Shown here one piece after another: positions 1 through 64,000 of a stretch of DNA of 64,000 nucleotides; position 1 is the stretch's first letter, and each line of letters opens with the position of its first letter. The stretch is taken from the NCBI RefSeq assembly GCF_001571145.1, contig NZ_BCTF01000005.1:124001-188000 (forward strand). Direction: 5' to 3'. The position numbers were made by a program, and so were the translations under genes. The notes under the pieces are model-generated. The model worked only from the letters and a program-made list of their open reading frames with translations. It made no database searches and was not told the DNA's origin. The DNA comes from Hydrogenophaga flava NBRC 102514 (GTDB lineage: Bacteria; Pseudomonadota; Gammaproteobacteria; Burkholderiales; Burkholderiaceae_C).

Positions 1-282
1 GATGCGCGGCGTGGGCAGCTCGGCCACCTTGGGGCCATGGGGCAGGCAGATGTCCACGCCGTCGGCGGCGCTGCCGTGCTCCAGGAAGGCGTCCAGCACG
101 CCCAGGCTGCGAAGGGCGCGCAGGGTGGCGCCGCCCAGGCTGATGCCGGCGCCGTAGCTGCGCCAGCCGGGATCGATCTCGACCAGGTCGACTTTGGCGC
201 CCTGTTTGCGCAGTTCGATGGCGGCCGACATGCCGGAGAAGCCTCCGCCGATGATGAGGATGCGGGATGCGGAGCGGGTCAT
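1..282 (-). CDS. FAD-dependent monooxygenase, N-terminal part (cut by window edge)
   Basis: Only the first 94 residues lie in the window. After a short lead they form an FAD-binding Rossmann fold: ILIIGGGFSGMSAAIELRKQ matches the GxGxxG dinucleotide motif followed by the usual helix, then an acidic residue at the end of strand two (VDLVEID). The following GAGISLGGATLRALRSLG resembles the aromatic-ring hydroxylase (PHBH/MhpA) group of flavoprotein monooxygenases, which use NAD(P)H and O2 to hydroxylate an aromatic or cyclic substrate. The start codon overlaps the stop of the upstream Rieske ferredoxin gene as ATGA, so the two are probably translationally coupled. It is the last visible gene of the leftward degradation operon. 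A hydroxylase feeding the extradiol dioxygenase would fit, but the substrate cannot be told. Confidence 0.85.
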   Translation of the reverse strand, partial: MTRSASRILIIGGGFSGMSAAIELRKQGAKVDLVEIDPGWRSYGAGISLGGATLRALRSLGVLDAFLEHGSAADGVDICLPHGPKVAELPTPRI

Positions 283-629
283 GTGGGTGTCTCCAAGGTG
301 TTGTTGGTAGCGAGGTGGACCTCGCCGTTGTTGTGGATCTGCAAAGTGACGGGCGTGAGCGATTCGCCCAGGCACGGCCCGAGCGTGCACAGGCCGGTGG
401 CGATGTCGAACTGTGCGCCATGGGCCGCACAGACGATGTGCCGGCCCGTGCCGTCGAGGTAGGCGTCCTTGCGCCAGGCCATGGGCGTGTCGTGGTGCGG
501 GCAGGCGTCGCGGTAGGCGAACAGCCTCTCCCCCTGGCGCACCACGAGCACCGTGTCCTGCCCCACCTGGTGCGGGTCAAAGCCCCGGGACGCGCCGTCG
601 GGCAGCTGGTCGATGTGGCACAGCCTCAT
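279..629 (-). CDS. Rieske [2Fe-2S] ferredoxin
   Basis: This is a small soluble Rieske protein of 116 residues. Both ligand motifs are present, CPHH and CAAH, which give the Cys-x-His and Cys-x-x-His pairs that hold the cluster. Such ferredoxins pass electrons to oxygenases, or form part of small reductase chains. An upstream in-frame ATG exists at 692, but it would overlap the end of the dioxygenase gene and add an arginine-rich tail with no family match, so I chose the ATG at 629 that begins MRLCHIDQLPDG. It sits 20 bases after the dioxygenase gene and overlaps the FAD monooxygenase gene by 4 bases (ATGA). No Rieske oxygenase large subunit is visible in the window, so its partner is either the flavin monooxygenase, the dioxygenase, or an enzyme encoded beyond the left edge. 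Confidence 0.87.
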   Translation of the reverse strand: MRLCHIDQLPDGASRGFDPHQVGQDTVLVVRQGERLFAYRDACPHHDTPMAWRKDAYLDGTGRHIVCAAHGAQFDIATGLCTLGPCLGESLTPVTLQIHNNGEVHLATNNTLETPT

Positions 630-649
630 GGTCGGTGGCCTTGGGTGCT

Positions 650-1579
650 TCAGTGTGCGGCGGCGCCGGGCGGCGGGCCGGAGGGCGCCCACTTCTCGCG
701 GTTCTGGAACAGGAACAGCTGCGAGGCGTCGGCGCTGATCGGCACCTCGCGGGGCGACCAGTGCTCGTCGTGCTGGTCCATGTCGGCGTCGTACTCGACG
801 TGGCAGCCCAGCGGCGAGTTGAAGTACCAGAACCAGTTGCTGCCGAACTTGTGGCGCCCCGGGCCCCAGAAGCTCTGGTAGCCCTTCTCCACAAAGCGCG
901 TGCCCGCCAGCATCAGCTCGGTGGGGCCGCCCATGTGGAAGGTGAAGTGCTCGCAGCCTTTCATGAAGGGCGGCGTCTCGATCATGAAGAGGCTGTGGTG
1001 CTCCTGCGTGCCTCCGGGCCGCAGGAAGGGGCCGACGCCGGTGAAGCGGTCGGTGCAGACAAAACCCAGCCGCCGGTAGAAGGCCTCGGCCTTTTCGGTG
1101 TCGGGCACGAAGTACACGACGTGCGAGAGCGAGCGCGGCAGGGCCGGCGCGTTCTGGTCCACGGCGACCGTGTTCGCCGGCCGCTGGACCGGCGCGCCCG
1201 GCGCGTTCACGGCTTCGGCGGGCAGGTCCAGCGGGCGGCGCACGCTGACCTGGAAGGCCAGCGCAAAACCCAGGTCGTCCTGCGCGCGCACCACGCCGCC
1301 ATCGTGCGTCACCGTGCGGTCCTTGGACAGCTCCGCGGCAATCGCTTCCAGCGTGGCGGCGTCGGCCACGCCGTAGACGGTTTCGCGCAGCATGCTGGCG
1401 GTGCCCAGGCCGGGCGGCAGCGTGGCGTCGTCCTTCGCGCGCAGCACGACGGCGGTGCCGTCGAGCGCTTCGAAGCGGTCGCCGCCCACGTCACGCAGGC
1501 CGTAGTCGATCAGGTACTGGCGGCAGGCGGCGAGGTCGTCCACGCCAAAGACCAGGGCGTCGAGTCCGATGATGTTCAT
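650..1579 (-). CDS. Extradiol ring-cleavage dioxygenase, VOC superfamily
   Basis: The protein has 309 residues and two glyoxalase/VOC modules, the arrangement of type I extradiol dioxygenases such as BphC. These cut a catechol ring next to the two hydroxyls using Fe(II) or Mn(II) and O2. Likely metal ligands in the C-terminal module are His153 (SHVVYFVPD), His211 (CEHFTFHMGG) and Glu262 (CHVEYDAD), with spacing close to that of BphC. The N-terminal module lacks an obvious metal triad, as is usual. It is followed 20 bases later by the Rieske ferredoxin gene and preceded by an alpha/beta hydrolase gene, the standard next enzyme after meta-cleavage. The actual diol is unknown. A VOC protein with another chemistry is possible, but the His-His-Glu set and the neighbours favour ring cleavage. 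Confidence 0.82.
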   Translation of the reverse strand: MNIIGLDALVFGVDDLAACRQYLIDYGLRDVGGDRFEALDGTAVVLRAKDDATLPPGLGTASMLRETVYGVADAATLEAIAAELSKDRTVTHDGGVVRAQDDLGFALAFQVSVRRPLDLPAEAVNAPGAPVQRPANTVAVDQNAPALPRSLSHVVYFVPDTEKAEAFYRRLGFVCTDRFTGVGPFLRPGGTQEHHSLFMIETPPFMKGCEHFTFHMGGPTELMLAGTRFVEKGYQSFWGPGRHKFGSNWFWYFNSPLGCHVEYDADMDQHDEHWSPREVPISADASQLFLFQNREKWAPSGPPPGAAAH

Positions 1580-1602
1580 ATGTGTCCCTTGTGTGTGATG
1601 GT

Positions 1603-2769
1603 TCAGGCGGCCGTGCGGCCACCCAGGGTTTCGGCGATCCAGTCGGCGATGTAGTGGCCGGCGTTGATGCTGTTGTCAAAACTGGCGTGCTGCACACCGC
1701 CTTCGCGGTCGGTGAAGATCTTGAGTTCGCGCTTGGGGCTGTTGACCAGCTGCTCGTAGGTGCGGTGCGCCCACTTGAGCGGGATCTGCGAATCCTTTTC
1801 GCCGTGCGTCACCAGGAACGGCACCTTGATCTTCTCGACCACGCCGTCCAGATGCACGTTTTCGGCGATGCGCATGAAGTCGTCGATGTCCTTGGCGCCC
1901 CAGACCCAGCACACGTGGGCCCAGTAGTGCGGCACCGGGAAGTCGCCTTCCTTTTCCAGCCGGCGCTTCTGCACGTCGCGCCAGTCGTGGTTGGCGCCCC
2001 AGGCCACCCCGCAGGCAAAGCGCGGCTCCATGGCCACGCTGCGCGGACAGTAGTAGCCGCCCAGCGACACGCCTTCGCAGCCGATGCGCTTGGGGTCCAC
2101 CTCGGGGTGCTGCTCCAGCCAGTCGACCACGCGGCTGGCCCAGTGTTCGGTGTCGTAGCGCGCGGTCAGGCCCTGCAGGCGCAGCGCCTCGCCGGTGCCG
2201 GGCTGGTCGAGCACCAGCGAGGACACGCCGCGCTTCGCGAGCCAGGCCGGCAGGCCCACGAGCATCTTCATCTCCTTGATCGAGTCCAGGCCATTGAGCT
2301 GCACGCACAGCGGTGCGCGCTCGCCGGGCTTGAGGCCATCGGCGGGGTAGTACAGGCCTGCGAGGTGCTTGCCCTCGTAGGGAATCTCCACGCGCTGCAC
2401 GCGGTCGCCCACGAGGCGCGAGCCCTGGAGGAACAGCGCCAGCGAGCGCTGGTAGATCGCCAGGCGGCCCGGCGCGTCGTGCGCCTGCAGGCGCTCGGCG
2501 GTGATCAGGTAGCCCGACGCGCGGCGGTACTTTTCGCCGGCCGACAGCAGGCGGCCTTTGGCCTCGTCTTCGGCCGCCAGTTCGCACAGCCGGTCGGCCA
2601 TGCTCACCCAGGTCTCGCGGAAGGCGACAGTGCCGGCGGCGTCGGGCGCCTTGGCGGCCTCCAGCAAAGGGGCGCACATCTGCTCGATCTCGCCCATGCG
2701 CGCGCCCATCTCGATGGCGAGATTGACCGAGAGGTTCCAGACGTAGTTGGTGGGGAAGTATTTGTACAT
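1603..2769 (-). CDS. Alpha/beta hydrolase, pseudooxynicotine hydrolase-like C-C hydrolase
   Basis: This is a 388-residue alpha/beta hydrolase with a helical N-terminal domain of about 120 residues before the core. That layout matches 2,6-dihydroxypseudooxynicotine hydrolase and related C-C bond hydrolases (the DUF1100/FrsA-like group). The catalytic triad is visible: nucleophile Ser235 in GVSLGG, Asp326 in THGEKDSQIP and His361 in GGVQHASFD. By family and position it probably hydrolyses the product made by the dioxygenase encoded 23 bases downstream, splitting it into two smaller acids. It starts 4 bases after the MMPL transporter gene, so transport and catabolic genes share one transcript. 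Other members of the fold are plain esterases, and the sequence alone does not exclude that. Confidence 0.83.
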   Translation of the reverse strand: MYKYFPTNYVWNLSVNLAIEMGARMGEIEQMCAPLLEAAKAPDAAGTVAFRETWVSMADRLCELAAEDEAKGRLLSAGEKYRRASGYLITAERLQAHDAPGRLAIYQRSLALFLQGSRLVGDRVQRVEIPYEGKHLAGLYYPADGLKPGERAPLCVQLNGLDSIKEMKMLVGLPAWLAKRGVSSLVLDQPGTGEALRLQGLTARYDTEHWASRVVDWLEQHPEVDPKRIGCEGVSLGGYYCPRSVAMEPRFACGVAWGANHDWRDVQKRRLEKEGDFPVPHYWAHVCWVWGAKDIDDFMRIAENVHLDGVVEKIKVPFLVTHGEKDSQIPLKWAHRTYEQLVNSPKRELKIFTDREGGVQHASFDNSINAGHYIADWIAETLGGRTAA

Positions 2770-2773
2770 GGGA

Positions 2774-5161
2774 TCAGTGGGCTGGGAGGGGGTTGGAAAG
2801 GGGAGCGGACGCGGCGGCGCGCAGCGGCGCAGGCCGCAGCAGGAAGTGCGCGAGCGCGGGCAGCAGCACGAGGGCGCCGAGCATGTTCCAGAGGAACATG
2901 AAGGCCAGCAGCAGGCCCATGTCGGCCTGGAACTTGATGGGCGATGCGACCCAGGTGATGACGCCCACGGCCAGCGTGACGCCGGTCAGCATCACCACCT
3001 TGCCGGTGAACAGCAGGGCGCGGTAATAGGCCTCGGACAGGCTCTTGCCTTCGCGCAGCTGGGCCAGGGTGATGGACAGGATGTAGAGCGCGTAGTCGAC
3101 GCCGATGCCCACGCCCAGCGCGATCACCGGCAGCGTGGCCACCTTCACGCCCATGCCCAGCGCCACCATCAGCGCCTCGGCCAGGAACGAGGTCACCACC
3201 AGCGGCAGCACCGCCACCACCACCGCGCGCCAGGAGCGGAAGGTGATGAAGCACAGCAGCACCACGGCGCCGTAGACCATGAGCAGCATGGTGCGCCAGG
3301 CGTCCTTGACGACGATGTTGGTGGCGGCCTCGATGCCGGCCGAACCGGCGGCCAGCAGGAACTGCGTGTCGGCGGTGTTGTTGACCTGGGCAAAGGCCTC
3401 GACGTGTTCCACCACGCGGCTGAGCGTGTCGGCCTTGTGGTCGCGCAGGTAGACGTAGACCGTCAGCAGGCCGCAGGCATCGTTGTACAGACCGCGCGGC
3501 GCGCTGGCCGTGACGGTGTTGAGCATGTCCTGGTTGGGCAGGAACTCGTACCAGCGCGGGTTGCCTTCGTTCAAGCCCGAGAGCACGCGGCGGTTGAGCA
3601 GCGCCAGGGTGTTGGTGCTTTCCACGCCATCGATCTGGCGCAGCTCCCACTCCAGCGCGTCCACCTTGTTGAGCGTGTCGTAGGCCGAGCACTGGCCCTC
3701 GGGTGTCTTGACCATCACGGCCAGCACGTCGCTGCCGGCGCCGTAGGCGGCGTTCATGAAGGCGACGTCGCGGTTGTAGCGGCTGTCGGCCCGCAGCTCG
3801 GGCGCGCCGGGGTCGAGGTCGCCGATCTTGAGCTGCGTGCTCGCGGCAAAACCGCCCACGCCCATCAGCAAGCCGGCCACCACCGCCACCGTCGCCCAGG
3901 GGCGCTGGGTGAAGCGGTCGAGGAAGGCCCACATCGGGTGCTTGGCCGCGCCGGTGGCATCGGCCTGCTCGGCGCGCAGGCTGCGCGTGGCCGCCTGGGC
4001 GCTCACGCCGGTGTAGCTCAGCAGGATGGGCAGCAGGATCAGGTTGGTGAAGATCAGCACCGCCACGCCGATGGAGGCCGCAACCGCCAGTTCGCGGATC
4101 ACCTGGATGTCGATCACCAGCAGCACCGCGAAACCCACCGCGTCGGCCAGCAGGGCCGTGAGCCCGGCCAGGAACAGGCGGCGGAAGGTGAAGCGCGCGG
4201 CCACCAGCTTGGGCAGCCCGCGGCCCACGTCCTGCATGATGCCGTTCATCTTCTGTGCGCCGTGGCTCATGCCGATGGCGAACACCAGGAAGGGCACGAG
4301 GATGGAGTACGGGTCCAGCGCGTAGCCCAGCAGCGGCAGCAGGCCCAGCTGCCACACCACCGCGATCAGCGAGGCGACCACCACCAGCAGCGTGGAGCGC
4401 ACGCAGCGCGTGTACCAGAACACCATGGCGGTGGCGATGGCCACGGCGATGGCGAAGAACACCAGCACCGCCTTCACGCCGTCGATCAGGTCGCCCACGA
4501 TCTTGGCAAAGCCGGTGATGTGCACGCGCACGCCTTCGGCCTCGTACTTCGTGCGCAGCGCGTCGAGCTGGCCCGAGAGCCGCGCGTAGTCGATGGCCTG
4601 GCCCTCGGCGTCTTTGGCCAGCAGCGGCACGAAGATCACCGACGACTGCGCGTCGCGCGCCACGGTCTGCCCGATCTCGCCCGAGCGCGCCACGTTGGCG
4701 GCCAGCTGCTGCAGCTTGGCCGGCGAGCCGTCGAAGCCGGCGGGGATGACCGGCCCGCCTTCCAGGCCGTCTTCCGTCACGCCGACCCAGCGCGTGGTCG
4801 GCGTCCAGAGCGATTTCATGCGCGCACGGTCCACGCCGGGCAGCAGGAACACCTCGTCGGAGAGGCGGCGCAGGGTGTCGAGGTACTTCGCGTCGTAGAT
4901 GCTGCCTTCGGGGCGGGCCACCGCGATGCGCACTGCGTTGCCCAGACCGCTCAGCTCGTTCTGGTGCGTCAGATAGTTCTGGATGTAGGGGTGGCTGGTG
5001 GGGATGGTCTTCTCGAAGCTGGCGTTGAGCTGCAGCCGCGTGGCCTGCCAGCCCAGCAGCAGCGTGACCAGCGCGCACAGCAGCAGCACGACGCCGCGGT
5101 GGTTGAACAGCGCGCGCTCGATCAGCGAGCCCGAGCGGGGGTCGAATGCGTGGGCGTTCAT
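2774..5161 (-). CDS. MMPL/RND-superfamily transporter
   Basis: This is a 795-residue membrane protein of the MMPL/HpnN branch of the RND superfamily. A first membrane helix (HRGVVLLLCALVTLLLGW) is followed by a large periplasmic loop and a block of about five helices, and the pattern is then repeated. The conserved proton-relay segment GVGIGVDYALYI is present in the second half and FLVFAIGMSHGAQKM in the first. Proteins of this group export lipids or hydrophobic compounds using the proton gradient. The start at 5161 gives MNAHAFDPR and overlaps the previous stop as ATGA; longer in-frame readings run back into the propeller gene and lack family support. It co-occurs with DUF1302, DUF1329 and Ycf48-like genes, a set often seen together in proteobacteria that degrade steroids, terpenes or aromatics. 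Direction and cargo of transport are not known. Confidence 0.86.
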   Translation of the reverse strand: MNAHAFDPRSGSLIERALFNHRGVVLLLCALVTLLLGWQATRLQLNASFEKTIPTSHPYIQNYLTHQNELSGLGNAVRIAVARPEGSIYDAKYLDTLRRLSDEVFLLPGVDRARMKSLWTPTTRWVGVTEDGLEGGPVIPAGFDGSPAKLQQLAANVARSGEIGQTVARDAQSSVIFVPLLAKDAEGQAIDYARLSGQLDALRTKYEAEGVRVHITGFAKIVGDLIDGVKAVLVFFAIAVAIATAMVFWYTRCVRSTLLVVVASLIAVVWQLGLLPLLGYALDPYSILVPFLVFAIGMSHGAQKMNGIMQDVGRGLPKLVAARFTFRRLFLAGLTALLADAVGFAVLLVIDIQVIRELAVAASIGVAVLIFTNLILLPILLSYTGVSAQAATRSLRAEQADATGAAKHPMWAFLDRFTQRPWATVAVVAGLLMGVGGFAASTQLKIGDLDPGAPELRADSRYNRDVAFMNAAYGAGSDVLAVMVKTPEGQCSAYDTLNKVDALEWELRQIDGVESTNTLALLNRRVLSGLNEGNPRWYEFLPNQDMLNTVTASAPRGLYNDACGLLTVYVYLRDHKADTLSRVVEHVEAFAQVNNTADTQFLLAAGSAGIEAATNIVVKDAWRTMLLMVYGAVVLLCFITFRSWRAVVVAVLPLVVTSFLAEALMVALGMGVKVATLPVIALGVGIGVDYALYILSITLAQLREGKSLSEAYYRALLFTGKVVMLTGVTLAVGVITWVASPIKFQADMGLLLAFMFLWNMLGALVLLPALAHFLLRPAPLRAAASAPLSNPLPAH

Positions 5162-6195
5162 TGAAGTGCTCCTGCATCGACAGGCACCACGCCGGCCACG
5201 CCCAGCGTGAGCAGCGGTCCGCCCTGCAGCGGCAGCAAGGCCGAGGGCATGGGCACCGGGGGCGCCTTCAGCGGCACCAGCGCGTCGCCCTGCAGGCGCA
5301 GCACCGCGCCAGCCTGGCTGGCCAGCAGCAGGCCGCCGCTGGCGTCCACCGCCATGGCGGTGATGGTGGCCGGCACCGGCGAGGCCAGCTGGGTCCACTG
5401 GGTGCCGCCATCGGTGGAACGCCACACGTTGCCGCGCAGGCCCGCCAGCACGGTCTGGCCGTCGGCTCGAAGCTCGCCGGCGAACCAGCTGCCCGCGTAG
5501 GGTGAATGCATGGGTTGAAAGCTGCGGCCGCCGTCCAGCGAGCGGGCCAGCAGGCCCTGCTCGCCGGCCAGCAGCAAGGTGTCGCCCGCGCGCCGGGCCA
5601 CGTACCAGTGCAGGGCCTTGGGGTTGGGCAGGCGGTCCATCCAGGGCGTCCAGCGCTCGCCGCCGTCGTCGCTGTAGAAGGCGAGCCCGTAGGCACCCAC
5701 GGCGAGCAGGCGCTTCGCGTCCCACTGCAGCACGTCCAGGAAGGGCTTGTCGGGTCCGTCGGCCAGCAGGCGCTCGGCGTCCCGCTGCGCTTCGGGGGTG
5801 GTGGCCGCCGCCTTGGCGATCTCGGCCAGGCGCCGGCCGTCCAGACGCAGGCGCCAGCTGGCGCCCGCGTCGTCAGAGGTCAGCACCGTGCCGCCGTGGC
5901 CCACCGCCACGCCGTGTTGCTCGTCGGCAAAGCGCACCATGGTCAGCGTCACGCTCACCGGGCTGGGCGCCTGGCGCCAGGTGGCGCCGCGGTCGTCGCT
6001 CAGGGCCACGATGCCGCGCTCACCCACCGCCACGGTGCGGGCACCGGCTTGGGCCGCCGCCAGCAGCACGGCCCGCTGCGGCGCCTTGACCACCAGGGCC
6101 GGGCGCTGCAGCGCGTCGCCCACCGGCGAGCGGGCCAGCGCGGGGCCCGCACCGGTCGCCGCGCACACCGCGGCCAGGAGAAGTGACAGACGCAT
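5158..6195 (-). CDS. Ycf48-like exported beta-propeller (BNR repeats)
   Basis: The 345-residue protein has a Sec signal peptide (MRLSLLLAAVCAATGAGPALA). A beta-propeller follows, with at least five sialidase/BNR-type Asp-box motifs: DDRGATW, DDAGASW, DDGGERW, LDGGRSF and TDGGTQW. The family is named after the photosystem II assembly factor Ycf48, but in non-photosynthetic bacteria these genes stand next to MMPL, DUF1329 and DUF1302 genes, as here. It should be periplasmic and could act as an assembly or docking factor for the MMPL transporter. No enzyme active site of a sialidase is apparent. It follows the DUF1329 gene by 12 bases and overlaps the transporter gene by 4 bases (ATGA), which points to equimolar production. 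Confidence 0.85.
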   Translation of the reverse strand: MRLSLLLAAVCAATGAGPALARSPVGDALQRPALVVKAPQRAVLLAAAQAGARTVAVGERGIVALSDDRGATWRQAPSPVSVTLTMVRFADEQHGVAVGHGGTVLTSDDAGASWRLRLDGRRLAEIAKAAATTPEAQRDAERLLADGPDKPFLDVLQWDAKRLLAVGAYGLAFYSDDGGERWTPWMDRLPNPKALHWYVARRAGDTLLLAGEQGLLARSLDGGRSFQPMHSPYAGSWFAGELRADGQTVLAGLRGNVWRSTDGGTQWTQLASPVPATITAMAVDASGGLLLASQAGAVLRLQGDALVPLKAPPVPMPSALLPLQGGPLLTLGVAGVVPVDAGALQ

Positions 6196-6207
6196 GGTGC
6201 TTCCCGC

Positions 6208-7554
6208 TCAGCGCACGCCGTCGCCGGCCATGGCGTCGGGGGTGAAGAAGCTGTCCGGACGGCGCGGCACGATCTTGTAGTGCTGGTTGCGCTCGTTGAC
6301 CACGCCGCTGGCGTACCAGGCGCCCGAGATCAGGTCGTTGAAGCCCCATTGCTGCTGCGGCGTGGTGGCCGGCAAATCGGGCATTACCACCGGGTGCGAC
6401 CAGAGGGTCTTCCACAGCTGGCCCTTGGCGTCCCAGCGGTCACCCAGCACGGCCACCCAGGTGTCCTCGTCCACGTAGTAGCGGCTCTTGGGCGCCTGGT
6501 GGCGCTGGCCGGCCTTGAGCGTGGCCTCCACCACATAGACGCGGTGCAGCTCCCAGCGCACGTGGTCCGGGTTCAGGTGGTTGGCCAGCAGCACGTCGCT
6601 GTCCTTGGTCGGGGTGTGCAGGCGGTTGCTGTTGTAGGGGATCAGCATCTCCTGCTTGCCGACGATCTTCCAGTCGAAGCCGTCGCTGCGGCCGGCGAAC
6701 ACGTCGATCTCGTCGAAGCTGGCCACGCCCGCGCTGGCCGGGGTGGGCGTGTCGCAGCAGGCGTTGGGCAACTTGCGCACGCGGCGCTGGCCGGTCAGGT
6801 AGACCCAGGAAGCGCTCTTGCCCTGGTCCAGGTTCTGGCGGCCGGTGATGGCCTCGCCTGCCCGCACCGGCGGGCCGCTGTTGAGCAGTCGGACCATCCA
6901 GTAGTCGCCGCCGAACTTGTCGGCCTCGCCGTTGGCGTAGTACGGCATCTGGAAGTCGCCGCGCCCTTCAACGGAGAGCACCCGCTGGCCGCTGGCCGTG
7001 CCCAGGTAGCCGCGGAAGTCGGCCTGCCAGGCCTCGCCGCGCCAGTGCAGCTCGTGGTTGGCCATGACCTCTTCGCCGGTCTTGGGCACCGGGAAGGGAA
7101 TGCCGCCGAAGGCGCCGGTGACGACCCCGCCTTCGATCTTGGCGCTGGTGGCGTTCTTGAAGGTGTTGTCGTAGACCCATTGCGGCGCCGCCGCGGTGCG
7201 GTGGGTCTTGTAGACGTCGACGCGGAAGGTCTGCGGGTACTTCTTGAGCAGGGCCTGGGTGCCCTCGGTCAGCTTGGCCGCGTGCTCGGCCATGTTGGCG
7301 GCCGTGATGCTGTAGAGCGGCTTCTCGTTCGCAAACGGGTCGCCCCGGCGGCCGCCGTTCTTGAAGCCGGGGATGGGGGTGGTGTAGCCCCCGGTCCAGG
7401 CCGGGATGCTGCCGTCCTTGTTGCCGGCGCGTTCGGCGCCCAGGGGGGTCAGGTCGGTCTTGAGGCGCGCGGCCTCCTGGGCGGTCACGCCGGCCTGGGC
7501 CATGCCCAGGGCGAGCAGCAGCGCAGCCGCTGTCCACAGTTGCGGTTGTTTCAT
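6208..7554 (-). CDS. DUF1329 family periplasmic protein
   Basis: The 448-residue protein opens with a clear signal peptide (MKQPQLWTAAALLLALGMAQA). It then shows the family hallmark of AxxLxxxLTPxGAERAGNKDGSIPAWTGG. The body contains the expected RRVRKLPN and LIPYNSNRL segments. DUF1329 proteins have been related to the LolA/LolB lipoprotein-carrier fold, and they nearly always sit next to DUF1302. A role in moving a hydrophobic compound across the periplasm is therefore reasonable but unproven. It lies 14 bases after the DUF1302 gene and 12 bases before the beta-propeller gene in the same leftward operon. Length and sequence look complete, with no frameshift. Confidence 0.9.
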   Translation of the reverse strand: MKQPQLWTAAALLLALGMAQAGVTAQEAARLKTDLTPLGAERAGNKDGSIPAWTGGYTTPIPGFKNGGRRGDPFANEKPLYSITAANMAEHAAKLTEGTQALLKKYPQTFRVDVYKTHRTAAAPQWVYDNTFKNATSAKIEGGVVTGAFGGIPFPVPKTGEEVMANHELHWRGEAWQADFRGYLGTASGQRVLSVEGRGDFQMPYYANGEADKFGGDYWMVRLLNSGPPVRAGEAITGRQNLDQGKSASWVYLTGQRRVRKLPNACCDTPTPASAGVASFDEIDVFAGRSDGFDWKIVGKQEMLIPYNSNRLHTPTKDSDVLLANHLNPDHVRWELHRVYVVEATLKAGQRHQAPKSRYYVDEDTWVAVLGDRWDAKGQLWKTLWSHPVVMPDLPATTPQQQWGFNDLISGAWYASGVVNERNQHYKIVPRRPDSFFTPDAMAGDGVR

Positions 7555-7568
7555 GGTGGTCTCCTCAG

Positions 7569-9233
7569 TCAGAAGGTGGTGCGCAGCGACACGGTCAGGT
7601 AGTTCCGGTCTTTCAGCGCCTGCCGGTACACGGCGTTGTTGGCGGCGTCCAGCGTGGGGGCGGCCTTGCCCAGGAAGTGCACGTAGTTGATGGCCAGGTT
7701 CCAGGCCCCGAGGTAGACGGCGTTGAGCCCCAGGCTCAGATCGCCACCGCCGTCCACGCCGAAGCCCGGCCCCACGGCCGAGGACTTGCCCTTGGCGTAG
7801 CCCAGGCCGATCGTGGGCGAGAGGTCCAGGCCCGGCAGCACCTGGCGGTAGCTGGGCGAGAACACCAGGCGCGTGGCCACGGCCGACTTGTCGGCATTGG
7901 GGTTGAGCATCTGCTCGTTGCGCGTGACCTTCAGCCGCGTGTTCCAGGCCACCTCGCCCACGAACGAGGCTTCACGCGACAGGAACGACGGGCCCAGGGA
8001 CGCGATCCACGAGACCTGGGCGTGCGCCGTCTCGCCCACGGCGTAGCCCGGGTTGCTGTTGTTGTTCAGGCCGGTGTTGACGCGGATGGTCGCGAGCGAG
8101 GCCTGGCCCGCGCTGGCCAGCGGCGTGTTCTGACGCACCGAGACCTCGCCCGCCAGCCCCCACTCGCCGACCGACTTGGCGAAGCTGGCGCCGAAGGCGC
8201 GCACGCCCTCGTGGTACATCCAGCGGTAGCTGCTGGGCACCAGCGCGGGCGGCACGCCGTTGAGCACGGTGTTGATGTTGCTGGGCGTGGTGGCGTGGTA
8301 GCGGATGGCGTAGAGGCCGAAGTCGGTGTCGAGCGAGGGCGCACGGAAGCGCAGCTGCACACCGCCCTGCCCGCTGTCCTTGGCGTCCAGGTCGGGCTGG
8401 CGCTCGAAGCTGGCGGTGGGGCCGGCCAGGATGCGCTCGGCGCCGGGGCCCAGGGAATCGCTGCTGGAGAGGTAGGCGCCCGCCGGCATCAGGCGGGTCT
8501 TCTCCCACTCGTAGGCCAGGTAGGCACCCAGCGACACGTCGGGCGTCAGCTGCACCTGGCCGGAGAGCTTGCCGGTGGGCATGGCGACCTCCTTGAAGGT
8601 GGCGTTGGGCACCGACAGCAGCTTGATCAGGTCCAGCGGCGCCTGGCCGCCGGCGATGCCGTTGGCACCGAAGAACAGGCTCTCGCCCCAGAGCAGGGTG
8701 TGGCGGCCCAGGCGGGCCGAGGCGGGGCGGTCACCCAGGTCGAACTTGCCGTAGACGAAAGCGTCAAGCAGCTCGCCCTTGCGGCCCATGAGGTCGCGGG
8801 TCTCGGGGGCGAACGCGGTGCCGGGCCGGTGGTTGGCGGTGAAGCCGGTGTTGTCGGTCTTGCCGTTGTAGACGCTGTCGTACCAGGCCGCGCCGCTGAC
8901 GCGGGCGCCGTAGCCCGGGCCGGCCAGGTCCAGCTCGGTCAGCAGGTCCAGCCGGTTGGAGACCAGGCCCTTCTTGAAGTTGTTGTCGCCGTCGTCCTGG
9001 TTGACGGTCAGCGGCACCTGCGCGGACAGCGTGGGCGAGGCGTCCTTCAGGCGCTGCATCAGGCTGTACTTGACGGTGTTGTCCCAGCGCAGGGTCCAGT
9101 CGGGGTTCCCCGTGTCGATCTCGATCGCCTGGGCCGCGGGGGCGGCCAGCAGGGCGAGCAGCAGGGGCGTGAGGGTGCGGCATCCGTGCGCCCGGCGCGG
9201 GGCGGCGGGCCGGGCATTCGCTCGATTCGGCAT
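7569..9233 (-). CDS. DUF1302 family outer-membrane beta-barrel-like protein
   Basis: This 554-residue protein begins with a basic stretch and a hydrophobic signal segment (LTPLLLALLAAPAAQA). Mature sequence then starts with the usual DUF1302 opening, IEIDTGNPDWTLRWDNTVKYS. The remainder alternates polar and hydrophobic residues, is rich in Gly and aromatic residues, and ends in Phe (LTVSLRTTF), all typical of an outer-membrane barrel. It is the first gene of the operon, with a ribosome site (AGGAGACAAGCC) before the ATG at 9233. By its pairing with DUF1329 and MMPL it may form a channel for the compound degraded by the downstream enzymes or for an exported lipid. The 214-base intergenic region upstream holds an FNR-type box and the divergent LysR gene. 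Confidence 0.9.
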   Translation of the reverse strand: MPNRANARPAAPRRAHGCRTLTPLLLALLAAPAAQAIEIDTGNPDWTLRWDNTVKYSLMQRLKDASPTLSAQVPLTVNQDDGDNNFKKGLVSNRLDLLTELDLAGPGYGARVSGAAWYDSVYNGKTDNTGFTANHRPGTAFAPETRDLMGRKGELLDAFVYGKFDLGDRPASARLGRHTLLWGESLFFGANGIAGGQAPLDLIKLLSVPNATFKEVAMPTGKLSGQVQLTPDVSLGAYLAYEWEKTRLMPAGAYLSSSDSLGPGAERILAGPTASFERQPDLDAKDSGQGGVQLRFRAPSLDTDFGLYAIRYHATTPSNINTVLNGVPPALVPSSYRWMYHEGVRAFGASFAKSVGEWGLAGEVSVRQNTPLASAGQASLATIRVNTGLNNNSNPGYAVGETAHAQVSWIASLGPSFLSREASFVGEVAWNTRLKVTRNEQMLNPNADKSAVATRLVFSPSYRQVLPGLDLSPTIGLGYAKGKSSAVGPGFGVDGGGDLSLGLNAVYLGAWNLAINYVHFLGKAAPTLDAANNAVYRQALKDRNYLTVSLRTTF

Positions 9234-9277
9234 GGCTTGTCTCCTTGTTGTCGTGGGCTGTCGCCGACCTGGACCAC

Positions 9278-9291
9278 TTGATCCAGATCAA
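9278..9291. promoter_or_regulatory. Perfect FNR/Anr-type box TTGAT-N4-ATCAA
   Basis: The sequence TTGATCCAGATCAA is a full match to the FNR/Anr/CRP-superfamily consensus TTGAT-N4-ATCAA. It lies between the divergent DUF1302 and LysR genes, about 51 bases from the DUF1302 start codon (centre to start) and about 160 from the LysR start. A class II activator site at -41.5 would place the DUF1302 transcript start almost on the ribosome site, so repression, action on the LysR promoter, or a chance match all remain possible. Confidence 0.5.
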
Positions 9292-9447
9292 ACGAGCCGC
9301 GACTTTATGGAGCCGGCAATACCCTGTGAAATGGATTGTTCCGATCCTTTCCATCCACTTTTGAAATATCAGGGCAAACCCTTGGAGCCCCTGTTGGGGC
9401 CCACCGGAGCCCCCCTGGCCTGAGGCACACTGCGCCACCGGCCGACC

Positions 9448-10398
9448 ATGCGATTCAAGAAACTCGACCTCAACCTGCTCGTCGCACTCGACGCCCTGCT
9501 GACCGAAAGAAACGTCACACGGGCGGGCGAACGCGTGTTCCTGAGCCAGTCCACGATGAGCAACGCGCTCTCGCGGCTGCGCCAGTATTTCGACGACGAT
9601 CTGCTGGTGCAGGTCGGTGGCCGCATGGAGCTGACGCCGCGCGCCGAACTGCTGCACGAGGCGGTGCGCGACGTGCTGGTGCGCATCGACACCACCGTCG
9701 CGGCGCGGCCCGCCTTCGACCCGACCGAGTCGGAGCGCGAGTTCACGCTGTTCGTGTCCGACTACTCGATGGAGGTGCTGATGCCCGGGATGTTGGCGCT
9801 GGCCCACCAGCGCGGCAGCCGGGTGCGCTTCAACTTCAAGCAGCAGGTGGGCCAGCCCCACCGCAGCCTGGAGCGCGGCGAGGCCGACCTGCTGATCATT
9901 CCGTCGAACTTCTGCTCACCGGACCACCCGCTGGACCCGCTGTTCGACGACCGTTTCGTCTGCGTGGTCTGGCAGGACAGCCCGCTGGCGCAGGAAGAGC
10001 TGACGATGCAGCGCTACCTGCAGGCGCGCCACGTCGCGATGGTCCCGGCCGACGGCGGCCTGCCGGTGTTCGACACCTGGCTGGCAAACGACCACGGCCT
10101 GAGCCGCGAAATCGGCCTCACCACCTACAACTTCAGCGCGATGCTGCACCTCGTGGTCGGCACCGACCTGATCGCCACCTCGCACGCACGGCTGGCGCAG
10201 CTGCTGCAGGGCACGCTGCCCATTGCACTGCGGCCGGTGCCGTTGTCGATGAAGAAGCTGCAGCAGTCCATGCAGTGGCACAAGTACCGCCGCCGCGACC
10301 CGGGTCTGATCTGGCTGCGCGACCTGCTGCGCGAGGCCGCGGCCGGCATGGGGCCCTGCCCTGGCGAGCCGGCCACGCTGCCTACGCCGCCCCGCTAG
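9448..10398 (+). CDS. LysR-family regulator, NodD/NahR-like
   Basis: The 316-residue protein has an N-terminal winged helix-turn-helix (LDLNLLVALDALLTERNVTR, then AGERVFLSQSTMSNALSRLR). The opening RFKKLDLNLL is characteristic of the NodD/NahR/SyrM group of LysR activators, which respond to aromatic or flavonoid ligands. Residues of roughly 90-300 form the periplasmic-binding-like sensor domain. It is divergent from the DUF1302-led degradation operon, the usual position of a LysR protein that controls its neighbour, so it is the probable regulator responding to the pathway substrate or an intermediate. Its 3' end overlaps the convergent thioesterase gene by 17 bases. Confidence 0.9.
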   Translation: MRFKKLDLNLLVALDALLTERNVTRAGERVFLSQSTMSNALSRLRQYFDDDLLVQVGGRMELTPRAELLHEAVRDVLVRIDTTVAARPAFDPTESEREFTLFVSDYSMEVLMPGMLALAHQRGSRVRFNFKQQVGQPHRSLERGEADLLIIPSNFCSPDHPLDPLFDDRFVCVVWQDSPLAQEELTMQRYLQARHVAMVPADGGLPVFDTWLANDHGLSREIGLTTYNFSAMLHLVVGTDLIATSHARLAQLLQGTLPIALRPVPLSMKKLQQSMQWHKYRRRDPGLIWLRDLLREAAAGMGPCPGEPATLPTPPR

Positions 10399-10882
10399 CG
10401 TGTTCCTGCGAGCGGATCGCGGCGAAGCGCTGCTCCATCTCTCGCCGCATCGCCTTGCGCAGCTCCGCCCCTTCGTGTCGGCGGCGCTCGTCGGGTGTGA
10501 AGGGCCGCAGCGGCGGCACGGCCGTGGGCTTGCGGTCCTCGTCCACCGCGACCATGGTGAAGAAACAGCTGTTGACGTGGCGCTTGACCTGGGTGCGGAT
10601 GTCCTCGGCGATCACCTTGATGCCGATCTCCATCGACGAGGTGCCGGTGTGGTTGACCGAGGCCAGGAAGGTCACCAGTTCGCCGACATGGATCGGCTGG
10701 CGGAACATCACCTGGTCGACGCTGAGCGTGACCACATAGGTGGCCGCGTAGCGGCTGGCGCAGGCGTAGGCCACCTGGTCGAGCAGCTTGAGGATGGTGC
10801 CGCCGTGCACGTTGCCGGAGAAGTTGGCGGTGTCGGGCGTCATGAGCACGGTCATGCTCAGCTGGTGGGCGGGGAGTTCCAT
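10382..10882 (-). CDS. Acyl-CoA thioesterase, hotdog fold (YciA/ACOT type)
   Basis: This 166-residue hotdog-fold protein shows the family motif FSGNVHGGTILKLLDQVAY, whose Asn-x-x-Gly-Gly-x3-Lys-x2-Asp pattern marks cytosolic acyl-CoA hydrolases. A second conserved part is VDQVMFRQPIHVGELV. These enzymes hydrolyse acyl-CoA to free acid and CoA and form hexamers. I chose the ATG at 10882 (MELPAHQLSM); an upstream start at 10987 would add about 35 residues without family support and run up to the next gene. The C-terminal basic tail (RRRHEGAELRKAMRREMEQR) is longer than in E. coli YciA. The gene converges on the LysR gene with a 17-base overlap. Physiological substrate unknown. Confidence 0.87.
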   Translation of the reverse strand: MELPAHQLSMTVLMTPDTANFSGNVHGGTILKLLDQVAYACASRYAATYVVTLSVDQVMFRQPIHVGELVTFLASVNHTGTSSMEIGIKVIAEDIRTQVKRHVNSCFFTMVAVDEDRKPTAVPPLRPFTPDERRRHEGAELRKAMRREMEQRFAAIRSQEHASGAA

Positions 10883-10985
10883 GGAAGTCTCTCGGGTGGC
10901 GGTGGCAATGGGGCGAAGCCGTGATCGTGCCAGTTCTGGCTGCCAGTTGGCTGGCAGGTCGACGGGTGTTCGATAGAGTCGCGGC

Positions 10986-11786
10986 ATGAAAACAGTCTAC
11001 GAAGCCGCCAACGCCCTGGAAGCCCACATGCTGGCCGACGTGCTCCGGCAGGAAGGCGTCGCGGCGCAGGTGATGGGGAGCTACCTTCCAGGCGCCATGG
11101 GTGAGCTGCCAGCGGCGGGGCTGGTGCGGCTCGATGTCGATGAGGCGGATTTCGAGCGTGCCCGGGCCGCGATAGAGCGCTGGGAGGCCAACCAGGTGAG
11201 CGATCCGCTGCCGCGGGCGAACGCTGCGGCGACCCGCGCGTCCTGGCGCTGGGGACTCGGCGGCCTGGTGGTGGGTGCCGGTCTCTGCTGGGCCTGGCTG
11301 CATGTGCCGGTCGGCCAGAACGAGTTCGACCACAACCGCGACGGGCGGGTCGACGAGCGCTGGACGTATTCGGCGGCCAACTTCGCGGTGGGCGGTGAGT
11401 TCGACCGCAATTTCGACGGTCGCATGGACCTGGTCTACCGGTACGACGCGCAGGGCGAGCTGACGTCGGCCGAGGGCGACGGCGACTTCGACGGCGTGTT
11501 TGAAACCCTCACCCGTTTCCGGGCCAACCAGGCGCAGACCGAAGAAGTCGACACCGACGGCGACAGCCTGATCGATTCGGTCAGCACCTTTGCCTTTGGT
11601 GTGCTCGCCACCACGCAGTACCTCGAACCGCGCTCGGGCCGCCCCACCCGCATCGACGTCTACCGGCTGGGCCGGCTGGACCATGTCGACCGCGATGCCG
11701 ATCTGGACGGTGTGCTCGACATCCGGGAACACTACAACCCCCTGGGGCAGCTCACCCGCACCGAGCGGCTGGCGCCACCCTCCTGA
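10986..11786 (+). CDS. DUF2007 domain - membrane helix - calcium-binding-like repeat protein
   Basis: The 266-residue protein combines three parts. Residues 1-70 match the DUF2007 putative signal-transducing domain (MKTVYEAANALEAHMLADVLRQ). One membrane helix follows at about 88-106 (WGLGGLVVGAGLCWAWL). The C-terminal part, about 110-266, carries repeated Asp-rich loops resembling EF-hand or dockerin-type calcium sites: DHNRDGRVDE, DRNFDGRMD, DGDFDGVFE, DTDGDSLIDS and DADLDGVLD. The helix would place the repeat domain outside the cytoplasm and DUF2007 inside. This is compatible with an envelope sensor or anchored structural protein, but no function is established. It stands alone, with its start about 100 bases from the divergent thioesterase start. 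Confidence 0.8.
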   Translation: MKTVYEAANALEAHMLADVLRQEGVAAQVMGSYLPGAMGELPAAGLVRLDVDEADFERARAAIERWEANQVSDPLPRANAAATRASWRWGLGGLVVGAGLCWAWLHVPVGQNEFDHNRDGRVDERWTYSAANFAVGGEFDRNFDGRMDLVYRYDAQGELTSAEGDGDFDGVFETLTRFRANQAQTEEVDTDGDSLIDSVSTFAFGVLATTQYLEPRSGRPTRIDVYRLGRLDHVDRDADLDGVLDIREHYNPLGQLTRTERLAPPS

Positions 11787-11805
11787 GGCTGGGTGCGCCG
11801 CTGCC

Positions 11806-12456
11806 TCAGGCGGCCACCAGCCCTTGCCCGAGCATCCACAGCGCGCCGCCGAACAGCACGAACCCCACCGTCCGCCCGGCCAGGACCTGCGCGCGGCCGC
11901 TGCCGCGCAGGACCTCCCGGGCACGGGCCGCACCGAACACCACCGCGCCGTACACCGCCGCCTGCGTGGCCGGGATGATCGTGCCCATGGCCACCGCCTG
12001 CGCCAGCATCGGCCCGTGCTCGGGGCCTGCGAACTGGGGAAAGACCGCCACCATGAACAGGTAGGCCTTGGGGTTGAGCAGACAGGTCAGCAGCCCCTGA
12101 CGGAAGGTGGTCGCGGCCGGGCGCGACCGGTCGGCCTGGACCTCGCCCAGCGCCGACGCGCCGCGCACCAGCGACCAGCCGATCCAGCCCAGGTACAGCG
12201 CGCCGCCCACCAGCATCAACCTGAACAGGGCGGGCACCGCCTGCAGCATCAGGCCCACGCCCAGGGCCGCCATGGCCGTGTGCGCCACCCCGCCCGCGAC
12301 GATCCCCGCCAGCGCAGCCGCGCCGCCACGCCGGCCGTCGACCAGCGTGGAGCCCAGAACGAACGCCATGTCCATGCCCGGCAAGGCGATGATGCCCAGC
12401 ACCAGCACAAAGAACAGCCAGAGGTGCGAGGGATCGGAGAGAAGCAGGGTGTCCAT
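11806..12456 (-). CDS. LysE/RhtB family amino-acid exporter
   Basis: This is a 216-residue hydrophobic protein with about six membrane helices. It has the LysE/RhtB opening, in which a short polar lead is followed by FFVLVLGIIALPGMDMAFVLGSTL. A conserved GGALYLGWIGWSLVRG segment and the LNPKAYLFM motif (RhtB proteins have NPK) confirm the family, which exports amino acids such as homoserine, threonine, lysine or cysteine. The start at 12456 gives MDTLLLSDPS; the longer reading from 12522 adds a Pro/Cys-rich stretch that does not fit. It is divergent from a WYL-domain regulator gene 94 bases away, which may control it. Confidence 0.87.
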   Translation of the reverse strand: MDTLLLSDPSHLWLFFVLVLGIIALPGMDMAFVLGSTLVDGRRGGAAALAGIVAGGVAHTAMAALGVGLMLQAVPALFRLMLVGGALYLGWIGWSLVRGASALGEVQADRSRPAATTFRQGLLTCLLNPKAYLFMVAVFPQFAGPEHGPMLAQAVAMGTIIPATQAAVYGAVVFGAARAREVLRGSGRAQVLAGRTVGFVLFGGALWMLGQGLVAA

Positions 12457-12550
12457 GGAACAGCGTGGTGGTGGTGGATGACAGACGCATGCTGCGCCGC
12501 ATACCATGCCAACTAATGTCATGTTTTAGACCGCACGATCCCTCTCCACC

Positions 12551-13522
12551 ATGCAAGCGAGCCGACTGCTCTCGATCCTGATGCTGCTGCAGTCGCACGG
12601 CCGGCTGACGGCGCCCGCGCTGGCGCGCATGCTGGAGGTGTCGCCCCGCACCATCCTGCGCGACATCGACCAGCTGTCGGCGGCCGGCGTGCCGGTCTGG
12701 GGCGAACCAGGGCGGACCGGCGGTTTCCAGTTGAGCGAAGGCTGGAGCACGAAGCTCACGGGCCTGACCGAGTCCGAGTCCCAGGCCCTGCTGCTGGCGG
12801 GTCTGCCGGCAGCGGCCACCGACCTGGGCCTGGGTCGCGCGGCCGCGTCGGCCCGGCTGAAGATGGTCGCGTCCCTGCCGGCGGAATGGCGGCAGCAGGC
12901 CGACCGCGTGGGCGCGCGGCTGCACATCGATCCGGTGGACTGGTACCGCCGCAGCGAAGCGCCCGAACACCTGCGCACGCTGGCCAACGCGGTGTGGAAC
13001 GCGCAGCGCGTCGCGGTGTGCTACGAAAGCTGGCGCGGCACGGACGAGCGCGAGCTGGAACCGCTGGGCCTGGTGATGAAGGCCGGCACCTGGTACCTGG
13101 CGGCGCGCACCAGCGGACAGGACACGGTCCGCACCTACCGGATCTCGGCGGTGAAGTCCCTGCGCCCGCTGCCCTCCCGGTTCCGGCGTCCGCGCCAATT
13201 CGACCTGGCCGCGTACTGGGAGGCCTCGATCCGGCGCTTCGAGTCCGATCTGCGGCCGCTGCAGGCGGTGGTCAGTGTCTCGCCGCGGGCGCTGGAATGG
13301 CTGCGCAACGAACGCCACCCCTTTGTGCCGGACGCGGCGGCGGGTGCGACGTCACGACCGGACTGGACCACGGTGCAACTGCCCGTCGAATCGCTGGACC
13401 ATGGTGCGCGCCGCCTGCTGTCCTACGGGAGCGAGGTGGAGGTGCTGGCGCCACCGGCCCTGCGGCAGCGGGTGCAGGAGGAACTGGCGGCGGTGCGGGA
13501 GCGCTACGCACACGCCCCGTGA
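12551..13522 (+). CDS. YafY-type HTH-WYL transcriptional regulator
   Basis: The 323-residue protein has an N-terminal DeoR-like winged helix (SHGRLTAPALARMLEVSPRT, then ILRDIDQLSAAGVPVWGE). A WYL domain follows in the middle, where the segment GTWYLAARTSGQDTVRTYRI holds the signature Trp-Tyr-Leu. Then comes a C-terminal WCX-like extension. WYL regulators sense small ligands or nucleic-acid signals and mostly repress adjacent genes. It is divergent from the LysE-type exporter, and the shared 94-base intergenic region would hold both promoters. A second protein of the same general type is encoded at 47902-48594. Confidence 0.88.
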   Translation: MQASRLLSILMLLQSHGRLTAPALARMLEVSPRTILRDIDQLSAAGVPVWGEPGRTGGFQLSEGWSTKLTGLTESESQALLLAGLPAAATDLGLGRAAASARLKMVASLPAEWRQQADRVGARLHIDPVDWYRRSEAPEHLRTLANAVWNAQRVAVCYESWRGTDERELEPLGLVMKAGTWYLAARTSGQDTVRTYRISAVKSLRPLPSRFRRPRQFDLAAYWEASIRRFESDLRPLQAVVSVSPRALEWLRNERHPFVPDAAAGATSRPDWTTVQLPVESLDHGARRLLSYGSEVEVLAPPALRQRVQEELAAVRERYAHAP

Positions 13523-13611
13523 TGGCGGGGATGCGGCCGCCCCTACAGTTTCCGGCTCGCACGCCGATAGCTTGCTTGGGCCATTGCGCCCGGCCACACC
13601 CCCACCCCGCC

Positions 13612-13947
13612 ATGACCACGACCATCGGTTCCTCTGCCTCCGCCATCGGCCTGAGCGGCATGCGCGCCGCGCAGCTGCGGCTGGACGTGGGCGCTCACAA
13701 GATCGCCAACGCGCAGACGCCCGACTTCCTGCGCCAGCAGGTCGTGCAGACGGCCCACCCCGATTCGGGCGGCGTGAGCGCGCGCGTCGAGCGGGAGGAC
13801 CGCGCCGCGGGCGAAGGCGGTGACCTGGGCCACCTGGCCGACGACCTGGTCGGGGGCAAGATGGCGCTCTACAGCTTCGCCGCCAATCTCAAGGTCGTGA
13901 AGACCGAGCAGGAGATGCTCGGCACGCTGTTCGACGAGCGCGCCTGA
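13612..13947 (+). CDS. Orphan flagellar basal-body-rod-like small protein
   Basis: The 111-residue protein resembles both ends of a rod/hook-family flagellar protein without its middle. Residues about 7-40 (SASAIGLSGMRAAQLRLDVG then AHKIANAQTPDFLRQQV) match the N-terminal rod helix with its N-x-x-N-x-x-T-x-x-F-type pattern. The C-terminal part (KMALYSFAANLKVVKTEQEM) matches the FlgC/FlgG C-terminal helix consensus, SxxxFxANxKVIKTxDEM. There are no other flagellar genes in the window. The ATG at 13612 is preferred; a much longer in-frame reading overlaps the WYL gene and is not supported. It is either a divergent orphan rod paralogue or a secreted helical protein that reuses the motif. Confidence 0.7.
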   Translation: MTTTIGSSASAIGLSGMRAAQLRLDVGAHKIANAQTPDFLRQQVVQTAHPDSGGVSARVEREDRAAGEGGDLGHLADDLVGGKMALYSFAANLKVVKTEQEMLGTLFDERA

Positions 13948-13996
13948 CGCGCCCCGGCCTCCAGGCCAGGTGGTCGCGCACGCGGGCCTCCAGCGT

Positions 13997-14042
13997 GACC
14001 GTGGTCCATCCCCGCCACAACCGGCGGGCGGATGTCACGGTC
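13997..14042. repeat. Long GC-rich imperfect inverted repeat (46 bases)
   Basis: GACCGTG at 13997-14003 pairs perfectly with CACGGTC at 14036-14042. Inside, ATCC pairs with GGAT and CCGCC pairs with GGCGG around a loop of ACAACC. It lies in the 187-base gap between the rod-like gene and the YegP-like gene. There is no T-run, so it is not a classical terminator. It could be a stem in the leader of the downstream transcript or a protein-binding palindrome. GGCCTCCAG also occurs twice just upstream, at 13956 and 13985. Confidence 0.5.
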
Positions 14043-14134
14043 GGCCGCCCACCGTCTTCCCAGCGCCGCGTGCCCGGCCTACGATGGGCCCGCTTCGGCA
14101 CATCCCCTTCTCTCTCTCACTTCAAGGAGCTGAC

Positions 14135-14464
14135 ATGGCAGGCTGGTACGAACTCTCTTCGAACGACAAAGGCACGTTCTCCTTCGTCCTGAAGGCCGGC
14201 AACGGCGAGGTGATCCTGCGCAGCGAGCAGTACGACACCCAGGCGTCGGCCGAGAACGGCATCAAGTCCGTCCAGACCAACAGCCCGCAGGAGGCCCGCT
14301 ACGAGCGCAAGGACGCGTCCGACGGCCGCTGCTACTTCAACCTCAAGGCCGGCAACCACCAGGTCATCGGCACCAGCCAGATGTACAAGGACGCCGCGGG
14401 CCGCGACAACGGCATCCAATCGGTCCAGACCAACGGTCCGAGCACGACGGTCAAGAAGGCCTGA
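14135..14464 (+). CDS. YegP family protein (two DUF1508 repeats)
   Basis: The 109-residue protein consists of two copies of the DUF1508 (YegP) unit: residues about 3-50 (GWYELSSNDKGTFSFVLKAG, then GEVILRSEQYDTQASAENGI) and about 53-102 (RYERKDASDGRCYFNLKAGN, then HQVIGTSQMYKDAAGRDNGI). Each ends in xSVQTN. YegP folds as a small alpha-beta domain, and its biochemical role is unknown; tandem units are normal for the family. A strong ribosome site (AAGGAGCTGAC) precedes the ATG. Its end overlaps the convergent DUF3445 gene by 14 bases. Confidence 0.92.
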   Translation: MAGWYELSSNDKGTFSFVLKAGNGEVILRSEQYDTQASAENGIKSVQTNSPQEARYERKDASDGRCYFNLKAGNHQVIGTSQMYKDAAGRDNGIQSVQTNGPSTTVKKA

Positions 14465-15317
14465 GTTCGGCGCAGAGCCGCTCGCGCACCGCGGCCATGC
14501 CGCGGTAGGCCACCACGGCCTCGCTCATCGAGGCCAGCGCCTCGGCCAGTTCGGCCGCCCGCCCGGGCGCCACGGCCAGCACCTCCACCAGCGGCGCGAC
14601 CATCACGCGGATGAAGAACACGCCCCGCTGCAGCGCGGGCAGCGGCAGCGTGGTCTGGCGTTCGACGCGGAAGAACACCTGATCGATCAGGCGGCCTGTG
14701 GCGCCCGGTGCGTCGGCCGCGGCGAGCGCGTCCTCCCAGCGGGCGCGGCGCGTCTCGGGGTGCTGGGCCAGGTCGCCGTTGGGCGTGAGCAGCCAGACGT
14801 GGCGCAGCATCGGCGCCTGGCGAAAGGCCATGTCGACGATGCCGCGCGCGCCCGCCTGCAGCAGCGCGTTGTCGGCCACCGGGGCGTGGATGGCTGTGAA
14901 GTCCAGGCCCAGCTTCTCGGCCGGATTCCAGTTCGAGGGGAAACACACCGAGAGGAAACGCGCCCGGAAGCCGTCGCCCGGCTCGTCGTGCAGGACCACG
15001 AAGTCTTCCTGCAGGTCTTCTGCCAGGGCGCGCGCATCCGCTGCAATGCCGACACCGGTCTGCACAGCGTAGGCCTGGGCGATGGCCTGCAGCACCGCCG
15101 GGTCGGCCTGGCCGATGTGTGACAAGCTGTGTTGGGTCTGCAGCACCGCCCGCTTGTGGGCGGCGTAGACAGACGCCAGCCCGTCCCGCACGAACAGCGG
15201 CGATGGCGGCGCCTCGGTCGCGGGGCTCAGGCGCGCGAGACCCGGCCGCATGCGAAACGGGCTGGCCACGGGCCAGGGCATCCCGGCGGTGGGAGTGGTC
15301 ACTGCGGTGTCGTGCAC
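14451..15317 (-). CDS. Haem-dependent oxidative N-demethylase-like protein (DUF3445)
   Basis: This 288-residue protein matches the DUF3445 / haem-dependent oxidative N-demethylase family. Diagnostic stretches are FLSVCFPSNWNPAEKLGLDF, followed by TAIHAPVADN, and later FRVERQTTLPLP. Characterised members bind haem through a PAS-like fold and oxidise dimethylamine; others are uncharacterised. I propose the GTG start at 15317 because AAAGGAG lies at the right distance before it, whereas an ATG at 15281 lacks a ribosome site and the longer reading from 15422 adds an unrelated lead. No companion reductase or FMN subunit is adjacent. It converges on the YegP gene and is divergent from fccA, with a 143-base gap. 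Confidence 0.75.
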   Translation of the reverse strand: MHDTAVTTPTAGMPWPVASPFRMRPGLARLSPATEAPPSPLFVRDGLASVYAAHKRAVLQTQHSLSHIGQADPAVLQAIAQAYAVQTGVGIAADARALAEDLQEDFVVLHDEPGDGFRARFLSVCFPSNWNPAEKLGLDFTAIHAPVADNALLQAGARGIVDMAFRQAPMLRHVWLLTPNGDLAQHPETRRARWEDALAAADAPGATGRLIDQVFFRVERQTTLPLPALQRGVFFIRVMVAPLVEVLAVAPGRAAELAEALASMSEAVVAYRGMAAVRERLCAELRPS

Positions 15318-15460
15318 AACGGCGCTCCTTTCATCAAGACATGCGGAAATAGGCTTGAAACACCTGTTACTCAAATCCACGTCCTCTATAAGGTTATTTA
15401 AGCGCCCCGGGCCTAGCCTCACCTAGCGCAAGTCGCGCAAGACGAACAACAGGAGAAGCG

Positions 15461-15850
15461 ATGAAAACCCAAGTTGAGCACGGGAGAGGCGCCCTGTGGG
15501 TGGCTGTGGCCGCCTGCGCCGTCCTGGCCGCCTGCGGCGGCGGCAGCGGGGACGACCCCGCGGCCACGACCAAATCCAGCCCGTCCCTGTCCACCACCAA
15601 AGCCCTTTCCAGCACAGCGGCACCCGCCGCCACCACCGCGGCCAGCACCGAGGGGCGCTTGCTGGCCTCCAACTGCTTCCAGTGTCACGGCACCAACGGC
15701 ACCGGCGGGTTCGACAGCATCCGGGGCGGCGAGGCCGAGGAGATCACCGAGTTCCTCACCAAGACCGCGAGCAAAGACATCATGGCCGCGCACGCCCAGG
15801 GCTACACGCCCGCGCAGCTGCAAAAGATCATCGCCTACCTCCAGCAATGA
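15461..15850 (+). CDS. fccA: FccA-like monohaem cytochrome c, lipoprotein
   Basis: This 129-residue protein has a lipoprotein signal: hydrophobic VAVAACAVLAAC with the lipobox cysteine at residue 25, followed by GGGSG. A Ser/Thr/Ala/Pro-rich linker (about 33-63) leads to a single-haem cytochrome domain with CFQCH at 72-76. The distal region DIMAAHAQGYTPAQL carries the probable axial Met and matches the sulfide dehydrogenase cytochrome subunit pattern. It would accept electrons from the flavoprotein encoded 14 bases downstream and pass them to a periplasmic cytochrome or oxidase. Lipid anchoring is less usual than a free periplasmic FccA. A ribosome site (CAGGAGAAGCG) precedes the ATG. Confidence 0.82.
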   Translation: MKTQVEHGRGALWVAVAACAVLAACGGGSGDDPAATTKSSPSLSTTKALSSTAAPAATTAASTEGRLLASNCFQCHGTNGTGGFDSIRGGEAEEITEFLTKTASKDIMAAHAQGYTPAQLQKIIAYLQQ

Positions 15851-15864
15851 ACCGGGAGACCTCC

Positions 15865-17283
15865 ATGAACACCTTCAAGATCACGAGCGATCTCTCGCGC
15901 CGCCAATGGATGGCGGTGGCCGCGGGCGGCCTGGCCGCCGGTCTGGTCCCGCTGGCGGGTCGGGCCGATGACCAGCGCAAACCATCCAGACGACCCAACA
16001 CCTCCACGGCCCCGCTGGCCACCACCTCCATCACCGGCAAAAAGGTGGTGGTGGTGGGCGGCGGCATGGCCGGGATGACCGCGGCCAAGTACCTGCGGCT
16101 GTGGGGCGGCAAGGGCCTGGAGGTCACCCTGGTCGAGCCCGACGCGCTCTACACCTCCAGCATCATGAGCAACCTCGTGCTCAACGGCAGCCGCACAATC
16201 GCCGGCCTGCAGTACAGCCGGGAAGCCCTGGTCCGTCGCTACGGCGTCGTCTCAAAAGCCGGCAGCCTGGCGGCGATCAACCGGCAAGCCCGTTCGCTCA
16301 CGCTGTCCGACGGCAGCAGCCTGGGCTACGACCGGCTCGTGCTGGCGCCGGGCATCAGCTTCGACGACGCCTACGGCCTCACGCAGGCGGACTACGACAC
16401 ACGCACGCCCCACGCCTGGCGCGGCGGCGCCCAGACCACGCTGCTGCGCCAGCAGATCACGGCCATGCAGGACCAGGACATCTTCGTGATGACCATTCCC
16501 AAGGCGCCCTACCGCTGCCCGCCGGGGCCGTACGAACGCGCCTGCGTGGTCGCCGACCACCTCAAGACCTCCGGTCGCGGCAACTGCCAGGTGATCGTGC
16601 TCGACGAGAACGCCAACGTCCAGGCCGAGCGCCACACCTTCGAGGCCGCGTTCGCCGGGCTGCACGCCAGCGTGATCCGCTACATCCCGAACGTCACTGG
16701 TATCCAGATCGATCCGGCCACCAAGGTGGTGACCTACGTCGATGCCGTCGGTGGCACCCAGGTGATCAACGCCAAGGTGGTCAATCCAATCGTGCCGCAC
16801 CGCGCGGCGGGCAGCGAGACCGGCGGCTGGCTGGCGCAGGCCGGCCTGAACAACAGCGCCGACGGCCGCTGGGCGATGGTCAATGTGCTGAGCTACGAGT
16901 CCACGCTGGTGGGCGCCGAAGGCATCCACGTCATTGGCGACGCCTCGTCGTGCGGCCTGCCCAAGGCCGGCCACGTGGCCAACCAGGAAGCCAAGATCTG
17001 CGCCGACGCGATCGTGCGGCTGATGACGGGCGCACAGCCCGATCCGCAGCCGGTGGCCAACTCGGCCTGCTATTCGCCCATCACCGCCAGCAGCGCCTCG
17101 TGGCTCACAGCGGTCTACCAGTACGACCCGGTCGACCGGCGCATGAAGATCTCCAGCAGCGGTGGTCAGACGGTGGTCAATGGCGTGGCGGCCACCGCCA
17201 CCGAGGCCGCGTCGGTCAGCCAGGACAACTTCAAGGACATGGGCACCTGGTTCACCACCTTGATGAAAGACACCACCGCCTGA
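15865..17283 (+). CDS. fccB: Flavocytochrome c sulfide dehydrogenase, flavoprotein subunit
   Basis: The 472-residue protein has a Tat-type signal (LSRRQWMAVAAGGLAAGLVP) and an FAD-binding motif (KKVVVVGGGMAGMTAAKYLR). FccB signatures follow: MTIPKAPYRCPPGPYERA, HVIGDASSCGLPKAGHVANQ and the C-terminal CYSPIT of the FCSD flavin-binding domain. The cysteines in YRCPPG and SSCGLP are candidates for the redox-active disulfide. FccB oxidises sulfide to zero-valent sulfur in the periplasm and donates electrons to FccA. Export by Tat fits folding with FAD in the cytoplasm. It forms a two-gene operon with fccA, and no sox genes lie nearby. Longer in-frame readings starting inside fccA are not real. 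A related role with thiols or polysulfide is possible. Confidence 0.88.
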   Translation: MNTFKITSDLSRRQWMAVAAGGLAAGLVPLAGRADDQRKPSRRPNTSTAPLATTSITGKKVVVVGGGMAGMTAAKYLRLWGGKGLEVTLVEPDALYTSSIMSNLVLNGSRTIAGLQYSREALVRRYGVVSKAGSLAAINRQARSLTLSDGSSLGYDRLVLAPGISFDDAYGLTQADYDTRTPHAWRGGAQTTLLRQQITAMQDQDIFVMTIPKAPYRCPPGPYERACVVADHLKTSGRGNCQVIVLDENANVQAERHTFEAAFAGLHASVIRYIPNVTGIQIDPATKVVTYVDAVGGTQVINAKVVNPIVPHRAAGSETGGWLAQAGLNNSADGRWAMVNVLSYESTLVGAEGIHVIGDASSCGLPKAGHVANQEAKICADAIVRLMTGAQPDPQPVANSACYSPITASSASWLTAVYQYDPVDRRMKISSSGGQTVVNGVAATATEAASVSQDNFKDMGTWFTTLMKDTTA

Positions 17284-17320
17284 CGACCCAGGCACCCGCC
17301 CTGCGCGCCTCAAGCCCTCG

Positions 17321-18529
17321 TCAGCGCGACTTGGGGCTGGTGACCATGCCCTGGGTGGCGGCCCAGGCGTGGATGTCGTCGCGGCGAATGGCGGCGGCCA
17401 TCAGGCCGGGGAAGGCATCGGGCGTGCAGGCGAAGCTGGGCACGCCCAGCGCCGCGAGCTTGGCGGCCAGCGCGTGGTCGTAGCTGGGTGCGCCTTCGTC
17501 GCTGAGAGCCAGCAGGGTGATGAACTGCACCCCGCTCTCGATCAGCTCGTTGGCCCGCCGCAGCAACTGGGCCTCCACCCCGCCTTCGTACAGGTCGGAG
17601 ATCAGCACCAGAATCGCGTTGCGCGGCTCCCGGATGATGCTCTGGCAGTAGGAGACGGCGCCGTTGATGTCCGTGCCGCCGCCCAGCTGCACACCGAACA
17701 GCAGGTCGACGGGGTCGTCCAGCTGTTCGCTGAGGTCGACCACCGCGGTGTCGAACACCACCAGCCGGGTGGACACCGCCGGCAGCGAAGCCATCACGGC
17801 GCCAAAGATGCTGGAGTAAACCACCGAGGCCGCCATGGAGCCGCTCTGGTCGATGCAGAGCACCACCTCGCGCTGCGGCTTGCGCGCCTTGCGACCGTAC
17901 CCATGCAGGGTCTGTGGCACGATGGTCCGGAAGTCGGGCTGCCAATGCCGCAGGTTGGCGCGGATGGTGCGGTTCCAGTCGATCTCGTTGTGCCGTGGCC
18001 GCCGGTTGCGCTGGCTGCGATCGAGTGCGCCGCTGACGGCCGAGCGCATGGGCTCTTCGAGCCTGGCGAGCAAGGCGTCCACCACGTTGCGCACCACCAT
18101 GCGTGCGGTGTCCCGTGTCTTGGCCGGGATCACCTTCGACAGCGCAATCAGGTTGGCCACCAGATGCACATCGGGCTGCATGCTCTTGAGCATCTCGGGC
18201 TCCAGCAGCATGTCGCGCATGTTCAACCGCTCCAGCGCGTCACGCTGCATGACCTGCACGACCGAGCCGGGAAAGTACTGGCGTATGTCGCCCAGCCAGC
18301 GCGCCACGCTGGGGGACGAACCTTCTCGCCCTCCCGCACGGGACCGGGTGCCCAGTCCACCCGGCCCCGTGGGGTCGTACAGGGCCGACAGGGCGCGGTC
18401 CATCTCCCTGAGTTCGCCCGACAGCGGGCCACACGCCTGATCGGCCTCCTGCCCGAGCACCAGGCGCCAGCGGCGCAGGCGATCGGCTTCGGAGACGGGG
18501 GCCACACCGGACGGTTGGTGTTCGTTCAT
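17321..18529 (-). CDS. VWA-domain protein of a MoxR/VWA system (YehP-like)
   Basis: The 402-residue protein has a helical N-terminal half followed by a von Willebrand A domain from about residue 215. The metal-ion site is intact: LCIDQSGSMAAS gives D-x-S-x-S, GGGTDINGA gives the Thr, and LISDLYEGG gives the Asp. VWA proteins pair with MoxR ATPases to insert metals or remodel partner proteins. The start at 18529 overlaps the preceding DUF5682 stop as ATGA; a longer in-frame reading lies inside that gene. It is the last gene of the five-gene operon and corresponds to the position of yehP in the E. coli yehL-M-P-Q arrangement (from memory). No signal peptide or membrane helix is seen, so it is cytosolic. 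Confidence 0.87.
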   Translation of the reverse strand: MNEHQPSGVAPVSEADRLRRWRLVLGQEADQACGPLSGELREMDRALSALYDPTGPGGLGTRSRAGGREGSSPSVARWLGDIRQYFPGSVVQVMQRDALERLNMRDMLLEPEMLKSMQPDVHLVANLIALSKVIPAKTRDTARMVVRNVVDALLARLEEPMRSAVSGALDRSQRNRRPRHNEIDWNRTIRANLRHWQPDFRTIVPQTLHGYGRKARKPQREVVLCIDQSGSMAASVVYSSIFGAVMASLPAVSTRLVVFDTAVVDLSEQLDDPVDLLFGVQLGGGTDINGAVSYCQSIIREPRNAILVLISDLYEGGVEAQLLRRANELIESGVQFITLLALSDEGAPSYDHALAAKLAALGVPSFACTPDAFPGLMAAAIRRDDIHAWAATQGMVTSPKSR

Positions 18530-20796
18530 GCGCCGAGTCCCATCAGTTGACGCAACAGCGGCAGGGGCAGCAGCGCCCGTGCAGCATCCCATTCGCCCAG
18601 CTCGGTGGTCACCGGCCTGGCGGTCGTGCCGTGGCTGGCACGCTGCGCAAGCTCGTGCCGTTCGCTGGATTCGAACGCGCTGAAGCTGCGCCGCAGCAGA
18701 GGCAGCACACCCAGGAAGTGGTCCTCGCTGAGCGACGACAGCCATGTGTCCAGCAGCCCCCACGCCGAAGCATCGTGCAGCAGGACCGTGGCGTTGCGGT
18801 TGAGAAAGCCATCGAGCCAGGCAGCGGCCTTCGCCGGATCGGCGCCACGGGAGAGGTGCAGGGACATGGCGCTCGCGACGTCGTCGGTGCTGCTGACGCC
18901 GGCGTCGAGCAGCAGGCGCCGACAGAGGCCCTGCAGCAGCGGATGCACACCCACCATCTCGGCCAGCTGCAGCAACGCGCGCTGCCATACACGGGTCTGC
19001 TCCGCGCTGTCGCGCAGGCCTATGGCCTGGTGCGCCGCGAGCATGCTCTCCCGCAAGGCGTTCGCAGCGTCTTCGTCCAGGGCGCTCGCCGCCAGCGGCA
19101 GGCCGATCGCCGCGCGCACGATGAGGCCATCGAGCACCTGCGCCACCAGCGCCGCATCGGTGCCACGCACGTTGCCGTAACGGAACACGTTGGCCAGCGG
19201 CGGCAAGGCCGACAGCAGCTGCCCCGTGTCACCGCTCACCGCCGCCCGGTCCTGCAGCGCGCGCGTCGCGGCGTCCACCGCCGGCGCCAGATCGGCCAGC
19301 AAGGCATCGTCCACCATCCGCGCCAGCTCATCCAGCCGCTGCAAACCCGCGCAGCGGTCCACCGCCCGCGCCGACGCCGCCTGCGCAATGGTCTGTCCCC
19401 AGCGGCTGGCCTCGATGACGCGCAAGGCAAACTCCGGCTGCCACTGCAAGCGCCAGACCTCATGAAAACTTCCGCGCGCCGAGCGGCCCACGGTGGCCAC
19501 GGCACCCCAGGGGATGTCCAGCAGGTTCAGGCGGTGCAGCAACTGGCTGCGGGCGAGATCGGTGGGCTGGCGCAGATCGAGGTCGAGCGTCTTCTGCAAG
19601 GCCTCGGGCTTCAGCCGCAAGGATTTCTGGGCCCGCTCCAGATCGCGCTGCAGCGGCACCGTGGGCACGCTGGCGGGCACCTGGCCCAGGCGGTCGCCAA
19701 CCAGCAACTCGTCGCGGATGAAGCTCAGCACCGCGTCGTCGCCCATGGAGAACACGGCGCGGGTGGCTTCCTGCAACTCTTCGAGGCTGGGCGCCGGGCG
19801 ACCTCTCATGGCGGCCAGCGCTTCGGCCAGCCGGGTGGCCTCGATGAGGTGGGCCGAGGAGCAATCCAGATCCCGCTCGCGCATGAGCCGGGCGATTCGC
19901 GCCAGCCAGGCCGAGGCCCGCGCCAAGGGCAGACCCGGATGGCGCCAGAGATGTTCGTACCAGCCAGGCGAGTGGATGCCCGCGCCGTAGCCACTGGCGC
20001 GGGTGAGGTGGCGATGGCTCCACGGCACCCAGGTGGCCTGGACCTTGAGCTTGGGAAGGGCCTTGAGCAGCGCGGCATCGTCGCGCGCCTTGATGTCAGC
20101 CTGCAACCCGGCCAGGTGCCAGGCGCCACAGACCACGGCGATGCGCTCGAAGCCTTCTTTCTGTGCCGCGCGGATGCACTGGCGCATGTGCGCCTCACGC
20201 AACCGCTCGCGTTGCGCCCGATCGGCGCCGCGCGCGGGATCGCCCAGTTCCTGCCGCAACGCGACCATGGCCTCGTTGATCGCCGGAAACAGCGACCCGG
20301 CCTCGCTCCGTTCCTCGATGAGGTGGTTCCACCACGCCTCACCGTCTTCAAAGCCCGCCGCCCGGGCCAGCCAGGACAGCGGGTCGTCGTCGGCAGCCAC
20401 CGGGTCTTCTTCGGAAGGCTCTACCTCACCAGCTGCGGCCGGAGCTTCGGCGTCCGCCTCCCTGCGCGCCTTGTCCAAGCCGAACTCAATGGCGCGTGGC
20501 AGATCGATGAACCGCAGCGGAACGCCCGCCCGTGCAGCCCATTGCATGGCCTGCCACTCGGGAGAGAACTCGGCAAAGGGGTGGTAGACCGCGAACCCGG
20601 GTTCGTCGGGGCAGTAGCTCAGCAGCGCCACCGGTGGCTGCATGTCTTCGGCGATGGACAGCGACACCAGGGCATCGGCCTCGGGCGGCCCCTCGATCAG
20701 CACACAGTCCGGCTGCAAGGCATGCAGCGCCTCGCGCAGGCTGCGCGCGCAGCCGGGGCCGTGGTGGCGCACGCCGAAGTAGTGCAAGGAACTCAT
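18526..20796 (-). CDS. DUF5682 family protein of the MoxR/VWA system (YehM-like)
   Basis: This is a 756-residue cytosolic protein beginning LHYFGVRHHGPGCARSLREA. Later come CVLIEGPPEADALV and IAVVCGAWHLAGL, matching DUF5682, whose N-terminal part recalls the ChaN/TraB-type His-rich hydrolase or haem-binding folds (GxRHHGPG, EGPP, GAWH). About 500 mainly helical residues follow. Its biochemical function is not known. A TTG at 20805 is in frame, but GGAG would be only three bases away, so I favour the ATG at 20796. It starts 31 bases after the MoxR ATPase gene and overlaps the VWA gene by 4 bases. In this set it is the candidate effector or substrate-binding part; that is inference from layout only. 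Confidence 0.8.
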   Translation of the reverse strand: MSSLHYFGVRHHGPGCARSLREALHALQPDCVLIEGPPEADALVSLSIAEDMQPPVALLSYCPDEPGFAVYHPFAEFSPEWQAMQWAARAGVPLRFIDLPRAIEFGLDKARREADAEAPAAAGEVEPSEEDPVAADDDPLSWLARAAGFEDGEAWWNHLIEERSEAGSLFPAINEAMVALRQELGDPARGADRAQRERLREAHMRQCIRAAQKEGFERIAVVCGAWHLAGLQADIKARDDAALLKALPKLKVQATWVPWSHRHLTRASGYGAGIHSPGWYEHLWRHPGLPLARASAWLARIARLMRERDLDCSSAHLIEATRLAEALAAMRGRPAPSLEELQEATRAVFSMGDDAVLSFIRDELLVGDRLGQVPASVPTVPLQRDLERAQKSLRLKPEALQKTLDLDLRQPTDLARSQLLHRLNLLDIPWGAVATVGRSARGSFHEVWRLQWQPEFALRVIEASRWGQTIAQAASARAVDRCAGLQRLDELARMVDDALLADLAPAVDAATRALQDRAAVSGDTGQLLSALPPLANVFRYGNVRGTDAALVAQVLDGLIVRAAIGLPLAASALDEDAANALRESMLAAHQAIGLRDSAEQTRVWQRALLQLAEMVGVHPLLQGLCRRLLLDAGVSSTDDVASAMSLHLSRGADPAKAAAWLDGFLNRNATVLLHDASAWGLLDTWLSSLSEDHFLGVLPLLRRSFSAFESSERHELAQRASHGTTARPVTTELGEWDAARALLPLPLLRQLMGLGA

Positions 20797-20827
20797 CGTG
20801 GACAAGGTCTCCAGGGCCAGGCCGATG

Positions 20828-21934
20828 TCAACCCAGATCGCGGAAGGCCCGGTACAGGTCCTTCCAGTCGCTGCGCTCCTTGACGACGGCCTCCAGGTAT
20901 TCGTTCCAGACCACGGCGTCCTGCACCGGGTCCTTGACGATGGCCCCGATGACCCCCGAGGCCATGTCGTGCGGCCGCAGCACGCCGTCGCCGAAGTGGC
21001 CCGCCAGCGCCATCCCGTTGTTGATGACCGAAATCACCTCGGCGGTGGACAGGGTGGCGCTGGGCGACTTGACCTGGGTCTTCCCGTCCTCGGTCTTGCC
21101 GTTGCGCAGCTCGCGGAAGATCTGCACGATGCGCCGCACCTCCTTGAGCGCAGGCGGCTCCGCGGGCAACTGCAGCGCACGCCCCATGTCGGCCACACGC
21201 CGCATCACGATGCCCACCTCTTCCTCCTCGCTCGAGGGCACGGGCAGCACCACGGTGTTGAAGCGGCGCTTGAGAGCGGACGACAGCTCGTTGACGCCTT
21301 TGTCGCGGTTGTTGGCCGTGGCGATGACCGAGAAGCCACGAACCGCCTGCACCTCGGTACCCAGCTCGGGGATCGGCAGGGTCTTTTCCGACAGCACGGT
21401 GATCAGGGTGTCCTGCACATCGGCGGGAATGCGGGTGAGCTCTTCGACCCGCGCGATCTTGCCCAGGCGCATGGCGTTCATCAGAGGGCTGGGCACCAAG
21501 GCCTTTTCAGACGGGCCATGGGCCAGCAGCTGGGCGTAGTTCCAGCCATAGCGCAACTGTTCTTCGCTGGTGCCCGCCGTGCCCTGGATCAGCAGTGTGG
21601 AGTCACCGCTGATGGCCGCAGCCAGGTGCTCTGAAACCCAGGATTTCGCCGTGCCCGGCACACCATAGAGCAGCAGCCCGCGGTCGGTGGCCAGCGTGGC
21701 CACCGCCACTTCCATCAGACGCTCGTTGCCCACGTACTTGGGGCTGACTTCAAAACCATTGTCCAGTCGCCCACCCATGAGGTAGCGCACCACGCCCCAG
21801 GGCGAAAGCGCCCAGTTGGCGGGGCGGGCACGCTGGTCCTGGCGCGCCAGCTCGGCGAGTTCTTCGGCGTATTGCTGTTCGGCGTGGCGCCGCATCACGG
21901 CTTCGGACGGGGCGGAGGATGTGAGGGTGTTCAT
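20828..21934 (-). CDS. MoxR-type AAA+ ATPase (YehL-like)
   Basis: The 368-residue AAA+ protein has Walker A GVPGTAKS at 91-98, a Walker B-like strand KIARVEEL at about 159-166, sensor 1 IATANN at about 204-209, and arginine-finger candidates in LKRRFN. Walker B reads V-E-E rather than the usual D-E, a substitution worth checking against the subfamily. MoxR ATPases act as hexameric chaperones with VWA partners. The start at 21934 overlaps the DUF5691 stop as ATGA. Downstream are DUF5682 (31 bases) and the VWA gene. Together with SWIM and DUF5691 this is the YehL class of MoxR systems as I remember the classification. Confidence 0.9.
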   Translation of the reverse strand: MNTLTSSAPSEAVMRRHAEQQYAEELAELARQDQRARPANWALSPWGVVRYLMGGRLDNGFEVSPKYVGNERLMEVAVATLATDRGLLLYGVPGTAKSWVSEHLAAAISGDSTLLIQGTAGTSEEQLRYGWNYAQLLAHGPSEKALVPSPLMNAMRLGKIARVEELTRIPADVQDTLITVLSEKTLPIPELGTEVQAVRGFSVIATANNRDKGVNELSSALKRRFNTVVLPVPSSEEEEVGIVMRRVADMGRALQLPAEPPALKEVRRIVQIFRELRNGKTEDGKTQVKSPSATLSTAEVISVINNGMALAGHFGDGVLRPHDMASGVIGAIVKDPVQDAVVWNEYLEAVVKERSDWKDLYRAFRDLG

Positions 21935-23487
21935 CGTATGGTTTCCAGTGCTTCTCGTGTGTCGATGATCTGCGCCAGGGCATGCATGAGTTCGGCCATG
22001 GCTGCGGTTTCGTCGGCGCTGCGCGGCAGCGCCCTGAGGGCCGGCAATGCCGAGGCATCGACGATGCTGCAAAGATCGGGGAGGTGGTTGCGCACCACCC
22101 ACTGCTGGTGGGCGTCCTGTGCCGCCAGGCGGTCCTGGACCCAGGCCATCAGGCGGTTCGAAACCCCCGGGCTCAGGCGTGCCATGGCATTGCCGGGTTG
22201 CAACTGGCAGGCCGCCACCAGCTCAGGCAACACGGCCGCGGCCCCAGCGCCCCCCTGTTGAAGCACATGTTCCCAGCGCGCATCGCGCGCAGCGCGGGAC
22301 AACATGGGCACCAGCCGGTGGGTGTCCAGACCCTTGACCGCGTCCGGTGGCGCATGGACGAAGGCATCGGCCCAGTCGGGCTCGGGTGTGGCCAGCAGGA
22401 CCTCGAACCAGGCCCGGGTGAGCGCCTTGTTCCAGTCGCCCTTGACGCTCCAGGCCAGCAGATCCTTGGGCGCCATGCCGGTGTGTTCGGTCCACCAGCC
22501 CAGCGGAACCTGGCGGGCCAGCTGGTACAGCCACCAGGCGCGTTCACCCAGACTCTCGTGTGCGGGCTTCTTGGCCTCCACCTGATCGGCCGCCCAGTCG
22601 GCCGCAGCGGCGGCGGGGGCTTCGACAACCCAGCGCTTCTGAATCAGTCCCCTGTGCTGGGTGACCAGCGGTGCCAGCCGGGCCATGGCGCGCCGGGGGT
22701 GGGCGGCCAGGGGCAGGCGGAGCAGCAGGCTCAGCGCGGCCTGGCGCACCTCACCCCCGCGATCGGTGGTTCGAAGGCGTTCGAGCAGCGGCTCGTCCCG
22801 CAGGGAAAGCCCCACGCCCAGCGTCTGAACCAGTTCAAGGCGCTCGCGCGCCGCCAGCTCGGGCAGAACGGCGATCAGCCGCTCGCGGGCCTGGTCCGGC
22901 GCCGTGCTGCGCTCCTGCCGCAGGAAGGCACTGCGCTGCTCCAGGTTGCCTTCGAGCCACACCACCTCATCGCTCTGGCTGGTGGTCTGCACGCCAACGG
23001 CATGCTTCCAGTCCTCGCGCTGCGCTGCCAGCCAGCACCCCGTGGTGCCCAGCACCGGTGCCAGCCATGACCTCAAGGCCATGACCCGCCGACTGGCGTC
23101 GAGTGCCGTTGGCAGCAACGCTGCGGGCAGTCGCAACCCGCGCTGCGAGAGCGTGGCCAGGCACTCGCCGGCCAGCCGCACAGGCCCCTGTTGCAACACC
23201 CACTCCATCAGCGCCACAAGACGCATGTCCTCCAGCGGGGAAAGAACGTCCGGATCGGCCCCTGGTCGGGCCTGCTCGGTCACCGGCCGTCCCATGGACC
23301 CGGCCAGATGACAGAGTGCCAACACACCAGCGACGCGCAGCAAGCCGGTCGCAGGCGGGGTGTCTCCACCGATCGCCTCAGCGATCAAGGCGCCATGATC
23401 CCCCGGCCAGACGGGCCAGCCCCCTGCGTGGCGATCGGTGCCCACCAGCGCCATGGGCAGCAACGGAGCGAACACACGGTCACTCAT
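21931..23487 (-). CDS. DUF5691 family protein
   Basis: This 518-residue cytosolic, leucine- and alanine-rich, largely helical protein reads as a run of alpha-helical repeats (for example QAALSLLLRLPLAAHPRRAM followed by ARLAPLVTQ). It opens with FAPLLPMALVGTDRHAGGWP, which I associate with DUF5691. No catalytic motif is evident, and an armadillo/HEAT-like scaffold is the simplest reading. It overlaps both neighbours by ATGA, the SWIM gene upstream and the MoxR gene downstream. This implies coupled synthesis and probably a shared complex. The tryptophan-rich segment at about 300-345 (WTEHTGMAPKDLLAWSVKGD) could be a partner-binding face. Confidence 0.75.
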   Translation of the reverse strand: MSDRVFAPLLPMALVGTDRHAGGWPVWPGDHGALIAEAIGGDTPPATGLLRVAGVLALCHLAGSMGRPVTEQARPGADPDVLSPLEDMRLVALMEWVLQQGPVRLAGECLATLSQRGLRLPAALLPTALDASRRVMALRSWLAPVLGTTGCWLAAQREDWKHAVGVQTTSQSDEVVWLEGNLEQRSAFLRQERSTAPDQARERLIAVLPELAARERLELVQTLGVGLSLRDEPLLERLRTTDRGGEVRQAALSLLLRLPLAAHPRRAMARLAPLVTQHRGLIQKRWVVEAPAAAAADWAADQVEAKKPAHESLGERAWWLYQLARQVPLGWWTEHTGMAPKDLLAWSVKGDWNKALTRAWFEVLLATPEPDWADAFVHAPPDAVKGLDTHRLVPMLSRAARDARWEHVLQQGGAGAAAVLPELVAACQLQPGNAMARLSPGVSNRLMAWVQDRLAAQDAHQQWVVRNHLPDLCSIVDASALPALRALPRSADETAAMAELMHALAQIIDTREALETIR

Positions 23488-24809
23488 GTGAGCGTCCGGA
23501 CCCAGAGTGGTGCCGCCAGATCGTCACGCCAGGCGCTCATGGGCGAAAAGACCTCGCCATCCCATTCGCCTGCGAGGTGGACAGGATGCCCACCGCTGCG
23601 TGCGAGCAGTTGCCAGCCCAGCGCCTCGTCTGTGCGGACGTTCAGATCACGACCTTGCGCCACGCAGCGCCATCCCGTCGCCGTGCGCTCAAGCGTTGCG
23701 TCCCGCAACACCAGAGGGTGCGTGGAGGACCAGGGCGAGGCGGCCACGCGCCGGGCGATGCGGTCCCATTCCTGTTCCAAGGTCTCGTTGGGCCAGTGCG
23801 CCGCTCCAAGCAGCTCAGACTCGCTGCACAGCGCGCGCAAGCCCGCGGCACCGGGGAAAAAATGCAACGTCGCCTGGGCCTGGCGCCCAGCCATCCAGGC
23901 CTGCTCGAATCCACGCCCTCCGTAGGCGTGTTCCAGCAGCAGCGCGCGCCGCTGGCTGTGCTGGCCTTGCAACCACACGCGCCGCTCGACCAGCTTGGCT
24001 TCGCGCTGTTCCTGCACCACCCCCAGCACCGACCAGGCGTCTTCGACGGCGTCCCCACGCGCCAGCACACCATCCCTGTCCATGGGCCAACCCACCACCT
24101 CGCGCAAATCGGCCTGCACCTCCTCTGGCAAGCTGGTGCGGCGTTGCACGCCGTCACAGGCCAGTTGCAGCAGGCCCAGTCGGTGCATCACCTGTTCGGG
24201 CCAGTCAGCATCCTGGCGAACCCGCTCGGCCGCCTGAAGCAGCCGCTGCCCCAGACCCGGCGCCTGGCCGTCCACCATTCGGGCGGCCATGCTTCGCCAC
24301 CCCTCCAATGAATCGGCCATCACCAAGCCCAGACCATGGGCCAACTGATCGGCCATCCAACGCTGCAGCTCCTGGACCGCCCCTTCGATCCGCTCCCAGC
24401 GCTGGGTCTCGCGCAGGGCCGCGCTCTTCGGATCGGCCAGCGGCACATGGGCTTTGCGCTCTTCCCGTTCCTCTTTCTTCTTTTCCTTCTGTTCCCGGGA
24501 AGCCAGCCATTCATCCACCCAGGCGGGCCGGGCAGCCTGAAAGCGCCCCGGGTCGCTCACCCGAAGCAGCAGCAGTGCCAGCCCGTGCTTGCAGGGGAAC
24601 TTCCGGCTGGGGCAGGAGCAACGGAACGCGGGGCCCGACAAATCCACTTGCGTCTGATACGGCTTGGACCCACTGCCTTGGCACTCCCCCCAAACCGCCG
24701 CGGCATCGGCACCCAGCATGGGCCATTTGGCGGGCGCCACGAGACCACGTGCGGCCTTGACGGAGGCCTCATCGGGCGCCAGCGCGAGCACAGAAGCCGC
24801 GTCCTGCAT
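23484..24809 (-). CDS. SWIM zinc-finger protein of the MoxR/VWA system (YehQ-like)
   Basis: The 441-residue protein carries a SWIM zinc finger near the N-terminus: Cys64, Cys66, Cys73 and His75 in CSCPSRKFPCKHGLAL (C-x-C-x6-C-x-H). A charged helix follows at about 110-125 (SREQKEKKKEEREERKAHVP), then about 300 residues with no recognised domain. SWIM fingers bind DNA or mediate protein contacts. It is the first gene of the five-gene operon. I chose ATG 24809 because AAGGGGG precedes it; a longer reading to 24854 is possible. It overlaps the DUF5691 gene by ATGA. I could not find a convincing promoter in the 139-base gap before the NhaR-like gene. Confidence 0.83.
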   Translation of the reverse strand: MQDAASVLALAPDEASVKAARGLVAPAKWPMLGADAAAVWGECQGSGSKPYQTQVDLSGPAFRCSCPSRKFPCKHGLALLLLRVSDPGRFQAARPAWVDEWLASREQKEKKKEEREERKAHVPLADPKSAALRETQRWERIEGAVQELQRWMADQLAHGLGLVMADSLEGWRSMAARMVDGQAPGLGQRLLQAAERVRQDADWPEQVMHRLGLLQLACDGVQRRTSLPEEVQADLREVVGWPMDRDGVLARGDAVEDAWSVLGVVQEQREAKLVERRVWLQGQHSQRRALLLEHAYGGRGFEQAWMAGRQAQATLHFFPGAAGLRALCSESELLGAAHWPNETLEQEWDRIARRVAASPWSSTHPLVLRDATLERTATGWRCVAQGRDLNVRTDEALGWQLLARSGGHPVHLAGEWDGEVFSPMSAWRDDLAAPLWVRTLT

Positions 24810-24948
24810 CACACCCCCTTCGCCAGCCATCGGGCACAAGCCCCACATCGGCACGGATCAATCAACCGGACCCCAGAACCCAACAGCTGCTCCCCAAAAA
24901 CGTGGTGTTGCTTTGCAAAACATTCTACGGACGAGAACGGCACGGCCC

Positions 24949-25836
24949 TCAGGGCACCACCGCCGCCAGCAGCTTCTGCACCAGCGGGTGCTGCACCTTG
25001 CGCGCCGTGCCGATGGCGTAGAAGTGCTCCTGCACGCCTTCGCAGGGCGCGAACCATTCGAGGCCGTAGCCGCTGGAGAGCTTCTCGCGCATGCGCTCGG
25101 ACGCGGGGAACACCCCCATGCCCGAGGAACCGAAGGTGACCAGCAGCGCGCTGTCCTCGAACTCGCCGACCACGTTGGGCAGCACCCCCTGCTGCTCGAA
25201 CCACTGATCGATGCGCATGCGCACCGAGGCGTGAGCGCTGGGCAGCAGCACCGGCACCTCGGCCAGGCAGCGCGGGAAGTCCTTGCGCGCCTGCGCCAGC
25301 CACTCCTTCGGCGCGTACCAGCCGAGCGGCGACGAACCCATGGCGTGGCTGTAGAGCTTGAGGTTGGGGTTCGCCGGCGCGGGCCGGTCGGACAGCACCA
25401 CGTCCAGGCGGTGCAGCGCCAGGTCGGCCAGCAGGTCGTCGAAGTCGTCTTCATGGCAGACCAGGCGCAGCCGCGGCTCCTCCAGCGCCGGCGCCAGCAG
25501 CTCACGCACCGCCAGCTTGGCCAGCCCGTCCGAGATGCCGACCACCAACCGCACCGAGGTCTGGCTGGTGGCGTCGCGCACCGCCGCGCGCAGATGCTCG
25601 CCAAGGTGGAAGATCTGCTCGGCCACCTGCAGCGCTGCCTGCCCCGCGTCGGTCAGCGCCAGCCCGCGCCCGGCCGGCTTGAACAGCGCGTGGCCCAGCG
25701 ACTGCTCGAGCAGACGCACCTGCGCACTGATGGTCTGCACAGCCATGCCCAGCCGGGCCGCCGCATGCGACATGCCGCCTTCCTTGGCCGTGACCCAGAA
25801 GTAATAGAGGTGCTTGTAATTGAGTTCCTGATTCAT
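24949..25836 (-). CDS. nhaR: LysR-family regulator, NhaR-like
   Basis: The 295-residue LysR protein opens with NYKHLYYFWVTAKEGGMSHA and then ARLGMAVQTISAQVRLLEQS, the exact style of NhaR, the sodium-responsive activator of nhaA and of some envelope genes. The sensor domain fills residues about 90-295. No sodium/proton antiporter gene is adjacent: it is divergent from the BI-1/TerB/ExoD gene string, 103 bases away, which may be its target. NhaR is also known to affect surface polysaccharide genes in E. coli, which would suit ExoD, but this link is speculative. Start at 25836, preceded by AAGGCGAAGA. Confidence 0.82.
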   Translation of the reverse strand: MNQELNYKHLYYFWVTAKEGGMSHAAARLGMAVQTISAQVRLLEQSLGHALFKPAGRGLALTDAGQAALQVAEQIFHLGEHLRAAVRDATSQTSVRLVVGISDGLAKLAVRELLAPALEEPRLRLVCHEDDFDDLLADLALHRLDVVLSDRPAPANPNLKLYSHAMGSSPLGWYAPKEWLAQARKDFPRCLAEVPVLLPSAHASVRMRIDQWFEQQGVLPNVVGEFEDSALLVTFGSSGMGVFPASERMREKLSSGYGLEWFAPCEGVQEHFYAIGTARKVQHPLVQKLLAAVVP

Positions 25837-25939
25837 TCTTCGCCTTTTTGGGAAAAACTCTTCGCCATTGTCTGCTTTTTATGTGAGCGTGGGAACCCTA
25901 TCTTTCAGCCTCCCTTTGTTCCCTTTCAGGAGAACCCTC

Positions 25940-26620
25940 ATGGCACAAGTCCGTCGCATCCCTTCCCTGTCCACCGGCAGCTCCCTGTCGCTGGACCGTC
26001 CGCAGGCCGCGAAGGTCCTGCGCAACACCTACGCCCTGCTGTCGCTGACCATCCTGTTCGCCGCCGGCGTCGCGGCCCTCGCGGTCGCCAACAGCTGGCC
26101 CGCACCCGGGCTGATCATCACGCCGGTGGGCTACTTCGGCCTGCTGTTCGCGGTGCACAAGCTGCAGAACAGCGGCTGGGCGCTGCCCGCCGTGTTCGCC
26201 CTGACCGGTTTCATGGGCTACACGCTCGGCCCGCTGCTCTCGCGCACGCTGGAACTGCCCGGCGGCGCCGGCACCATCGTGGCCGCGCTGGCCGCCACGG
26301 GCGCGACCTTCGTCGCCCTTTCGGCCTACGTGCTGACCACGCGGCGCGACTTCAGCTTCATGGGCGGCTTCCTGTTCGCCGGCATGGTGATCGCCATCGT
26401 GCTGGCCGTGGTGGCCTACTTCTTCACCATGCCCGCGCTGGCGCTGGCCGTCTCGGCCATGGTGGCCCTTCTGTCGGTCGGCCTGATCCTGTTCGAGACC
26501 AGCCGCATCGTCAACGGCGGCGAGACCAACTACGTGCTGGCCACGGTCGGCCTGTTCGTCTCTGCCTTCAACCTGTTCACCAGCCTGCTGAGCCTGTTTG
26601 GCATCGGCGGCAACGACTGA
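25940..26620 (+). CDS. Bax inhibitor-1 family membrane protein (YccA/YbhL-like)
   Basis: The 226-residue protein has seven predicted membrane helices, starting at about residue 30 (LRNTYALLSLTILFAAGVAA). The BI-1 pattern continues with YVLTTRRDFSFMGGFLFAGM and ends with FETSRIVNGGETNYVLATVG. The family includes YccA, which modulates the FtsH protease, and YetJ-type pH-gated calcium leak channels; the Asp/Glu region near the C-terminus (FETSRIVNGG) is conserved here. The ATG at 25940 has a good ribosome site (CAGGAG); an earlier in-frame start would add a Phe/Leu-rich lead not found in the family. It is the first gene of a four-gene rightward string. Confidence 0.9.
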   Translation: MAQVRRIPSLSTGSSLSLDRPQAAKVLRNTYALLSLTILFAAGVAALAVANSWPAPGLIITPVGYFGLLFAVHKLQNSGWALPAVFALTGFMGYTLGPLLSRTLELPGGAGTIVAALAATGATFVALSAYVLTTRRDFSFMGGFLFAGMVIAIVLAVVAYFFTMPALALAVSAMVALLSVGLILFETSRIVNGGETNYVLATVGLFVSAFNLFTSLLSLFGIGGND

Positions 26621-26654
26621 GCGTTTCTGCAACCCAACCCACCAGGAGTCCCGC

Positions 26655-27044
26655 ATGAAAGCCTATCCCGTCAACAGCCCCGAAGCCGCCGCCCGCGTGC
26701 TGGCCATGGCCATGCTGGCCGACGGCCAGTACTCGATGACCGAGATCCGCGCCCTCGACCGGCAACAGGCGCCCGAGCGCCTGGGCCTGAGCCCCGAAGC
26801 CTTCAAGGGGGTGGTGGACGACTTCTGCCAGGACCTGCTGCTGGCCGGCGGCGGGCAGTGGACCGGCGCGGTCGACCCCGCCATCCGCGACCAGCTGATG
26901 AGCGAGGTCACGGACCGGGGCCTGCAGGACCTGATCCTGCTGCAGTGCGAGACGCTGATGCTGTCCGACGGTCATCTGGCCGATGGCGAGGTGGAGCTGC
27001 TGGATGCACTGAGCGCGGCGTGGCGCCGACCGGTGCTGGTGTGA
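26655..27044 (+). CDS. TerB-like small acidic protein
   Basis: This 129-residue soluble helical protein is acidic. Two halves each start with a surveillance-type helix pair: VLAMAMLADGQYSMTEIRAL near the N-terminus and CETLMLSDGHLADGEVELLD near the C-terminus. The spacing of acidic residues (ADGxxSxxE, SDGxLADGE) is like that of TerB/DjlA-type domains, which bind metal or partner proteins at membranes. It follows the BI-1 gene by 34 bases with ribosome site AGGAGTCCC and precedes a small membrane protein gene by 4 bases. Role unknown; it may be a cytosolic partner of the neighbouring membrane proteins. Confidence 0.65.
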   Translation: MKAYPVNSPEAAARVLAMAMLADGQYSMTEIRALDRQQAPERLGLSPEAFKGVVDDFCQDLLLAGGGQWTGAVDPAIRDQLMSEVTDRGLQDLILLQCETLMLSDGHLADGEVELLDALSAAWRRPVLV

Positions 27045-27048
27045 CGCC

Positions 27049-27459
27049 ATGAAAACCCTCATCTGGAGTCTCACCGCCCTGCTGGCGGCCTTGTGGACCG
27101 GCTTCATCGCCGTCGTGCACCAGCTCACCGGCTGGCTGCTGTCGGCCATCGAAGCCGGGTCGCTGCAGGGCGCGGCAGGCACGGTCGGAAGCCTGGCGCT
27201 GCCGCCCGTGCCCGCCTGGCTGGAGCCCTGGATCGACACCGCATCAATCGCCGCGCTGCAATCGTTCGTGGTGTCGCTGGTGGAATGGCTGGGCGCGGTG
27301 ATGCCCTCGGGCGACGCGCTGATGGCCTGGGTCGGCCCGCTGCTGTGGTTCGGCTGGGGCCTGGTGCTGGTGCCGATGCTGGCCATCGCCGGCCTGCTGC
27401 ACTGGCTGGTCGGACGCGCCACGGCGCAGCAGACCGGCGTGAGGCCCGTGGGCGCATGA
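27049..27459 (+). CDS. Small membrane protein of unknown function
   Basis: This 136-residue protein has an N-terminal hydrophobic helix (SLTALLAALWTGFIAVVHQL), a middle segment with tryptophans and prolines (PPVPAWLEPWIDTASIAALQ) and a C-terminal helix (WFGWGLVLVPMLAIAGLLHW). I do not recognise the family. It is placed 4 bases after the TerB-like gene and 22 bases before the ExoD gene, so it belongs to the same transcript. The likely topology is two membrane helices with a periplasmic middle. Confidence 0.6.
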   Translation: MKTLIWSLTALLAALWTGFIAVVHQLTGWLLSAIEAGSLQGAAGTVGSLALPPVPAWLEPWIDTASIAALQSFVVSLVEWLGAVMPSGDALMAWVGPLLWFGWGLVLVPMLAIAGLLHWLVGRATAQQTGVRPVGA

Positions 27460-27481
27460 ACGCCACACGGGGGAGTGTCCG

Positions 27482-28087
27482 GTGAACGAGGGCATCGCGC
27501 AGCGCCTGCGCGGCGCGGCCACCGGGGCGCCGCAGGCCCTGCGCCTGTCGCTGCGGGAGCTGCTGCAGCTGCACGGCGAGGGCTCGGGCGCGGTGCTGCT
27601 GATGCTGATGGCGCTGCTGAGCACGGTGCCCATCGCCGGGGCGGGCACGGTGCTCAGCCTCGGCATCTTCGCCCTGGCCGGCGCCTGGCTGCGCGGGCGG
27701 GACACCCTGCCCCTGCCCGATCGGCTGGCGCGGCTGACTCTCAACGAAACCTGGACCCGCCGCTGCCTGCATGGCCTCGCCTGGACCTACGAGCGCGCCG
27801 AGCGCTGGATGTGCCCGCGCTGGCAGGCGCTGTGCCACAGCCGTGCCCGGTTCTGGTGGGCGCTGTGGATCGCGCTGATGGCGGCGCTGATCTTCCTGCC
27901 GCTGCCGCTGGGCAATGTGCTGCCCGGCACCAGCCTGATGCTGCTGAGCCTGGGCTGGCTGTTCCGCGACGGCATTGCGCTGCTGCTGTCCGCGGCCACC
28001 GGCGCGGTGGGCGTGGGCTACGCCATATCGGTGGGCCACCTGGCGTTCGCGGCCTGGCAGCACATGGGCACCTGGTTCGGACTCTAG
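27482..28087 (+). CDS. exoD: ExoD family exopolysaccharide synthesis-like membrane protein
   Basis: The 201-residue protein matches ExoD. An N-terminal amphipathic helix with LRELLQLHGEGSGAVLLMLM is followed by STVPIAGAGTVLSLGIFALA, then a basic loop (LARLTLNETWTRRCLHGLAW) and two C-terminal membrane helices. ExoD was found in Rhizobium as needed for normal exopolysaccharide and alkaline tolerance, but its biochemical role is unsettled. It ends the BI-1/TerB string. Its stop TAG shares the palindrome CTAG with the stop of the convergent TSUP gene, a 4-base overlap. Confidence 0.85.
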   Translation: MNEGIAQRLRGAATGAPQALRLSLRELLQLHGEGSGAVLLMLMALLSTVPIAGAGTVLSLGIFALAGAWLRGRDTLPLPDRLARLTLNETWTRRCLHGLAWTYERAERWMCPRWQALCHSRARFWWALWIALMAALIFLPLPLGNVLPGTSLMLLSLGWLFRDGIALLLSAATGAVGVGYAISVGHLAFAAWQHMGTWFGL

Positions 28088-28845
28088 AGCCTTGAGAAGA
28101 ACACCGCGCTCATCACCAGCCCGGTGACGATCACCCCGCGCCGCACCCAGACCACCGGCAGCGACTTGGACCAGCGCGCGCCAAAGTAGCCGCCTGCCGT
28201 GGCCGCGACCATCATCAGCAGGCCTTCTTTCCAGGCGATGGCGCCCGCGAGCACGAAGGCGGCCACGGACAGCCAGGACAGCACCAGCGAGTTGAGGTTC
28301 TTGAGCGCATTGACGGTGTTCAGCCGCGTCTCGCCGGCCACCGTGTACAGCGCCATCAGCAGGATGCCCAGCCCGCCGTTGAAGTAGCCGCCGTAGATGG
28401 CCACCGCCATCAGGCCGGGTTCGCGCCAGCGCACCAGGCCATGGCCGCCGGCCGAGGCGGCCTGCGCACGGCGGGCGATGGCCGGGCCGGCCGCAAACAG
28501 CACGGTGGCGAACAGCAGCAGCCAGGGCACGATGCCAGTGAACAGCTTGGCGGGCGTGACCAGCAGCAGCAGCGCACCCGCGACGCCGCCGATGGCCGCG
28601 ATCAGCATTTCACGCCGCAGCCGCTGCGCCGGCAGTTCGCGCAATTCGGCCTTGAAGCCCAGCGTGCTGCCGAGATACCCGGGGCTCACCGCCAGCGCGC
28701 TGGTGGCGTTGGCGACGATGGGCGGCACGCCGGTGAACACCAGCGCAGGAAAGGTGAGGAAACTGCCGCCGCCGGCGATGGCATTGAGGGCCCCCGCGCC
28801 GAACGCGGCGGCCGCCAGCAGCGGCGCGGAGCTCAGGAGGTCCAG
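28084..28845 (-). CDS. TSUP (TauE/SafE) family permease
   Basis: This is a protein of about 253 residues with seven to eight membrane helices and the duplicated TSUP motif. AGALNAIAGGGSFLTFPALV opens the first half and AIYGGYFNGGLGILLMAL opens the second. TSUP members export sulfite, sulfoacetate or other small sulfur or carbon anions. No ATG lies near the start of homology; the reading frame is open further upstream but runs through the lipoprotein gene in another frame. The proposed start is CTG at 28845, with CTG 28836 as an alternative, so the N-terminus is uncertain. It follows the lipoprotein gene by 7 bases. A sulfur anion role would suit the TehA-like and CsoR-type genes nearby. Confidence 0.82.
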   Translation of the reverse strand: MDLLSSAPLLAAAAFGAGALNAIAGGGSFLTFPALVFTGVPPIVANATSALAVSPGYLGSTLGFKAELRELPAQRLRREMLIAAIGGVAGALLLLVTPAKLFTGIVPWLLLFATVLFAAGPAIARRAQAASAGGHGLVRWREPGLMAVAIYGGYFNGGLGILLMALYTVAGETRLNTVNALKNLNSLVLSWLSVAAFVLAGAIAWKEGLLMMVAATAGGYFGARWSKSLPVVWVRRGVIVTGLVMSAVFFSRL

Positions 28846-28852
28846 GCCGGGC

Positions 28853-29086
28853 TCACTTGGCAGCGGGGATGGCCACGTAGCGGAAGCCCTTGCCGCGCAT
28901 GCAGTGGGCCACCATCTGCTCGCGCTCGTCCTCGGGCACCTTGGCCAGGCCGACCTGGTACTGGCAATCGGAGAGCTGGGTGTAGGCGTCGTCCTTGCTG
29001 GCCTTGGGCTTGACCCACTCGGCCTTGGGGGTGGACGAACAGGCAACCAGGGACAGCAGCAGGGCGGCGGCGAGGACGGTCTTCAT
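28853..29086 (-). CDS. Small lipoprotein
   Basis: The 77-residue protein has a lipobox: MKTVLAAALLLSLVACSS places the lipidated cysteine at residue 16. The short mature part is charged and holds two cysteines (SDCQYQVG and AHCMRGKGFRY) that could form a disulfide. The C-terminal MVAHCMRGKGFRYV pattern recurs in small proteobacterial lipoproteins of unknown role. It is followed 7 bases later by the TSUP permease and preceded by a 94-base gap after the CsoR-type gene. Confidence 0.75.
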   Translation of the reverse strand: MKTVLAAALLLSLVACSSTPKAEWVKPKASKDDAYTQLSDCQYQVGLAKVPEDEREQMVAHCMRGKGFRYVAIPAAK

Positions 29087-29180
29087 GGATGGAACAGGTC
29101 GGTTTTCAGAGGGAGGCCAGCATACCAAAGCCCCCCGTTCCCGAGCTGCAACCAGATGCATCGCCCCGCGGGCGCGCGGC

Positions 29181-29474
29181 CTATCGCGAGCGGCCGAGCT
29201 TGTCCTGCAGGCGTCCCAGCACCTCGCTGACCGTCTGCGGGTCGGCGGTGGCGCCACCGCAGGCGGTCAGCTCCTGCTCGGCCAGCGAGAGGTTCAGCCG
29301 CACGTAGGTGCTGTCCAGCGCGTGGCGCGTGGCCAGCAGCTGCTGGGCGATCTTGGCGCAGTCGGCGCCCTCTTCCAGCAGCTTCTGCAGACCGCGCACC
29401 TGCCCTTCGGCGCGGCGCAGCCGGTGCATGAGCTCGGCCTTGCGTTCGGTGGCCAGGGTGCGGGGCGCGGTCAT
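29181..29474 (-). CDS. CsoR/RcnR/FrmR-family repressor, atypical sensor site
   Basis: This is a 97-residue all-helical DUF156 protein. The DNA-binding face LMHRLRRAEGQVRGLQKLLE and the first sensor cysteine, Cys39 in EEGADCAKIAQQLL, are typical. The second-helix ligands are not: the positions matching His61 and Cys65 of CsoR (or Cys60 of CstR) are Leu64 and Glu68. A cysteine instead occurs one helical turn later at 72, in ELTACGG. It is therefore not a standard copper sensor and might react with sulfane sulfur, aldehyde or another electrophile. It is the last gene of the pump operon and probably acts on the operator at 35265-35278 upstream of that operon, closing an autoregulatory loop. Confidence 0.85.
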   Translation of the reverse strand: MTAPRTLATERKAELMHRLRRAEGQVRGLQKLLEEGADCAKIAQQLLATRHALDSTYVRLNLSLAEQELTACGGATADPQTVSEVLGRLQDKLGRSR

Positions 29475-29492
29475 GGGGGGTTTCGGTGGGGA

Positions 29493-30536
29493 TCAGGCAG
29501 ACACCGGCGTGATGGCGGCCACCGGCTCGGGCGCGAGCAGCGAGCCGTCGCGCAGGCCGCGCACGGTGGCAAAGCCCAGCCACAGCACCACCATGGACGT
29601 GGCGGCCAGCAGCAGCACGGCAGCCGTCTGCAGCAGACCGCCGGACTGCTCCTGCAGCGCCAGCAGGCGCAGGGTGAGTGTGGTGAAGGCCGCGAGCGGG
29701 AACGACAGGGCCCAGAACGGAATGCCAAAGGGCTGTGCCACCGCGCGCTTGAGCACCGGCGCCACCCACAGCAGGAAGAACAGCGCGATGCCCCACAGAC
29801 CCTGCACCGCCCAGAGCGGCGCCTGCCCACGCTCGACCAGCTGCGCCAGCACCAGGCCGATCACGGCCGGCGGCGCGACGGTGATCATCCACGCCGGCAG
29901 CAGGCGGTCGGGCAGCGGGCTGTGCGCGATGCGCCGCGCCAGCATCAGCGCCAGCACCACCGGCCAGAAGAAGGCCCCGATGCCGAACTGCGCCATCGCC
30001 CAGCCACCGTGGCCCAGCGGCACACCGGCCAGCGGCGCGAGCACATTGCCCACCACCGGGATCAGCAGCACCGGCGTGACCGAGGGCCACAGCCCGGTGT
30101 TGCCTGGCGTGGCACCCACCGCGGGCGCGAGCCAGCGGCCCAGCACCCACAGCGTGGCCCAGAGCTGCATCAGGCTGCCAGCCCACCAGAGCGCGCGCCA
30201 CACCGGCGCCAGTTCGCCCGAGGCACCACCCAGCGCCACCCCGACCGTCGCCAGCAGCAGCAGCGACACCGGGAACGCGGCCACGAAGGCGTGGCGCACC
30301 GGATGCTTCAGGTCCTCGGCCAGCGCCGCCGGGTAGCGCTGCCAGCGCAGCAGCGAGGCCACGAGCAGCACGGCAAACACGAGCAGCGCCAACAGCCCCG
30401 CCACCAGCGCCAGCCCCTCGGCCATCTCGCCGAGCAAGGGTCCTGCGCGGTGCCAGGCCAGCGCGAGGCCGCACAGGCCCATGACCAGCGAGAACCAGCC
30501 GGGCATGAGGAACTTCAGGGGCGTGGGTGAGGACAT
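29493..30536 (-). CDS. SLAC1/TehA family anion channel or exporter (TDT family)
   Basis: The 347-residue protein has about ten membrane helices and starts with FLMPGWFSLVMGLCGLALAW, as in the tellurite-resistance/dicarboxylate transporter (TDT) group. The group includes TehA, plant SLAC1 and yeast sulfite exporter Ssu1. Other conserved pieces are HPVRHAFVAAFPVSLLLLAT and PVLLIPVVGNVLAPLAGVPL. The ATG at 30536 fits the family start. It lies 27 bases after the DUF2892 gene and 18 bases before the CsoR-type regulator gene. In this operon, a sulfite or other anion efflux role is the most coherent guess, given DUF2892 and a TSUP permease close by; tellurite resistance is an alternative. Confidence 0.85.
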   Translation of the reverse strand: MSSPTPLKFLMPGWFSLVMGLCGLALAWHRAGPLLGEMAEGLALVAGLLALLVFAVLLVASLLRWQRYPAALAEDLKHPVRHAFVAAFPVSLLLLATVGVALGGASGELAPVWRALWWAGSLMQLWATLWVLGRWLAPAVGATPGNTGLWPSVTPVLLIPVVGNVLAPLAGVPLGHGGWAMAQFGIGAFFWPVVLALMLARRIAHSPLPDRLLPAWMITVAPPAVIGLVLAQLVERGQAPLWAVQGLWGIALFFLLWVAPVLKRAVAQPFGIPFWALSFPLAAFTTLTLRLLALQEQSGGLLQTAAVLLLAATSMVVLWLGFATVRGLRDGSLLAPEPVAAITPVSA

Positions 30537-30563
30537 GGTGTTCGGTGCTCGCACGGGTTCAGG

Positions 30564-30800
30564 TCAGCCGCATTTTCCGGTGCCGCAGGCCGAGCCACCC
30601 TCGGGCACGCCCATCTTCCTGAACAGGATGGCGGGCGGACAGAAGCCGGTGATGCCCGACTGCGCCAGGTTGAAGCCGGCGAAGGCGGTCAGCGCGAGGA
30701 ACCACTCGCTGACGAAGATGGGGCTGCCGTGGTAACCCAGCGCAAGCGAGACCAGCACGACGGTGCCGGCCATGATGCGGATGAGGCGTTCGATGGTCAT
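30564..30800 (-). CDS. DUF2892 family inner-membrane protein (YgaP transmembrane-like)
   Basis: The 78-residue protein has two membrane helices, ERLIRIMAGTVVLVSLALGY and WFLALTAFAGFNLAQSGITG, then FCPPAILFRKMGV. These are the pattern of the membrane part of the rhodanese YgaP and of stand-alone DUF2892 proteins in sulfur-stress operons. The tail (GGSACGTGKCG) has two cysteines that could bind metal or carry sulfane sulfur. It lies 35 bases after the RND pump gene. No rhodanese domain is fused or adjacent. ATG 30800 is preceded by AAGGAGT on the coding strand. Confidence 0.85.
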   Translation of the reverse strand: MTIERLIRIMAGTVVLVSLALGYHGSPIFVSEWFLALTAFAGFNLAQSGITGFCPPAILFRKMGVPEGGSACGTGKCG

Positions 30801-30835
30801 TTCAGACTCCTTGAAAAAGATGGAAGCACACAGGG

Positions 30836-33800
30836 TCACGCCGCTTCGTACTTCTTGCGGTACATGGCGTAGTAGAGAACAGGGATGACGACCAGGGTCA
30901 GCATGGTCGACACGGCGATGCCGAAGATCAGCGCAATGGCCAGACCGTTGAAGATCGGGTCGTCGAGGATGAAGAAGGCGCCCATCATGGCGGCCAGGCC
31001 GGTCAGCGCGATGGGTTGCGCGCGCACCGCGGCCGACTGCACCACCGCCTGCGCAAAGGGCACACCGCGTTTCATTTCCAGCTCTATGAAGTCCACCAGC
31101 AGGATGGAGTTGCGCACGATGATCCCGGCCAGCGCGATCATGCCGATCATGGAGGTGGCGGTGAACTGCGCTTGCAGCAGCGCGTGGCCGGGCATGACGC
31201 CGATCATGGTCAGCGGGATGGGCGCCATGATGATCAGCGGCGTGAGGTAGCTCTTGAACTGCGCCACCACCAGCAGGTAGATCAGGATCAGCCCGACGCC
31301 GTAGGCCGCGCCCATGTCGCGGAAGGTCTCATACGTGATCTGCCACTCGCCGTCCCACTTCACCGCGTACTGGCGGTACGGGTCCTTGGGCTGGCTGATC
31401 CAGTACTCGCCAATCTCGCCGGTGTTGGGCAGCGCGGCGTCCTTCATGGCCGGGCGGATACCGAACAGGCCGTACAGCGGCGAGTCGAGTTTGCCGGCCA
31501 TGTCGCCGAACACGTAGGTGACGGGCAGCAGGTCTTTGGTGAAGCGCGGCTGGTCGATCACGCCGCGCTCGACGGTGACCAGTTCGGACAGCGGCACCAT
31601 GGCGCCGTTGGCGGCCTTCAGCGGCAGGGCCAGCACGGCGTTCAGGCCCACCTGGGCTTCGCGCGGCAGCTGGATGCGCACCGGCACCGCGAACTTGGCG
31701 TGGCCGTCGTGCAGGTAGGCGGCGTCGGAACCCGAGAGCGCGGCATACACCGTCTGCGCGATGACCTGCACCGGAATGCCCAGCGACTCGGCGCGCTGGC
31801 GCTGGATGCGCAGGAAGGCGCGCGGCGCGTTCTCCTTGAGCGAGGTGTCCACGCCCACGATGTCGGGCGTGCCGGCAAAGGCCTTGGCCACGCGCTGCGC
31901 CAGCTCGGCACGGCCGGCCTGGTCGGGGCCATAGACCTCGGCCACGATGGGCGACATCACCGGCGGGCCAGGCGGCACTTCGACCACTTTCACGCGCGCG
32001 CCGTGGGCGGCGGCGATCTTTTCTAGTTCGGGGCGGTGGCGCTGGGCGATGGCGTGGCTCTTTTCGCTGCGGTCGTGCGCGCCGACCAGGTTGACCTGCA
32101 GATCGCCACCTTCGGCCTCGGCGCGCAGGTAGTACTGGCGCACCAGGCCGTTGAAGGTGATGGGGCTGGCCGTGCCAGCGTAGCCCTGCACGTTGGCCAC
32201 CTCGGGCTGCGTGGCCAGCCAGGCCGTCACGTCCTGCAGCGCCGCGGTCGTCCCTTCCAGCGGCGTGCCCGCGGGCATGTCGACCACCACCTGGTACTCG
32301 CTCTTGTTGTCGAAGGGCAGCATCTTCAGCACCACCCACTGCACCACGGCCAGGCCCACGGACAGCAGCAGCGCCGCGAGGATGCCGGCCAGCAGCAGCC
32401 AACGCTTGCGGGCGCTCTCCAGGAAGGGCGTCAGAATTTTCGTGAAGGTGTTCTGCAGCGCGCTGGTGAGCTTGCCCGGGCCGTGGTCGGCATGGCCGTC
32501 GGCCTTCGTCAGCTTGAGCGCGAGCCAGGGCGTGACGGTGAAGGCGATGGCCAGCGAAATCGCCATGCCCATGCTGGCGTTGATCGGGATCGGGCTCATG
32601 TACGGGCCCATCAGCCCGGACACAAAGGCCATGGGCAGCAGGGCCGCGATCACGGTGAAGGTGGCCAGGATGGTGGGGCCGCCCACTTCGTCGACCGCGC
32701 GCGGGATGATGACCGACAGCGGATCGTGCGGCGTGAGCATGCGGTGGCGGTGGATGTTCTCCACCACCACGATGGCGTCGTCCACAAGGATGCCGATGGA
32801 GAAGATCAGCGCGAACAGCGACACGCGGTTGAGCGTGAAGCCCCAGGCCCAGCTGGCAAACAGCGTGGCCGTGAGCGTGAGGATCACCGCCGCGCCGACG
32901 ATGACCGCCTCGCGCCGGCCCAGCGCCAGGCCGACCAGCACGATCACGCTGGCGGTGGCGAAGATCAGCTTCTGGATCAGCTTGTTGGCCTTGTCGGCCG
33001 CGGTCTGGCCGTAGTCGCGCGTGATGCTGACCTGCACGTCGTCGGGGATCACCGTGTTCTTCAGGTTGTCCAGCCGCTCGGCCGCGCCGCGCGCCACGTC
33101 CACCGCGTTCTCGCCGGGCTTCTTGGTGACGGTGATGGTCACGGCCGGGTGGTTCTGGCCCTGCTGGGCAGCGTGCGCCGCATCGGCCACGCCGGGCGTG
33201 AACCACACATAGCGCTGCGGCAGCTGGGCGCCGGCTTCGACGCGCGCGACCTCGCGCAGGTAGACCGGGCGACCCGCGTTCACGCCAACCACGATGTCGC
33301 CCACGTCCTGCTCGTTCTGCAGGAACTCGCCGGTTTCCACCGACAGCATGCCGGGCTCGCCGGGGGCCGGGTTGGTGTTGACCACCGAACCCGAGGGCAG
33401 CGCCTGATTGGCCGCCGCGATGGCGCCGTGCAGCTGCTGCACGCTCACGCCGCGCTCGCGCAGCTGGTTGGGGTTGAGCCACACATGCACCGCGCGGCCG
33501 GGACCGCCGATGGTGACCACCTCGCGCGTGCCGGGCACGCGCTTGAGTTCGGTCTCGACCGCGTGCGCCACGCGCTCCAGGTCGTGTGCGCTCTGCGCGT
33601 CGGCGGTCCACAGCGTGGCCGCGAGCACGGGCACGTCGTCGATGCCCTTGGGTTTCACGATGGGGGTAAGCACGCCCAGGCCCTGCGGCAGCCAGTCCTG
33701 GTTGGCGTTCAGCACGTCGTACAGGCGCACCAGCGCTTCGGTGCGCGGCACGCCGACCTTGAACTGCACCGTCAGCACCGCGACGCCAGGGCGCGCGACC

Positions 33801-34090
33801 GAATAGGTGTGTTCGATGCCCTGGATCTGCGAGAGCACGTGTTCGGCCGGGGCGGCGACCATCTTCTCCACGTCGGCGCTGGAGGCGCCGGGGAACGGGA
33901 TGATCACGTTGGCCATGGTCACGTTGATCTGCGGCTCCTCTTCGCGCGGGGTGACCAGCACGGCGAACAGGCCCAGCAGCAGCGCGACCAGCGCCAGCAG
34001 CGGCGTGATGGCGTTGGCCTGGAAGGCCCGCGCCACGGAACCGGAGAAGCCCAGCTTCTCCAGCGTGGAAGGTTCGTTGGGGTGGCTCAT
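30836..34090 (-). CDS. RND efflux pump, inner-membrane permease (HAE1/AcrB class)
   Basis: The 1084-residue protein has the RND layout, with a first membrane helix (ITPLLALVALLLGLFAVLVT), large periplasmic pore domains, and membrane helices 2-6 and 8-12. The proton-relay aspartates are in IGILVDDAIVVVENIHRHRM. It groups with permeases of the short two-component type (N-terminal REEEPQINVTMANVIIPFPG). The permease works with the periplasmic adaptor encoded 12 bases upstream and an outer-membrane channel not encoded here. A substrate cannot be read off. Because the operon also holds DUF2892, TehA-like and CsoR-type genes, and its promoter has a CsoR-type operator, metal or sulfur-related stress is the likely inducer. 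Confidence 0.92.
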   Translation of the reverse strand: MSHPNEPSTLEKLGFSGSVARAFQANAITPLLALVALLLGLFAVLVTPREEEPQINVTMANVIIPFPGASSADVEKMVAAPAEHVLSQIQGIEHTYSVARPGVAVLTVQFKVGVPRTEALVRLYDVLNANQDWLPQGLGVLTPIVKPKGIDDVPVLAATLWTADAQSAHDLERVAHAVETELKRVPGTREVVTIGGPGRAVHVWLNPNQLRERGVSVQQLHGAIAAANQALPSGSVVNTNPAPGEPGMLSVETGEFLQNEQDVGDIVVGVNAGRPVYLREVARVEAGAQLPQRYVWFTPGVADAAHAAQQGQNHPAVTITVTKKPGENAVDVARGAAERLDNLKNTVIPDDVQVSITRDYGQTAADKANKLIQKLIFATASVIVLVGLALGRREAVIVGAAVILTLTATLFASWAWGFTLNRVSLFALIFSIGILVDDAIVVVENIHRHRMLTPHDPLSVIIPRAVDEVGGPTILATFTVIAALLPMAFVSGLMGPYMSPIPINASMGMAISLAIAFTVTPWLALKLTKADGHADHGPGKLTSALQNTFTKILTPFLESARKRWLLLAGILAALLLSVGLAVVQWVVLKMLPFDNKSEYQVVVDMPAGTPLEGTTAALQDVTAWLATQPEVANVQGYAGTASPITFNGLVRQYYLRAEAEGGDLQVNLVGAHDRSEKSHAIAQRHRPELEKIAAAHGARVKVVEVPPGPPVMSPIVAEVYGPDQAGRAELAQRVAKAFAGTPDIVGVDTSLKENAPRAFLRIQRQRAESLGIPVQVIAQTVYAALSGSDAAYLHDGHAKFAVPVRIQLPREAQVGLNAVLALPLKAANGAMVPLSELVTVERGVIDQPRFTKDLLPVTYVFGDMAGKLDSPLYGLFGIRPAMKDAALPNTGEIGEYWISQPKDPYRQYAVKWDGEWQITYETFRDMGAAYGVGLILIYLLVVAQFKSYLTPLIIMAPIPLTMIGVMPGHALLQAQFTATSMIGMIALAGIIVRNSILLVDFIELEMKRGVPFAQAVVQSAAVRAQPIALTGLAAMMGAFFILDDPIFNGLAIALIFGIAVSTMLTLVVIPVLYYAMYRKKYEAA

Positions 34091-34102
34091 GGTGGTGGCC
34101 TC

Positions 34103-35230
34103 TTACTTCGCCACGGGCGTGGCGCCGGCCAGACCGGCGCGCACGGGATCGAGCGCCACCTGGTCGCCTGCCTTCAGGCCCGCCAGCACCTCGACGCCGT
34201 CGCCGTGGGTGGCGCCGGTGCGCACCGCGCGCAGCGCAAAGCCTTTCGCGGCGTCACCCTTGGCGGTCACGACGTAGACGCCGGTCAGCTCGCCCCGGCG
34301 CAGCAAGGCCGTGGCCGGCACCACCAGGCGCTGCGGCGCAGCCTGGGCGGCGCTGCCGACGAAGCGCACCTTCACCTGGCGCCCCGGCACCTGGCCGGCG
34401 CCGTCGGCCTCGCTCAGGTTCAGGCGCCACTCCACCGTCTGCGACACCGGGTCGGCGGCGGGCACGGTGGTCTTGGCGGCGGGGCTGACCCATTTGTCGG
34501 TGCCGGGCAGTTGCACCTCGACCTGCGAGACCGACAGCGCCAGCGGCTGCTGCGAGGCCGGCACGTGCACCACGGCGCGAATCGGCTGCGGCGCGTAGAC
34601 GGTGAGGATGGGCGCACCGGGCATGGCCAGAGCGCCGGCCTCGGCGTGCGTCGCCAGCACCCAGCCGTCCCAGGGCGCGGTCAGGCGGGTGAAGCCCTGG
34701 GCCACGCTGGCCTGGGTCTGTCCGGCGCGGGCGGCGGCGGCACCGGCTTCGGCGGCGCGGTACTGCGCCAGCGCCGAATCGAGCGCAGCCTGGGCGATGA
34801 AGCCCTGCGCGCGCAGTTCCTTGGTGCGTTCGTAGGCCGCCTTGGCATTGGCCAGGCTGGCCTGGGCCTGCGCAACGCCGGCCTGCGCCTGCGCCACACC
34901 GACCTGGGTGGCACGGTCGTCGATCACGGCCAGCACCTGGCCGGCCTGGACACGGTCACCGGCCTTGACCGACAGCGTGGCGATGCGGCCGCTGGCCTGG
35001 GCCGACAGCACGCTCTGGCGCACCGCCTGCAGGCTGCCGTCGAACTCGGCGCTGCCCGCCACCGCCTGCGCACCCACAGCGACCACGGGCACCTGGGGGC
35101 CCGCCGATGCGGGGGCCGGATCGGCGGCCTGGGCGGCGCCCATGGCGAGCAGGCCGGAGGCCAGCAGCAGGCGCGCGGAGCGGACAGGGTTCAGGGACGA
35201 AAACAACGGGGCGTGTGCATGGACGGGCAT
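34103..35230 (-). CDS. RND periplasmic adaptor (membrane fusion protein)
   Basis: The 375-residue protein has a signal segment (ARLLLASGLLAMGAAQAADP). A barrel-sandwich half follows (AQASGRIATLSVKAGDRVQA, then GQVLAVID). Next is an alpha-hairpin of repeated AQAQAGVAQAQASLANAKAA, then the second lipoyl half (FTRLTAPWDGWVL), a beta-barrel and a membrane-proximal domain. It links the RND permease to an outer-membrane channel. It is the first gene of the leftward pump operon. The start at 35230 has GGAG six bases upstream and lies 22 bases downstream of a -10 element. Hairpin helices are short, consistent with a two-component-type pump. Confidence 0.9.
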   Translation of the reverse strand: MPVHAHAPLFSSLNPVRSARLLLASGLLAMGAAQAADPAPASAGPQVPVVAVGAQAVAGSAEFDGSLQAVRQSVLSAQASGRIATLSVKAGDRVQAGQVLAVIDDRATQVGVAQAQAGVAQAQASLANAKAAYERTKELRAQGFIAQAALDSALAQYRAAEAGAAAARAGQTQASVAQGFTRLTAPWDGWVLATHAEAGALAMPGAPILTVYAPQPIRAVVHVPASQQPLALSVSQVEVQLPGTDKWVSPAAKTTVPAADPVSQTVEWRLNLSEADGAGQVPGRQVKVRFVGSAAQAAPQRLVVPATALLRRGELTGVYVVTAKGDAAKGFALRAVRTGATHGDGVEVLAGLKAGDQVALDPVRAGLAGATPVAK

Positions 35231-35252
35231 GGCAATCTCCTATACCTGCCGC

Positions 35253-35281
35253 AGTATACATACATACCCCCAGGGGTACAA
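35253..35281 (-). promoter_or_regulatory. Sigma-70 promoter of the RND pump operon
   Basis: On the minus strand a -35 TTGTAC (35276-35281) and a -10 TATACT (35253-35258) are separated by exactly 17 bases. This is a near-consensus promoter 22 bases before the adaptor start codon. The spacer contains the CsoR-type operator, so a bound repressor would block polymerase. Transcription starts near 35246, giving a short leader that still includes the GGAG ribosome site. Confidence 0.75.
35265..35278. promoter_or_regulatory. CsoR-family operator TACCCC-N2-GGGGTA
   Basis: The minus strand reads TACCCCTGGGGGTA, with perfect six-base arms TACCCC and GGGGTA around two bases. This is the G-tract inverted repeat typical of CsoR/CstR/RcnR-type repressors. 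It overlaps the -35 hexamer and half of the spacer of the pump promoter. The operon ends with a CsoR-family gene (29181-29474), making it the obvious binder. Confidence 0.8.
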
Positions 35282-35288
35282 GACCCCC

Positions 35289-35304
35289 GCCGCCTTTCGG
35301 CGGC
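35289..35304 (-). terminator. Terminator-like hairpin after the MFS gene
   Basis: On the minus strand GCCGCC-GAAA-GGCGGC forms a perfect six-base-pair stem closed by a GAAA tetraloop, nine bases after the stop of the MFS gene and just before the pump promoter. It is followed by GGGGGTCTTGT, which is a poor T-run, so termination efficiency is uncertain, but its place between two units fits a terminator or insulating stem. Confidence 0.4.
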
Positions 35305-35313
35305 CGCCCCGTC

Positions 35314-36552
35314 TCAGCGGCGCTGCCGCGCCAGCACCCAGGCCGCCCCGAAGAAGCTCAGCGCCGCCACCACCAGCACCGCGTAGGCGGCGCGCAGGCC
35401 GAAGTGTTCGGCGAGTTCGCCCATCAGCAGGGCCGCGATCTGGGCCCCGACGGTGAAAGAGATCATCAGCAGGGCCGACAGGCGCGGCGCCTCCTGCGGG
35501 AAGCCGCGCAGCGCGATGCCCAGCAGGATGGGGAAGCCCACCGAAACGCCCAGGCCGGTGAGGTAGTTGCACAGCGCCAGCCAGACGAAGGGCGCATCGG
35601 CCGGGCTCAGCCAGACGCCCGTGACCGCCAGCGCCGCCAGCGCGCCCAGGCCCTGGATCTTCTGTTCCATGCTCCAGCGGCTGTGCACGAAGGCCTGCCA
35701 GACCCGGCCGGTGACCATGCCGGCCATCAGGAAGCCCAGGGCCATGCGGGCCACCTGGTCGCTCTCGCCCAGCGCCTCGGTGGCGAAGCTCACGAACCAG
35801 AAGTACTGGCCCCACTCGCACAGGCCGCTGCACACGCCGGCGAACAGCACCCAGCGCACCAATGGCTGGCGCAGCAGGCCGCCGTAATCCAGCGGCTGGT
35901 GCACTTGTCCGGTGGCCTCGGCGTGCGCGTGGTCGCTGCGAAAAGCCACGCTGCGCAGGTAGCGGCGCTGCAGCGTCATCAGCAGCATCACCAGCGCCAT
36001 GAAGCCGAACACCACATAGGGGCCGCGCCAGTTCGGGTTGGCCGCCAGCACCGCGGCCGCCATCAGCGGCGAGAACATGGTGCCCAGGCTGTAGCCGACG
36101 TCGACCAGGCTGATGATGCGGGCGCGCTGCTCGGGCTCGTCGCTCAGTTCGGCCAGCAGGCCGTGGCCCACGGTGAACAGCGCGGTCTCGAAGGTGGCGA
36201 TGGTCACCATGAAGAAGGCCAGCCAGCCGAAGCTGGGCGCCAGCAGCACGCCCGCCAGCGCCACCACCACGGCCGCGGTGTAGGCGCGCAGCAGGCGGCG
36301 CGGCGGAAAGCGTTTGGCGATGGCGCCGCCCAGCAGCGAGCCGACCGCACCGCCGGCGCTCCAGATCGCCATCAGCCAGCCCATCTGCTGGAAGGACACG
36401 CCCATCTGGGCACGCAGGTTGGGGGTCACCGCCCCCAGCAGCGCCCCGAAGATGCCCCAGGTGAGGGCGCAGTACAGGATGATCCAGGCGACGTAGGGGA
36501 GGCCGCGCAGGGTTTTCAGCGGGGCGGCCAGGAAGGCGGAAACGGGGTTCAC
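35314..36552 (-). CDS. MFS transporter
   Basis: This 412-residue protein has twelve predicted membrane helices in two halves. The MFS loop 2-3 motif is seen as GGAVGSLLGGAIAKRFPPRR, and a helix 4-5 segment reads LVDVGYSLGTMFSPLMAAAV. It is a major facilitator secondary carrier, and no substrate signature is clear. It is upstream of the pump operon on the same strand but is separated from it by a hairpin and a strong promoter, so it is likely a separate unit. A 95-base gap separates it from the alanine racemase gene. Confidence 0.87.
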   Translation of the reverse strand: MNPVSAFLAAPLKTLRGLPYVAWIILYCALTWGIFGALLGAVTPNLRAQMGVSFQQMGWLMAIWSAGGAVGSLLGGAIAKRFPPRRLLRAYTAAVVVALAGVLLAPSFGWLAFFMVTIATFETALFTVGHGLLAELSDEPEQRARIISLVDVGYSLGTMFSPLMAAAVLAANPNWRGPYVVFGFMALVMLLMTLQRRYLRSVAFRSDHAHAEATGQVHQPLDYGGLLRQPLVRWVLFAGVCSGLCEWGQYFWFVSFATEALGESDQVARMALGFLMAGMVTGRVWQAFVHSRWSMEQKIQGLGALAALAVTGVWLSPADAPFVWLALCNYLTGLGVSVGFPILLGIALRGFPQEAPRLSALLMISFTVGAQIAALLMGELAEHFGLRAAYAVLVVAALSFFGAAWVLARQRR

Positions 36553-36647
36553 ATCAGGCTTTCAATCGGGAATGCAATCGATTGTCTTCCGGGAACCGCC
36601 CCGGTGTCCGGCGGGGCCTGCAAATGAACCTGTGTGGTAACCGGGCT

Positions 36648-37781
36648 CTAAGCCGACTCGGCGAACGGTACGCGTGGTGCGACCGCGCACAGCAGCTCGT
36701 AGCTGATGGTGCCTGCGGAACGGGCCACCTCGTCCACCGGCAATTCCGCCCCCGTGGACGGCGAGACACCCCAGAGCACGACTTCGCTGCCGATGCCTGC
36801 CGGCACGCCGGCGGCGTCCAGCGGCGCCAGGTCGACGGTGATCATGTCCATGCTGACGCGGCCGACGGTGCGGGTGCGCACACCGTTCACCAGCACCAGT
36901 GTGCCGGTGGGCGCGTGGCGCGGGTAGCCGTCGGCGTAACCACAGGCGATGACGCCGACGCGCATGGGCTGCTCGGCGGTGAAGGCCGAGCCGTAGCCCA
37001 CGGTGTCGCCGGGCTGCAGGCTCTGCACACCGATGACCTTGGTGGTCAGGCTCATGGTGGGTTTGAGACCCCAGCCAGCGGCCGTGTTCTCAGGATGGTC
37101 GGGCGCGCCGCCGTAGAGTGCGATGCCTTCGCGCACCCAGTCGGCCGCCAGCATGCTGACACCGGCGCCGCGCAGCGGAGTGTTCGCGTGGCGCAGGATG
37201 GCCGCGCTGTTGCACAGGCTGCGCTCACCGGGCAGGTCGGCGGTGGCGGCCTCGAAGGCGGCCACCTGGTGGGCGATGCCGCGCGGGCCGTCGGCATCGG
37301 AGAAATGCGTCATCAGCGAGATCTCTTCCACCTGCGGCAGTGCGTTCAGCCGCGCCCAGGCGGCGCGGAATGCCTCGGGCCGGAAGCCCAGGCGGTTCAT
37401 GCCGCTGTTGAGCTTGAGGAAGACGCGGTGCGGCGTGTGTGTCTTGTGCGCGGCCAGCCAGTCGATCTGCTCGGTGCAGTGCACCGCGTGCCAGATGTTC
37501 AGGCGCGAGCAGAGTTCGAGGTCGCGCGGCTCGAACACACCTTCGAGCAGCAGCAGGGGACCGCGCCAGTCGAGCGCGCGCAGGCGCTCGGCCTCGGCCA
37601 GGTCGATCATGGCAAAGCCATCGGTGCTGCGCAGGGCCGGGAACACGCGCTCGATGCCGTGCCCGTAGGCGTTGGCCTTGACCACCGCCCAGACGCGGGC
37701 GTCGGGCGCGCGCACGCGGGCCTGGTTCAGGTTGTGTTCAAGCGCTTCGGGGTGGACGGTGGCGAGGATCGGGCGGGGCAT
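36648..37781 (-). CDS. alr: Alanine racemase
   Basis: The 377-residue PLP enzyme interconverts L- and D-alanine for peptidoglycan. The PLP lysine is Lys35 in [11 protein letters not shown]. Other conserved parts are [27 protein letters not shown] and DTVGYGSAF, the last carrying the catalytic tyrosine, and [13 protein letters not shown] in the C-terminal barrel. Length is normal. ATG 37781 ([10 protein letters not shown]) matches the family; a longer reading from 37841 adds an unrelated lead. A small perfect hairpin GTCGC-AAA-GCGAC lies just upstream at 37816-37828. Confidence 0.95.
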
Positions 37782-37896
37782 GGCGGAACCGGGCAGATGG
37801 GCTTGCGCGAGGGAAGTCGCAAAGCGACGACTGTCGCACAAACCCGCTCCGGCGCCACGGCCCCGCAGGGCGATTCATGTGGAAGCAGCGCGGCTT

Positions 37897-38916
37897 CTAC
37901 AGCCTCTCCAGGTTCACGTAGACCATGGTCTGGTTGAGCAGCTGGTAGGCGATCTCGCCGAAGGTCATGGGACCGGTGATCGGCCCGGTGCGCTGGCCTT
38001 CGAGCCCGCCGTACAGGTAGTTGAGGATGCAGTTGCAGCTCCAGCGCGCGCCCAGCGCATCACCCGGCAGCGACTGCGCAAACGCCTGCGCGTAGTCGGG
38101 CACCGGCTCGGCGATGCGGTACTCCACGTCGTCGAACACCGGGGCATAGAAATCCACGCGCCCGGCCGCCGCGTCCACCGCCTTGAACGAGACGTTGATC
38201 ATCGCGCCCGAATAGTCGGCCACCAGCGGCAGGCGGGTGTCGATGTGGTGCTGCGTCAGGTACTGCGCCAGGTTCACCAGCTGGCCATTGACGAAGCACT
38301 CCTGCGCCGAGAAGCCGGTGGACGGAAAACGGATCGCATCGCCGCCGCCTGGCCGGAACAGGTTGAGGATGTCGATGCGCGGATAGATCGACTCGGGCAG
38401 CGGAATGTGCACCGCCAGCGCGCGGTCCTGGCTGAACACCAGGGTCTGGCCGTTGGCCACCACCGGCGCGGCCTGGCCCAGGTCGTCCAGGTGCACGCCC
38501 GCGATCCAGCCCACCAGCGGCTTCATGTACATGTCCTCGAAGGCCGGGGCCTCGCGGGCGAAGCGCGAATGCACGTCGGAGAAGGCGGGCACGATCAGCA
38601 CCGTCAGCCCGTGGGCCGGCGCGTCCAGCGCCACCTTGGGCAGGCTGGCGGCGTCGTACCAGCGCAGCTGCGGCGTGCCGGCGTGGGTGGGCAACTCGGT
38701 GACGAAGAGCTTCTGGCGCGAGGTCTCGCCACCGTCCTGGGCCATGAAGTACGGGATGCTGCCGGCCAGCCAGTTGCCCGGCGGCAGGCGGCGCAGCAGG
38801 GCCTCGTCGGCCGCGATCGTGAGGTAGGCGCCGCTACGGATCGCCACCAGGGCGTCCTGCAGGTCCATCAGCGTGCCGCTGACGGGGCGTGCCGGTGGGG
38901 TTCGGGAAGCGTTCAT
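37897..38916 (-). CDS. Uncharacterised 339-residue protein
   Basis: I do not recognise the family with confidence. The protein looks soluble, with no signal peptide and no clear membrane helix. Notable conserved-looking pieces are LPPGNWLAGSIPYFMAQDGG near the N-terminus, EAPAFEDMYMKPLVGWIAGV in the middle, FSAQECFVNGQ, and a C-terminal cysteine motif ARWSCNCILNYLYGGLEG. The C-x-C pair followed by a Gly-rich helix start is suggestive of metal or cofactor binding. The gene begins 6 bases after the 38923-39651 gene, so the two form an operon. Start 38916 is preceded by GGGGTGACCC. Confidence 0.65.
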   Translation of the reverse strand: MNASRTPPARPVSGTLMDLQDALVAIRSGAYLTIAADEALLRRLPPGNWLAGSIPYFMAQDGGETSRQKLFVTELPTHAGTPQLRWYDAASLPKVALDAPAHGLTVLIVPAFSDVHSRFAREAPAFEDMYMKPLVGWIAGVHLDDLGQAAPVVANGQTLVFSQDRALAVHIPLPESIYPRIDILNLFRPGGGDAIRFPSTGFSAQECFVNGQLVNLAQYLTQHHIDTRLPLVADYSGAMINVSFKAVDAAAGRVDFYAPVFDDVEYRIAEPVPDYAQAFAQSLPGDALGARWSCNCILNYLYGGLEGQRTGPITGPMTFGEIAYQLLNQTMVYVNLERL

Positions 38917-38922
38917 GTCGGG

Positions 38923-39651
38923 TCACCCCAGCCGCAGCTGGTCCAGTTCGTGGGCGAGCACGCGCTCGTTCTTGACGAAGTAGCGGTGCAGCTCCTTGAG
39001 CTTGAGCAGGCGCACCTCCTCGTCGTGGATCAGGTCCAGCTGCGAGCGCAGCTTGGTCAGCATCAGCTTGAGGCTGAGCACCTTGATGTCCAGACTCAGG
39101 TCGCCGTCGAGCAGGCGCAGCCAGACCGGGTCGGTCACATCGGGCACGGCGGCGCTGGCCGGGGCCGGCTCGGCGAGCGTGGCCACCGGGGCTGGCGCCG
39201 GGTCCGTCGTACGCGCCACGGGTTCGGCGCCCCCGGCGCGGCCGGTGTCCAGCGCATAGCGGTAGCGCCAGACATCCTGCAGGCTCAGGTCCAGCAGGGT
39301 GCACACCGACTGCAGCGGCACGCCCTCGCCAAACAGCGCGAACACCCGCGCCGCCAGCGCCCGGGTGAACGGCATGCCGGGTTCGCCCATCCAGCCAATG
39401 CCCCTGGATTCGACCCCGGGCGGCAGGTTCACGTGCAGATGAAAGCGGACCGGCCCGATCGCCAGGTGCTGCCAGACCGCCACCTCCCCCGCCGGCGCCG
39501 CCTTGGGCCGGCCGAACCAGCCGCGCTCGGGCTCCTGTCCGATCCAGACATCGCAGCGCCGCTTGCGCACGTCCAGGCGGTAGTCGCGAACTTCCCAGGG
39601 GCGCTCTATCAACAGCAGCTGCCGCAGCAGCGCCTTGTCGATGCTGATCAT
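38923..39651 (-). CDS. Uncharacterised protein with ISL3-transposase-like N-terminal half
   Basis: In this 242-residue protein, residues about 5-125 resemble the N-terminal region of ISL3-family transposases. A VWQHLAIGPVRFHLHVNLPP stretch (ISL3 proteins have WRHL...), then GIGWMGEPGMPFTRALAARV and a helix-turn-helix-like GVPLQSVCTLLDLSLQDVWR follow in the same order. The zinc cysteines of ISL3 proteins are absent and the DDE catalytic domain is missing. The second half is an Ala/Pro-rich linker and a charged helix (KLMLTKLRSQLDLIHDEEVR) likely to form a coiled coil. It may be a domesticated DNA-binding protein. It precedes the 339-residue gene by 6 bases. A 9-11-9 inverted repeat lies 36 bases upstream of its start. 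Confidence 0.6.
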   Translation of the reverse strand: MISIDKALLRQLLLIERPWEVRDYRLDVRKRRCDVWIGQEPERGWFGRPKAAPAGEVAVWQHLAIGPVRFHLHVNLPPGVESRGIGWMGEPGMPFTRALAARVFALFGEGVPLQSVCTLLDLSLQDVWRYRYALDTGRAGGAEPVARTTDPAPAPVATLAEPAPASAAVPDVTDPVWLRLLDGDLSLDIKVLSLKLMLTKLRSQLDLIHDEEVRLLKLKELHRYFVKNERVLAHELDQLRLG

Positions 39652-39686
39652 GTGGGGTGTCTCCTCATTGGTGTGGGGAAACTGGC

Positions 39687-39715
39687 CGCAAGACCCGTTC
39701 CAGCCCGGTCTTGCG
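39687..39715. repeat. Perfect 9-base inverted repeat, 11-base spacer
   Basis: CGCAAGACC at 39687-39695 and GGTCTTGCG at 39707-39715 are exact inverse complements separated by 11 bases, placing the half-site centres 20 bases (two helical turns) apart. It lies 36 bases upstream of the start of the leftward 242-residue gene and in the shared region with lplT. It looks like an operator for a dimeric DNA-binding protein, possibly for the adjacent ISL3-like protein itself. An RNA stem is the alternative. Confidence 0.6.
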
Positions 39716-39896
39716 CCAAACTGACACACCCGGCGCCACTCCTGGCGGCGCCGCTGCCACCAGGCGCAACACCGTCCCGAACCGGGGCGGAACGGCCCGG
39801 GTGGCGTGCTATAACCGCCGCATCGTTGGAGACAGCCCGAGGCCCCCGCAGCCGCCACCCCCCGGACCCCGAACGCCGGCCACAACAAGACCCTCG

Positions 39897-41180
39897 ATGA
39901 AGCGCGGCTTCTACACCATCATGACGGCGCAGTTCTTCAGCTCCCTGGCTGACAACGCGCTGTTCGTAGCCGCCATCGAGCTGCTGCGCAGCCGCCACGC
40001 CCCCGAGTGGCAGAGCGCGGCCCTCGTCCCCCTGTTCGCCCTGTTCTACGTCGCCCTGGCCCCGTTCGTGGGCGCCTTCGCCGACGCACGGCCCAAGGGC
40101 CAGGTGATGTTCATCAGCAACGCGATCAAGGTCGCGGGCTGCCTGCTGATGCTGATGGGTGTGCACCCACTGCTGGCCTACACCCTGGTGGGCCTGGGCG
40201 CCGCCGCCTACTCACCCGCCAAGTACGGCATCCTCACCGAACTGCTGCCACCGTCCCAGCTGGTCAAGGCCAACGGCTGGATCGAGGGCCTGACCATCGC
40301 CTCCATCATCCTGGGCGTGCTGCTGGGCGGCCAGCTCGTCGGCCCCTACCTTTCATCGCTGCTGCTGTCGGTCGACGCCCCCGGGCTGACCACCGGCATC
40401 GACCACCCGGCCGAGGCCGCCATCGCGGTGCTGGTGAGCGTGTACGCGCTGGCCGCGGCCTTCAACCTGCGCATCCCGCTCACCGGGGTGACACCGCGGC
40501 CGATGCCGAAGAACCCGCTGGAGCTGCTGCCCGATTTCTGGCGCTGCAACGGCCGGCTCTGGAAAGACCACCTGGGCCAGATCTCGCTGTCCACCACCAC
40601 GCTGTTCTGGGGCGTCAGCGGCAACCTGCGATACATCGTGCTGGCCTGGGCCGGCGCCGCGCTGGGCTACACCACCACCCAGGCGTCGTCCCTGGTGGGC
40701 GTGGTGGCGCTGGGCACGGCCGTGGGCGCGGTGGTGGCCTCGATGCGCATGCGGCTGGACCAGGCGACCCGCGTCATGCCACTGGGCATCGGCATGGGCC
40801 TGCTGGTGATCGGGATGAACTTCATCGACAACGTCTGGGTGGCCGCGCCCTTCCTGGTGCTGCTGGGCGGCCTGGGCGGTTTCCTGGTGGTGCCGATGAA
40901 CGCGCTGCTGCAGCACCGGGGCCACAACCTCATGGGCGCGGGCCGATCCATCGCGGTGCAGAACTTCAACGAACAGGCCTGCATCCTGGTGTTGGGCGCG
41001 CTCTACAGCTTCTCCACCGGCATGGGCCTTTCGGCCTTCGCCGCCATCACCATCTTCGGCCTGATCGTGGCCGGCTTCATGTGGCTGATCATGAAGTGGC
41101 ACCAGCACAACCAGCGGCACCACGGTGTGGAGCTGGAGCGGCTGCTGGAGATCGCCCGCCGGGACGATCTGCACGGCTAG
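39897..41180 (+). CDS. lplT: Lysophospholipid transporter LplT (MFS)
   Basis: The 427-residue protein has twelve membrane helices. The opening MKRGFYTIMTAQFFSSLADN and the segments KYGILTELLPPSQLVKANGW and FLVVPMNALLQHRGHNLMGA are diagnostic of LplT. LplT flips lysophosphatidylethanolamine into the inner leaflet for re-acylation. The ATG at 39897 fits the family; in-frame readings from further upstream add a Pro/Arg-rich stretch. As I recall, lplT and alr are often neighbours in Burkholderiales; here two unrelated-looking genes sit between them. Its end overlaps the convergent response-regulator-like gene by 4 bases. Confidence 0.92.
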   Translation: MKRGFYTIMTAQFFSSLADNALFVAAIELLRSRHAPEWQSAALVPLFALFYVALAPFVGAFADARPKGQVMFISNAIKVAGCLLMLMGVHPLLAYTLVGLGAAAYSPAKYGILTELLPPSQLVKANGWIEGLTIASIILGVLLGGQLVGPYLSSLLLSVDAPGLTTGIDHPAEAAIAVLVSVYALAAAFNLRIPLTGVTPRPMPKNPLELLPDFWRCNGRLWKDHLGQISLSTTTLFWGVSGNLRYIVLAWAGAALGYTTTQASSLVGVVALGTAVGAVVASMRMRLDQATRVMPLGIGMGLLVIGMNFIDNVWVAAPFLVLLGGLGGFLVVPMNALLQHRGHNLMGAGRSIAVQNFNEQACILVLGALYSFSTGMGLSAFAAITIFGLIVAGFMWLIMKWHQHNQRHHGVELERLLEIARRDDLHG

Positions 41181-42271
41181 AAGTTGATGTTGGTGCGCTC
41201 GAAGCCGTCCAGATTGACCAGCCGGTGCTGCGCCAGCACCTTGTAGAACTCGGCCTCGCCCACTGAGCGGGAGAGGTAGGCGTCGCAACCCGCCAGCCCC
41301 GCCTTGATGCGGTCCATGCTGCCGGCGGTGGGCGCGAACATCATGACCACCGGTGCGCTGCCATTGGGCAGCTTGCGCTGCTTGGCGCTGCGGCACACCG
41401 AGTAGGCATCGGCTTCGCCCTTGATGCGGTCGATCGCCACCAGCCGGTAGGGATGCTCCTTGAGCAGGGCCAGCGCCTGGGGCGCCTCGCGCGACCAGTC
41501 GATGTTCAGCCCGTAGCGTTTGAAACGCTTGTGCAGGATGCGACCTTCCACCAGGCTTTCGGCCACCAGCAGCACATCACCGCGCTGGACCTCCGGCACC
41601 GGCGCCGCCGTCCGGCTGTTACGGGAACGCATCGAGCGGGACGCCGGTGCGCGGGAAGGCGGCGGGGGTGCCGGCACCGGGTCCAGCGCCCCGAAGTCGG
41701 TGACCCGCACCACCCCGACCGGCTGGGACGGGGTGGGCGGCATGCGCGTCATCTCGCGGCGCAGCACCGGCGGCGCGGCGCTTGGCAGGCGCTCACGAAC
41801 CATGGGCCGCGTCGCCGGGAACTCGGTGTCGGGCGAGCGGCGGCGCGTGCGCGCCACAGGCGGCGCCACCACGGCACCGGTCAGTGGTTCGGTGGCGGCA
41901 AAGCCGCGATCAGCCCCTTGGCGCGGCGCCACCGCAGCGGCGGGTGCCGCGGCCTGCCGCGGCCGCACGCCGACCAGCTCGTCCAGCGCGGCCAGCACGC
42001 CCACCAGCTTGACCGGCTTGCGCTGCAGCGGCCAGCCGGTGCCGGCATCGGTGTGGCCGATCAGCAGCACCCGGCCCTGCAGCTCGGCGTGGCGCACCAG
42101 GTGCACGGCCTGGGCGTTGTCGGCATTGACCACCAGGACCTGGGCGTCCAGCACCTCGTCCTGCACCACGTAGGCCGGCGGTCGACGCGCCGCCAGCCGG
42201 AAGAACGATTCGAACGTGGCCGATTCGCTCTCGGGAAAACCGACCAGGGCCAACGAAAATGAGCCTGCCAT
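41177..42271 (-). CDS. Degenerate response-regulator-like protein with long disordered linker
   Basis: This 364-residue protein has an N-terminal receiver-like or Rossmann-like region (SLALVGFPESESATFESFFR; VLVVNADNAQAVHLVRHAEL). A long Ala/Pro/Arg-rich low-complexity linker at about 105-230 follows. The C-terminal receiver-like domain (GDVLLVAESLVEGRILHKRF; YRLVAIDRIKGEADAYSVCR; APVVMMFAPTAGSMDRIKAG) keeps an Asp at the strand-3 end (AIDR) but lacks the acidic pair after strand 1, so phosphorylation is doubtful. Tandem pseudo-receivers joined by a linker suggest a scaffold or output adaptor. No kinase is nearby. It converges on lplT and is divergent from the glutathione peroxidase gene. Confidence 0.65.
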   Translation of the reverse strand: MAGSFSLALVGFPESESATFESFFRLAARRPPAYVVQDEVLDAQVLVVNADNAQAVHLVRHAELQGRVLLIGHTDAGTGWPLQRKPVKLVGVLAALDELVGVRPRQAAAPAAAVAPRQGADRGFAATEPLTGAVVAPPVARTRRRSPDTEFPATRPMVRERLPSAAPPVLRREMTRMPPTPSQPVGVVRVTDFGALDPVPAPPPPSRAPASRSMRSRNSRTAAPVPEVQRGDVLLVAESLVEGRILHKRFKRYGLNIDWSREAPQALALLKEHPYRLVAIDRIKGEADAYSVCRSAKQRKLPNGSAPVVMMFAPTAGSMDRIKAGLAGCDAYLSRSVGEAEFYKVLAQHRLVNLDGFERTNINF

Positions 42272-42446
42272 TCACCTCTCCACCGAATACAAAGGGACTA
42301 CCCAACTGCCAAGAGTATGCCCGCTCGACCGTCCCGGGCTCTGTTCCGGTTTGCATGCAGAACGGCGCAACGTGACACAGTTCCAGCCTGTGCGGTCCGC
42401 GTGAAACGGCCCACACATCCCCACCACCCCATGAGGAGCGCTTCCG

Positions 42447-42929
42447 GTGTCCAGCATCTATGAATTCCAGGCCCAGTCGATCGACGGCAAGCCGGTACCG
42501 CTTTCGCAGTACCGCGGCCAGCCCATGCTCATCGTCAACACCGCCAGTGCCTGCGGCTTCACGCCGCAGTTCGCTGGTCTGGAGCAGCTGCACAAGACCT
42601 ACGGCGACCGCGGGCTGGTGGTGCTGGGTTTTCCGTGCAACCAGTTTGGCAGCCAGGACCCGGGCAGCGACAGCGAGATTGCCACGTTCTGCCAGCGCAA
42701 CTACGGTGTGAGCTTTCCAATGATGAGCAAGATCGATGTCAACGGCGCCGAGGCCCACCCGCTGTACCGCTGGCTCACCGCCGAGGCGCCCGGGCTGCTC
42801 GGCAGCAAGGCCATCAAATGGAACTTCACCAAGTTCCTGGTGGGCCGGGGCGGCCGCGTGATCAAACGTTACGCACCGCAGGACGCACCCGAGAAGCTGG
42901 CCGGTGACATCGAGGCCGCGCTGGCCTGA
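42447..42929 (+). CDS. Glutathione peroxidase (cysteine type)
   Basis: The 160-residue thioredoxin-fold peroxidase reduces hydrogen and lipid peroxides with glutathione or thioredoxin. The active-site Cys36 is in VNTASACGFTPQF and is encoded by TGC, so it is not a selenoprotein. The other catalytic residues appear in GFPCNQFGSQ (Gln) and KWNFTKFLV (Trp, Asn). The GTG at 42447 is chosen as the start: ATGAGGAGC lies just upstream and the family start aligns there. It is 137 bases upstream of the PrkA stress operon and on the same strand, which may be coincidental or reflect shared stress roles. Confidence 0.92.
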   Translation: MSSIYEFQAQSIDGKPVPLSQYRGQPMLIVNTASACGFTPQFAGLEQLHKTYGDRGLVVLGFPCNQFGSQDPGSDSEIATFCQRNYGVSFPMMSKIDVNGAEAHPLYRWLTAEAPGLLGSKAIKWNFTKFLVGRGGRVIKRYAPQDAPEKLAGDIEAALA

Positions 42930-43028
42930 ACGCGGGGCAGTGCAATGTCGCACGGTGTCTGATCTTTCACGCCATACGCAACACCAGGGGCTTTTCACGC
43001 GACCGAATTTCTGTGAACCTGAGGGCTG

Positions 43029-43050
43029 CGTTGTGATCCAACGTTGCAAC
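43029..43050. promoter_or_regulatory. Overlapping inverted repeats upstream of prkA
   Basis: CGTTG-TGATC-CAACG (43029-43043) is a perfect five-base inverted repeat. It runs into the perfect palindrome GTTGCAAC (43043-43050). The pair ends 16 bases before the prkA start codon, just before the AGGAGGT ribosome site. It could be an operator or an RNA stem controlling access to that site. Confidence 0.45.
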
Positions 43051-43066
43051 CCCACAGGAGGTCGCC

Positions 43067-44989
43067 ATGGACGTCATCAGCAGCTTCAGTGCCCGCTTCG
43101 AACGCACCCGCGAAGAGGAGATGTCGCTGGAGGAATATCTGGCCGAATGCAAGCGCAACCCGCTGGCCTACGCCACCCCGGCCGAGCGCATGCTCAAGGC
43201 CATCGGCGAACCGCAGATGGTCGACACGCGCAACGACCCGCGGCTCTCGCGCCTGTTTGCCAACAAGGTCATCAAGGTCTACCCGGCCTTTGCCGAGTTC
43301 TATGGCATGGAGGACTCGATCGAGCAGGTCGTGTCCTACTTCCGCCACGCCGCGCAGGGTCTGGAAGAGAAGAAGCAGATCCTCTATCTGCTCGGGCCGG
43401 TGGGCGGCGGCAAGAGTTCGATCGCCGAGCGGCTCAAGCAGCTCATGGAGCTGGTGCCTTTCTACGCCATCAAGGGCTCGCCGGTCAACGAGTCTCCACT
43501 GGGGCTGTTTGATCCGGTGGAAGACGCGCCGCTGCTGGAAGAACAGTTCGGCATCCCGCGGCGCTACCTCAACCGCATCATGAGCCCCTGGGCCGTCAAG
43601 CGGCTGGAGGAATACGGCGGCGACATCCGGCGCTTCCGCGTGGTCAAGCGCCACCCCTCGGTGCTGCGCCAGATCGCGGTCAGCAAGACCGAGCCGGGCG
43701 ACGAGAACAACCAGGACATCAGCTCTCTGGTGGGCAAGGTGGACATCCGCAAGCTGGAGACCTATGCGCAGGACGACCCCGACGCCTACAGCTACTCGGG
43801 CGGTCTGTGCCTGTCCAACCAGGGCTTGATGGAATTCGTCGAGATGTTCAAGGCACCCATCAAGGTGCTGCATCCGCTGCTGACCGCCACGCAGGAGGGC
43901 AACTTCAAGGGCACCGAAGGTTTCGGCGCCATCCCGTTCGACGGCATCGTGCTGGCGCACAGCAACGAGAGCGAGTGGAAGGCCTTCCGCAACAACAAGA
44001 ACAACGAGGCCTTCCTCGACCGCATCTACATCGTCAAGGTGCCGTACTGCCTGCGCGTGTCCGAGGAGGTGAAGATCTACGAGAAGCTGATCCGCCACTC
44101 CTCGCTCTCGCAGGCCACCTGCGCACCGGGCACGCTCAAGATGATGGCGCAGTTCTCGGTGCTCACACGCCTGAAGGAGCCGGAGAACTCGTCCCTGTAC
44201 TCCAAGATGCAGGTCTACGACGGCGAGAACCTCAAGGACACCGACCCGCGCGCCAAGAGCTACCAGGAGTACCGCGACTTCGCTGGTGTCGACGAGGGCA
44301 TGAACGGCATCTCCACGCGCTTCGCGTTCAAGATCATCTCCAAGGTCTTCAACTTCGATTCCACCGAGGTGGCCGCCAACCCGGTGCACCTGATGTATGT
44401 GCTGGAGCAGCAGATCGAGCGCGAGCAGTTCCCGCAGGAAATGGAGCAGAAGTACGTCGGCTTCATCAAGGAGCAGCTGGCGCCGCGCTACGCCGAGTTC
44501 ATCGGCAAGGAGATCCAGACCGCCTACCTGGAGAGCTATTCGGAGTACGGCCAGAACATCTTCGACCGCTACGTCACCTACGCCGACTACTGGATACAGG
44601 ACCACGAGTACCGCGACACCGACACCGGCGAGGTGTTCGACCGCCAGTCGCTCAACGCCGAGCTGGAGAAGATCGAGAAGCCCGCGGGCATCAGCAACCC
44701 CAAGGACTTCCGCAACGAAATCGTCAACTTCGTGCTGCGTGCGCGCGCCAACAACGCCGGCCACAACCCGCTGTGGACCAGCTATGAGAAGCTGCGCACG
44801 GTGATAGAGAAGAAGATGTTCAGCAACACCGAGGAGCTGCTGCCGGTGATCAGCTTCAACGCCAAGGCCAGCGCCGACGAGGCCAAGAAGCACGAGGACT
44901 TCGTCACCCGCATGGTGGCCAAGGGCTACACGCCCAAGCAGGTGCGCCTGCTGTGCGAGTGGTACCTGCGCGTGCGCAAGTCCAGCTGA
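43067..44989 (+). CDS. prkA: PrkA family serine protein kinase (YeaG)
   Basis: The 640-residue protein has an AAA-like N-terminal domain with Walker A in YLLGPVGGGKSSIAERLK, at residues about 105-122. The opening is FSARFERTREEEMSLEEYLA, and the C-terminal PrkA kinase domain includes EEVKIYEKLIRHSSLSQATC. PrkA/YeaG phosphorylates protein targets and is induced by stationary phase, nitrogen starvation and low pH in enterobacteria. Its partners here are YeaH and SpoVR, encoded next on the same strand (31- and 61-base gaps), the conserved order prkA-yeaH-spoVR. A strong AGGAGGT ribosome site precedes the ATG, and inverted repeats lie just upstream. Confidence 0.95.
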   Translation: MDVISSFSARFERTREEEMSLEEYLAECKRNPLAYATPAERMLKAIGEPQMVDTRNDPRLSRLFANKVIKVYPAFAEFYGMEDSIEQVVSYFRHAAQGLEEKKQILYLLGPVGGGKSSIAERLKQLMELVPFYAIKGSPVNESPLGLFDPVEDAPLLEEQFGIPRRYLNRIMSPWAVKRLEEYGGDIRRFRVVKRHPSVLRQIAVSKTEPGDENNQDISSLVGKVDIRKLETYAQDDPDAYSYSGGLCLSNQGLMEFVEMFKAPIKVLHPLLTATQEGNFKGTEGFGAIPFDGIVLAHSNESEWKAFRNNKNNEAFLDRIYIVKVPYCLRVSEEVKIYEKLIRHSSLSQATCAPGTLKMMAQFSVLTRLKEPENSSLYSKMQVYDGENLKDTDPRAKSYQEYRDFAGVDEGMNGISTRFAFKIISKVFNFDSTEVAANPVHLMYVLEQQIEREQFPQEMEQKYVGFIKEQLAPRYAEFIGKEIQTAYLESYSEYGQNIFDRYVTYADYWIQDHEYRDTDTGEVFDRQSLNAELEKIEKPAGISNPKDFRNEIVNFVLRARANNAGHNPLWTSYEKLRTVIEKKMFSNTEELLPVISFNAKASADEAKKHEDFVTRMVAKGYTPKQVRLLCEWYLRVRKSS

Positions 44990-45020
44990 TCACGGGGGCC
45001 GACTTCCACCAGGAACATGC

Positions 45021-46301
45021 ATGCTGCAGTCCATCATTGATCGGCGGCTGGCGGGCAAGAACAAATCCATCGGCAACCGGGAGCGCTTTCTGCGCCGCTA
45101 CCGCGAGCAGATCGGCGAAGCGGTGCGGCGCGCCATCAGCGGGCGCGGCATCCGCGATGTCGAGCGCGGCGAGGAGGTCCACATCCCGCAGCGCGACCTG
45201 TCCGAGCCCGAGTTCCGCCACGGCACCGGCGGCAAGCGCGAGGTGGTGCACACTGGCAACCGCGAGTACCTGAGGGGCGACCGCATCCAGCGGCCCCAGG
45301 GCGGCACCGGACAGGGCAGCGGAAGCGGCCAGGCCAGCGACAGCGGCGAGGGCGAAGACGACTTCACCTTCGCGCTCAGCCGCGAGGAGTTCATGCAGGT
45401 CTTCTTCGACGACCTGGCCCTGCCCAACCTGGTCCGCACGCAGCTGGCGCAGGTGCCCGAGTTCAAGACCCGGCGCGCCGGCTTCACCAGCAGCGGCACG
45501 CCCAACAACCTGCACATCGTGCGCTCGATGCGCGGCGCCTACGGCCGCCGCATCGCCCTGGGCGGCGCCGTGCGGCGCGAGTGCGCCGAACTGGAGGAGC
45601 GCATCGCCGAGCTGCGCCGCCAAGGCGACGACCCGGTGGCCCGCAGCCAGGTGGCCGAGCTGGAGGCGCGGCTCAAGCAGCTGCGCTGGCGCATCGAGCG
45701 CCTGCCCTACATCGACCCGATCGACCTCAAGTTCCGCAGCCATGTGCGGGTGCCGGTGCCCAGCGCCCGCGCCGTGATGTTCTGCCTGATGGACGTCTCC
45801 GGCTCGATGGACGAACAGCGCAAGGACCTGGCCAAGCGCTTCTTCGTGCTGCTCTACCTGTTCCTGACCCGGCACTACGACCAGATCGACCTGGTGTTCA
45901 TCCGCCACCACACCCAGGCCCAGGAGGTCACCGAGGACGAGTTCTTCCATGCCCGCGAAACCGGCGGCACCGTGGTCTCCAGCGCGCTGGAGCTGATGGA
46001 CCGCATCGTGCGCGAGCGCTACAACCCGCACGAGTGGAACATCTACGGCGCCCAGGCCAGCGACGGCGACAACTGGATGAACGATTCGCCCAAGTGCGCC
46101 GAGCTGCTGAGCGCCCGCCTGCTGCCGGCCTGCCGCTACTACGCCTACATCCAGGTGACCGAAGAGGAGCAGAACCTGTGGCAGGCCTACGAGGCACTGA
46201 GCCAGGCGCACCCGAATTTCGCGCTGCGCAAGGTCTCGGGCGCGTCCGAGATCTACCCGGTGTTCCGCGACCTGTTCCGCAAGGAAGGAGCGCCGGCATG
46301 A
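45021..46301 (+). CDS. yeaH: YeaH/YhbH family protein (DUF444, VWA-like)
   Basis: The 426-residue protein begins with the family opening IIDRRLAGKNKSIGNRERFL and RRAISGRGIRDVERGEEVHI. A Gly/Ser-rich stretch follows (GGTGQGSGSGQASDSGEGED), then a VWA-like domain with an intact metal site start (FCLMDVSGSMDEQRKDLAKR). DUF444 proteins act with the PrkA kinase; their molecular role is not settled. It lies 31 bases after prkA and 61 bases before spoVR. The ATG at 45021 gives MLQSIIDRRL, matching family length. Confidence 0.94.
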   Translation: MLQSIIDRRLAGKNKSIGNRERFLRRYREQIGEAVRRAISGRGIRDVERGEEVHIPQRDLSEPEFRHGTGGKREVVHTGNREYLRGDRIQRPQGGTGQGSGSGQASDSGEGEDDFTFALSREEFMQVFFDDLALPNLVRTQLAQVPEFKTRRAGFTSSGTPNNLHIVRSMRGAYGRRIALGGAVRRECAELEERIAELRRQGDDPVARSQVAELEARLKQLRWRIERLPYIDPIDLKFRSHVRVPVPSARAVMFCLMDVSGSMDEQRKDLAKRFFVLLYLFLTRHYDQIDLVFIRHHTQAQEVTEDEFFHARETGGTVVSSALELMDRIVRERYNPHEWNIYGAQASDGDNWMNDSPKCAELLSARLLPACRYYAYIQVTEEEQNLWQAYEALSQAHPNFALRKVSGASEIYPVFRDLFRKEGAPA

Positions 46302-46362
46302 GCGCCGCCGGGCCGTTCCCAAGGCGCTCAGCCCCGCAGTGCGCAGCACGGAGGGTAGTCCA

Positions 46363-47901
46363 GTGAGCAATCTCCAGCAACCCCTGCCGATGCTGCCCCG
46401 GCCGGCCGAGCCCCTGCCCGGCCCCAGCGACTGGACCTTCGAGCTGATCGAGCGCTACCACGAGGTGATCGAACGCACCGCGCGCCGCTTCGGCCTGGAC
46501 ACCTACGCCAACCAGCTGGAAGTGATCACCGCCGAGCAGATGATGGACGCCTACGCCAGCGTCGGCATGCCGGTCAACTACCGCCACTGGCGCTTCGGCA
46601 AGGAATTCATCGTCACAGAGAAGAACTACAAGCGCGGCCACATGGGGCTGGCCTACGAGATCGTCATCAACAGCGACCCCTGCATCGCCTACCTGATGGA
46701 GGAGAACACGATGGCGATGCAGGCGCTGGTGATCGCCCACGCCGCTTACGGCCACAACAGCTTCTTCAAGGGCAACTACCTGTTCCGCATGTGGACCGAT
46801 GCGAGCGCGATCGTCGACTACCTGGTCTACGCACGCAACTACATCGCCGAGTGCGAGGAACGGCACGGCATCGACGCCGTGGAAGACCTGCTGGACTCCT
46901 GCCACGCGCTGCAGAACCACGGCGTGGACCGCTACCGCCGGCCCAGCCGCAAGTCGCTGGCGCAGGAACTGGCCGAGCGCAAGGACCGCGAGGCCTACGC
47001 CCAGCAGCAGGTCAACGAGCTGTGGCGCACACTGCCAAAGCGCGCCGAGGCCGAGGGCGACGCCCAGGCGGCCAAGCGCTTTCCGTCCGAGCCGGAAGAG
47101 AACATCCTGTACTTCATCGAAAAGAACGCGCCGCTGCTGGAGCCCTGGCAGCGCGAGGTGATCCGCATCGTGCGCAAGATCGCCCAGTACTTCTACCCGC
47201 AGCGCCAGACGCAGGTGATGAACGAGGGCTGGGCAACCTTCTGGCACCACCGCCTGCTCAGCGAGATGTACGACAACGGCTTCCTCACCGACGGCGTGAT
47301 GATGGAGTGGATCAAGTCGCACACCAACGTGATCTTCCAGCCCGGCGTCGGCGACCGCCGCTACAGCGGCCTCAACCCCTATGCGCTGGGCTTCGCGATG
47401 TACACCGACATCAAGCGCATCTGCGAGAACCCCACCGACGAGGACCGGCAGTGGTTCCCCGACCTGGCGGGCACGCCCTGGCTGCCGGCGCTGGACCACG
47501 CCATGCGCAATTTCAAGGATGAGAGCTTCATCGGCCAGTACCTCAGCCCCCGGCTGATGCGCGAGTTCCGCCTATTCGCCCTGGTCGACGACGACCAGCA
47601 GGACACGCTGGAGGTCAGCGCCATCCATGACGAGACGGGCTACCGGCGTGTGCGCGAGTCGCTCGCCCGCCAGTACGACCTGGGCTCGCGCGAGCCCAAC
47701 ATCCAGGTCTGGGACGTCAACCTGCGCGGCGACCGCTCGCTCACGCTGCGCCACACGCAGCACAACGACCGGCCGCTGCACGAGAGTGCGGGCGAGGTGC
47801 TCAAGCACGTGGCCCGGCTCTGGGGCTTTGGCGTGCAGCTGGAGAGCATCAACAGCAAGGGCGAGGTCACCCGGCGCCGCGAGGTGCCGGTGCGGGCCTG
47901 A
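46363..47901 (+). CDS. SpoVR family protein
   Basis: The 512-residue protein matches SpoVR (E. coli YcgB) along its length: DWTFELIERYHEVIERTARR, YEIVINSDPCIAYLMEENTM, VIAHAAYGHNSFFKGNYLFR and NEGWATFWHHRLLSEMYDNG. The His/Glu-rich HAAYGHNSF and EGWATFWHH segments look like metal-binding or ancient peptidase-like helices, but no enzyme activity is established. The GTG at 46363 is the chosen start (MSNLQQPLP) with GAGGG upstream. It ends the prkA-yeaH-spoVR operon, and its TGA abuts the stop of the convergent WYL gene (TGATCA). Confidence 0.94.
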   Translation: MSNLQQPLPMLPRPAEPLPGPSDWTFELIERYHEVIERTARRFGLDTYANQLEVITAEQMMDAYASVGMPVNYRHWRFGKEFIVTEKNYKRGHMGLAYEIVINSDPCIAYLMEENTMAMQALVIAHAAYGHNSFFKGNYLFRMWTDASAIVDYLVYARNYIAECEERHGIDAVEDLLDSCHALQNHGVDRYRRPSRKSLAQELAERKDREAYAQQQVNELWRTLPKRAEAEGDAQAAKRFPSEPEENILYFIEKNAPLLEPWQREVIRIVRKIAQYFYPQRQTQVMNEGWATFWHHRLLSEMYDNGFLTDGVMMEWIKSHTNVIFQPGVGDRRYSGLNPYALGFAMYTDIKRICENPTDEDRQWFPDLAGTPWLPALDHAMRNFKDESFIGQYLSPRLMREFRLFALVDDDQQDTLEVSAIHDETGYRRVRESLARQYDLGSREPNIQVWDVNLRGDRSLTLRHTQHNDRPLHESAGEVLKHVARLWGFGVQLESINSKGEVTRRREVPVRA

Positions 47902-48594
47902 TCAGGGCCAGAAGCTCTGCCCGGTCTCGCGGCGCAGCAGGTCGGCCAGCGTCCGGCCCGGCTCGACCGGGAACACCGACGCCTCCACCTGCACCGCCTC
48001 CATGCGGTCGAGCCGGAAGTTGCGAAAGTCCTGTCGCTGCTCGCACCAGGCCGCCAGCGTCCACACCCGGCCCCAGTAGAAACAGCCCAGCGGCCGCACC
48101 AGCCGCTCGGTGCGCCGCTCGCCCTGGTCGACATAGCGCAGCGTCACCCGGTGGCGTGCCTGCGCCGCCTCGCGCAGCGCCTGCAGGCGCTGGCCCAGCG
48201 CGGGCTCCAGCCCCACCGGCGCGATCAGCAAGGGCTGGCGTTCCACCTCGGCCCGCACGCCAGCGGGCAGGACCGACAGCACGCGCGACATCGCATCCGC
48301 CGCGGCCAGCGCCATCGCCGGGTCCAGCCACTGTTGCGCCATCCGGGTGGCCAGCGCCAGGGCCCTCGCTTCGTCAACGGTGAACATCAGCGGCGGCAGC
48401 TCGAAGCCTTTGCCGAGCCGGTAGCCCACGCCCGCCTCGCCCTCGATGGGCACGCCCTGCAGCTGCAGGTCGGCCACGTCGCGGTAGACCGTGCGCACCG
48501 AGACCTCCAGACGCTCGGCCAGCCAGGCGGCGGTGGACAAGCGACGGCCACGGATCAGCTGGACCAGGGCAAAAAGGCGATCGGCGCGGCGCAT
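47902..48594 (-). CDS. YafY-type HTH-WYL transcriptional regulator
   Basis: The 230-residue regulator has an N-terminal DeoR-like helix-turn-helix (RRADRLFALVQLIRGRRLST and ERLEVSVRTVYRDVADLQLQ) and a WYL domain whose core is LVRPLGCFYWGRVWTLAAWC. The canonical W-Y-L triplet is altered to W-T-L. It lacks the C-terminal extension of the larger WYL protein at 12551-13522. It is on the same strand as, and 9 bases after, the DUF6151 gene, so it likely regulates that gene and the VOC gene upstream. It converges on spoVR with no intergenic base. Confidence 0.88.
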   Translation of the reverse strand: MRRADRLFALVQLIRGRRLSTAAWLAERLEVSVRTVYRDVADLQLQGVPIEGEAGVGYRLGKGFELPPLMFTVDEARALALATRMAQQWLDPAMALAAADAMSRVLSVLPAGVRAEVERQPLLIAPVGLEPALGQRLQALREAAQARHRVTLRYVDQGERRTERLVRPLGCFYWGRVWTLAAWCEQRQDFRNFRLDRMEAVQVEASVFPVEPGRTLADLLRRETGQSFWP

Positions 48595-48603
48595 GGCTGG
48601 GCG

Positions 48604-49209
48604 TCAGACCGTGGTCGGCACCGTGTCCAGTCGGGCACGCTCCTGCGCAGTCAGCACGGTGGGTTCGACCACCGGGAGGCCTGCTGCGTCGAAGAACGGG
48701 TTGGCCTTGTATGCCCCCGACAGCCGACTGCCGGCGACGATCCGCAAGATCCGCAGCACGGCTCCGGGCAGGCCGAATGCCCGTGGCTTGGGGTTGTCCA
48801 GCGCGCTCTGTGTGTTGGCGCTCGCCAGCACGGGCCCGAAGGCAGCCTCCAGCGGCGCGCTGTCCAGACACTGCACGAGCAGACCAGTGAACGGCATGTT
48901 GCGGCTGGTCATGGTGTTGCCCACCGGGGTGCGGCAGCACGCGGCGTACCAGCGCAGCATGCCCTTGGGCGACAGGCGCATCACCGCGAGGTGTTCAATG
49001 CCTTGGGTGAACCGGATGCGGTGCGGCGCCAGCTGCACCACATCCGAACCGCCCTGCGCATCCAGCACGTGCCCGGCCGGACCGAGGTAGCGGGCGAACG
49101 CCTGACAGTCCTTGCAGTAGCACACCATGCGACTGGTCGGCCCGCTCCGTTCGATCTGGCCTTGCAGTGCACCGCAGCGGCAGCGCAATGGGTGGGTGGC
49201 GGTGGTCAT
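48604..49209 (-). CDS. DUF6151 / GFA-like zinc-binding protein
   Basis: This 201-residue protein has the zinc-site pattern of the glutathione-dependent formaldehyde-activating (GFA/CENP-V) group: CRCGALQG near the N-terminus, VCYCKDCQAFARYLG and a later WYAACCRTPVGNT. These cysteines bind zinc in a mostly beta fold. I associate this subgroup with DUF6151. Enzymatic function is unproven. It precedes a WYL regulator gene by 9 bases and follows a VOC family gene after a 79-base gap. Confidence 0.8.
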   Translation of the reverse strand: MTTATHPLRCRCGALQGQIERSGPTSRMVCYCKDCQAFARYLGPAGHVLDAQGGSDVVQLAPHRIRFTQGIEHLAVMRLSPKGMLRWYAACCRTPVGNTMTSRNMPFTGLLVQCLDSAPLEAAFGPVLASANTQSALDNPKPRAFGLPGAVLRILRIVAGSRLSGAYKANPFFDAAGLPVVEPTVLTAQERARLDTVPTTV

Positions 49210-49288
49210 CGGGTCTCCCTGTGCCGACGTGGCGAGCTCATTGTGCGTGAACCGCGGGACCTTCCGGCCCCGGTGCCGGAGCCGGCCT

Positions 49289-49666
49289 TCACGCCAGCGC
49301 GTGCAGGCCCACGCGGTTGCCTTCGCTGTCGATGATGTGCGCGAAACAGCCCATGCCTTCGGGCAGGGTCACCTTGGGCTGGGCCACCCGGCCGCCCGCG
49401 GCTTCGGCGCGCGCGATCCAGGGGTCCAGCGCGTCGCCGGCGTTGAGGTAGACCAGGGTGCCCTGGTCGGCGGGCCGCATCACCGGGTTCCTGAACAGCG
49501 CACCGCGCACGTCGGTCTCGCGCTCGCCGGGGAACACGGCCAGCTCCTGGTCGGGGCCGCCAAAGGCTTCGCGCTTGAGGGACTGGCGGGTCAGCGCCTC
49601 GTAGAAGCGCACAGCGCGGTCCATGTCGGCGACCGGGATTTCGAACCAGTTGAGGGTGTGTGCCAT
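49289..49666 (-). CDS. VOC (glyoxalase-like) family protein
   Basis: The 125-residue single-module VOC protein opens with LNWFEIPVADMDRAVRFYEA and ends with MGCFAHIIDSEGNRVGLHAL. The Asp/Glu-Gly-Asn segment near the C-terminus is typical of the PhnB/glyoxalase-like branch. Such proteins detoxify aldehydes or bind antibiotics, and the substrate here is unknown. Genes of this type commonly accompany WYL/YafY regulators, and one lies two genes downstream. It should work as a dimer because only one module is present. Confidence 0.88.
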   Translation of the reverse strand: MAHTLNWFEIPVADMDRAVRFYEALTRQSLKREAFGGPDQELAVFPGERETDVRGALFRNPVMRPADQGTLVYLNAGDALDPWIARAEAAGGRVAQPKVTLPEGMGCFAHIIDSEGNRVGLHALA

Positions 49667-49762
49667 GAAAGACTCCAGGGTGTGGTTGAACAGAACCCGG
49701 AGTCTGCGGACCCCCTGCTGACAGCGCTGTGGCAGCAGGCTGTCAGCGGTTGCATCAACGCA

Positions 49763-50182
49763 TCAGAGCAGTTCTTGCGGGATGTTGCCGCCGTTGGCCG
49801 CGATGTGGCCCAGCACGTTCTTGTGCAGCCACATGTTCATCTTGGCCGAGTCGGCCATCAGCTCGTCGGGGCAGTACAGCTCCTTGGCCAGTTCCTTGCG
49901 CGCGGCCAGGCTGCTGTCCAGGCCCAGCAGCTTGAGCAGGTCGACGATGGAGGTCTTCCAGTTGAGCTTTTCGGGGTGCTTGGCGGCCTTGTCGGTCAGC
50001 AGCGCCATCACGTCCACCATGGCGATGGGATTGACCACAGGCGCGGCTGGTGCCGCAGGGGCCGCGGCGGGTGCGGCGGCCGGGGCGGGTGCGGGGGCTG
50101 CGGCGGCGGGCGGAATGATGACCGGCGCGGCGGCCGCGTCCTTCATGCCGAGTTTTTCGAGGATGTTGCTGAAGAAACCCAT
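49763..50182 (-). CDS. DUF3597 family protein
   Basis: The 139-residue protein starts MGFFSNILEKLGM, followed by an Ala/Pro-rich linker (about 17-48) and a conserved C-terminal domain of about 85 residues (VDVMALLTDKAAKHPEKLNW; SIVDLLKLLGLDSSLAARKE; HIAANGGNIPQELL). This matches DUF3597, in which an amphipathic N-terminus and a helical domain resembling peptidoglycan-binding modules flank a linker. Its role is unknown. ATG 50182 is preceded by GGAGCAGCAGC. It stands alone between the VOC and lrgB genes. Confidence 0.85.
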   Translation of the reverse strand: MGFFSNILEKLGMKDAAAAPVIIPPAAAAPAPAPAAAPAAAPAAPAAPVVNPIAMVDVMALLTDKAAKHPEKLNWKTSIVDLLKLLGLDSSLAARKELAKELYCPDELMADSAKMNMWLHKNVLGHIAANGGNIPQELL

Positions 50183-50369
50183 GCTGCTGCTCCTGTGGCG
50201 TCGATTGAAGGGAGGTGTCGGGCCGGACGCGCTCGGCCTCGGAGGGACAGCATAACGGCCGATGTGCCACCAAAGCATGACAAATCGTCGCAAAGGGTCG
50301 GTCCGGGGCCGCCGTGTGCGGCAGTGCCCGCGGCTGTGCCACTGGCGCCACGGGTGCGGACCACGCGGC

Positions 50370-51143
50370 TCAGAGCCAGCGCAGCAGCCCACCCGCCACC
50401 AGCGGCAGCGCGACCGCGCTGAACAGGGCCGAGAGGCCCATGGCCAGGCCGGCGAAGGCCCCCATTTCTTCACTCACCAGAAAGGCGCGCGCGGTGCCGA
50501 TGCCGTGCGCCGCCGTGCCCAGGGCGAAGCCGCGCACGGTCGGGTCGGTGATGCGCAGCAGGTCGAACAGGCTGCGCGCGCTGGCCGCCCCCAGGATGCC
50601 GGTACAGACCACCAGCACCGCCGTCAGCGTGGGCAGGCCGCCGATCTTTTCGGCGATGCCCATGGCCACCGGCGCGGTGACCGACTTGGGCGCCAGCGAG
50701 GCGATGGTGGCCGGGCCCGCCCCCAACGCCCAGCCGATGCCGATGGCGCTCACCGTGGCCGCCAGCGTGCCCACCACCAGGCCGCCCAGCATGGGCAGCC
50801 ACAGGCGTTTGAGGCGCGGCAGCTGCTCGTACAGCGGCACGGCCAGCGCCACCGTGGCGGGACCGAGCAGGAAATGCACGAACTGCGCGCCCTCGAAGTA
50901 GGTGGCATAGGGCGTGCCCGTGGCCCAGAGCAGCGAGCCCAGGGCAATCACCGCCAGCGCCACCGGGTTGGCCAGCGGGTGAAAGCCGCTGCGGCGGTAC
51001 AGCATGAAGGCGCCCTGGTAGACCAGCAGCGTGAGCGCCAGGCCCAGCAGCGGCGTGGTCGAGAGGTAGACCCAGACGTCCACCAGCCGGCCGCCGATGG
51101 CGCTGCCGGCGACCACCTGGATCAGTGGCGCTTCAGCGCTCAT
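50370..51143 (-). CDS. lrgB: LrgB/CidB family membrane protein
   Basis: The 257-residue protein has six or more membrane helices. LrgB landmarks are FVHFLLGPATVALAVPLYEQ, LAPKSVTAPVAMGIAEKIGG and GFALGTAAHGIGTARAFLVS. LrgAB systems affect murein hydrolase activity and, in several bacteria and plant plastids, transport glycolate or pyruvate. The glcEF glycolate oxidase genes upstream on the same strand make glycolate handling a strong possibility. It overlaps lrgA by 11 bases. Confidence 0.9.
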   Translation of the reverse strand: MSAEAPLIQVVAGSAIGGRLVDVWVYLSTTPLLGLALTLLVYQGAFMLYRRSGFHPLANPVALAVIALGSLLWATGTPYATYFEGAQFVHFLLGPATVALAVPLYEQLPRLKRLWLPMLGGLVVGTLAATVSAIGIGWALGAGPATIASLAPKSVTAPVAMGIAEKIGGLPTLTAVLVVCTGILGAASARSLFDLLRITDPTVRGFALGTAAHGIGTARAFLVSEEMGAFAGLAMGLSALFSAVALPLVAGGLLRWL

Positions 51144-51498
51144 GGCGTTGCTCCGGCGGCGCCACGCGCTTCATCAGCCAGGCCATGGTCAGGGCCGCGC
51201 TGGCCAGGCCGATCCAGGTGCTCAGCACCAGCGCCACGCCGATGGCCAGCGCCTCATCGCCCAGGCGCTGCAGGTGCAGCATCACACCCACACCCGCGGG
51301 CACGAACAGCAGCGAGAGGTGCTGCAGCAGGGTCGCGGCGGTGGGCTTGAGCGCGGCCAGCCAGGCGGGTTTGCACACCAACGCCAGCAGCAGCCCGGCC
51401 ATGCCGACCACCGGGCCGGGCACGGGGACCGCGAGGGTGCGCACCAGCGCCTCGCCAATGAGTTGGCAAACCAGCAAGGTGGCGAGCGAGGGGATCAT
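51133..51498 (-). CDS. lrgA: LrgA/CidA family holin-like protein
   Basis: The 121-residue protein has four membrane helices, with LVCQLIGEALVRTLAVPVPG, then PVVGMAGLLLALVC and LSLLFVPAGVGVMLHLQRLG, the CidA/LrgA signature. It acts with LrgB as a holin-like or transporter pair. The ends of the two genes overlap by 11 bases, so translation is coupled. It starts 46 bases after the glcF stop, which suggests a shared transcript with glcEF and a role in glycolate transport; this is inference from position and from known PLGG1-like fusions of LrgA and LrgB. Confidence 0.9.
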   Translation of the reverse strand: MIPSLATLLVCQLIGEALVRTLAVPVPGPVVGMAGLLLALVCKPAWLAALKPTAATLLQHLSLLFVPAGVGVMLHLQRLGDEALAIGVALVLSTWIGLASAALTMAWLMKRVAPPEQRHER

Positions 51499-51544
51499 GC
51501 GCTGGACTGTACCCCCGCGCCCCGCAGAGGTTCAGGCGCGCAAG

Positions 51545-52777
51545 TCAGACGTGCAAGGCGTCGTCGAGCAGCTCGATCCAGTGCCGCACCGGCGTGGCGG
51601 TGCCGCTCTGCAGGTGGGTGATGCAGCCGATGTTGGCGCTGGCGATCACCGCCGGTTGCAGCTCATTCAGATGGCCCAGCTTGCGGTCGCGCAGCTGGTA
51701 GGCCAGTTCGGGGTTGAGCACCGAGTAGGTGCCGGCCGAGCCACAGCACAGGTGCGCTTCGTTGCGCGCCACCTGCACGGTGAAGCCGAGCGCAGTCAGA
51801 TGGGTTTCGACACCGCCCTTGAGCTGCTGCCCGTGCTGCAGGGTGCAGGGTGGGTGAAAGCCGATCACTTTCTTCGCATCGGGCTGCTGCGCGAGCTTGG
51901 GTTTCAAGATCGGCACCAGGGCCGGCAGCAGCTCGCTCAGGTCTTTGGTGAGTTCGCTGATGCGCGCGGCCTTGGCGGCATAGGCCGGGTCGTGCTGCAG
52001 GATGTGGCCGTACTCCTTGACCGTGACACCACAGCCCGACGCGTTCATCACGATGGCCTCGGCGCCCGCTTCGATGTGCGGCCACCAGGCGTCGATGTTG
52101 GCGCGCATCTGCGCGGTGCCGCCGTCCTGGTCGTTGAGGTGGAACTTCACCGCACCGCAGCAACCCGCCTCCGGCGCGACCACGGTCTGGATACCCGCGG
52201 CGTCCAGCACGCGCGCGGTGGCGGTGTTGATGTTGGGCATCATGGCCGGCTGCACACAGCCCGCCAGCATCAGCACCTTGCGCGCATGGGTCGCGGTCGG
52301 CCAGCGGCCCGCGTCCTGCTTGGCGGGCACCTTGTTCTTCAGCGTCTCGGGCAGCAGACCACGCACCAGCTGGCCCAGCTTCATCGCGGGGCCGAAGGCG
52401 GGCGAGGTCAGGCCTTCCTTCAGCAGCCAGCGCACAGCTTTTTCGCCCGCCGGGCGCGGCACCTTGGCGTCCACCACCTTGCGGCCGATGTCGACCAGGT
52501 GACCGTAGTCCACACCGCTGGGGCAGGTGCTCTCGCAGTTGCGGCAGGTCAGGCACCGGTCCAGGTGCAGCTGGGTGGCGCGCGTGGGCTGCGCCCCTTC
52601 AAACACCTGCTTCATCAGGTAGATGCGGCCGCGCGGGCCGTCCAGCTCGTCACCGAGCAGCTGGTAGGTGGGGCAGGTGGCGGTGCAGAAGCCGCAGTGC
52701 ACGCACTTGCGCAGGATGGCTTCGGCGGCCAGGCCGTCGGGCGTGCCTTGGAATTCAGGGGCGAGGTTGGTTTGCAT
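51545..52777 (-). CDS. glcF: Glycolate oxidase iron-sulfur subunit GlcF
   Basis: The 410-residue protein has two [4Fe-4S] motifs, CVHCGFCTATCPT near residue 25 and CLTCRNCESTCPSG near 75. Two CCG domains follow, EAGCCGAVKFHLNDQDGG and AHLCCGSAGTYSVLNPELAY. It transfers electrons from the GlcD flavoprotein to the quinone pool during glycolate oxidation to glyoxylate. ATG 52777 is 7 bases after the glcE stop. The two read leftward together toward lrgAB. No glcD is present in this window. Confidence 0.95.
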   Translation of the reverse strand: MQTNLAPEFQGTPDGLAAEAILRKCVHCGFCTATCPTYQLLGDELDGPRGRIYLMKQVFEGAQPTRATQLHLDRCLTCRNCESTCPSGVDYGHLVDIGRKVVDAKVPRPAGEKAVRWLLKEGLTSPAFGPAMKLGQLVRGLLPETLKNKVPAKQDAGRWPTATHARKVLMLAGCVQPAMMPNINTATARVLDAAGIQTVVAPEAGCCGAVKFHLNDQDGGTAQMRANIDAWWPHIEAGAEAIVMNASGCGVTVKEYGHILQHDPAYAAKAARISELTKDLSELLPALVPILKPKLAQQPDAKKVIGFHPPCTLQHGQQLKGGVETHLTALGFTVQVARNEAHLCCGSAGTYSVLNPELAYQLRDRKLGHLNELQPAVIASANIGCITHLQSGTATPVRHWIELLDDALHV

Positions 52778-52784
52778 CGTGGGT

Positions 52785-53912
52785 TCAGCCCATCTTGTTC
52801 TGGTTGAAGAGGCCGAGCGGGTCGAAGGCCTCGCGCAGGCGTTTCGTGATCGTCTGCAGCGCCGGGCTCTCGGCATCGAAGCGGCACACGCCGGGTGCGC
52901 CATCGGAATCGGCACGGAACAGGGTCGCGTGGCCCTGCATCCTGGCCGCGGCCGCACGGATCGGCGTGGCCGCTGAGGCCGGCGCCCAGAGCCAGCGCTG
53001 CGCGCCCTGCCACTCGATCAGTTGCGCAAACGGCAGCTCCAGCACCGGCGCGGTCTGCGGCAGCGACAGGCGCCACAGGCAGAGGTCCGGCGATGGCGCG
53101 GTGAAAAACGGCAGGGTCTGGTCGCGGCAGGCGGCCCAGTCGGGGCCGGCCTGGGCGTTGTCCATGCGCTGGCCACCGGCCTCGCGCGCCAGCCGTTCGC
53201 TGGCCGCTTCGACGGCTGCCACGGCGCCGCGCAGGCGCACGAACAGCAGCTCGGGCGCATCGGGTGCGGTGTCGTCCTTCACCCAGCAGCTCGCGTTGAG
53301 CGGCAGCGGCTGGCCGCCCCAGCGGTGCAGCTGCTCCAGCGCGTCGTGCTGGCCCATGTTGAACACCAGCGTGGCCTCGGCTGGCGCCACCGGCAGCACC
53401 TTGAGCGAGAGGTGGGTGATCACGCCCAGCGTGCCCATCGACCCGGCAAGCGCGCGGCTGATGTCGTAGCCAGCCACGTTCTTCATCACCTGACCGCCAA
53501 AGGTGAGCCATTCGGCCTGGCCATTGATGAACTGGGCACCCAGCACGTAGTCGCGCACGCCGCCTGCGGTGGCGCGTGCCGGGCCGGCGAGACCGGCGGC
53601 CACGGCGCCGCCGATGGTCGAACCTGCACCGAAATGCGGCGGATCGAACGGCAGGTGCTGGCCTTTCTCGCCCAGCGCCGCCTCGACCTCGGCCAGTGGC
53701 GTGCCGGCGCGCACGGTGATCACCAGTTCGCTGGGTTCGTGCGCCACGATGCCGCTGAAGCCGCGCGTGTCCAGCAGCTGGCCGCTCACCGGTTCGCCGT
53801 GAAAGGCCTTGGTGTCGCCGCCACGGATGCGCAGCGGCGTGCGCGCCGAGACGGCGGCGCGGACCTGGTCGATCAGCTCGTGCGGGGTGTCGTTCGTGGG
53901 GCTGTTCTGCAT
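52785..53912 (-). CDS. glcE: Glycolate oxidase FAD-binding subunit GlcE
   Basis: The 375-residue protein of the vanillyl-alcohol-oxidase FAD-binding fold shows LRIRGGDTKAFHGEPV, ELVITVRAGTPLAEVEAAL and LPFDPPHFGAGSTIGGAVAA, the PP-loop style FAD-binding region. GGQVMKNVAGYDISRALAGS and a C-terminal FDPLGLFNQNKM follow. GlcE forms the glycolate dehydrogenase complex with GlcD and GlcF. An ATG at 53921 is also possible and adds three residues. The next gene upstream is a small secreted protein, not glcD, so the catalytic partner must be encoded elsewhere. Confidence 0.93.
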   Translation of the reverse strand: MQNSPTNDTPHELIDQVRAAVSARTPLRIRGGDTKAFHGEPVSGQLLDTRGFSGIVAHEPSELVITVRAGTPLAEVEAALGEKGQHLPFDPPHFGAGSTIGGAVAAGLAGPARATAGGVRDYVLGAQFINGQAEWLTFGGQVMKNVAGYDISRALAGSMGTLGVITHLSLKVLPVAPAEATLVFNMGQHDALEQLHRWGGQPLPLNASCWVKDDTAPDAPELLFVRLRGAVAAVEAASERLAREAGGQRMDNAQAGPDWAACRDQTLPFFTAPSPDLCLWRLSLPQTAPVLELPFAQLIEWQGAQRWLWAPASAATPIRAAAARMQGHATLFRADSDGAPGVCRFDAESPALQTITKRLREAFDPLGLFNQNKMG

Positions 53913-53991
53913 GGCCGCCATGGTAGCGGCGGGGCCCCGGACGGCCTTTGAATTTTTTGCACGGCCGGCTGCAATCCCGGCGCCGTCACCA

Positions 53992-54225
53992 TCAGCGCGT
54001 ATGCCCCAAGCAGGCGCCCGCGTTGGGGCGGCCACGGCATTCGCGCTTCAGGCGCTTCTCGCGCGCGGCGGGCGTTTCGCTGGACGGCGCGTCGATGAAG
54101 CTGACGCGGGCCGGCGGGCGGCGCTCGGTCTTGGGCGTCTGGCTGGCGCCGCCAGCCTGAAGCGGCAGCGCCACGGCCAGGTTGAGCGCCAGCAGGGCCA
54201 GGCGCGGCAGCGGGTGTGCAGACAT
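53992..54225 (-). CDS. Small exported protein, unknown
   Basis: The 77-residue protein has a predicted signal peptide (PLPRLALLALNLAVALPLQA) and a short basic mature part (about 50 residues) with two cysteines near the end (ECRGRPNAGACLGHTR) that could form a disulfide. The segment KTERRPPARVSFIDAPSSET is probably disordered. I do not recognise a family. An alternative start at 54234 adds three residues. It stands between the amtB terminator and glcE and may share a transcript with glcEF after an 79-base gap. Confidence 0.55.
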   Translation of the reverse strand: MSAHPLPRLALLALNLAVALPLQAGGASQTPKTERRPPARVSFIDAPSSETPAAREKRLKRECRGRPNAGACLGHTR

Positions 54226-54304
54226 GGGTTCCATCCCGGTGTGTGTGACAGCCCGCCATGTTCGCGGCTGTTCCGGGCCCCGTCTGTGATGCATTCACCA
54301 GACG

Positions 54305-54337
54305 AAAAAAGACCCGCGGCCTTGCGGCGCGCGGGTC
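54305..54337 (-). terminator. Rho-independent terminator of glnK-amtB
   Basis: On the minus strand GACCCGCG (54330-54337) pairs perfectly with CGCGGGTC (54311-54318) around an 11-base GC-rich loop, and six T residues follow directly (54305-54310). It begins 31 bases after the amtB stop codon. This is the clearest intrinsic terminator in the window. Confidence 0.9.
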
Positions 54338-54368
54338 GAACATCCAAAGGAGGCAATCGTTCGCTGTA

Positions 54369-55826
54369 TCAGCGGTTGTAGGCGGTTTCGCCGTGCGAGC
54401 TGATGTCCAGACCTTCGCGTTCCTGCTCTTCGGTCACGCGCAGGCCCAGGGTCAGATCGACGATCTTGTAGGCGATGAAGGCGACGATGGAGGACCACAC
54501 GATGGTGATGACCACGCCTTCGGCCTGCACCAGCAGCTGGCTGGCGATGGAGAAGTCATCGCCCTTGACGCCGCCCAGCGAACCGGCGGAGAACACGCCG
54601 GTCAGCATGGCACCGACGATGCCGCCGACACCGTGCACGCCGAACACGTCCAGCGAGTCGTCGGCACCGAGCATTTTCTTCAGACCGGTCACGCCCCACA
54701 GGCACAGGAAGCCGGCGACCAGACCGATGATGATGGCGCCCATGACGCCCACCGTGCCGCAGGCCGGGGTGATGGCGACCAGGCCGGCGACGGCACCGGA
54801 GGCAGCGCCCAGCATCGAGGCCTTGCCCTTGGCCAGGGCTTCACCCACGCACCAGGCCAGCACGGCGGCGGCGGTGGCCATCAGGGTGTTGATGAAGGCC
54901 AGGGTGGTGCCACCGTTGGCTTCCAGGTTGGAGCCGGCGTTGAAACCGAACCAGCCCACCCACAGCAGCGAGGCGCCGACCATGGTCAGGGTCAGGCTGT
55001 GCGGGGCCATGGCTTCCTTGCCGTAGCCGATGCGCTTGCCCAGGACGTAGGCGCCCACCAGACCGGCCATGGCGGCATTGATGTGCACCACGGTGCCGCC
55101 GGCGAAGTCCAGCGCGCCCTTGTCGAACAGGTAACCGCCCGCGCCCCAGACCATGTGGGCGATCGGCAGGTAGCTGAAGGTGAACCAGATGGCGCAAAAC
55201 AGCAGCACGGAGCCGAACTTGATGCGCTCGGCGAAGGAGCCGACGATCAGCGCGCAGGTGATGCCCGCGAAGGTGCACTGGAAGGCGATGAATATGAACT
55301 CGGGGATCATCACGCCGGCCGTGAAGGTGGCCGCCAGCGAATCGGTGGTGACGCCCTTGAGGAACAGCTTGTCGAAGTTGCCGTAGATCAGGCCCTCGCC
55401 GCCGAAGGCGACGCTGTAGCCGTAGACGGCCCACAGCACGGAGATCAGCGAGAACACCACCATCACCTGCATCAGCACGGACAGCATGTTCTTGCTGCGC
55501 ACCAGGCCGCCGTAGAACAGGGCCAGGCCGGGCACGACCATCAGCAGCACGAGGATGGTGGAGATCATCATCCAGGTGACGTCGCCCTTGTCCACCGTTT
55601 CCTTCACGGCTTCGGCGGGCGCGGCTTCTGCCGCAGCCGGTGCAGCCTCGGCAGCGGCGGGTGCCGCAGCTGCGTCGGCGGCCGGGGCCGCTGCAGGAGC
55701 GGCCTCGGCAGCAGGGGCGGTGGCGGCCGGTGCATCGGCGGGCTTGGCGGCGTCCTGGGCCATGGCGGAGAACCCGCCGAACATAAGGCCTGCCCCCAGG
55801 AGCAGGGAAGCGATCAGTTTTTTCAT
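54369..55826 (-). CDS. amtB: Ammonium transporter AmtB
   Basis: The 485-residue protein has a signal peptide (KLIASLLLGAGLMFGGFSAM) and an unusually long Ala/Pro/Glu-rich periplasmic stretch (about 25-75). Eleven membrane helices follow, with WMMISTILVLLMVVPGLALF and YGGLVRSKNM, GTVVHINAAMAGLVGAYVLG (pore histidine) and GVHGVGGIVGAMLTGVFSAG (second pore histidine). It conducts ammonium into the cell and is blocked by the PII protein encoded 31 bases upstream. A terminator follows at 54305-54337, and a sigma-54 promoter lies before glnK. Confidence 0.96.
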   Translation of the reverse strand: MKKLIASLLLGAGLMFGGFSAMAQDAAKPADAPAATAPAAEAAPAAAPAADAAAAPAAAEAAPAAAEAAPAEAVKETVDKGDVTWMMISTILVLLMVVPGLALFYGGLVRSKNMLSVLMQVMVVFSLISVLWAVYGYSVAFGGEGLIYGNFDKLFLKGVTTDSLAATFTAGVMIPEFIFIAFQCTFAGITCALIVGSFAERIKFGSVLLFCAIWFTFSYLPIAHMVWGAGGYLFDKGALDFAGGTVVHINAAMAGLVGAYVLGKRIGYGKEAMAPHSLTLTMVGASLLWVGWFGFNAGSNLEANGGTTLAFINTLMATAAAVLAWCVGEALAKGKASMLGAASGAVAGLVAITPACGTVGVMGAIIIGLVAGFLCLWGVTGLKKMLGADDSLDVFGVHGVGGIVGAMLTGVFSAGSLGGVKGDDFSIASQLLVQAEGVVITIVWSSIVAFIAYKIVDLTLGLRVTEEQEREGLDISSHGETAYNR

Positions 55827-55857
55827 TTGGGTGCTCTTTCTGATGCGGGTGCGGGAA

Positions 55858-56202
<345 letters not shown>

Positions 56203-56279
56203 TTACCTCTTCTAGGGTGGGACGGTGTCGGGTCGGGGCCGGGTGACACCACGGGTTGATGCAATCGCTTACAGCCTGA

Positions 56280-56295
56280 AGCAGGGACCGTGCCA
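56280..56295 (-). promoter_or_regulatory. Sigma-54 promoter of glnK-amtB
   Basis: On the minus strand the sequence TGGCACGGTCCCTGCT matches the sigma-54 consensus TGGCACG-N4-TTGCW at all but one position (C for T in the -12 element). GG lies at about -24 and GC at about -12. The predicted start near 56269 leaves a leader of about 73 bases to glnK. I found no convincing full NtrC site upstream; any would lie in the comM 5' region. Confidence 0.8.
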
Positions 56296-56473
56296 GCAGG
56301 CCACCCACCCCGCCGCCAAGGCGCCGCCCCAGAGGGAAAACGTCCTCCCGACGGGGGCTGCGGTCCCACCCGCGCTCATGACATGATCCCCGCGCCGCGG
56401 CCGCAGAGCCGCACCAAACACGTGCATCCCGGTGTCCAGCGGGCCATGCACCGAAACAGGGATGGAGGACCGG

Positions 56474-58027
56474 ATGAGTTTGTCATTGGTGCACAGCCGC
56501 GCGCTGATCGGGCTGGAGGCGCGGCCGGTGCAGGTGGAGGTGCACCTGGCCAACGGCCTGCCCAGCTTCACGCTGGTGGGTCTGGTGGACACCGAGGTGA
56601 AGGAGGCGCGCGAGCGCGTGCGCTCGGCGATTGCCAACGCCGGGCTCGAATTCCCCAGCAACAAGCGCATCACCGTGAACCTGGCGCCGGCCGACCTGCC
56701 CAAGGACTCGGGCCGCTTCGACCTGCCGATCGCGCTGGGCATCCTGGCCGCGGCGGGCCAGATCGACAGCGCGAAGCTGGTCGGCTGGGAGTTCGCGGGC
56801 GAGCTCTCGCTGGGCGGCGAGCTGCGCCCCGTGCGCGGCGCGCTGGCCATGAGCCTGGCCCTGCACCGGGATGGTTCCACTGGCGCGGCGACGCGGCTGG
56901 TGCTGCCGCCGGGCAGCGCCGAGGAAGCGGCGCTGGTGCCGCAGGCCCAGGTGTGCCGCGCCCGCCACCTGCTGGACGTGGTGGCCCAGTTCCTGCCCGA
57001 AGGGGCCGCGGGCGCGGGCGATGCACCGCCCGACGACAAGGGCTGGGCGCGCCTGTCGCCGACACCGCTGGCCGCGCGCGAGCACTACCCCGACCTGGCG
57101 GATGTCAAGGGCCAGGCGGGCGCGCGGCGGGCGCTGGAGATTGCGGCGGCCGGCGGGCACTCGCTCTTGATGATGGGCCCGCCGGGCTCGGGCAAGAGCA
57201 TGCTGGCGCAGCGTTTTGCCGGCCTGCTGCCGCCCATGGACAGCACCGAGGCGCTGGAATCGGCGGCCGTGGCCTCGCTGGCCGGGCGCTTCCGGCTGGA
57301 GGCCTGGGGCCTGCGCCCCACCTGCGCGCCGCACCACAGCGCCAGCGCCGTGGCCCTCGTCGGTGGCGGCTCACCGCCCCGGCCCGGCGAAATCTCGCTG
57401 GCGCACCACGGCGTGCTGTTCCTCGACGAATTGCCCGAGTTCCCGCGCGCCGCCCTCGAAGCGCTGCGCGAGCCGCTGGAGAGCGGCCACATCCGCATCT
57501 CGCGCGCGGCCATGCAAAGCGAGTTCCCGGCGCGCTTCCAGCTGGTGGCCGCGATGAACCCCTGCCCCTGCGGCTTCCTCGGCCACCCCACCCAGCCCTG
57601 CCGCGACACGCCCGACCAGGTCGCGCGCTACCAGGGCCGCCTGTCCGGCCCGCTGCTGGACCGCATCGACCTGCACATCGAGGTGCCGGCTCTGCCGCCG
57701 GCAGACCTGCTGCACAGCCCGGCCGGCGAGCCCAGCGCCACCGTGCGCGGGCGCGTGGCCGCCGCGCGGCAGCGGGCGCAGGCGCGCCAGGGCCAGAGCA
57801 ACCAGGCGCTGTCGGGCCAGGCCCTGGACCGGCACGTGATGGCCGAACCCACCGCGCTCAAGTTCCTGCACACCGCAGCGGCCCGTCTGGGCTGGAGCGC
57901 CCGCAGCACCCACCGCGCCCTGCGCGTGGCGCGCACCATCGCCGACCTGGCGGGCAGCGAGTCCGTGGGGGTTTCGCACATCGCCGAGGCGGTGCAGTAC
58001 CGGCGGGCGTTGCGGTCAGGGGGCTGA
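56474..58027 (+). CDS. comM: ComM/YifB family AAA ATPase (Mg-chelatase-like)
   Basis: The 517-residue protein has an N-terminal Lon-protease-like domain (SLVHSRALIGLEARPVQVEV and HLANGLPSFTLVGLVDTEVK). The AAA+ core contains Walker A LLMMGPPGSGKSMLAQRFAG and Walker B VLFLDELPEFPRAALEALRE. A zinc-like CPCGFLGHPTQPCRDTPDQV segment comes before the C-terminal lid. ComM is a hexameric branch-migration helicase that helps integrate foreign DNA in natural transformation and is widespread outside competent species. The start ATG 56474 has GGAGGACCGG upstream. Its 3' end overlaps the convergent DUF3857 gene by 12 bases. Confidence 0.95.
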   Translation: MSLSLVHSRALIGLEARPVQVEVHLANGLPSFTLVGLVDTEVKEARERVRSAIANAGLEFPSNKRITVNLAPADLPKDSGRFDLPIALGILAAAGQIDSAKLVGWEFAGELSLGGELRPVRGALAMSLALHRDGSTGAATRLVLPPGSAEEAALVPQAQVCRARHLLDVVAQFLPEGAAGAGDAPPDDKGWARLSPTPLAAREHYPDLADVKGQAGARRALEIAAAGGHSLLMMGPPGSGKSMLAQRFAGLLPPMDSTEALESAAVASLAGRFRLEAWGLRPTCAPHHSASAVALVGGGSPPRPGEISLAHHGVLFLDELPEFPRAALEALREPLESGHIRISRAAMQSEFPARFQLVAAMNPCPCGFLGHPTQPCRDTPDQVARYQGRLSGPLLDRIDLHIEVPALPPADLLHSPAGEPSATVRGRVAAARQRAQARQGQSNQALSGQALDRHVMAEPTALKFLHTAAARLGWSARSTHRALRVARTIADLAGSESVGVSHIAEAVQYRRALRSGG

Positions 58028-60697
58028 GGCGCCGATGGCATCCGGTTGAACCGGGGGTTCGCGCTGAAGACCTGGCGCGACCCCATAGCGCCGCGCAAAC
58101 GTGGCTTTCGCGCGTACGGAACGCTGGATGTAAACGCAACCGATCAAACCGAGGGTCGCTTCCACCAGTTCCCACGCCAGTTCCGAGCCGCTCATCGAAC
58201 GGTCCCCGAAGGCGAACGCGGCGGCCACAAGAATCAACCCCAAGATACTGAGCACACCCTGCAACCAAAAAGTCACCCGCGGAACGCTGGTTCTGCGCGC
58301 AAAGTACAAGGGCAGCTGCACCACGTAGGGCGTCAGAACGATCACCACAACACCTATTGAAAAAAGATCGGTCCAGGTGGTCTTGGGCGCCTCTCCAGGC
58401 GCACCTGCTGAGCGAACGACGGCCCAGACGTCGCTCAGAAACACCGAGACAAATGGCCACGAGTACTTCAGCGCGCTGGCGACACCGAACGCCAGCAGGC
58501 CGCCGTAAACGATCAACCAGCCCCCCAGCGGCTGGCCAGGAGCCGAAGACTCGGGCAGCGCTGGCTGCGGGTTGTAGCGGTACATCTTGCGGGCGATCCA
58601 GTAGCTCGCAGCGGCCAACAACAGGAAGTAGACCGCCACCGGCCAGCCAAACGACTCCAGTCGCGCAAATGCCTCAGTGTCGACCGCAGGGGTCGCTGCC
58701 GCACCAGGGGTGTAGGTGAGCTTCAGCCACATGACCGAACGCGCCTCCTCCAGTTTCTTCACGTAGTCGGCCATGTCCTCGGTCTTGACGTGATCACTCA
58801 GCGACACATAGCGACCGACCTGCGTGAGCAGGCGCGGCGTTGTGGTCAGCGTGTAGGTGAATTCGAACGCCGGATGACGGACCTCCGAATGGTCGGATTC
58901 CACCTGCCAGTCTTCCGGCAGGTGCACGTCCGTGATGCTGTCGACCTCGGTGATGTGTCCAATGGCCAAGGGCGCGTTGCGCACCTGTTCGTCCGGCTCT
59001 TGCAGCTGGCTGAGCATGTCGGGGGTCCTGACCCTGGCCTCCAATGCACCCGGCGTGTGGCCCTTGGTCCAGAAGTCCGCGATGCGGTAGCGCTCGACCA
59101 CCTTGATGGCATTGGCCGACTGATCGTCTTCAATAGTCATCGGGCCTTCGGCCACGACGCCAGGGTAGTAGCCCGCATAAAAGTTCAGGTACTGGCGCTG
59201 CAGCTCGTCCCGGTTGCTGCGCGAGAGCCTGTCGCGCATCCATTCGGCGCTCAGCCCCTGATAGTCCGTGGTGATGGTGGCGGTGACGGGCTGTCCCAGT
59301 CCCTGGGTTGCGTCAAACACGGTGCTGACGCTCCGCGCGTCCCGTGTCGCGTCGCTGCGTGGCATGGGTTCCAGGTCTTGCGTGGATGGATCGATGATCA
59401 GCGCAACGCCGAAGTACGGCTGGCCCATGTCATCCAGCCGCCCCATCTGCGGATAACGTGTCGGATCGATCCAGTAGATCTGGCCATTGACCTGCACCCG
59501 CACCAGCACGTGGTCAAAGGCGCCCGGTGACGGGACACGCTGTGCCACCCCTTCCCGAATGCGGGTGTTGACCAGTGCGGCCCGCGCCTCAATGCCCAGC
59601 GCCTTGAGCATCGTCAGCGTCAGCAGCGTCTTGTCCTTGCAGTCCCCGAAGCGGCGCGCCATCACCGTCGCGGGCGGACTGGGCGTGTAGGAGCCTACAC
59701 CGACGTCCACGCTCAGGTAGCGGATGTTCTTCTGCACGTACTGCAGCACGGCCGCCACCTGGTCGCGTGGATCGGACAGCGTCTGCCGGATGCGCTCGAC
59801 CTCGTGGCTCAGCTCGCCGCCAGGCACCGCAGGCGGCGCGTACAGCGGCACCGCCCACCGGCTCACCTCGGACCAGTCCCGGAACGAGCTCCACTGCACA
59901 GAGGGATAGGGATCGAACCACACCGGCGCGTTGTTGCTCACGCGCAGCCCCGGCACCTGCCTGGCTGTCCATTCATACTGCCGAACACCTCCCTGTTCGC
60001 TTTCGACAGCGAGGTTGTCCAGGTTAATGTTCCTGAACGTGATCGGGCGTCCGGCCGGCCACAGCAAGCGCTGGTACACAGCGTGCACAGGGTCGCGCCA
60101 CTGCATGTCGAAGCCGCCGAAGTGGCCACCTTTCATGCTCGGATGCACGCCACGAACGGAATAGGCGTACTCCACGACATCGCCCACGCGCACGTCCTGC
60201 ACCAGAAGGCTGGAGGTCAGTCGACCGTCCAGGACGAGCGCCTCCAGTTCCTTCTCGCGCTGCAGGGTCCGGATCGGCACAGTCGCCAGCTGCGAGAGGG
60301 CCCGACCATTCCGATGCACGGCGAGGGTGTGCAGCTGCAGCCGCTGGAAGCTGGGATCAAAGTCGATGTCGATGCTCGCCGCATGCTCCATCCCCTTCTC
60401 GTTCACCACCTTGATCGCGACCCGGTTGAACTGATGCCGCTCGCTTCCCGAGGCCCGGGTCTGGCGATCCACCAGCAGGTAGTACACGCCACTGCGGATC
60501 TGCTCCACCGGGGCGGAAGCGTCCACCTCCAGCGCGACGGGTTTCACCCAGGCAGGCGTCGGTGCCTTCGTTGGCCTCACTTGGGCTGCGTGGGACGCAC
60601 CCATTCCCAAGCACGCAAGCACCACCAGCACACCCTGCAGGCGCAACAGCCACCGGCACAGACCCAAGGCCTGCGCGGCCAAACCCCAACCACCCAT
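58016..60697 (-). CDS. DUF3857 - transglutaminase-like membrane protein
   Basis: The 893-residue protein has a signal-anchor segment (LLRLQGVLVVLACLGMGASH), a DUF3857 domain (FNRVAIKVVNEKGMEHAASI to about residue 210) and a transglutaminase-like domain at about 280-400. The triad lies in RRFGDCKDKTLL (Cys), AFDHVLVRVQV (His) and IYWIDPTRYP (Asp). A long beta-rich region follows and then four C-terminal membrane helices (WPVAVYFLLLAAASYWIARK; VFLSDVW; GVVVIVLTPYVVQLP). The active domain should be periplasmic. These proteins are thought to be cysteine peptidases or amidases, and no substrate is known. It stands alone, overlapping comM by 12 bases at its end. Confidence 0.86.
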   Translation of the reverse strand: MGGWGLAAQALGLCRWLLRLQGVLVVLACLGMGASHAAQVRPTKAPTPAWVKPVALEVDASAPVEQIRSGVYYLLVDRQTRASGSERHQFNRVAIKVVNEKGMEHAASIDIDFDPSFQRLQLHTLAVHRNGRALSQLATVPIRTLQREKELEALVLDGRLTSSLLVQDVRVGDVVEYAYSVRGVHPSMKGGHFGGFDMQWRDPVHAVYQRLLWPAGRPITFRNINLDNLAVESEQGGVRQYEWTARQVPGLRVSNNAPVWFDPYPSVQWSSFRDWSEVSRWAVPLYAPPAVPGGELSHEVERIRQTLSDPRDQVAAVLQYVQKNIRYLSVDVGVGSYTPSPPATVMARRFGDCKDKTLLTLTMLKALGIEARAALVNTRIREGVAQRVPSPGAFDHVLVRVQVNGQIYWIDPTRYPQMGRLDDMGQPYFGVALIIDPSTQDLEPMPRSDATRDARSVSTVFDATQGLGQPVTATITTDYQGLSAEWMRDRLSRSNRDELQRQYLNFYAGYYPGVVAEGPMTIEDDQSANAIKVVERYRIADFWTKGHTPGALEARVRTPDMLSQLQEPDEQVRNAPLAIGHITEVDSITDVHLPEDWQVESDHSEVRHPAFEFTYTLTTTPRLLTQVGRYVSLSDHVKTEDMADYVKKLEEARSVMWLKLTYTPGAAATPAVDTEAFARLESFGWPVAVYFLLLAAASYWIARKMYRYNPQPALPESSAPGQPLGGWLIVYGGLLAFGVASALKYSWPFVSVFLSDVWAVVRSAGAPGEAPKTTWTDLFSIGVVVIVLTPYVVQLPLYFARRTSVPRVTFWLQGVLSILGLILVAAAFAFGDRSMSGSELAWELVEATLGLIGCVYIQRSVRAKATFARRYGVAPGLQREPPVQPDAIGASAP

Positions 60698-60819
60698 CCC
60701 TATTCCCCCTGAAGACGGCGCTCCGACGCAGGCGCCCGATATGTAATGAATTGTATGAAGGGGGAGGTGCTCAGACGGTTTGCACAGCTGTCAATCGGCG
60801 CACCCCGCGCACGAAGCGC

Positions 60820-61611
60820 TCAGCGGCGCGCCGGCTTGCCCCCTGCCCGCGCCTTGGCGGACGACAGTGCCTTCTTCTTCTCGGGCGGCGGCGGGCGCTG
60901 CACCCAGGCCTTGACCCACCAGCCCACGACCATCCCAGCCACCAGCACGGCCCAGAACAGCCAGGCGTCCATGGCCTCCCCGCCGCTGCGCAGGTTCATG
61001 CCGAACACGGCCCCCACCGCCATCAGCGGCGCCGTCCAGGCCGCCAGGGTGTTCAGCTTTTCCTGGGCGCGGTGGTTGGCCAGTGCGGCGCGGGTCTGCG
61101 CCTCGGCCTGCTGGGCCAGCCGGAAGTTCAGCGCCAGCTGGGCGTCGGCCAACAGCAGCTCCAGGCCGCGCTGGAGGTCCACGGCGCGGTCGCGCGCGGT
61201 GATCAGCTCCGCGTCCCCTTTGATCGCTTCGCGCGCCGCCTGCAATGCGGCGTACAGGTTGCCTGCCGCACGCGCCACCGGCCGCACGCGCTCCATCAAC
61301 GCGAAAAGGTCGGCCGCATCGTCGGCCTGGTCGTAGGCGGCGAGACCCTTCGCCAGCTGTTCCTGGTAGCGGTCCAGCAGCCGGCGCAGAACCTGCTCGC
61401 CGCCCGGTTGCCCATGGAACGCCCAGGCGCCATCGGGCGTGCGCAGGAACACCGCGTGCTCGCGATCACCCCCGGCGTTCTGCGGCGGCTCGTGCAGCAC
61501 CAGCAGCAGGTGCCCGTCCTCGTGGATGGCGCGCTGCGCGCCGTAGCTCTCGCGCCCGAGGCGGCGCTCGATGGCCTCGGGCAGTGGCCAGCCGTAGTCG
61601 GGGCGGGTCAT
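60820..61611 (-). CDS. CorA-like protein with GMN motif
   Basis: The 263-residue protein ends like a CorA magnesium/cobalt channel. A long helix (ALNFRLAQQAEAQTRAALAN and HRAQEKLNTLAAWTAPLMAV) leads to GAVFGMNL, the family GMN motif, and a last helix LFWAVLVAGMVVGWWVKAWV. The N-terminal domain is short and unlike standard CorA. A basic Pro/Lys tail ends the protein. It is 13 bases downstream of the PLD-family gene and belongs with the large ATPase gene. It may be an ion channel or a membrane anchor for the module. Confidence 0.75.
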   Translation of the reverse strand: MTRPDYGWPLPEAIERRLGRESYGAQRAIHEDGHLLLVLHEPPQNAGGDREHAVFLRTPDGAWAFHGQPGGEQVLRRLLDRYQEQLAKGLAAYDQADDAADLFALMERVRPVARAAGNLYAALQAAREAIKGDAELITARDRAVDLQRGLELLLADAQLALNFRLAQQAEAQTRAALANHRAQEKLNTLAAWTAPLMAVGAVFGMNLRSGGEAMDAWLFWAVLVAGMVVGWWVKAWVQRPPPPEKKKALSSAKARAGGKPARR

Positions 61612-61624
61612 GGAGCGTCTCCTG

Positions 61625-62341
61625 TCATCGTGTGGCCAGCTGCTGCCAGAGGCTGTCGAAGGCCTCTCCGAACTGGCGCAGCAGCGCCGGGTCGTTGCAG
61701 AGCACCAGGTTTTCCTCGTTCTCGGCGGCGGCGCTGCGGGTCCAGTTGTAGCTGCCGTTGAGCAGCCAGCGCTGGTCGAACAGCGCGAACTTGTGGTGCA
61801 TGTGGGCGGCGCTCTGGTCCACGCGCACCGCCACGCCCGCCTCGCGCAGCGCGATCACGTCGCTGCCGCGGTCAAACGCCTTTTCGTTGTCGGTGATGAG
61901 ACGCACCGCCACGCCGCGCCGGTGCGCGGCCAGCACCTCGGCGCTGATGCGGTCGTCGGAGAGGGTGAACACGCAGAGGTCGGCGCGCTGGCGGCAGGCG
62001 CGCAGCTGGCCGGTGATGGCCTGCAGGCAGTCGTCGCCGGGGCTGAACCAGGCCTGGGACCGGTGCGAGCCCCCGGCAGTGCGCGAGACGTCCAGCGCCC
62101 GCACAACGCCTTCGAGCCAGCGCACCAGGGCCAGCGGGTCGGCCGCGTCCACCTCGTCGAGATGCTGGCGCACCAGGTCGAAGGCCTGGTTGCGCAACTG
62201 GCGCAGGCCCTCCTCGGGCAGGCGGGCCGAGCGCAGCGATTCGGTCAGCAGGCGCTTCTCGTCGTCGGAGAGGCGCACATCGGCCAGGCTGCGCTGCAGC
62301 TGGTCGAGCAGCTGTGGCACCGTGGTGGCGGGCGCCGTCAT
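61625..62341 (-). CDS. Phospholipase D/HKD-family protein
   Basis: The 238-residue protein has a helical lead (about 1-80) and one HKD domain, with catalytic H-x-K-x4-D in HMHHKFALFDQRWLLNGSYN followed by W-T and the acidic AENEENLVL. The single HKD motif suggests a dimeric enzyme, as in bacterial Nuc endonuclease or the PLD6 group. The substrate may be nucleic acid or phospholipid. The start 62341 overlaps the ATPase stop as ATGA; a much longer in-frame reading to 63349 lies inside the ATPase gene and is a shadow. It couples to the CorA-like gene 13 bases on. Confidence 0.83.
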   Translation of the reverse strand: MTAPATTVPQLLDQLQRSLADVRLSDDEKRLLTESLRSARLPEEGLRQLRNQAFDLVRQHLDEVDAADPLALVRWLEGVVRALDVSRTAGGSHRSQAWFSPGDDCLQAITGQLRACRQRADLCVFTLSDDRISAEVLAAHRRGVAVRLITDNEKAFDRGSDVIALREAGVAVRVDQSAAHMHHKFALFDQRWLLNGSYNWTRSAAAENEENLVLCNDPALLRQFGEAFDSLWQQLATR

Positions 62342-64000
62342 GGCTGGGACGCGGGTGGCCGACCCGGCTTCTGCGCCTGCGCCTCGGCGTGCCGGGCCTT
62401 GACCTCTTCGAGCTGGTGGGCCACGCGCTCGACCTCGCTGCGGATGGAGTGGTCCATCTTCAGCCGGCGCTCGGTGGCCGAGATCAGCGGCAGCAGGATG
62501 GTGCGGTAGGTCACCGCAATCTCCAGCACCGCCTCGGCCAGGCGCAGCGCTTCCGAGGTCTTGCCGTCGCCGGCGTCCTCGGGCTTTTTGAGGCTGTCGA
62601 CGGCGCGCGCCACGTCCAGCAGACCCGCGGTGATGCGCGTGCCCGCGTCGGTGTCGCTGCCGCCGAGCTTGCGCTGGCGCACGAACTCGTCGCAGATCGC
62701 TTGCCAGCGCTGCGATTCGTCGGCCGTGGGGCTGCCCAGCAGCTGCGCCAGCTTGAGCAGGTTCTCCTCGGCGCCGGTGGTCAGCGTCTGGGCCTCGCCG
62801 CGGTAGTGATCGCGCAGCAGGGCGTCGAGTTCGTCGTCGCGCATCTGCGGCGTGATCTGTGCCGCCAGCTTGGTCATGTTGCGGTAGCTGCCCTGCAGCT
62901 TGAAGGGCGGCTCGGTGCGGTAGTCGTCCTGCTGCGCCGCCGATTCGATGTAGCTCAGGTTGACCTTCAGCAGCAGGTCGCGCGCGCGGAACAGGCGTTT
63001 GAACAACTCGGTCAACTCCTCCAGCTCGGCCGCGCCGTAGGGGTGCGAGAAGGCGGTGGACGGCACGTCCTGCCCCTCGGCGCGCTGCACCAGCCGGTGC
63101 ACGTCCTTGGGGTCGCGCGAGGACAGCGGCAGCAGCACCGGGTTGGCGGTGAGCGCGTTCTCCAGGTAGGACAGCGCGAACAGCGCCTCGCGGCCCGAGA
63201 GCACATCGCCCAGGTTGTAGATGTCGGCGCTGTTGGCCAGCATGTCGGGGATCTTGAACACGTCGCCCGACTCGGTGTAGGGGTTGCCCGCCATCACCAC
63301 GGCAAAGCGCTTGCCGCGCAGGTCGTAGCTGCGGGCCTCGCCGTTCCACACGCCCTCGATGCGGCGCGTGCCATCGGCCAGGGCGATGAACTTCTGCAGG
63401 AACTCGGGGTTGGTGTGCTGGATGTCGTCCAGGTACAGCATCACGTTGTTGCCCATGGCCAGGCCGAGGTTGAGCTTCTCCAGCTCCTGGCGCGCCGCGC
63501 TGTGTTCGGCGCTGGCCGGGTCGATGGAGACCACGTCGTGACCCAGCGCCGGGCAGTTGATGCGCACGAACACCATGCCCAGCCGGTCGGCCACGTACTC
63601 CATCAGTGTGGTCTTGCCGTAGCCCGGCGGCGAGATCAGCAGCAGCATGCCCATGCGGTCACTGCGCGCGGCGTCGCCGGCGGCGCCGATCTGCTTGGCC
63701 AGGTTGTTGCCGATCAGCGGCAGATACAGCTCGTCGATCAGGCGGTTGCGCACAAAGGTGGACAGTGGCTTGGCCTGGAACTGGTGCAGGCGCAGGCGCT
63801 TCTTCTCTTCGCTCACCAGCTCGTGGCGCACGCGGTGCCAGGCCTCGAAGGCGGGCACGATGCGCTGCTGGTGGTGCAGGAAGCGCCGCCAGAAGTCGTT
63901 CAGGTTGAGGTCCAGAGCGCCCTGCGCCACGCGCGGGTGTTCGCCCAGCAGGCCGTCCACGCGCTGCTGCAGCACCGCGTTCAGGCGCTCGCGCGGCAAC
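62338..64000 (-). CDS. AAA ATPase of the large DNA-repair-ATPase type, C-terminal part (cut by window edge)
   Basis: The frame is open to the right window edge, so the start lies outside. The visible 553 residues hold an AAA core: Walker A in LISPPGYGKTTLMEYVADRL, Walker B in NVMLYLDDIQHTNPEFLQKF, and KRFAVVMAGNPYTESGDVFK as sensor 1. The context resembles the family annotated DNA repair ATPase, whose members are about 1,600-1,700 residues with the ATPase near the C-terminus (from memory). A helical tail and a coiled-coil end follow (RSEVERVAHQLEEVKARHAE). The stop overlaps the PLD-family start as ATGA. The PLD-family and CorA-like genes follow in one unit. Confidence 0.8.
   Translation of the reverse strand, partial: LPRERLNAVLQQRVDGLLGEHPRVAQGALDLNLNDFWRRFLHHQQRIVPAFEAWHRVRHELVSEEKKRLRLHQFQAKPLSTFVRNRLIDELYLPLIGNNLAKQIGAAGDAARSDRMGMLLLISPPGYGKTTLMEYVADRLGMVFVRINCPALGHDVVSIDPASAEHSAARQELEKLNLGLAMGNNVMLYLDDIQHTNPEFLQKFIALADGTRRIEGVWNGEARSYDLRGKRFAVVMAGNPYTESGDVFKIPDMLANSADIYNLGDVLSGREALFALSYLENALTANPVLLPLSSRDPKDVHRLVQRAEGQDVPSTAFSHPYGAAELEELTELFKRLFRARDLLLKVNLSYIESAAQQDDYRTEPPFKLQGSYRNMTKLAAQITPQMRDDELDALLRDHYRGEAQTLTTGAEENLLKLAQLLGSPTADESQRWQAICDEFVRQRKLGGSDTDAGTRITAGLLDVARAVDSLKKPEDAGDGKTSEALRLAEAVLEIAVTYRTILLPLISATERRLKMDHSIRSEVERVAHQLEEVKARHAEAQAQKPGRPPASQP

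Follow-up and report, generated by a model that had tools for sequence, protein, structure and literature searches.

Pairs of a MoxR AAA+ ATPase and a vWA protein are described in the available part of PMC7159879 as capturing a peptide and remodelling a partner; the same text links one of these pairs, CoxD-CoxE, to metal-cluster insertion and describes ternary conflict systems, in which a third protein accompanies the MoxR-vWA core. For the pair RavA-ViaA, the accessible portion of PMC3893208 reports an interaction with the unlinked Nuo complex. Such pairs are hard to understand without their partner, and in the locus of Hydrogenophaga flava NBRC 102514 analysed here a candidate partner, a DUF5682 protein, is encoded in the operon itself.

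The window, i.e., the whole stretch of 64,000 nucleotides that was analysed, contains at positions 17321 to 24809 a head-to-tail set of five genes on the minus strand, for a SWIM, a DUF5691, a MoxR, a DUF5682, and a VWA protein (Table 1). Profile matches and coordinates confirm the five adjacent leftward genes and the families named for them in the original prediction. As read from the DNA, the SWIM/DUF5691 (23487-23484), DUF5691/MoxR (21934-21931), and DUF5682/VWA (18529-18526) junctions are ATGA overlaps and the MoxR/DUF5682 junction is a 31-base gap (20827-20797), just as had been claimed; four genes, all except DUF5691, also have a longer start in the list of open reading frames, and the junctions reported here follow from the ATG starts that we chose. 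Such overlaps of a start with a stop codon point to coupled translation rather than to the fixed product ratio that had been read from them. Scans for promoters and terminators found none.

Table 1. Features of the five-gene locus, in coordinates of the window
Feature	Position	Strand	Basis
SWIM zinc-finger protein, first gene of operon, 441 aa	23484..24809	-	Pfam SWIM, 25.6 bits (cut-off 19.6)
CxCPSRKxPCKH zinc-binding motif of SWIM protein, residues 64-75	24585..24620	-	Sequence; invariant columns
DUF5691 protein, 518 aa	21931..23487	-	PF18944, 360 bits
MoxR AAA+ ATPase, YehL-like, 368 aa	20828..21934	-	AAA_5, 132 bits
Walker A of MoxR, GVPGTAKS, residues 91-98	21641..21664	-	G91, P93, G94, T95, K97, S98 invariant (8/8)
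DUF5682 protein, 756 aa	18526..20796	-	PF18934, 870 bits
N-terminal alpha/beta domain of DUF5682, residues 1-262	20011..20796	-	hhalign to ChaN (PF04187)
His11, first GxxH motif, predicted active-site residue	20764..20766	-	78/79 sequences, remaining one starts later
Glu35 after strand 2 (EGPP), predicted active-site residue	20692..20694	-	78/79 sequences, remaining one starts later
His227, second GxxH motif (GAWH), predicted active-site residue	20116..20118	-	79/79 sequences
VWA protein, CoxE type, last gene, 402 aa	17321..18529	-	VWA_CoxE, 174 bits (cut-off 26.4)
MIDAS motif DQSGS of VWA protein, residues 227-231	17837..17851	-	T286 and D312 complete the motif

The five genes form a real conserved unit. 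Of the best 80 related loci, spread over many phyla, 66 hold the complete set of five in one order and on one strand, and three further loci carry SWIM and DUF5691 as a single fused open reading frame; several of the other 11 stop at a contig edge. This tally favours the branch of the window, since only the best 80 relatives were kept. A further fusion sits on a Hymenobacter plasmid. ATGA overlaps occur at the SWIM/DUF5691, DUF5691/MoxR, and DUF5682/VWA junctions in 30, 24, and 30 of the 66 syntenic loci, respectively, and at the MoxR/DUF5682 junction in just one, so that the three-of-four pattern of the window recurs across these loci; synteny and overlaps in other genera, proposed at the outset as checks, are thus both found. 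Between the five proteins, pairwise distances show correlations of 0.77 to 0.95 (64 stretches; species kinship is included in these values), and label shuffles reach at most 0.17. Within the class, 8 of 274 genomes hold DUF5682 above the cut-off, and the five with DUF5691 above the cut-off all lie inside these eight. DUF5682 stands without DUF5691 in the same stretch in 7 of the 80 loci, and DUF5691 lies elsewhere in the genome in five of the six searched genomes from this group. Within the genus, DUF5682 is found only in the genome studied here (1 of 18), and a block of some 10.5 kb has been gained or lost. Gene order, fusion, co-inheritance, and co-occurrence back the five-gene system proposed originally. 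They speak against the view that proteins of separate functions are only loosely joined in an operon, with the MoxR-VWA pair serving an unlinked client, a reading that we regard as quite improbable even though DUF5682 lacks a local MoxR-VWA pair in some cyanobacteria and metagenome-assembled genomes and RavA-ViaA, with Nuo, sets a precedent.

DUF5682 is encoded between the MoxR and VWA genes. The motifs GxRHHGPG, EGPP, and GAWH, from which DUF5682 had been suspected to be an enzyme, are present at residues 8-15, 35-38, and 224-227. AlphaFold2 (pLDDT 90.5, pTM 0.86) models an N-terminal alpha/beta domain followed by a long helical C-terminal part, and residues 2-228 match the ChaN family by profile comparison. 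Specifically, hhalign with DUF5682 as the query gives a score of 38.2 over 179 columns, with the motifs GxxH, E, RExxM/RDxxMA, and GxxH in register. The E-values of hhalign are for single comparisons, and the claim of kinship rests on decoys: in this direction 150 block-permuted ChaN profiles scored at most 28.0, the reversed profile 23.9, and 73 clusters of flanking open reading frames, some of which are probably not real genes, at most 27.2. With ChaN as the query, a direction in which no decoys were run, the score is 44.2; for reference, ChaN scores 53 with TraB and 49 with EreA. The probability that hhalign itself assigns to the ChaN match is only 55-79%. DUF5682 itself has no significant direct match to TraB (22.7) or EreA (19.5), both scores lying inside the decoy range. 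The underlying alignments cover 70 of the 80 loci, and residue counts refer to 79 sequences, four of them from the E. coli branch described below.

In the DUF5682 model, the three key residues sit at most three residues after strands 3-9, 31-34, and 218-224, and strands and motif positions would fit a parallel beta-sheet core as in PDB entries 2G5G and 3B55, a match that the whole-model Foldseek search did not give. At a threshold of E 0.001, that search of the full-length model returned nothing from the PDB, and the best 50 of its 511 rows, in which helical repeats dominate, include neither ChaN nor EreA; it says little about the N-terminal domain. Four solved-structure matches to the DUF5682 profile (E 0.043 at best) were taken as chance. 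According to the available part of PMC6254334, TIKI enzymes have 2His/2Glu residues in common, and in RRSP the residue two positions ahead of the first His is an additional Glu. DUF5682 has Val or Ile at this place in nine of nine sequences; the consensus of 21 TraB proteins (Gt.H) likewise lacks the Glu, which is consequently not common to the whole superfamily. Taken together, the N-terminal domain of DUF5682 very probably belongs to the TIKI/TraB/EreA/ChaN superfamily as a distant member, set apart by its five-gene context, its long helical C-terminal half, and the missing Glu. The relation to ChaN is a new result of this analysis; in the literature searched, DUF5682 is not named.

Both GxxH histidines and the Glu are invariant. 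The view of DUF5682 as the likely enzyme is supported, with a putative hydrolase activity. Homology to ChaN does not by itself imply activity, since the Pfam name of ChaN is that of a haem-binding protein (Cofac_haem_bdg), and superfamily members are not all hydrolases. DUF5682 may instead be a metal- or haem-binding client, with the invariant His and Glu residues as ligands and the MoxR-VWA pair either inserting its metal or cofactor or acting as a chaperone in its maturation. The closest profile relative, ChaN rather than TraB or EreA, fits this alternative, as does a VWA protein of the type found in CoxD-CoxE with its link to metal clusters; GxxH, E, and GxxH, however, are catalytic positions in TIKI enzymes, and we consider the client role possible but rather doubtful. 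Our estimates for the rival explanations are not mutually exclusive.

The MoxR protein combines its AAA_5 match with the motifs of MoxR AAA+ ATPases; E164-E165, N208, and R223-R224, which we take to be the Walker B region, sensor, and arginine-finger residues, are invariant in all eight aligned sequences. Its nearest solved relatives are midasin AAA domains, and matches to MadB (NCBIfam, 53.5 bits, cut-off 475) and GvpN (27.5, cut-off 266.8) were dismissed as general MoxR similarity. In a comparison limited to YehL and RavA, it shares 41.7% of its residues with E. coli YehL across 350 columns (E 2e-77); RavA-ViaA is likewise a MoxR-VWA pair, but RavA matches over 40 columns only (E 0.17), and ViaA and the VWA protein match at E 0.001. 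The VWA protein has the features of the CoxE type, with MIDAS residues D227, S229, S231, T286, and D312 invariant in seven of seven sequences; a profile search of solved structures gave no match at E 0.01. With their motifs intact, the two proteins resemble CoxD-CoxE and other MoxR-vWA pairs, but the intervening gene encodes DUF5682, which is not a known client of such pairs. The SWIM protein exceeds the profile cut-off and carries the CxC...CxH signature, its ligands C64, C66, C73, and H75 being invariant in all 36 aligned sequences (36 of the 71 SWIM open reading frames found). DUF5691, folded alone, is a predicted all-helical solenoid resembling HEAT/ARM proteins (AlphaFold2 pLDDT 93.0); its best Foldseek matches are ARM/HEAT proteins, at E 0.0016 at best and with low TM-scores.

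On this basis, we consider it moderately probable that the products of the five genes make up a single ATP-driven remodelling machine around a hydrolase-like protein, and we infer that they would form a complex. A ring formed by MoxR would, together with the VWA protein of CoxE type, act on DUF5682 and spend ATP on loading, opening, or switching its active site. CoxD-CoxE serving CO dehydrogenase would be the model for such a motor, and the Mg-chelatase pair, which serves its third subunit, provides a parallel. DUF5691, as a solenoid, might serve as the scaffold (a part perhaps taken by DUF4132 in the E. coli branch), and the SWIM protein might guide the machine to a target, be it nucleic acid or protein; the bond attacked would be intracellular, of the peptide, ester, or a similar kind. 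More tentatively, the system could be a widespread ATP-gated intracellular hydrolase of the TIKI type, with the MoxR-VWA pair as the motor that switches a peptidase or esterase akin to ChaN, held on a helical solenoid and aimed by the SWIM protein; such a machine for regulated hydrolysis would differ from Lon, Clp, and FtsH as well as from known chelatase-like chaperones, and YehI-YehL-YehM-YehP-YehQ would be its branch in E. coli K-12. The kinship of DUF5682 supplies three residues to change and a reaction class to assay.

The original prediction equated the set with E. coli yehL-yehM-yehP-yehQ, which holds as kinship but not as one-to-one correspondence. The E. coli locus has the order MoxR-DUF5682-VWA-SWIM, with a DUF4132 gene (yehI) upstream; it shares with the window the order of MoxR, DUF5682, and VWA, an adjoining SWIM gene, and a large protein encoded upstream. 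It differs in that DUF4132 replaces DUF5691, which is not among the annotated genes of the locus, and in that the SWIM gene is last, not first. YehQ has no significant BLASTP similarity to the SWIM protein of the window and no match to the SWIM profile made here, so that the two are recognisably alike only in the zinc motif, and the DUF5682 proteins are 27% identical. YehI gave no HEAT match. DUF4132 lies upstream of MoxR in four loci (L002, L093, L094, and L190); in L092 and L192, both close to a contig end, it was not found. This branch comprises few loci, the SWIM match in L094 being under the Pfam cut-off and L093 ending within VWA. Judging from these comparisons, yehL-yehM-yehP-yehQ is a distant second branch of the system. 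In the literature searched, at least two of yehL, yehM, yehP, yehQ, and DUF5691 are named together only in a genome note and a strain resource. The branch is almost universal in E. coli, K-12 included, and its uncharacterised y-genes are therefore directly testable.

In K-12, yehF (WGR) and the pseudogene yehH, which we take to be molR, lie upstream of yehI-yehQ, and together with the SWIM zinc finger they raise the idea of a DNA-damage or genome-maintenance machine, guided to DNA by SWIM and, in the E. coli branch, by WGR/MolR/DUF4132 relatives, with DUF5682 processing a protein there. The available part of PMC11039860 lists molR among LexA-regulated genes, that of PMC11002266 has yehF in its SOS gene table (transcript values up to 1.14, units unstated here), and in Deinococcus depletion of DdrO strongly upregulates an operon with a DUF4132 gene (PMC8533742). 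The accessible text of the latter, however, makes no mention of MoxR, VWA, or SWIM, between the end of yehF and the downstream yehL lie about 7 kb, and neither the K-12 stretch nor the window has an exact LexA box (CTGTN8ACAG). A single LexA-like site with two mismatches lies inside yehM, as expected by chance. We consider this role unlikely; it names a function and is compatible with the remodelling machine.

A conflict role, also named originally, would make the system an anti-phage or similar device in which the MoxR-VWA pair sets a threshold and DUF5682 is the toxic effector. The window shares a MoxR-vWA core and a third protein with the ternary conflict systems, but the VMAP, iSTAND, beta-propeller, and effector-associated domains of the latter, as given in the available part of PMC7159879, are not above the cut-off in the five proteins. 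The MoxR protein stays below the cut-offs for bpMoxR (23.6 bits, cut-off 27) and nSTAND6 (16.7 bits, cut-off 27.7). PADLOC returned no known anti-phage model, only IetA P-loop stretches matching (E 0.0013 and 0.0041); flanking clusters seen in at least four loci include no defence family, and no relative was confirmed in viral contigs. The sole phage record with DUF5682, an unverified faecal scaffold, was not counted as phage because its other open reading frames look bacterial by eye. Moreover, yehL-yehQ is matched in 5301 of 5426 E. coli genomes, in 5162 of them over at least 80% of its length. Phage defence is thus not supported by these comparisons, and the conflict reading as a whole appears very unlikely. 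On its side, the distribution in the genus and the class is patchy and the block described above was gained or lost, genes that by eye resemble toxin-antitoxin or methylase genes lie between the members in some loci, and the copy on an Iodobacter mobilizable plasmid adjoins a type I restriction system. As a side observation on the plasmid collection, several of its matching records are chromosome-sized.

The original prediction had described five adjacent minus-strand genes joined by three ATGA junctions and one junction of 31 bases, and this arrangement was borne out, with the genes lying head to tail.

Genes of the five-member operon in the window and their domain assignments
Gene	Position	Strand	Assignment
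SWIM	24809-23484	minus	Pfam SWIM, modestly above cut-off
DUF5691	23487-21931	minus	Pfam, far above cut-off
MoxR	21934-20828	minus	Pfam, far above cut-off
DUF5682	20796-18526	minus	Pfam, far above cut-off
VWA	18529-17321	minus	Pfam, far above cut-off

The collection genome_contigs (one genome per species, 84,980 species) was scanned using an alignment of nine DUF5682 proteins as the query. The scan yielded at least 593 pattern matches, at least 552 of them encoding relatives, and the best 80 were taken as loci; according to their record titles, these belong to Burkholderiales, other Gammaproteobacteria, Cyanobacteria, Chloroflexi, Bacteroidota, Planctomycetes, Verrucomicrobia, and further groups. 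Profiles of the five proteins recovered the order SWIM-DUF5691-MoxR-DUF5682-VWA on one strand in 66 of these best 80 loci, and at three others (L037, L055, and L085) SWIM and DUF5691 form a single ORF of 1092, 977, and 994 residues, respectively, a fusion also present on a Hymenobacter plasmid (1009 residues). The remaining 11 loci have at least one member absent from the stretch, some of them running into a contig edge; in others, e.g., the cyanobacterial loci L042, L044, and L058, DUF5682 is separated from the other members. DUF5691 is missing from the stretch at 7 of the 80 loci, and a search of six of the corresponding genomes (L067 left out) located it elsewhere in five (L042, L049, L051, L057, and L058), in two cases as short pieces at contig ends, while the genome-wide search did not find it in that of L044. 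Across 64 stretches with all five members at stricter limits, distances correlated between protein pairs at 0.77 to 0.95, compared to at most 0.17 after label permutation; species kinship by itself would raise the former values as well. The widest clusters of flanking ORFs were a sensor-kinase/response-regulator group (10 loci) and an ABC ATPase group (9 loci), both at varying distances, and most other printed clusters were limited to near relatives, e.g., Comamonas-Delftia or Variovorax (names assigned by eye).

A second branch is found in E. coli K-12, where yehL encodes the MoxR protein, yehM DUF5682, yehP the VWA protein, and yehQ the SWIM protein; upstream of them lie yehI (DUF4132) and a small gene, yehK. 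The yehL-yehQ stretch was matched in 5301 of 5426 complete E. coli genomes, in 5162 of them over at least 80%. The order DUF4132-MoxR-DUF5682-VWA recurs in two genomes of the window's class (L093 and L094) and on an Iodobacter plasmid (L190); after VWA comes a SWIM-annotated gene in L190 and, in L094, an ORF that matches SWIM below cut-off, whereas L093 stops within VWA. Of three DUF4132 proteins scanned for HEAT_2, that of L093 scored above cut-off and that of L094 just below, and YehI gave no match. The model of DUF5691 is an all-helical solenoid (pLDDT 93), its best Foldseek matches being ARM/HEAT proteins (E 0.0016, low TM-score). Given the HEAT_2 match in the DUF4132 protein of L093 and the predicted DUF5691 solenoid, a helical solenoid may accompany the core in both branches.

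The E. coli neighborhood also bears on a possible role of the system in DNA damage or genome maintenance, since in K-12 (L002 6475-20945) yehF (WGR), the pseudogene yehH, which we take to be molR, and yehI precede yehL-yehQ. Passages of the respective papers place molR among LexA-regulated genes (PMC11039860), include yehF in an SOS gene table (PMC11002266), and describe a Deinococcus operon containing a DUF4132 gene as induced upon DdrO depletion (PMC8533742). However, neither the K-12 stretch nor the window contains an exact LexA box of the form CTGTN8ACAG, and we regard such a role as unlikely. The literature searched yielded no mention of DUF5682 and, among the papers listed, none of PF18934 (DUF5682) or PF18944 (DUF5691), while two papers name at least two of yehL, yehM, yehP, yehQ, and DUF5691; the YehL subfamily is named in PMC3893208, whose passages on it give no function.

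The AlphaFold2 model of DUF5682 (71 sequences, pLDDT 90.5) features an α/β N-domain followed by a long C-terminal portion that is helical. Among 79 DUF5682 sequences, 75 from the window's branch and 4 from the other, His227, Asp98, Arg200, Glu201, Met204, and Gly224 are present in all, and His11 and Glu35 in 78, the exception (L063) having a later start; His12 is replaced by Leu in one. In the model, His11, Glu35, and His227 lie at most three positions past strands 3-9, 31-34, and 218-224. The N-domain was aligned by hhalign with ChaN (PF04187) over 179 columns (score 38.2, probability 55%), in a register pairing GxRH with GExH, EGP with E, DLP with NLP, RExxM with RDxxMA, and GAWH with GxGH. 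With DUF5682 as the query, 150 block-permuted ChaN profiles scored 14.9 on average and 28.0 at most, reversed ChaN 23.9, 73 flanking-ORF clusters at most 27.2, and the other four operon proteins 17 to 19. ChaN as the query scored 44.2 (79%) against DUF5682, the decoys referring to the opposite direction only, and 53 and 49 against TraB and EreA, two families of its superfamily that score only 20 against each other. Scores of DUF5682 versus TraB (22.7) and EreA (19.5) were not significant, and the full-length protein gave no Foldseek match in the PDB at E 0.001 or better. We consider DUF5682 very probably homologous to ChaN; that it is an active hydrolase appears about equally probable either way.

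The nucleotide-binding residues of the MoxR protein are retained, as are the MIDAS residues of the VWA protein. According to PMC7159879, MoxR-vWA pairs grip a peptide of their partner via the VWA domain and alter the partner's conformation with ATP. The obvious candidate partner of the pair here is DUF5682, as its gene lies between those of MoxR and VWA in all 69 complete loci, fusions counted. Hydrolysis by TIKI enzymes is ascribed to 2His/2Glu residues in a passage of PMC6254334, and DUF5682 has three of these four positions. Together, the retained motor residues, the gene position, and the TIKI-type positions suggest that MoxR-VWA might work as a motor powered by ATP, loading or opening a ChaN-like DUF5682 hydrolase, for which the solenoid protein would be a scaffold and the SWIM zinc protein could provide targeting; beyond the homology, hydrolase activity, its control by ATP, and targeting are each inferred.

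Within the window's genus, DUF5682 was found in its own genome only (1 of 18). Among 274 genomes of the class, DUF5682 matched 10 (8 above cut-off), and DUF5691 likewise 10 (5 above cut-off), all 5 being among the 8, a nesting expected by chance about five times in a billion by arithmetic disregarding kinship. When the LysR neighborhood was compared in five relatives, one genome alone (G015) aligned on both sides; there, window positions 14455 and 24949 are 21 bases apart and about 10.5 kb (14456-24948) are absent at this site, indicating that the operon and the neighbor genes at 14456-17283 were gained or lost as a block. This adjoining region (14451-15422 and 15461-17283) holds a gene resembling those of haem-dependent oxidative N-demethylases (HODM_asu-like, 99 bits); encoded on the strand opposite to it are a cytochrome c and a protein similar to flavocytochrome c sulfide dehydrogenase; no clusters of such neighbors were among those printed for other loci. 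In Hydrogenophaga sp. A37 (L012), the operon likewise adjoins this LysR gene, and the sulfide-dehydrogenase-like pair is absent.

No relative was confirmed on viral contigs, and the plasmid collection gave a match in 31 records, some of chromosome size. An unverified phage record (L192, MT835988.1) carries MoxR-DUF5682-VWA together with ORFs of bacterial look and is probably a bacterial scaffold under a wrong label. By eye, operon members are separated by a DNA methylase-like gene and a neighbor in L039 (7838-9855), an AbrB-PIN pair in L016 (12390-13009), and an AbiEii-like protein gene in L024 (9409-10428); on the Iodobacter plasmid, an annotated type I restriction system (L190 15092-18749) lies beside the operon. 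Elsewhere in the window, positions 43067-44989 encode a PrkA serine kinase with an AAA domain, and the ORFs after it may be YeaH and SpoVR, the usual partners of PrkA.
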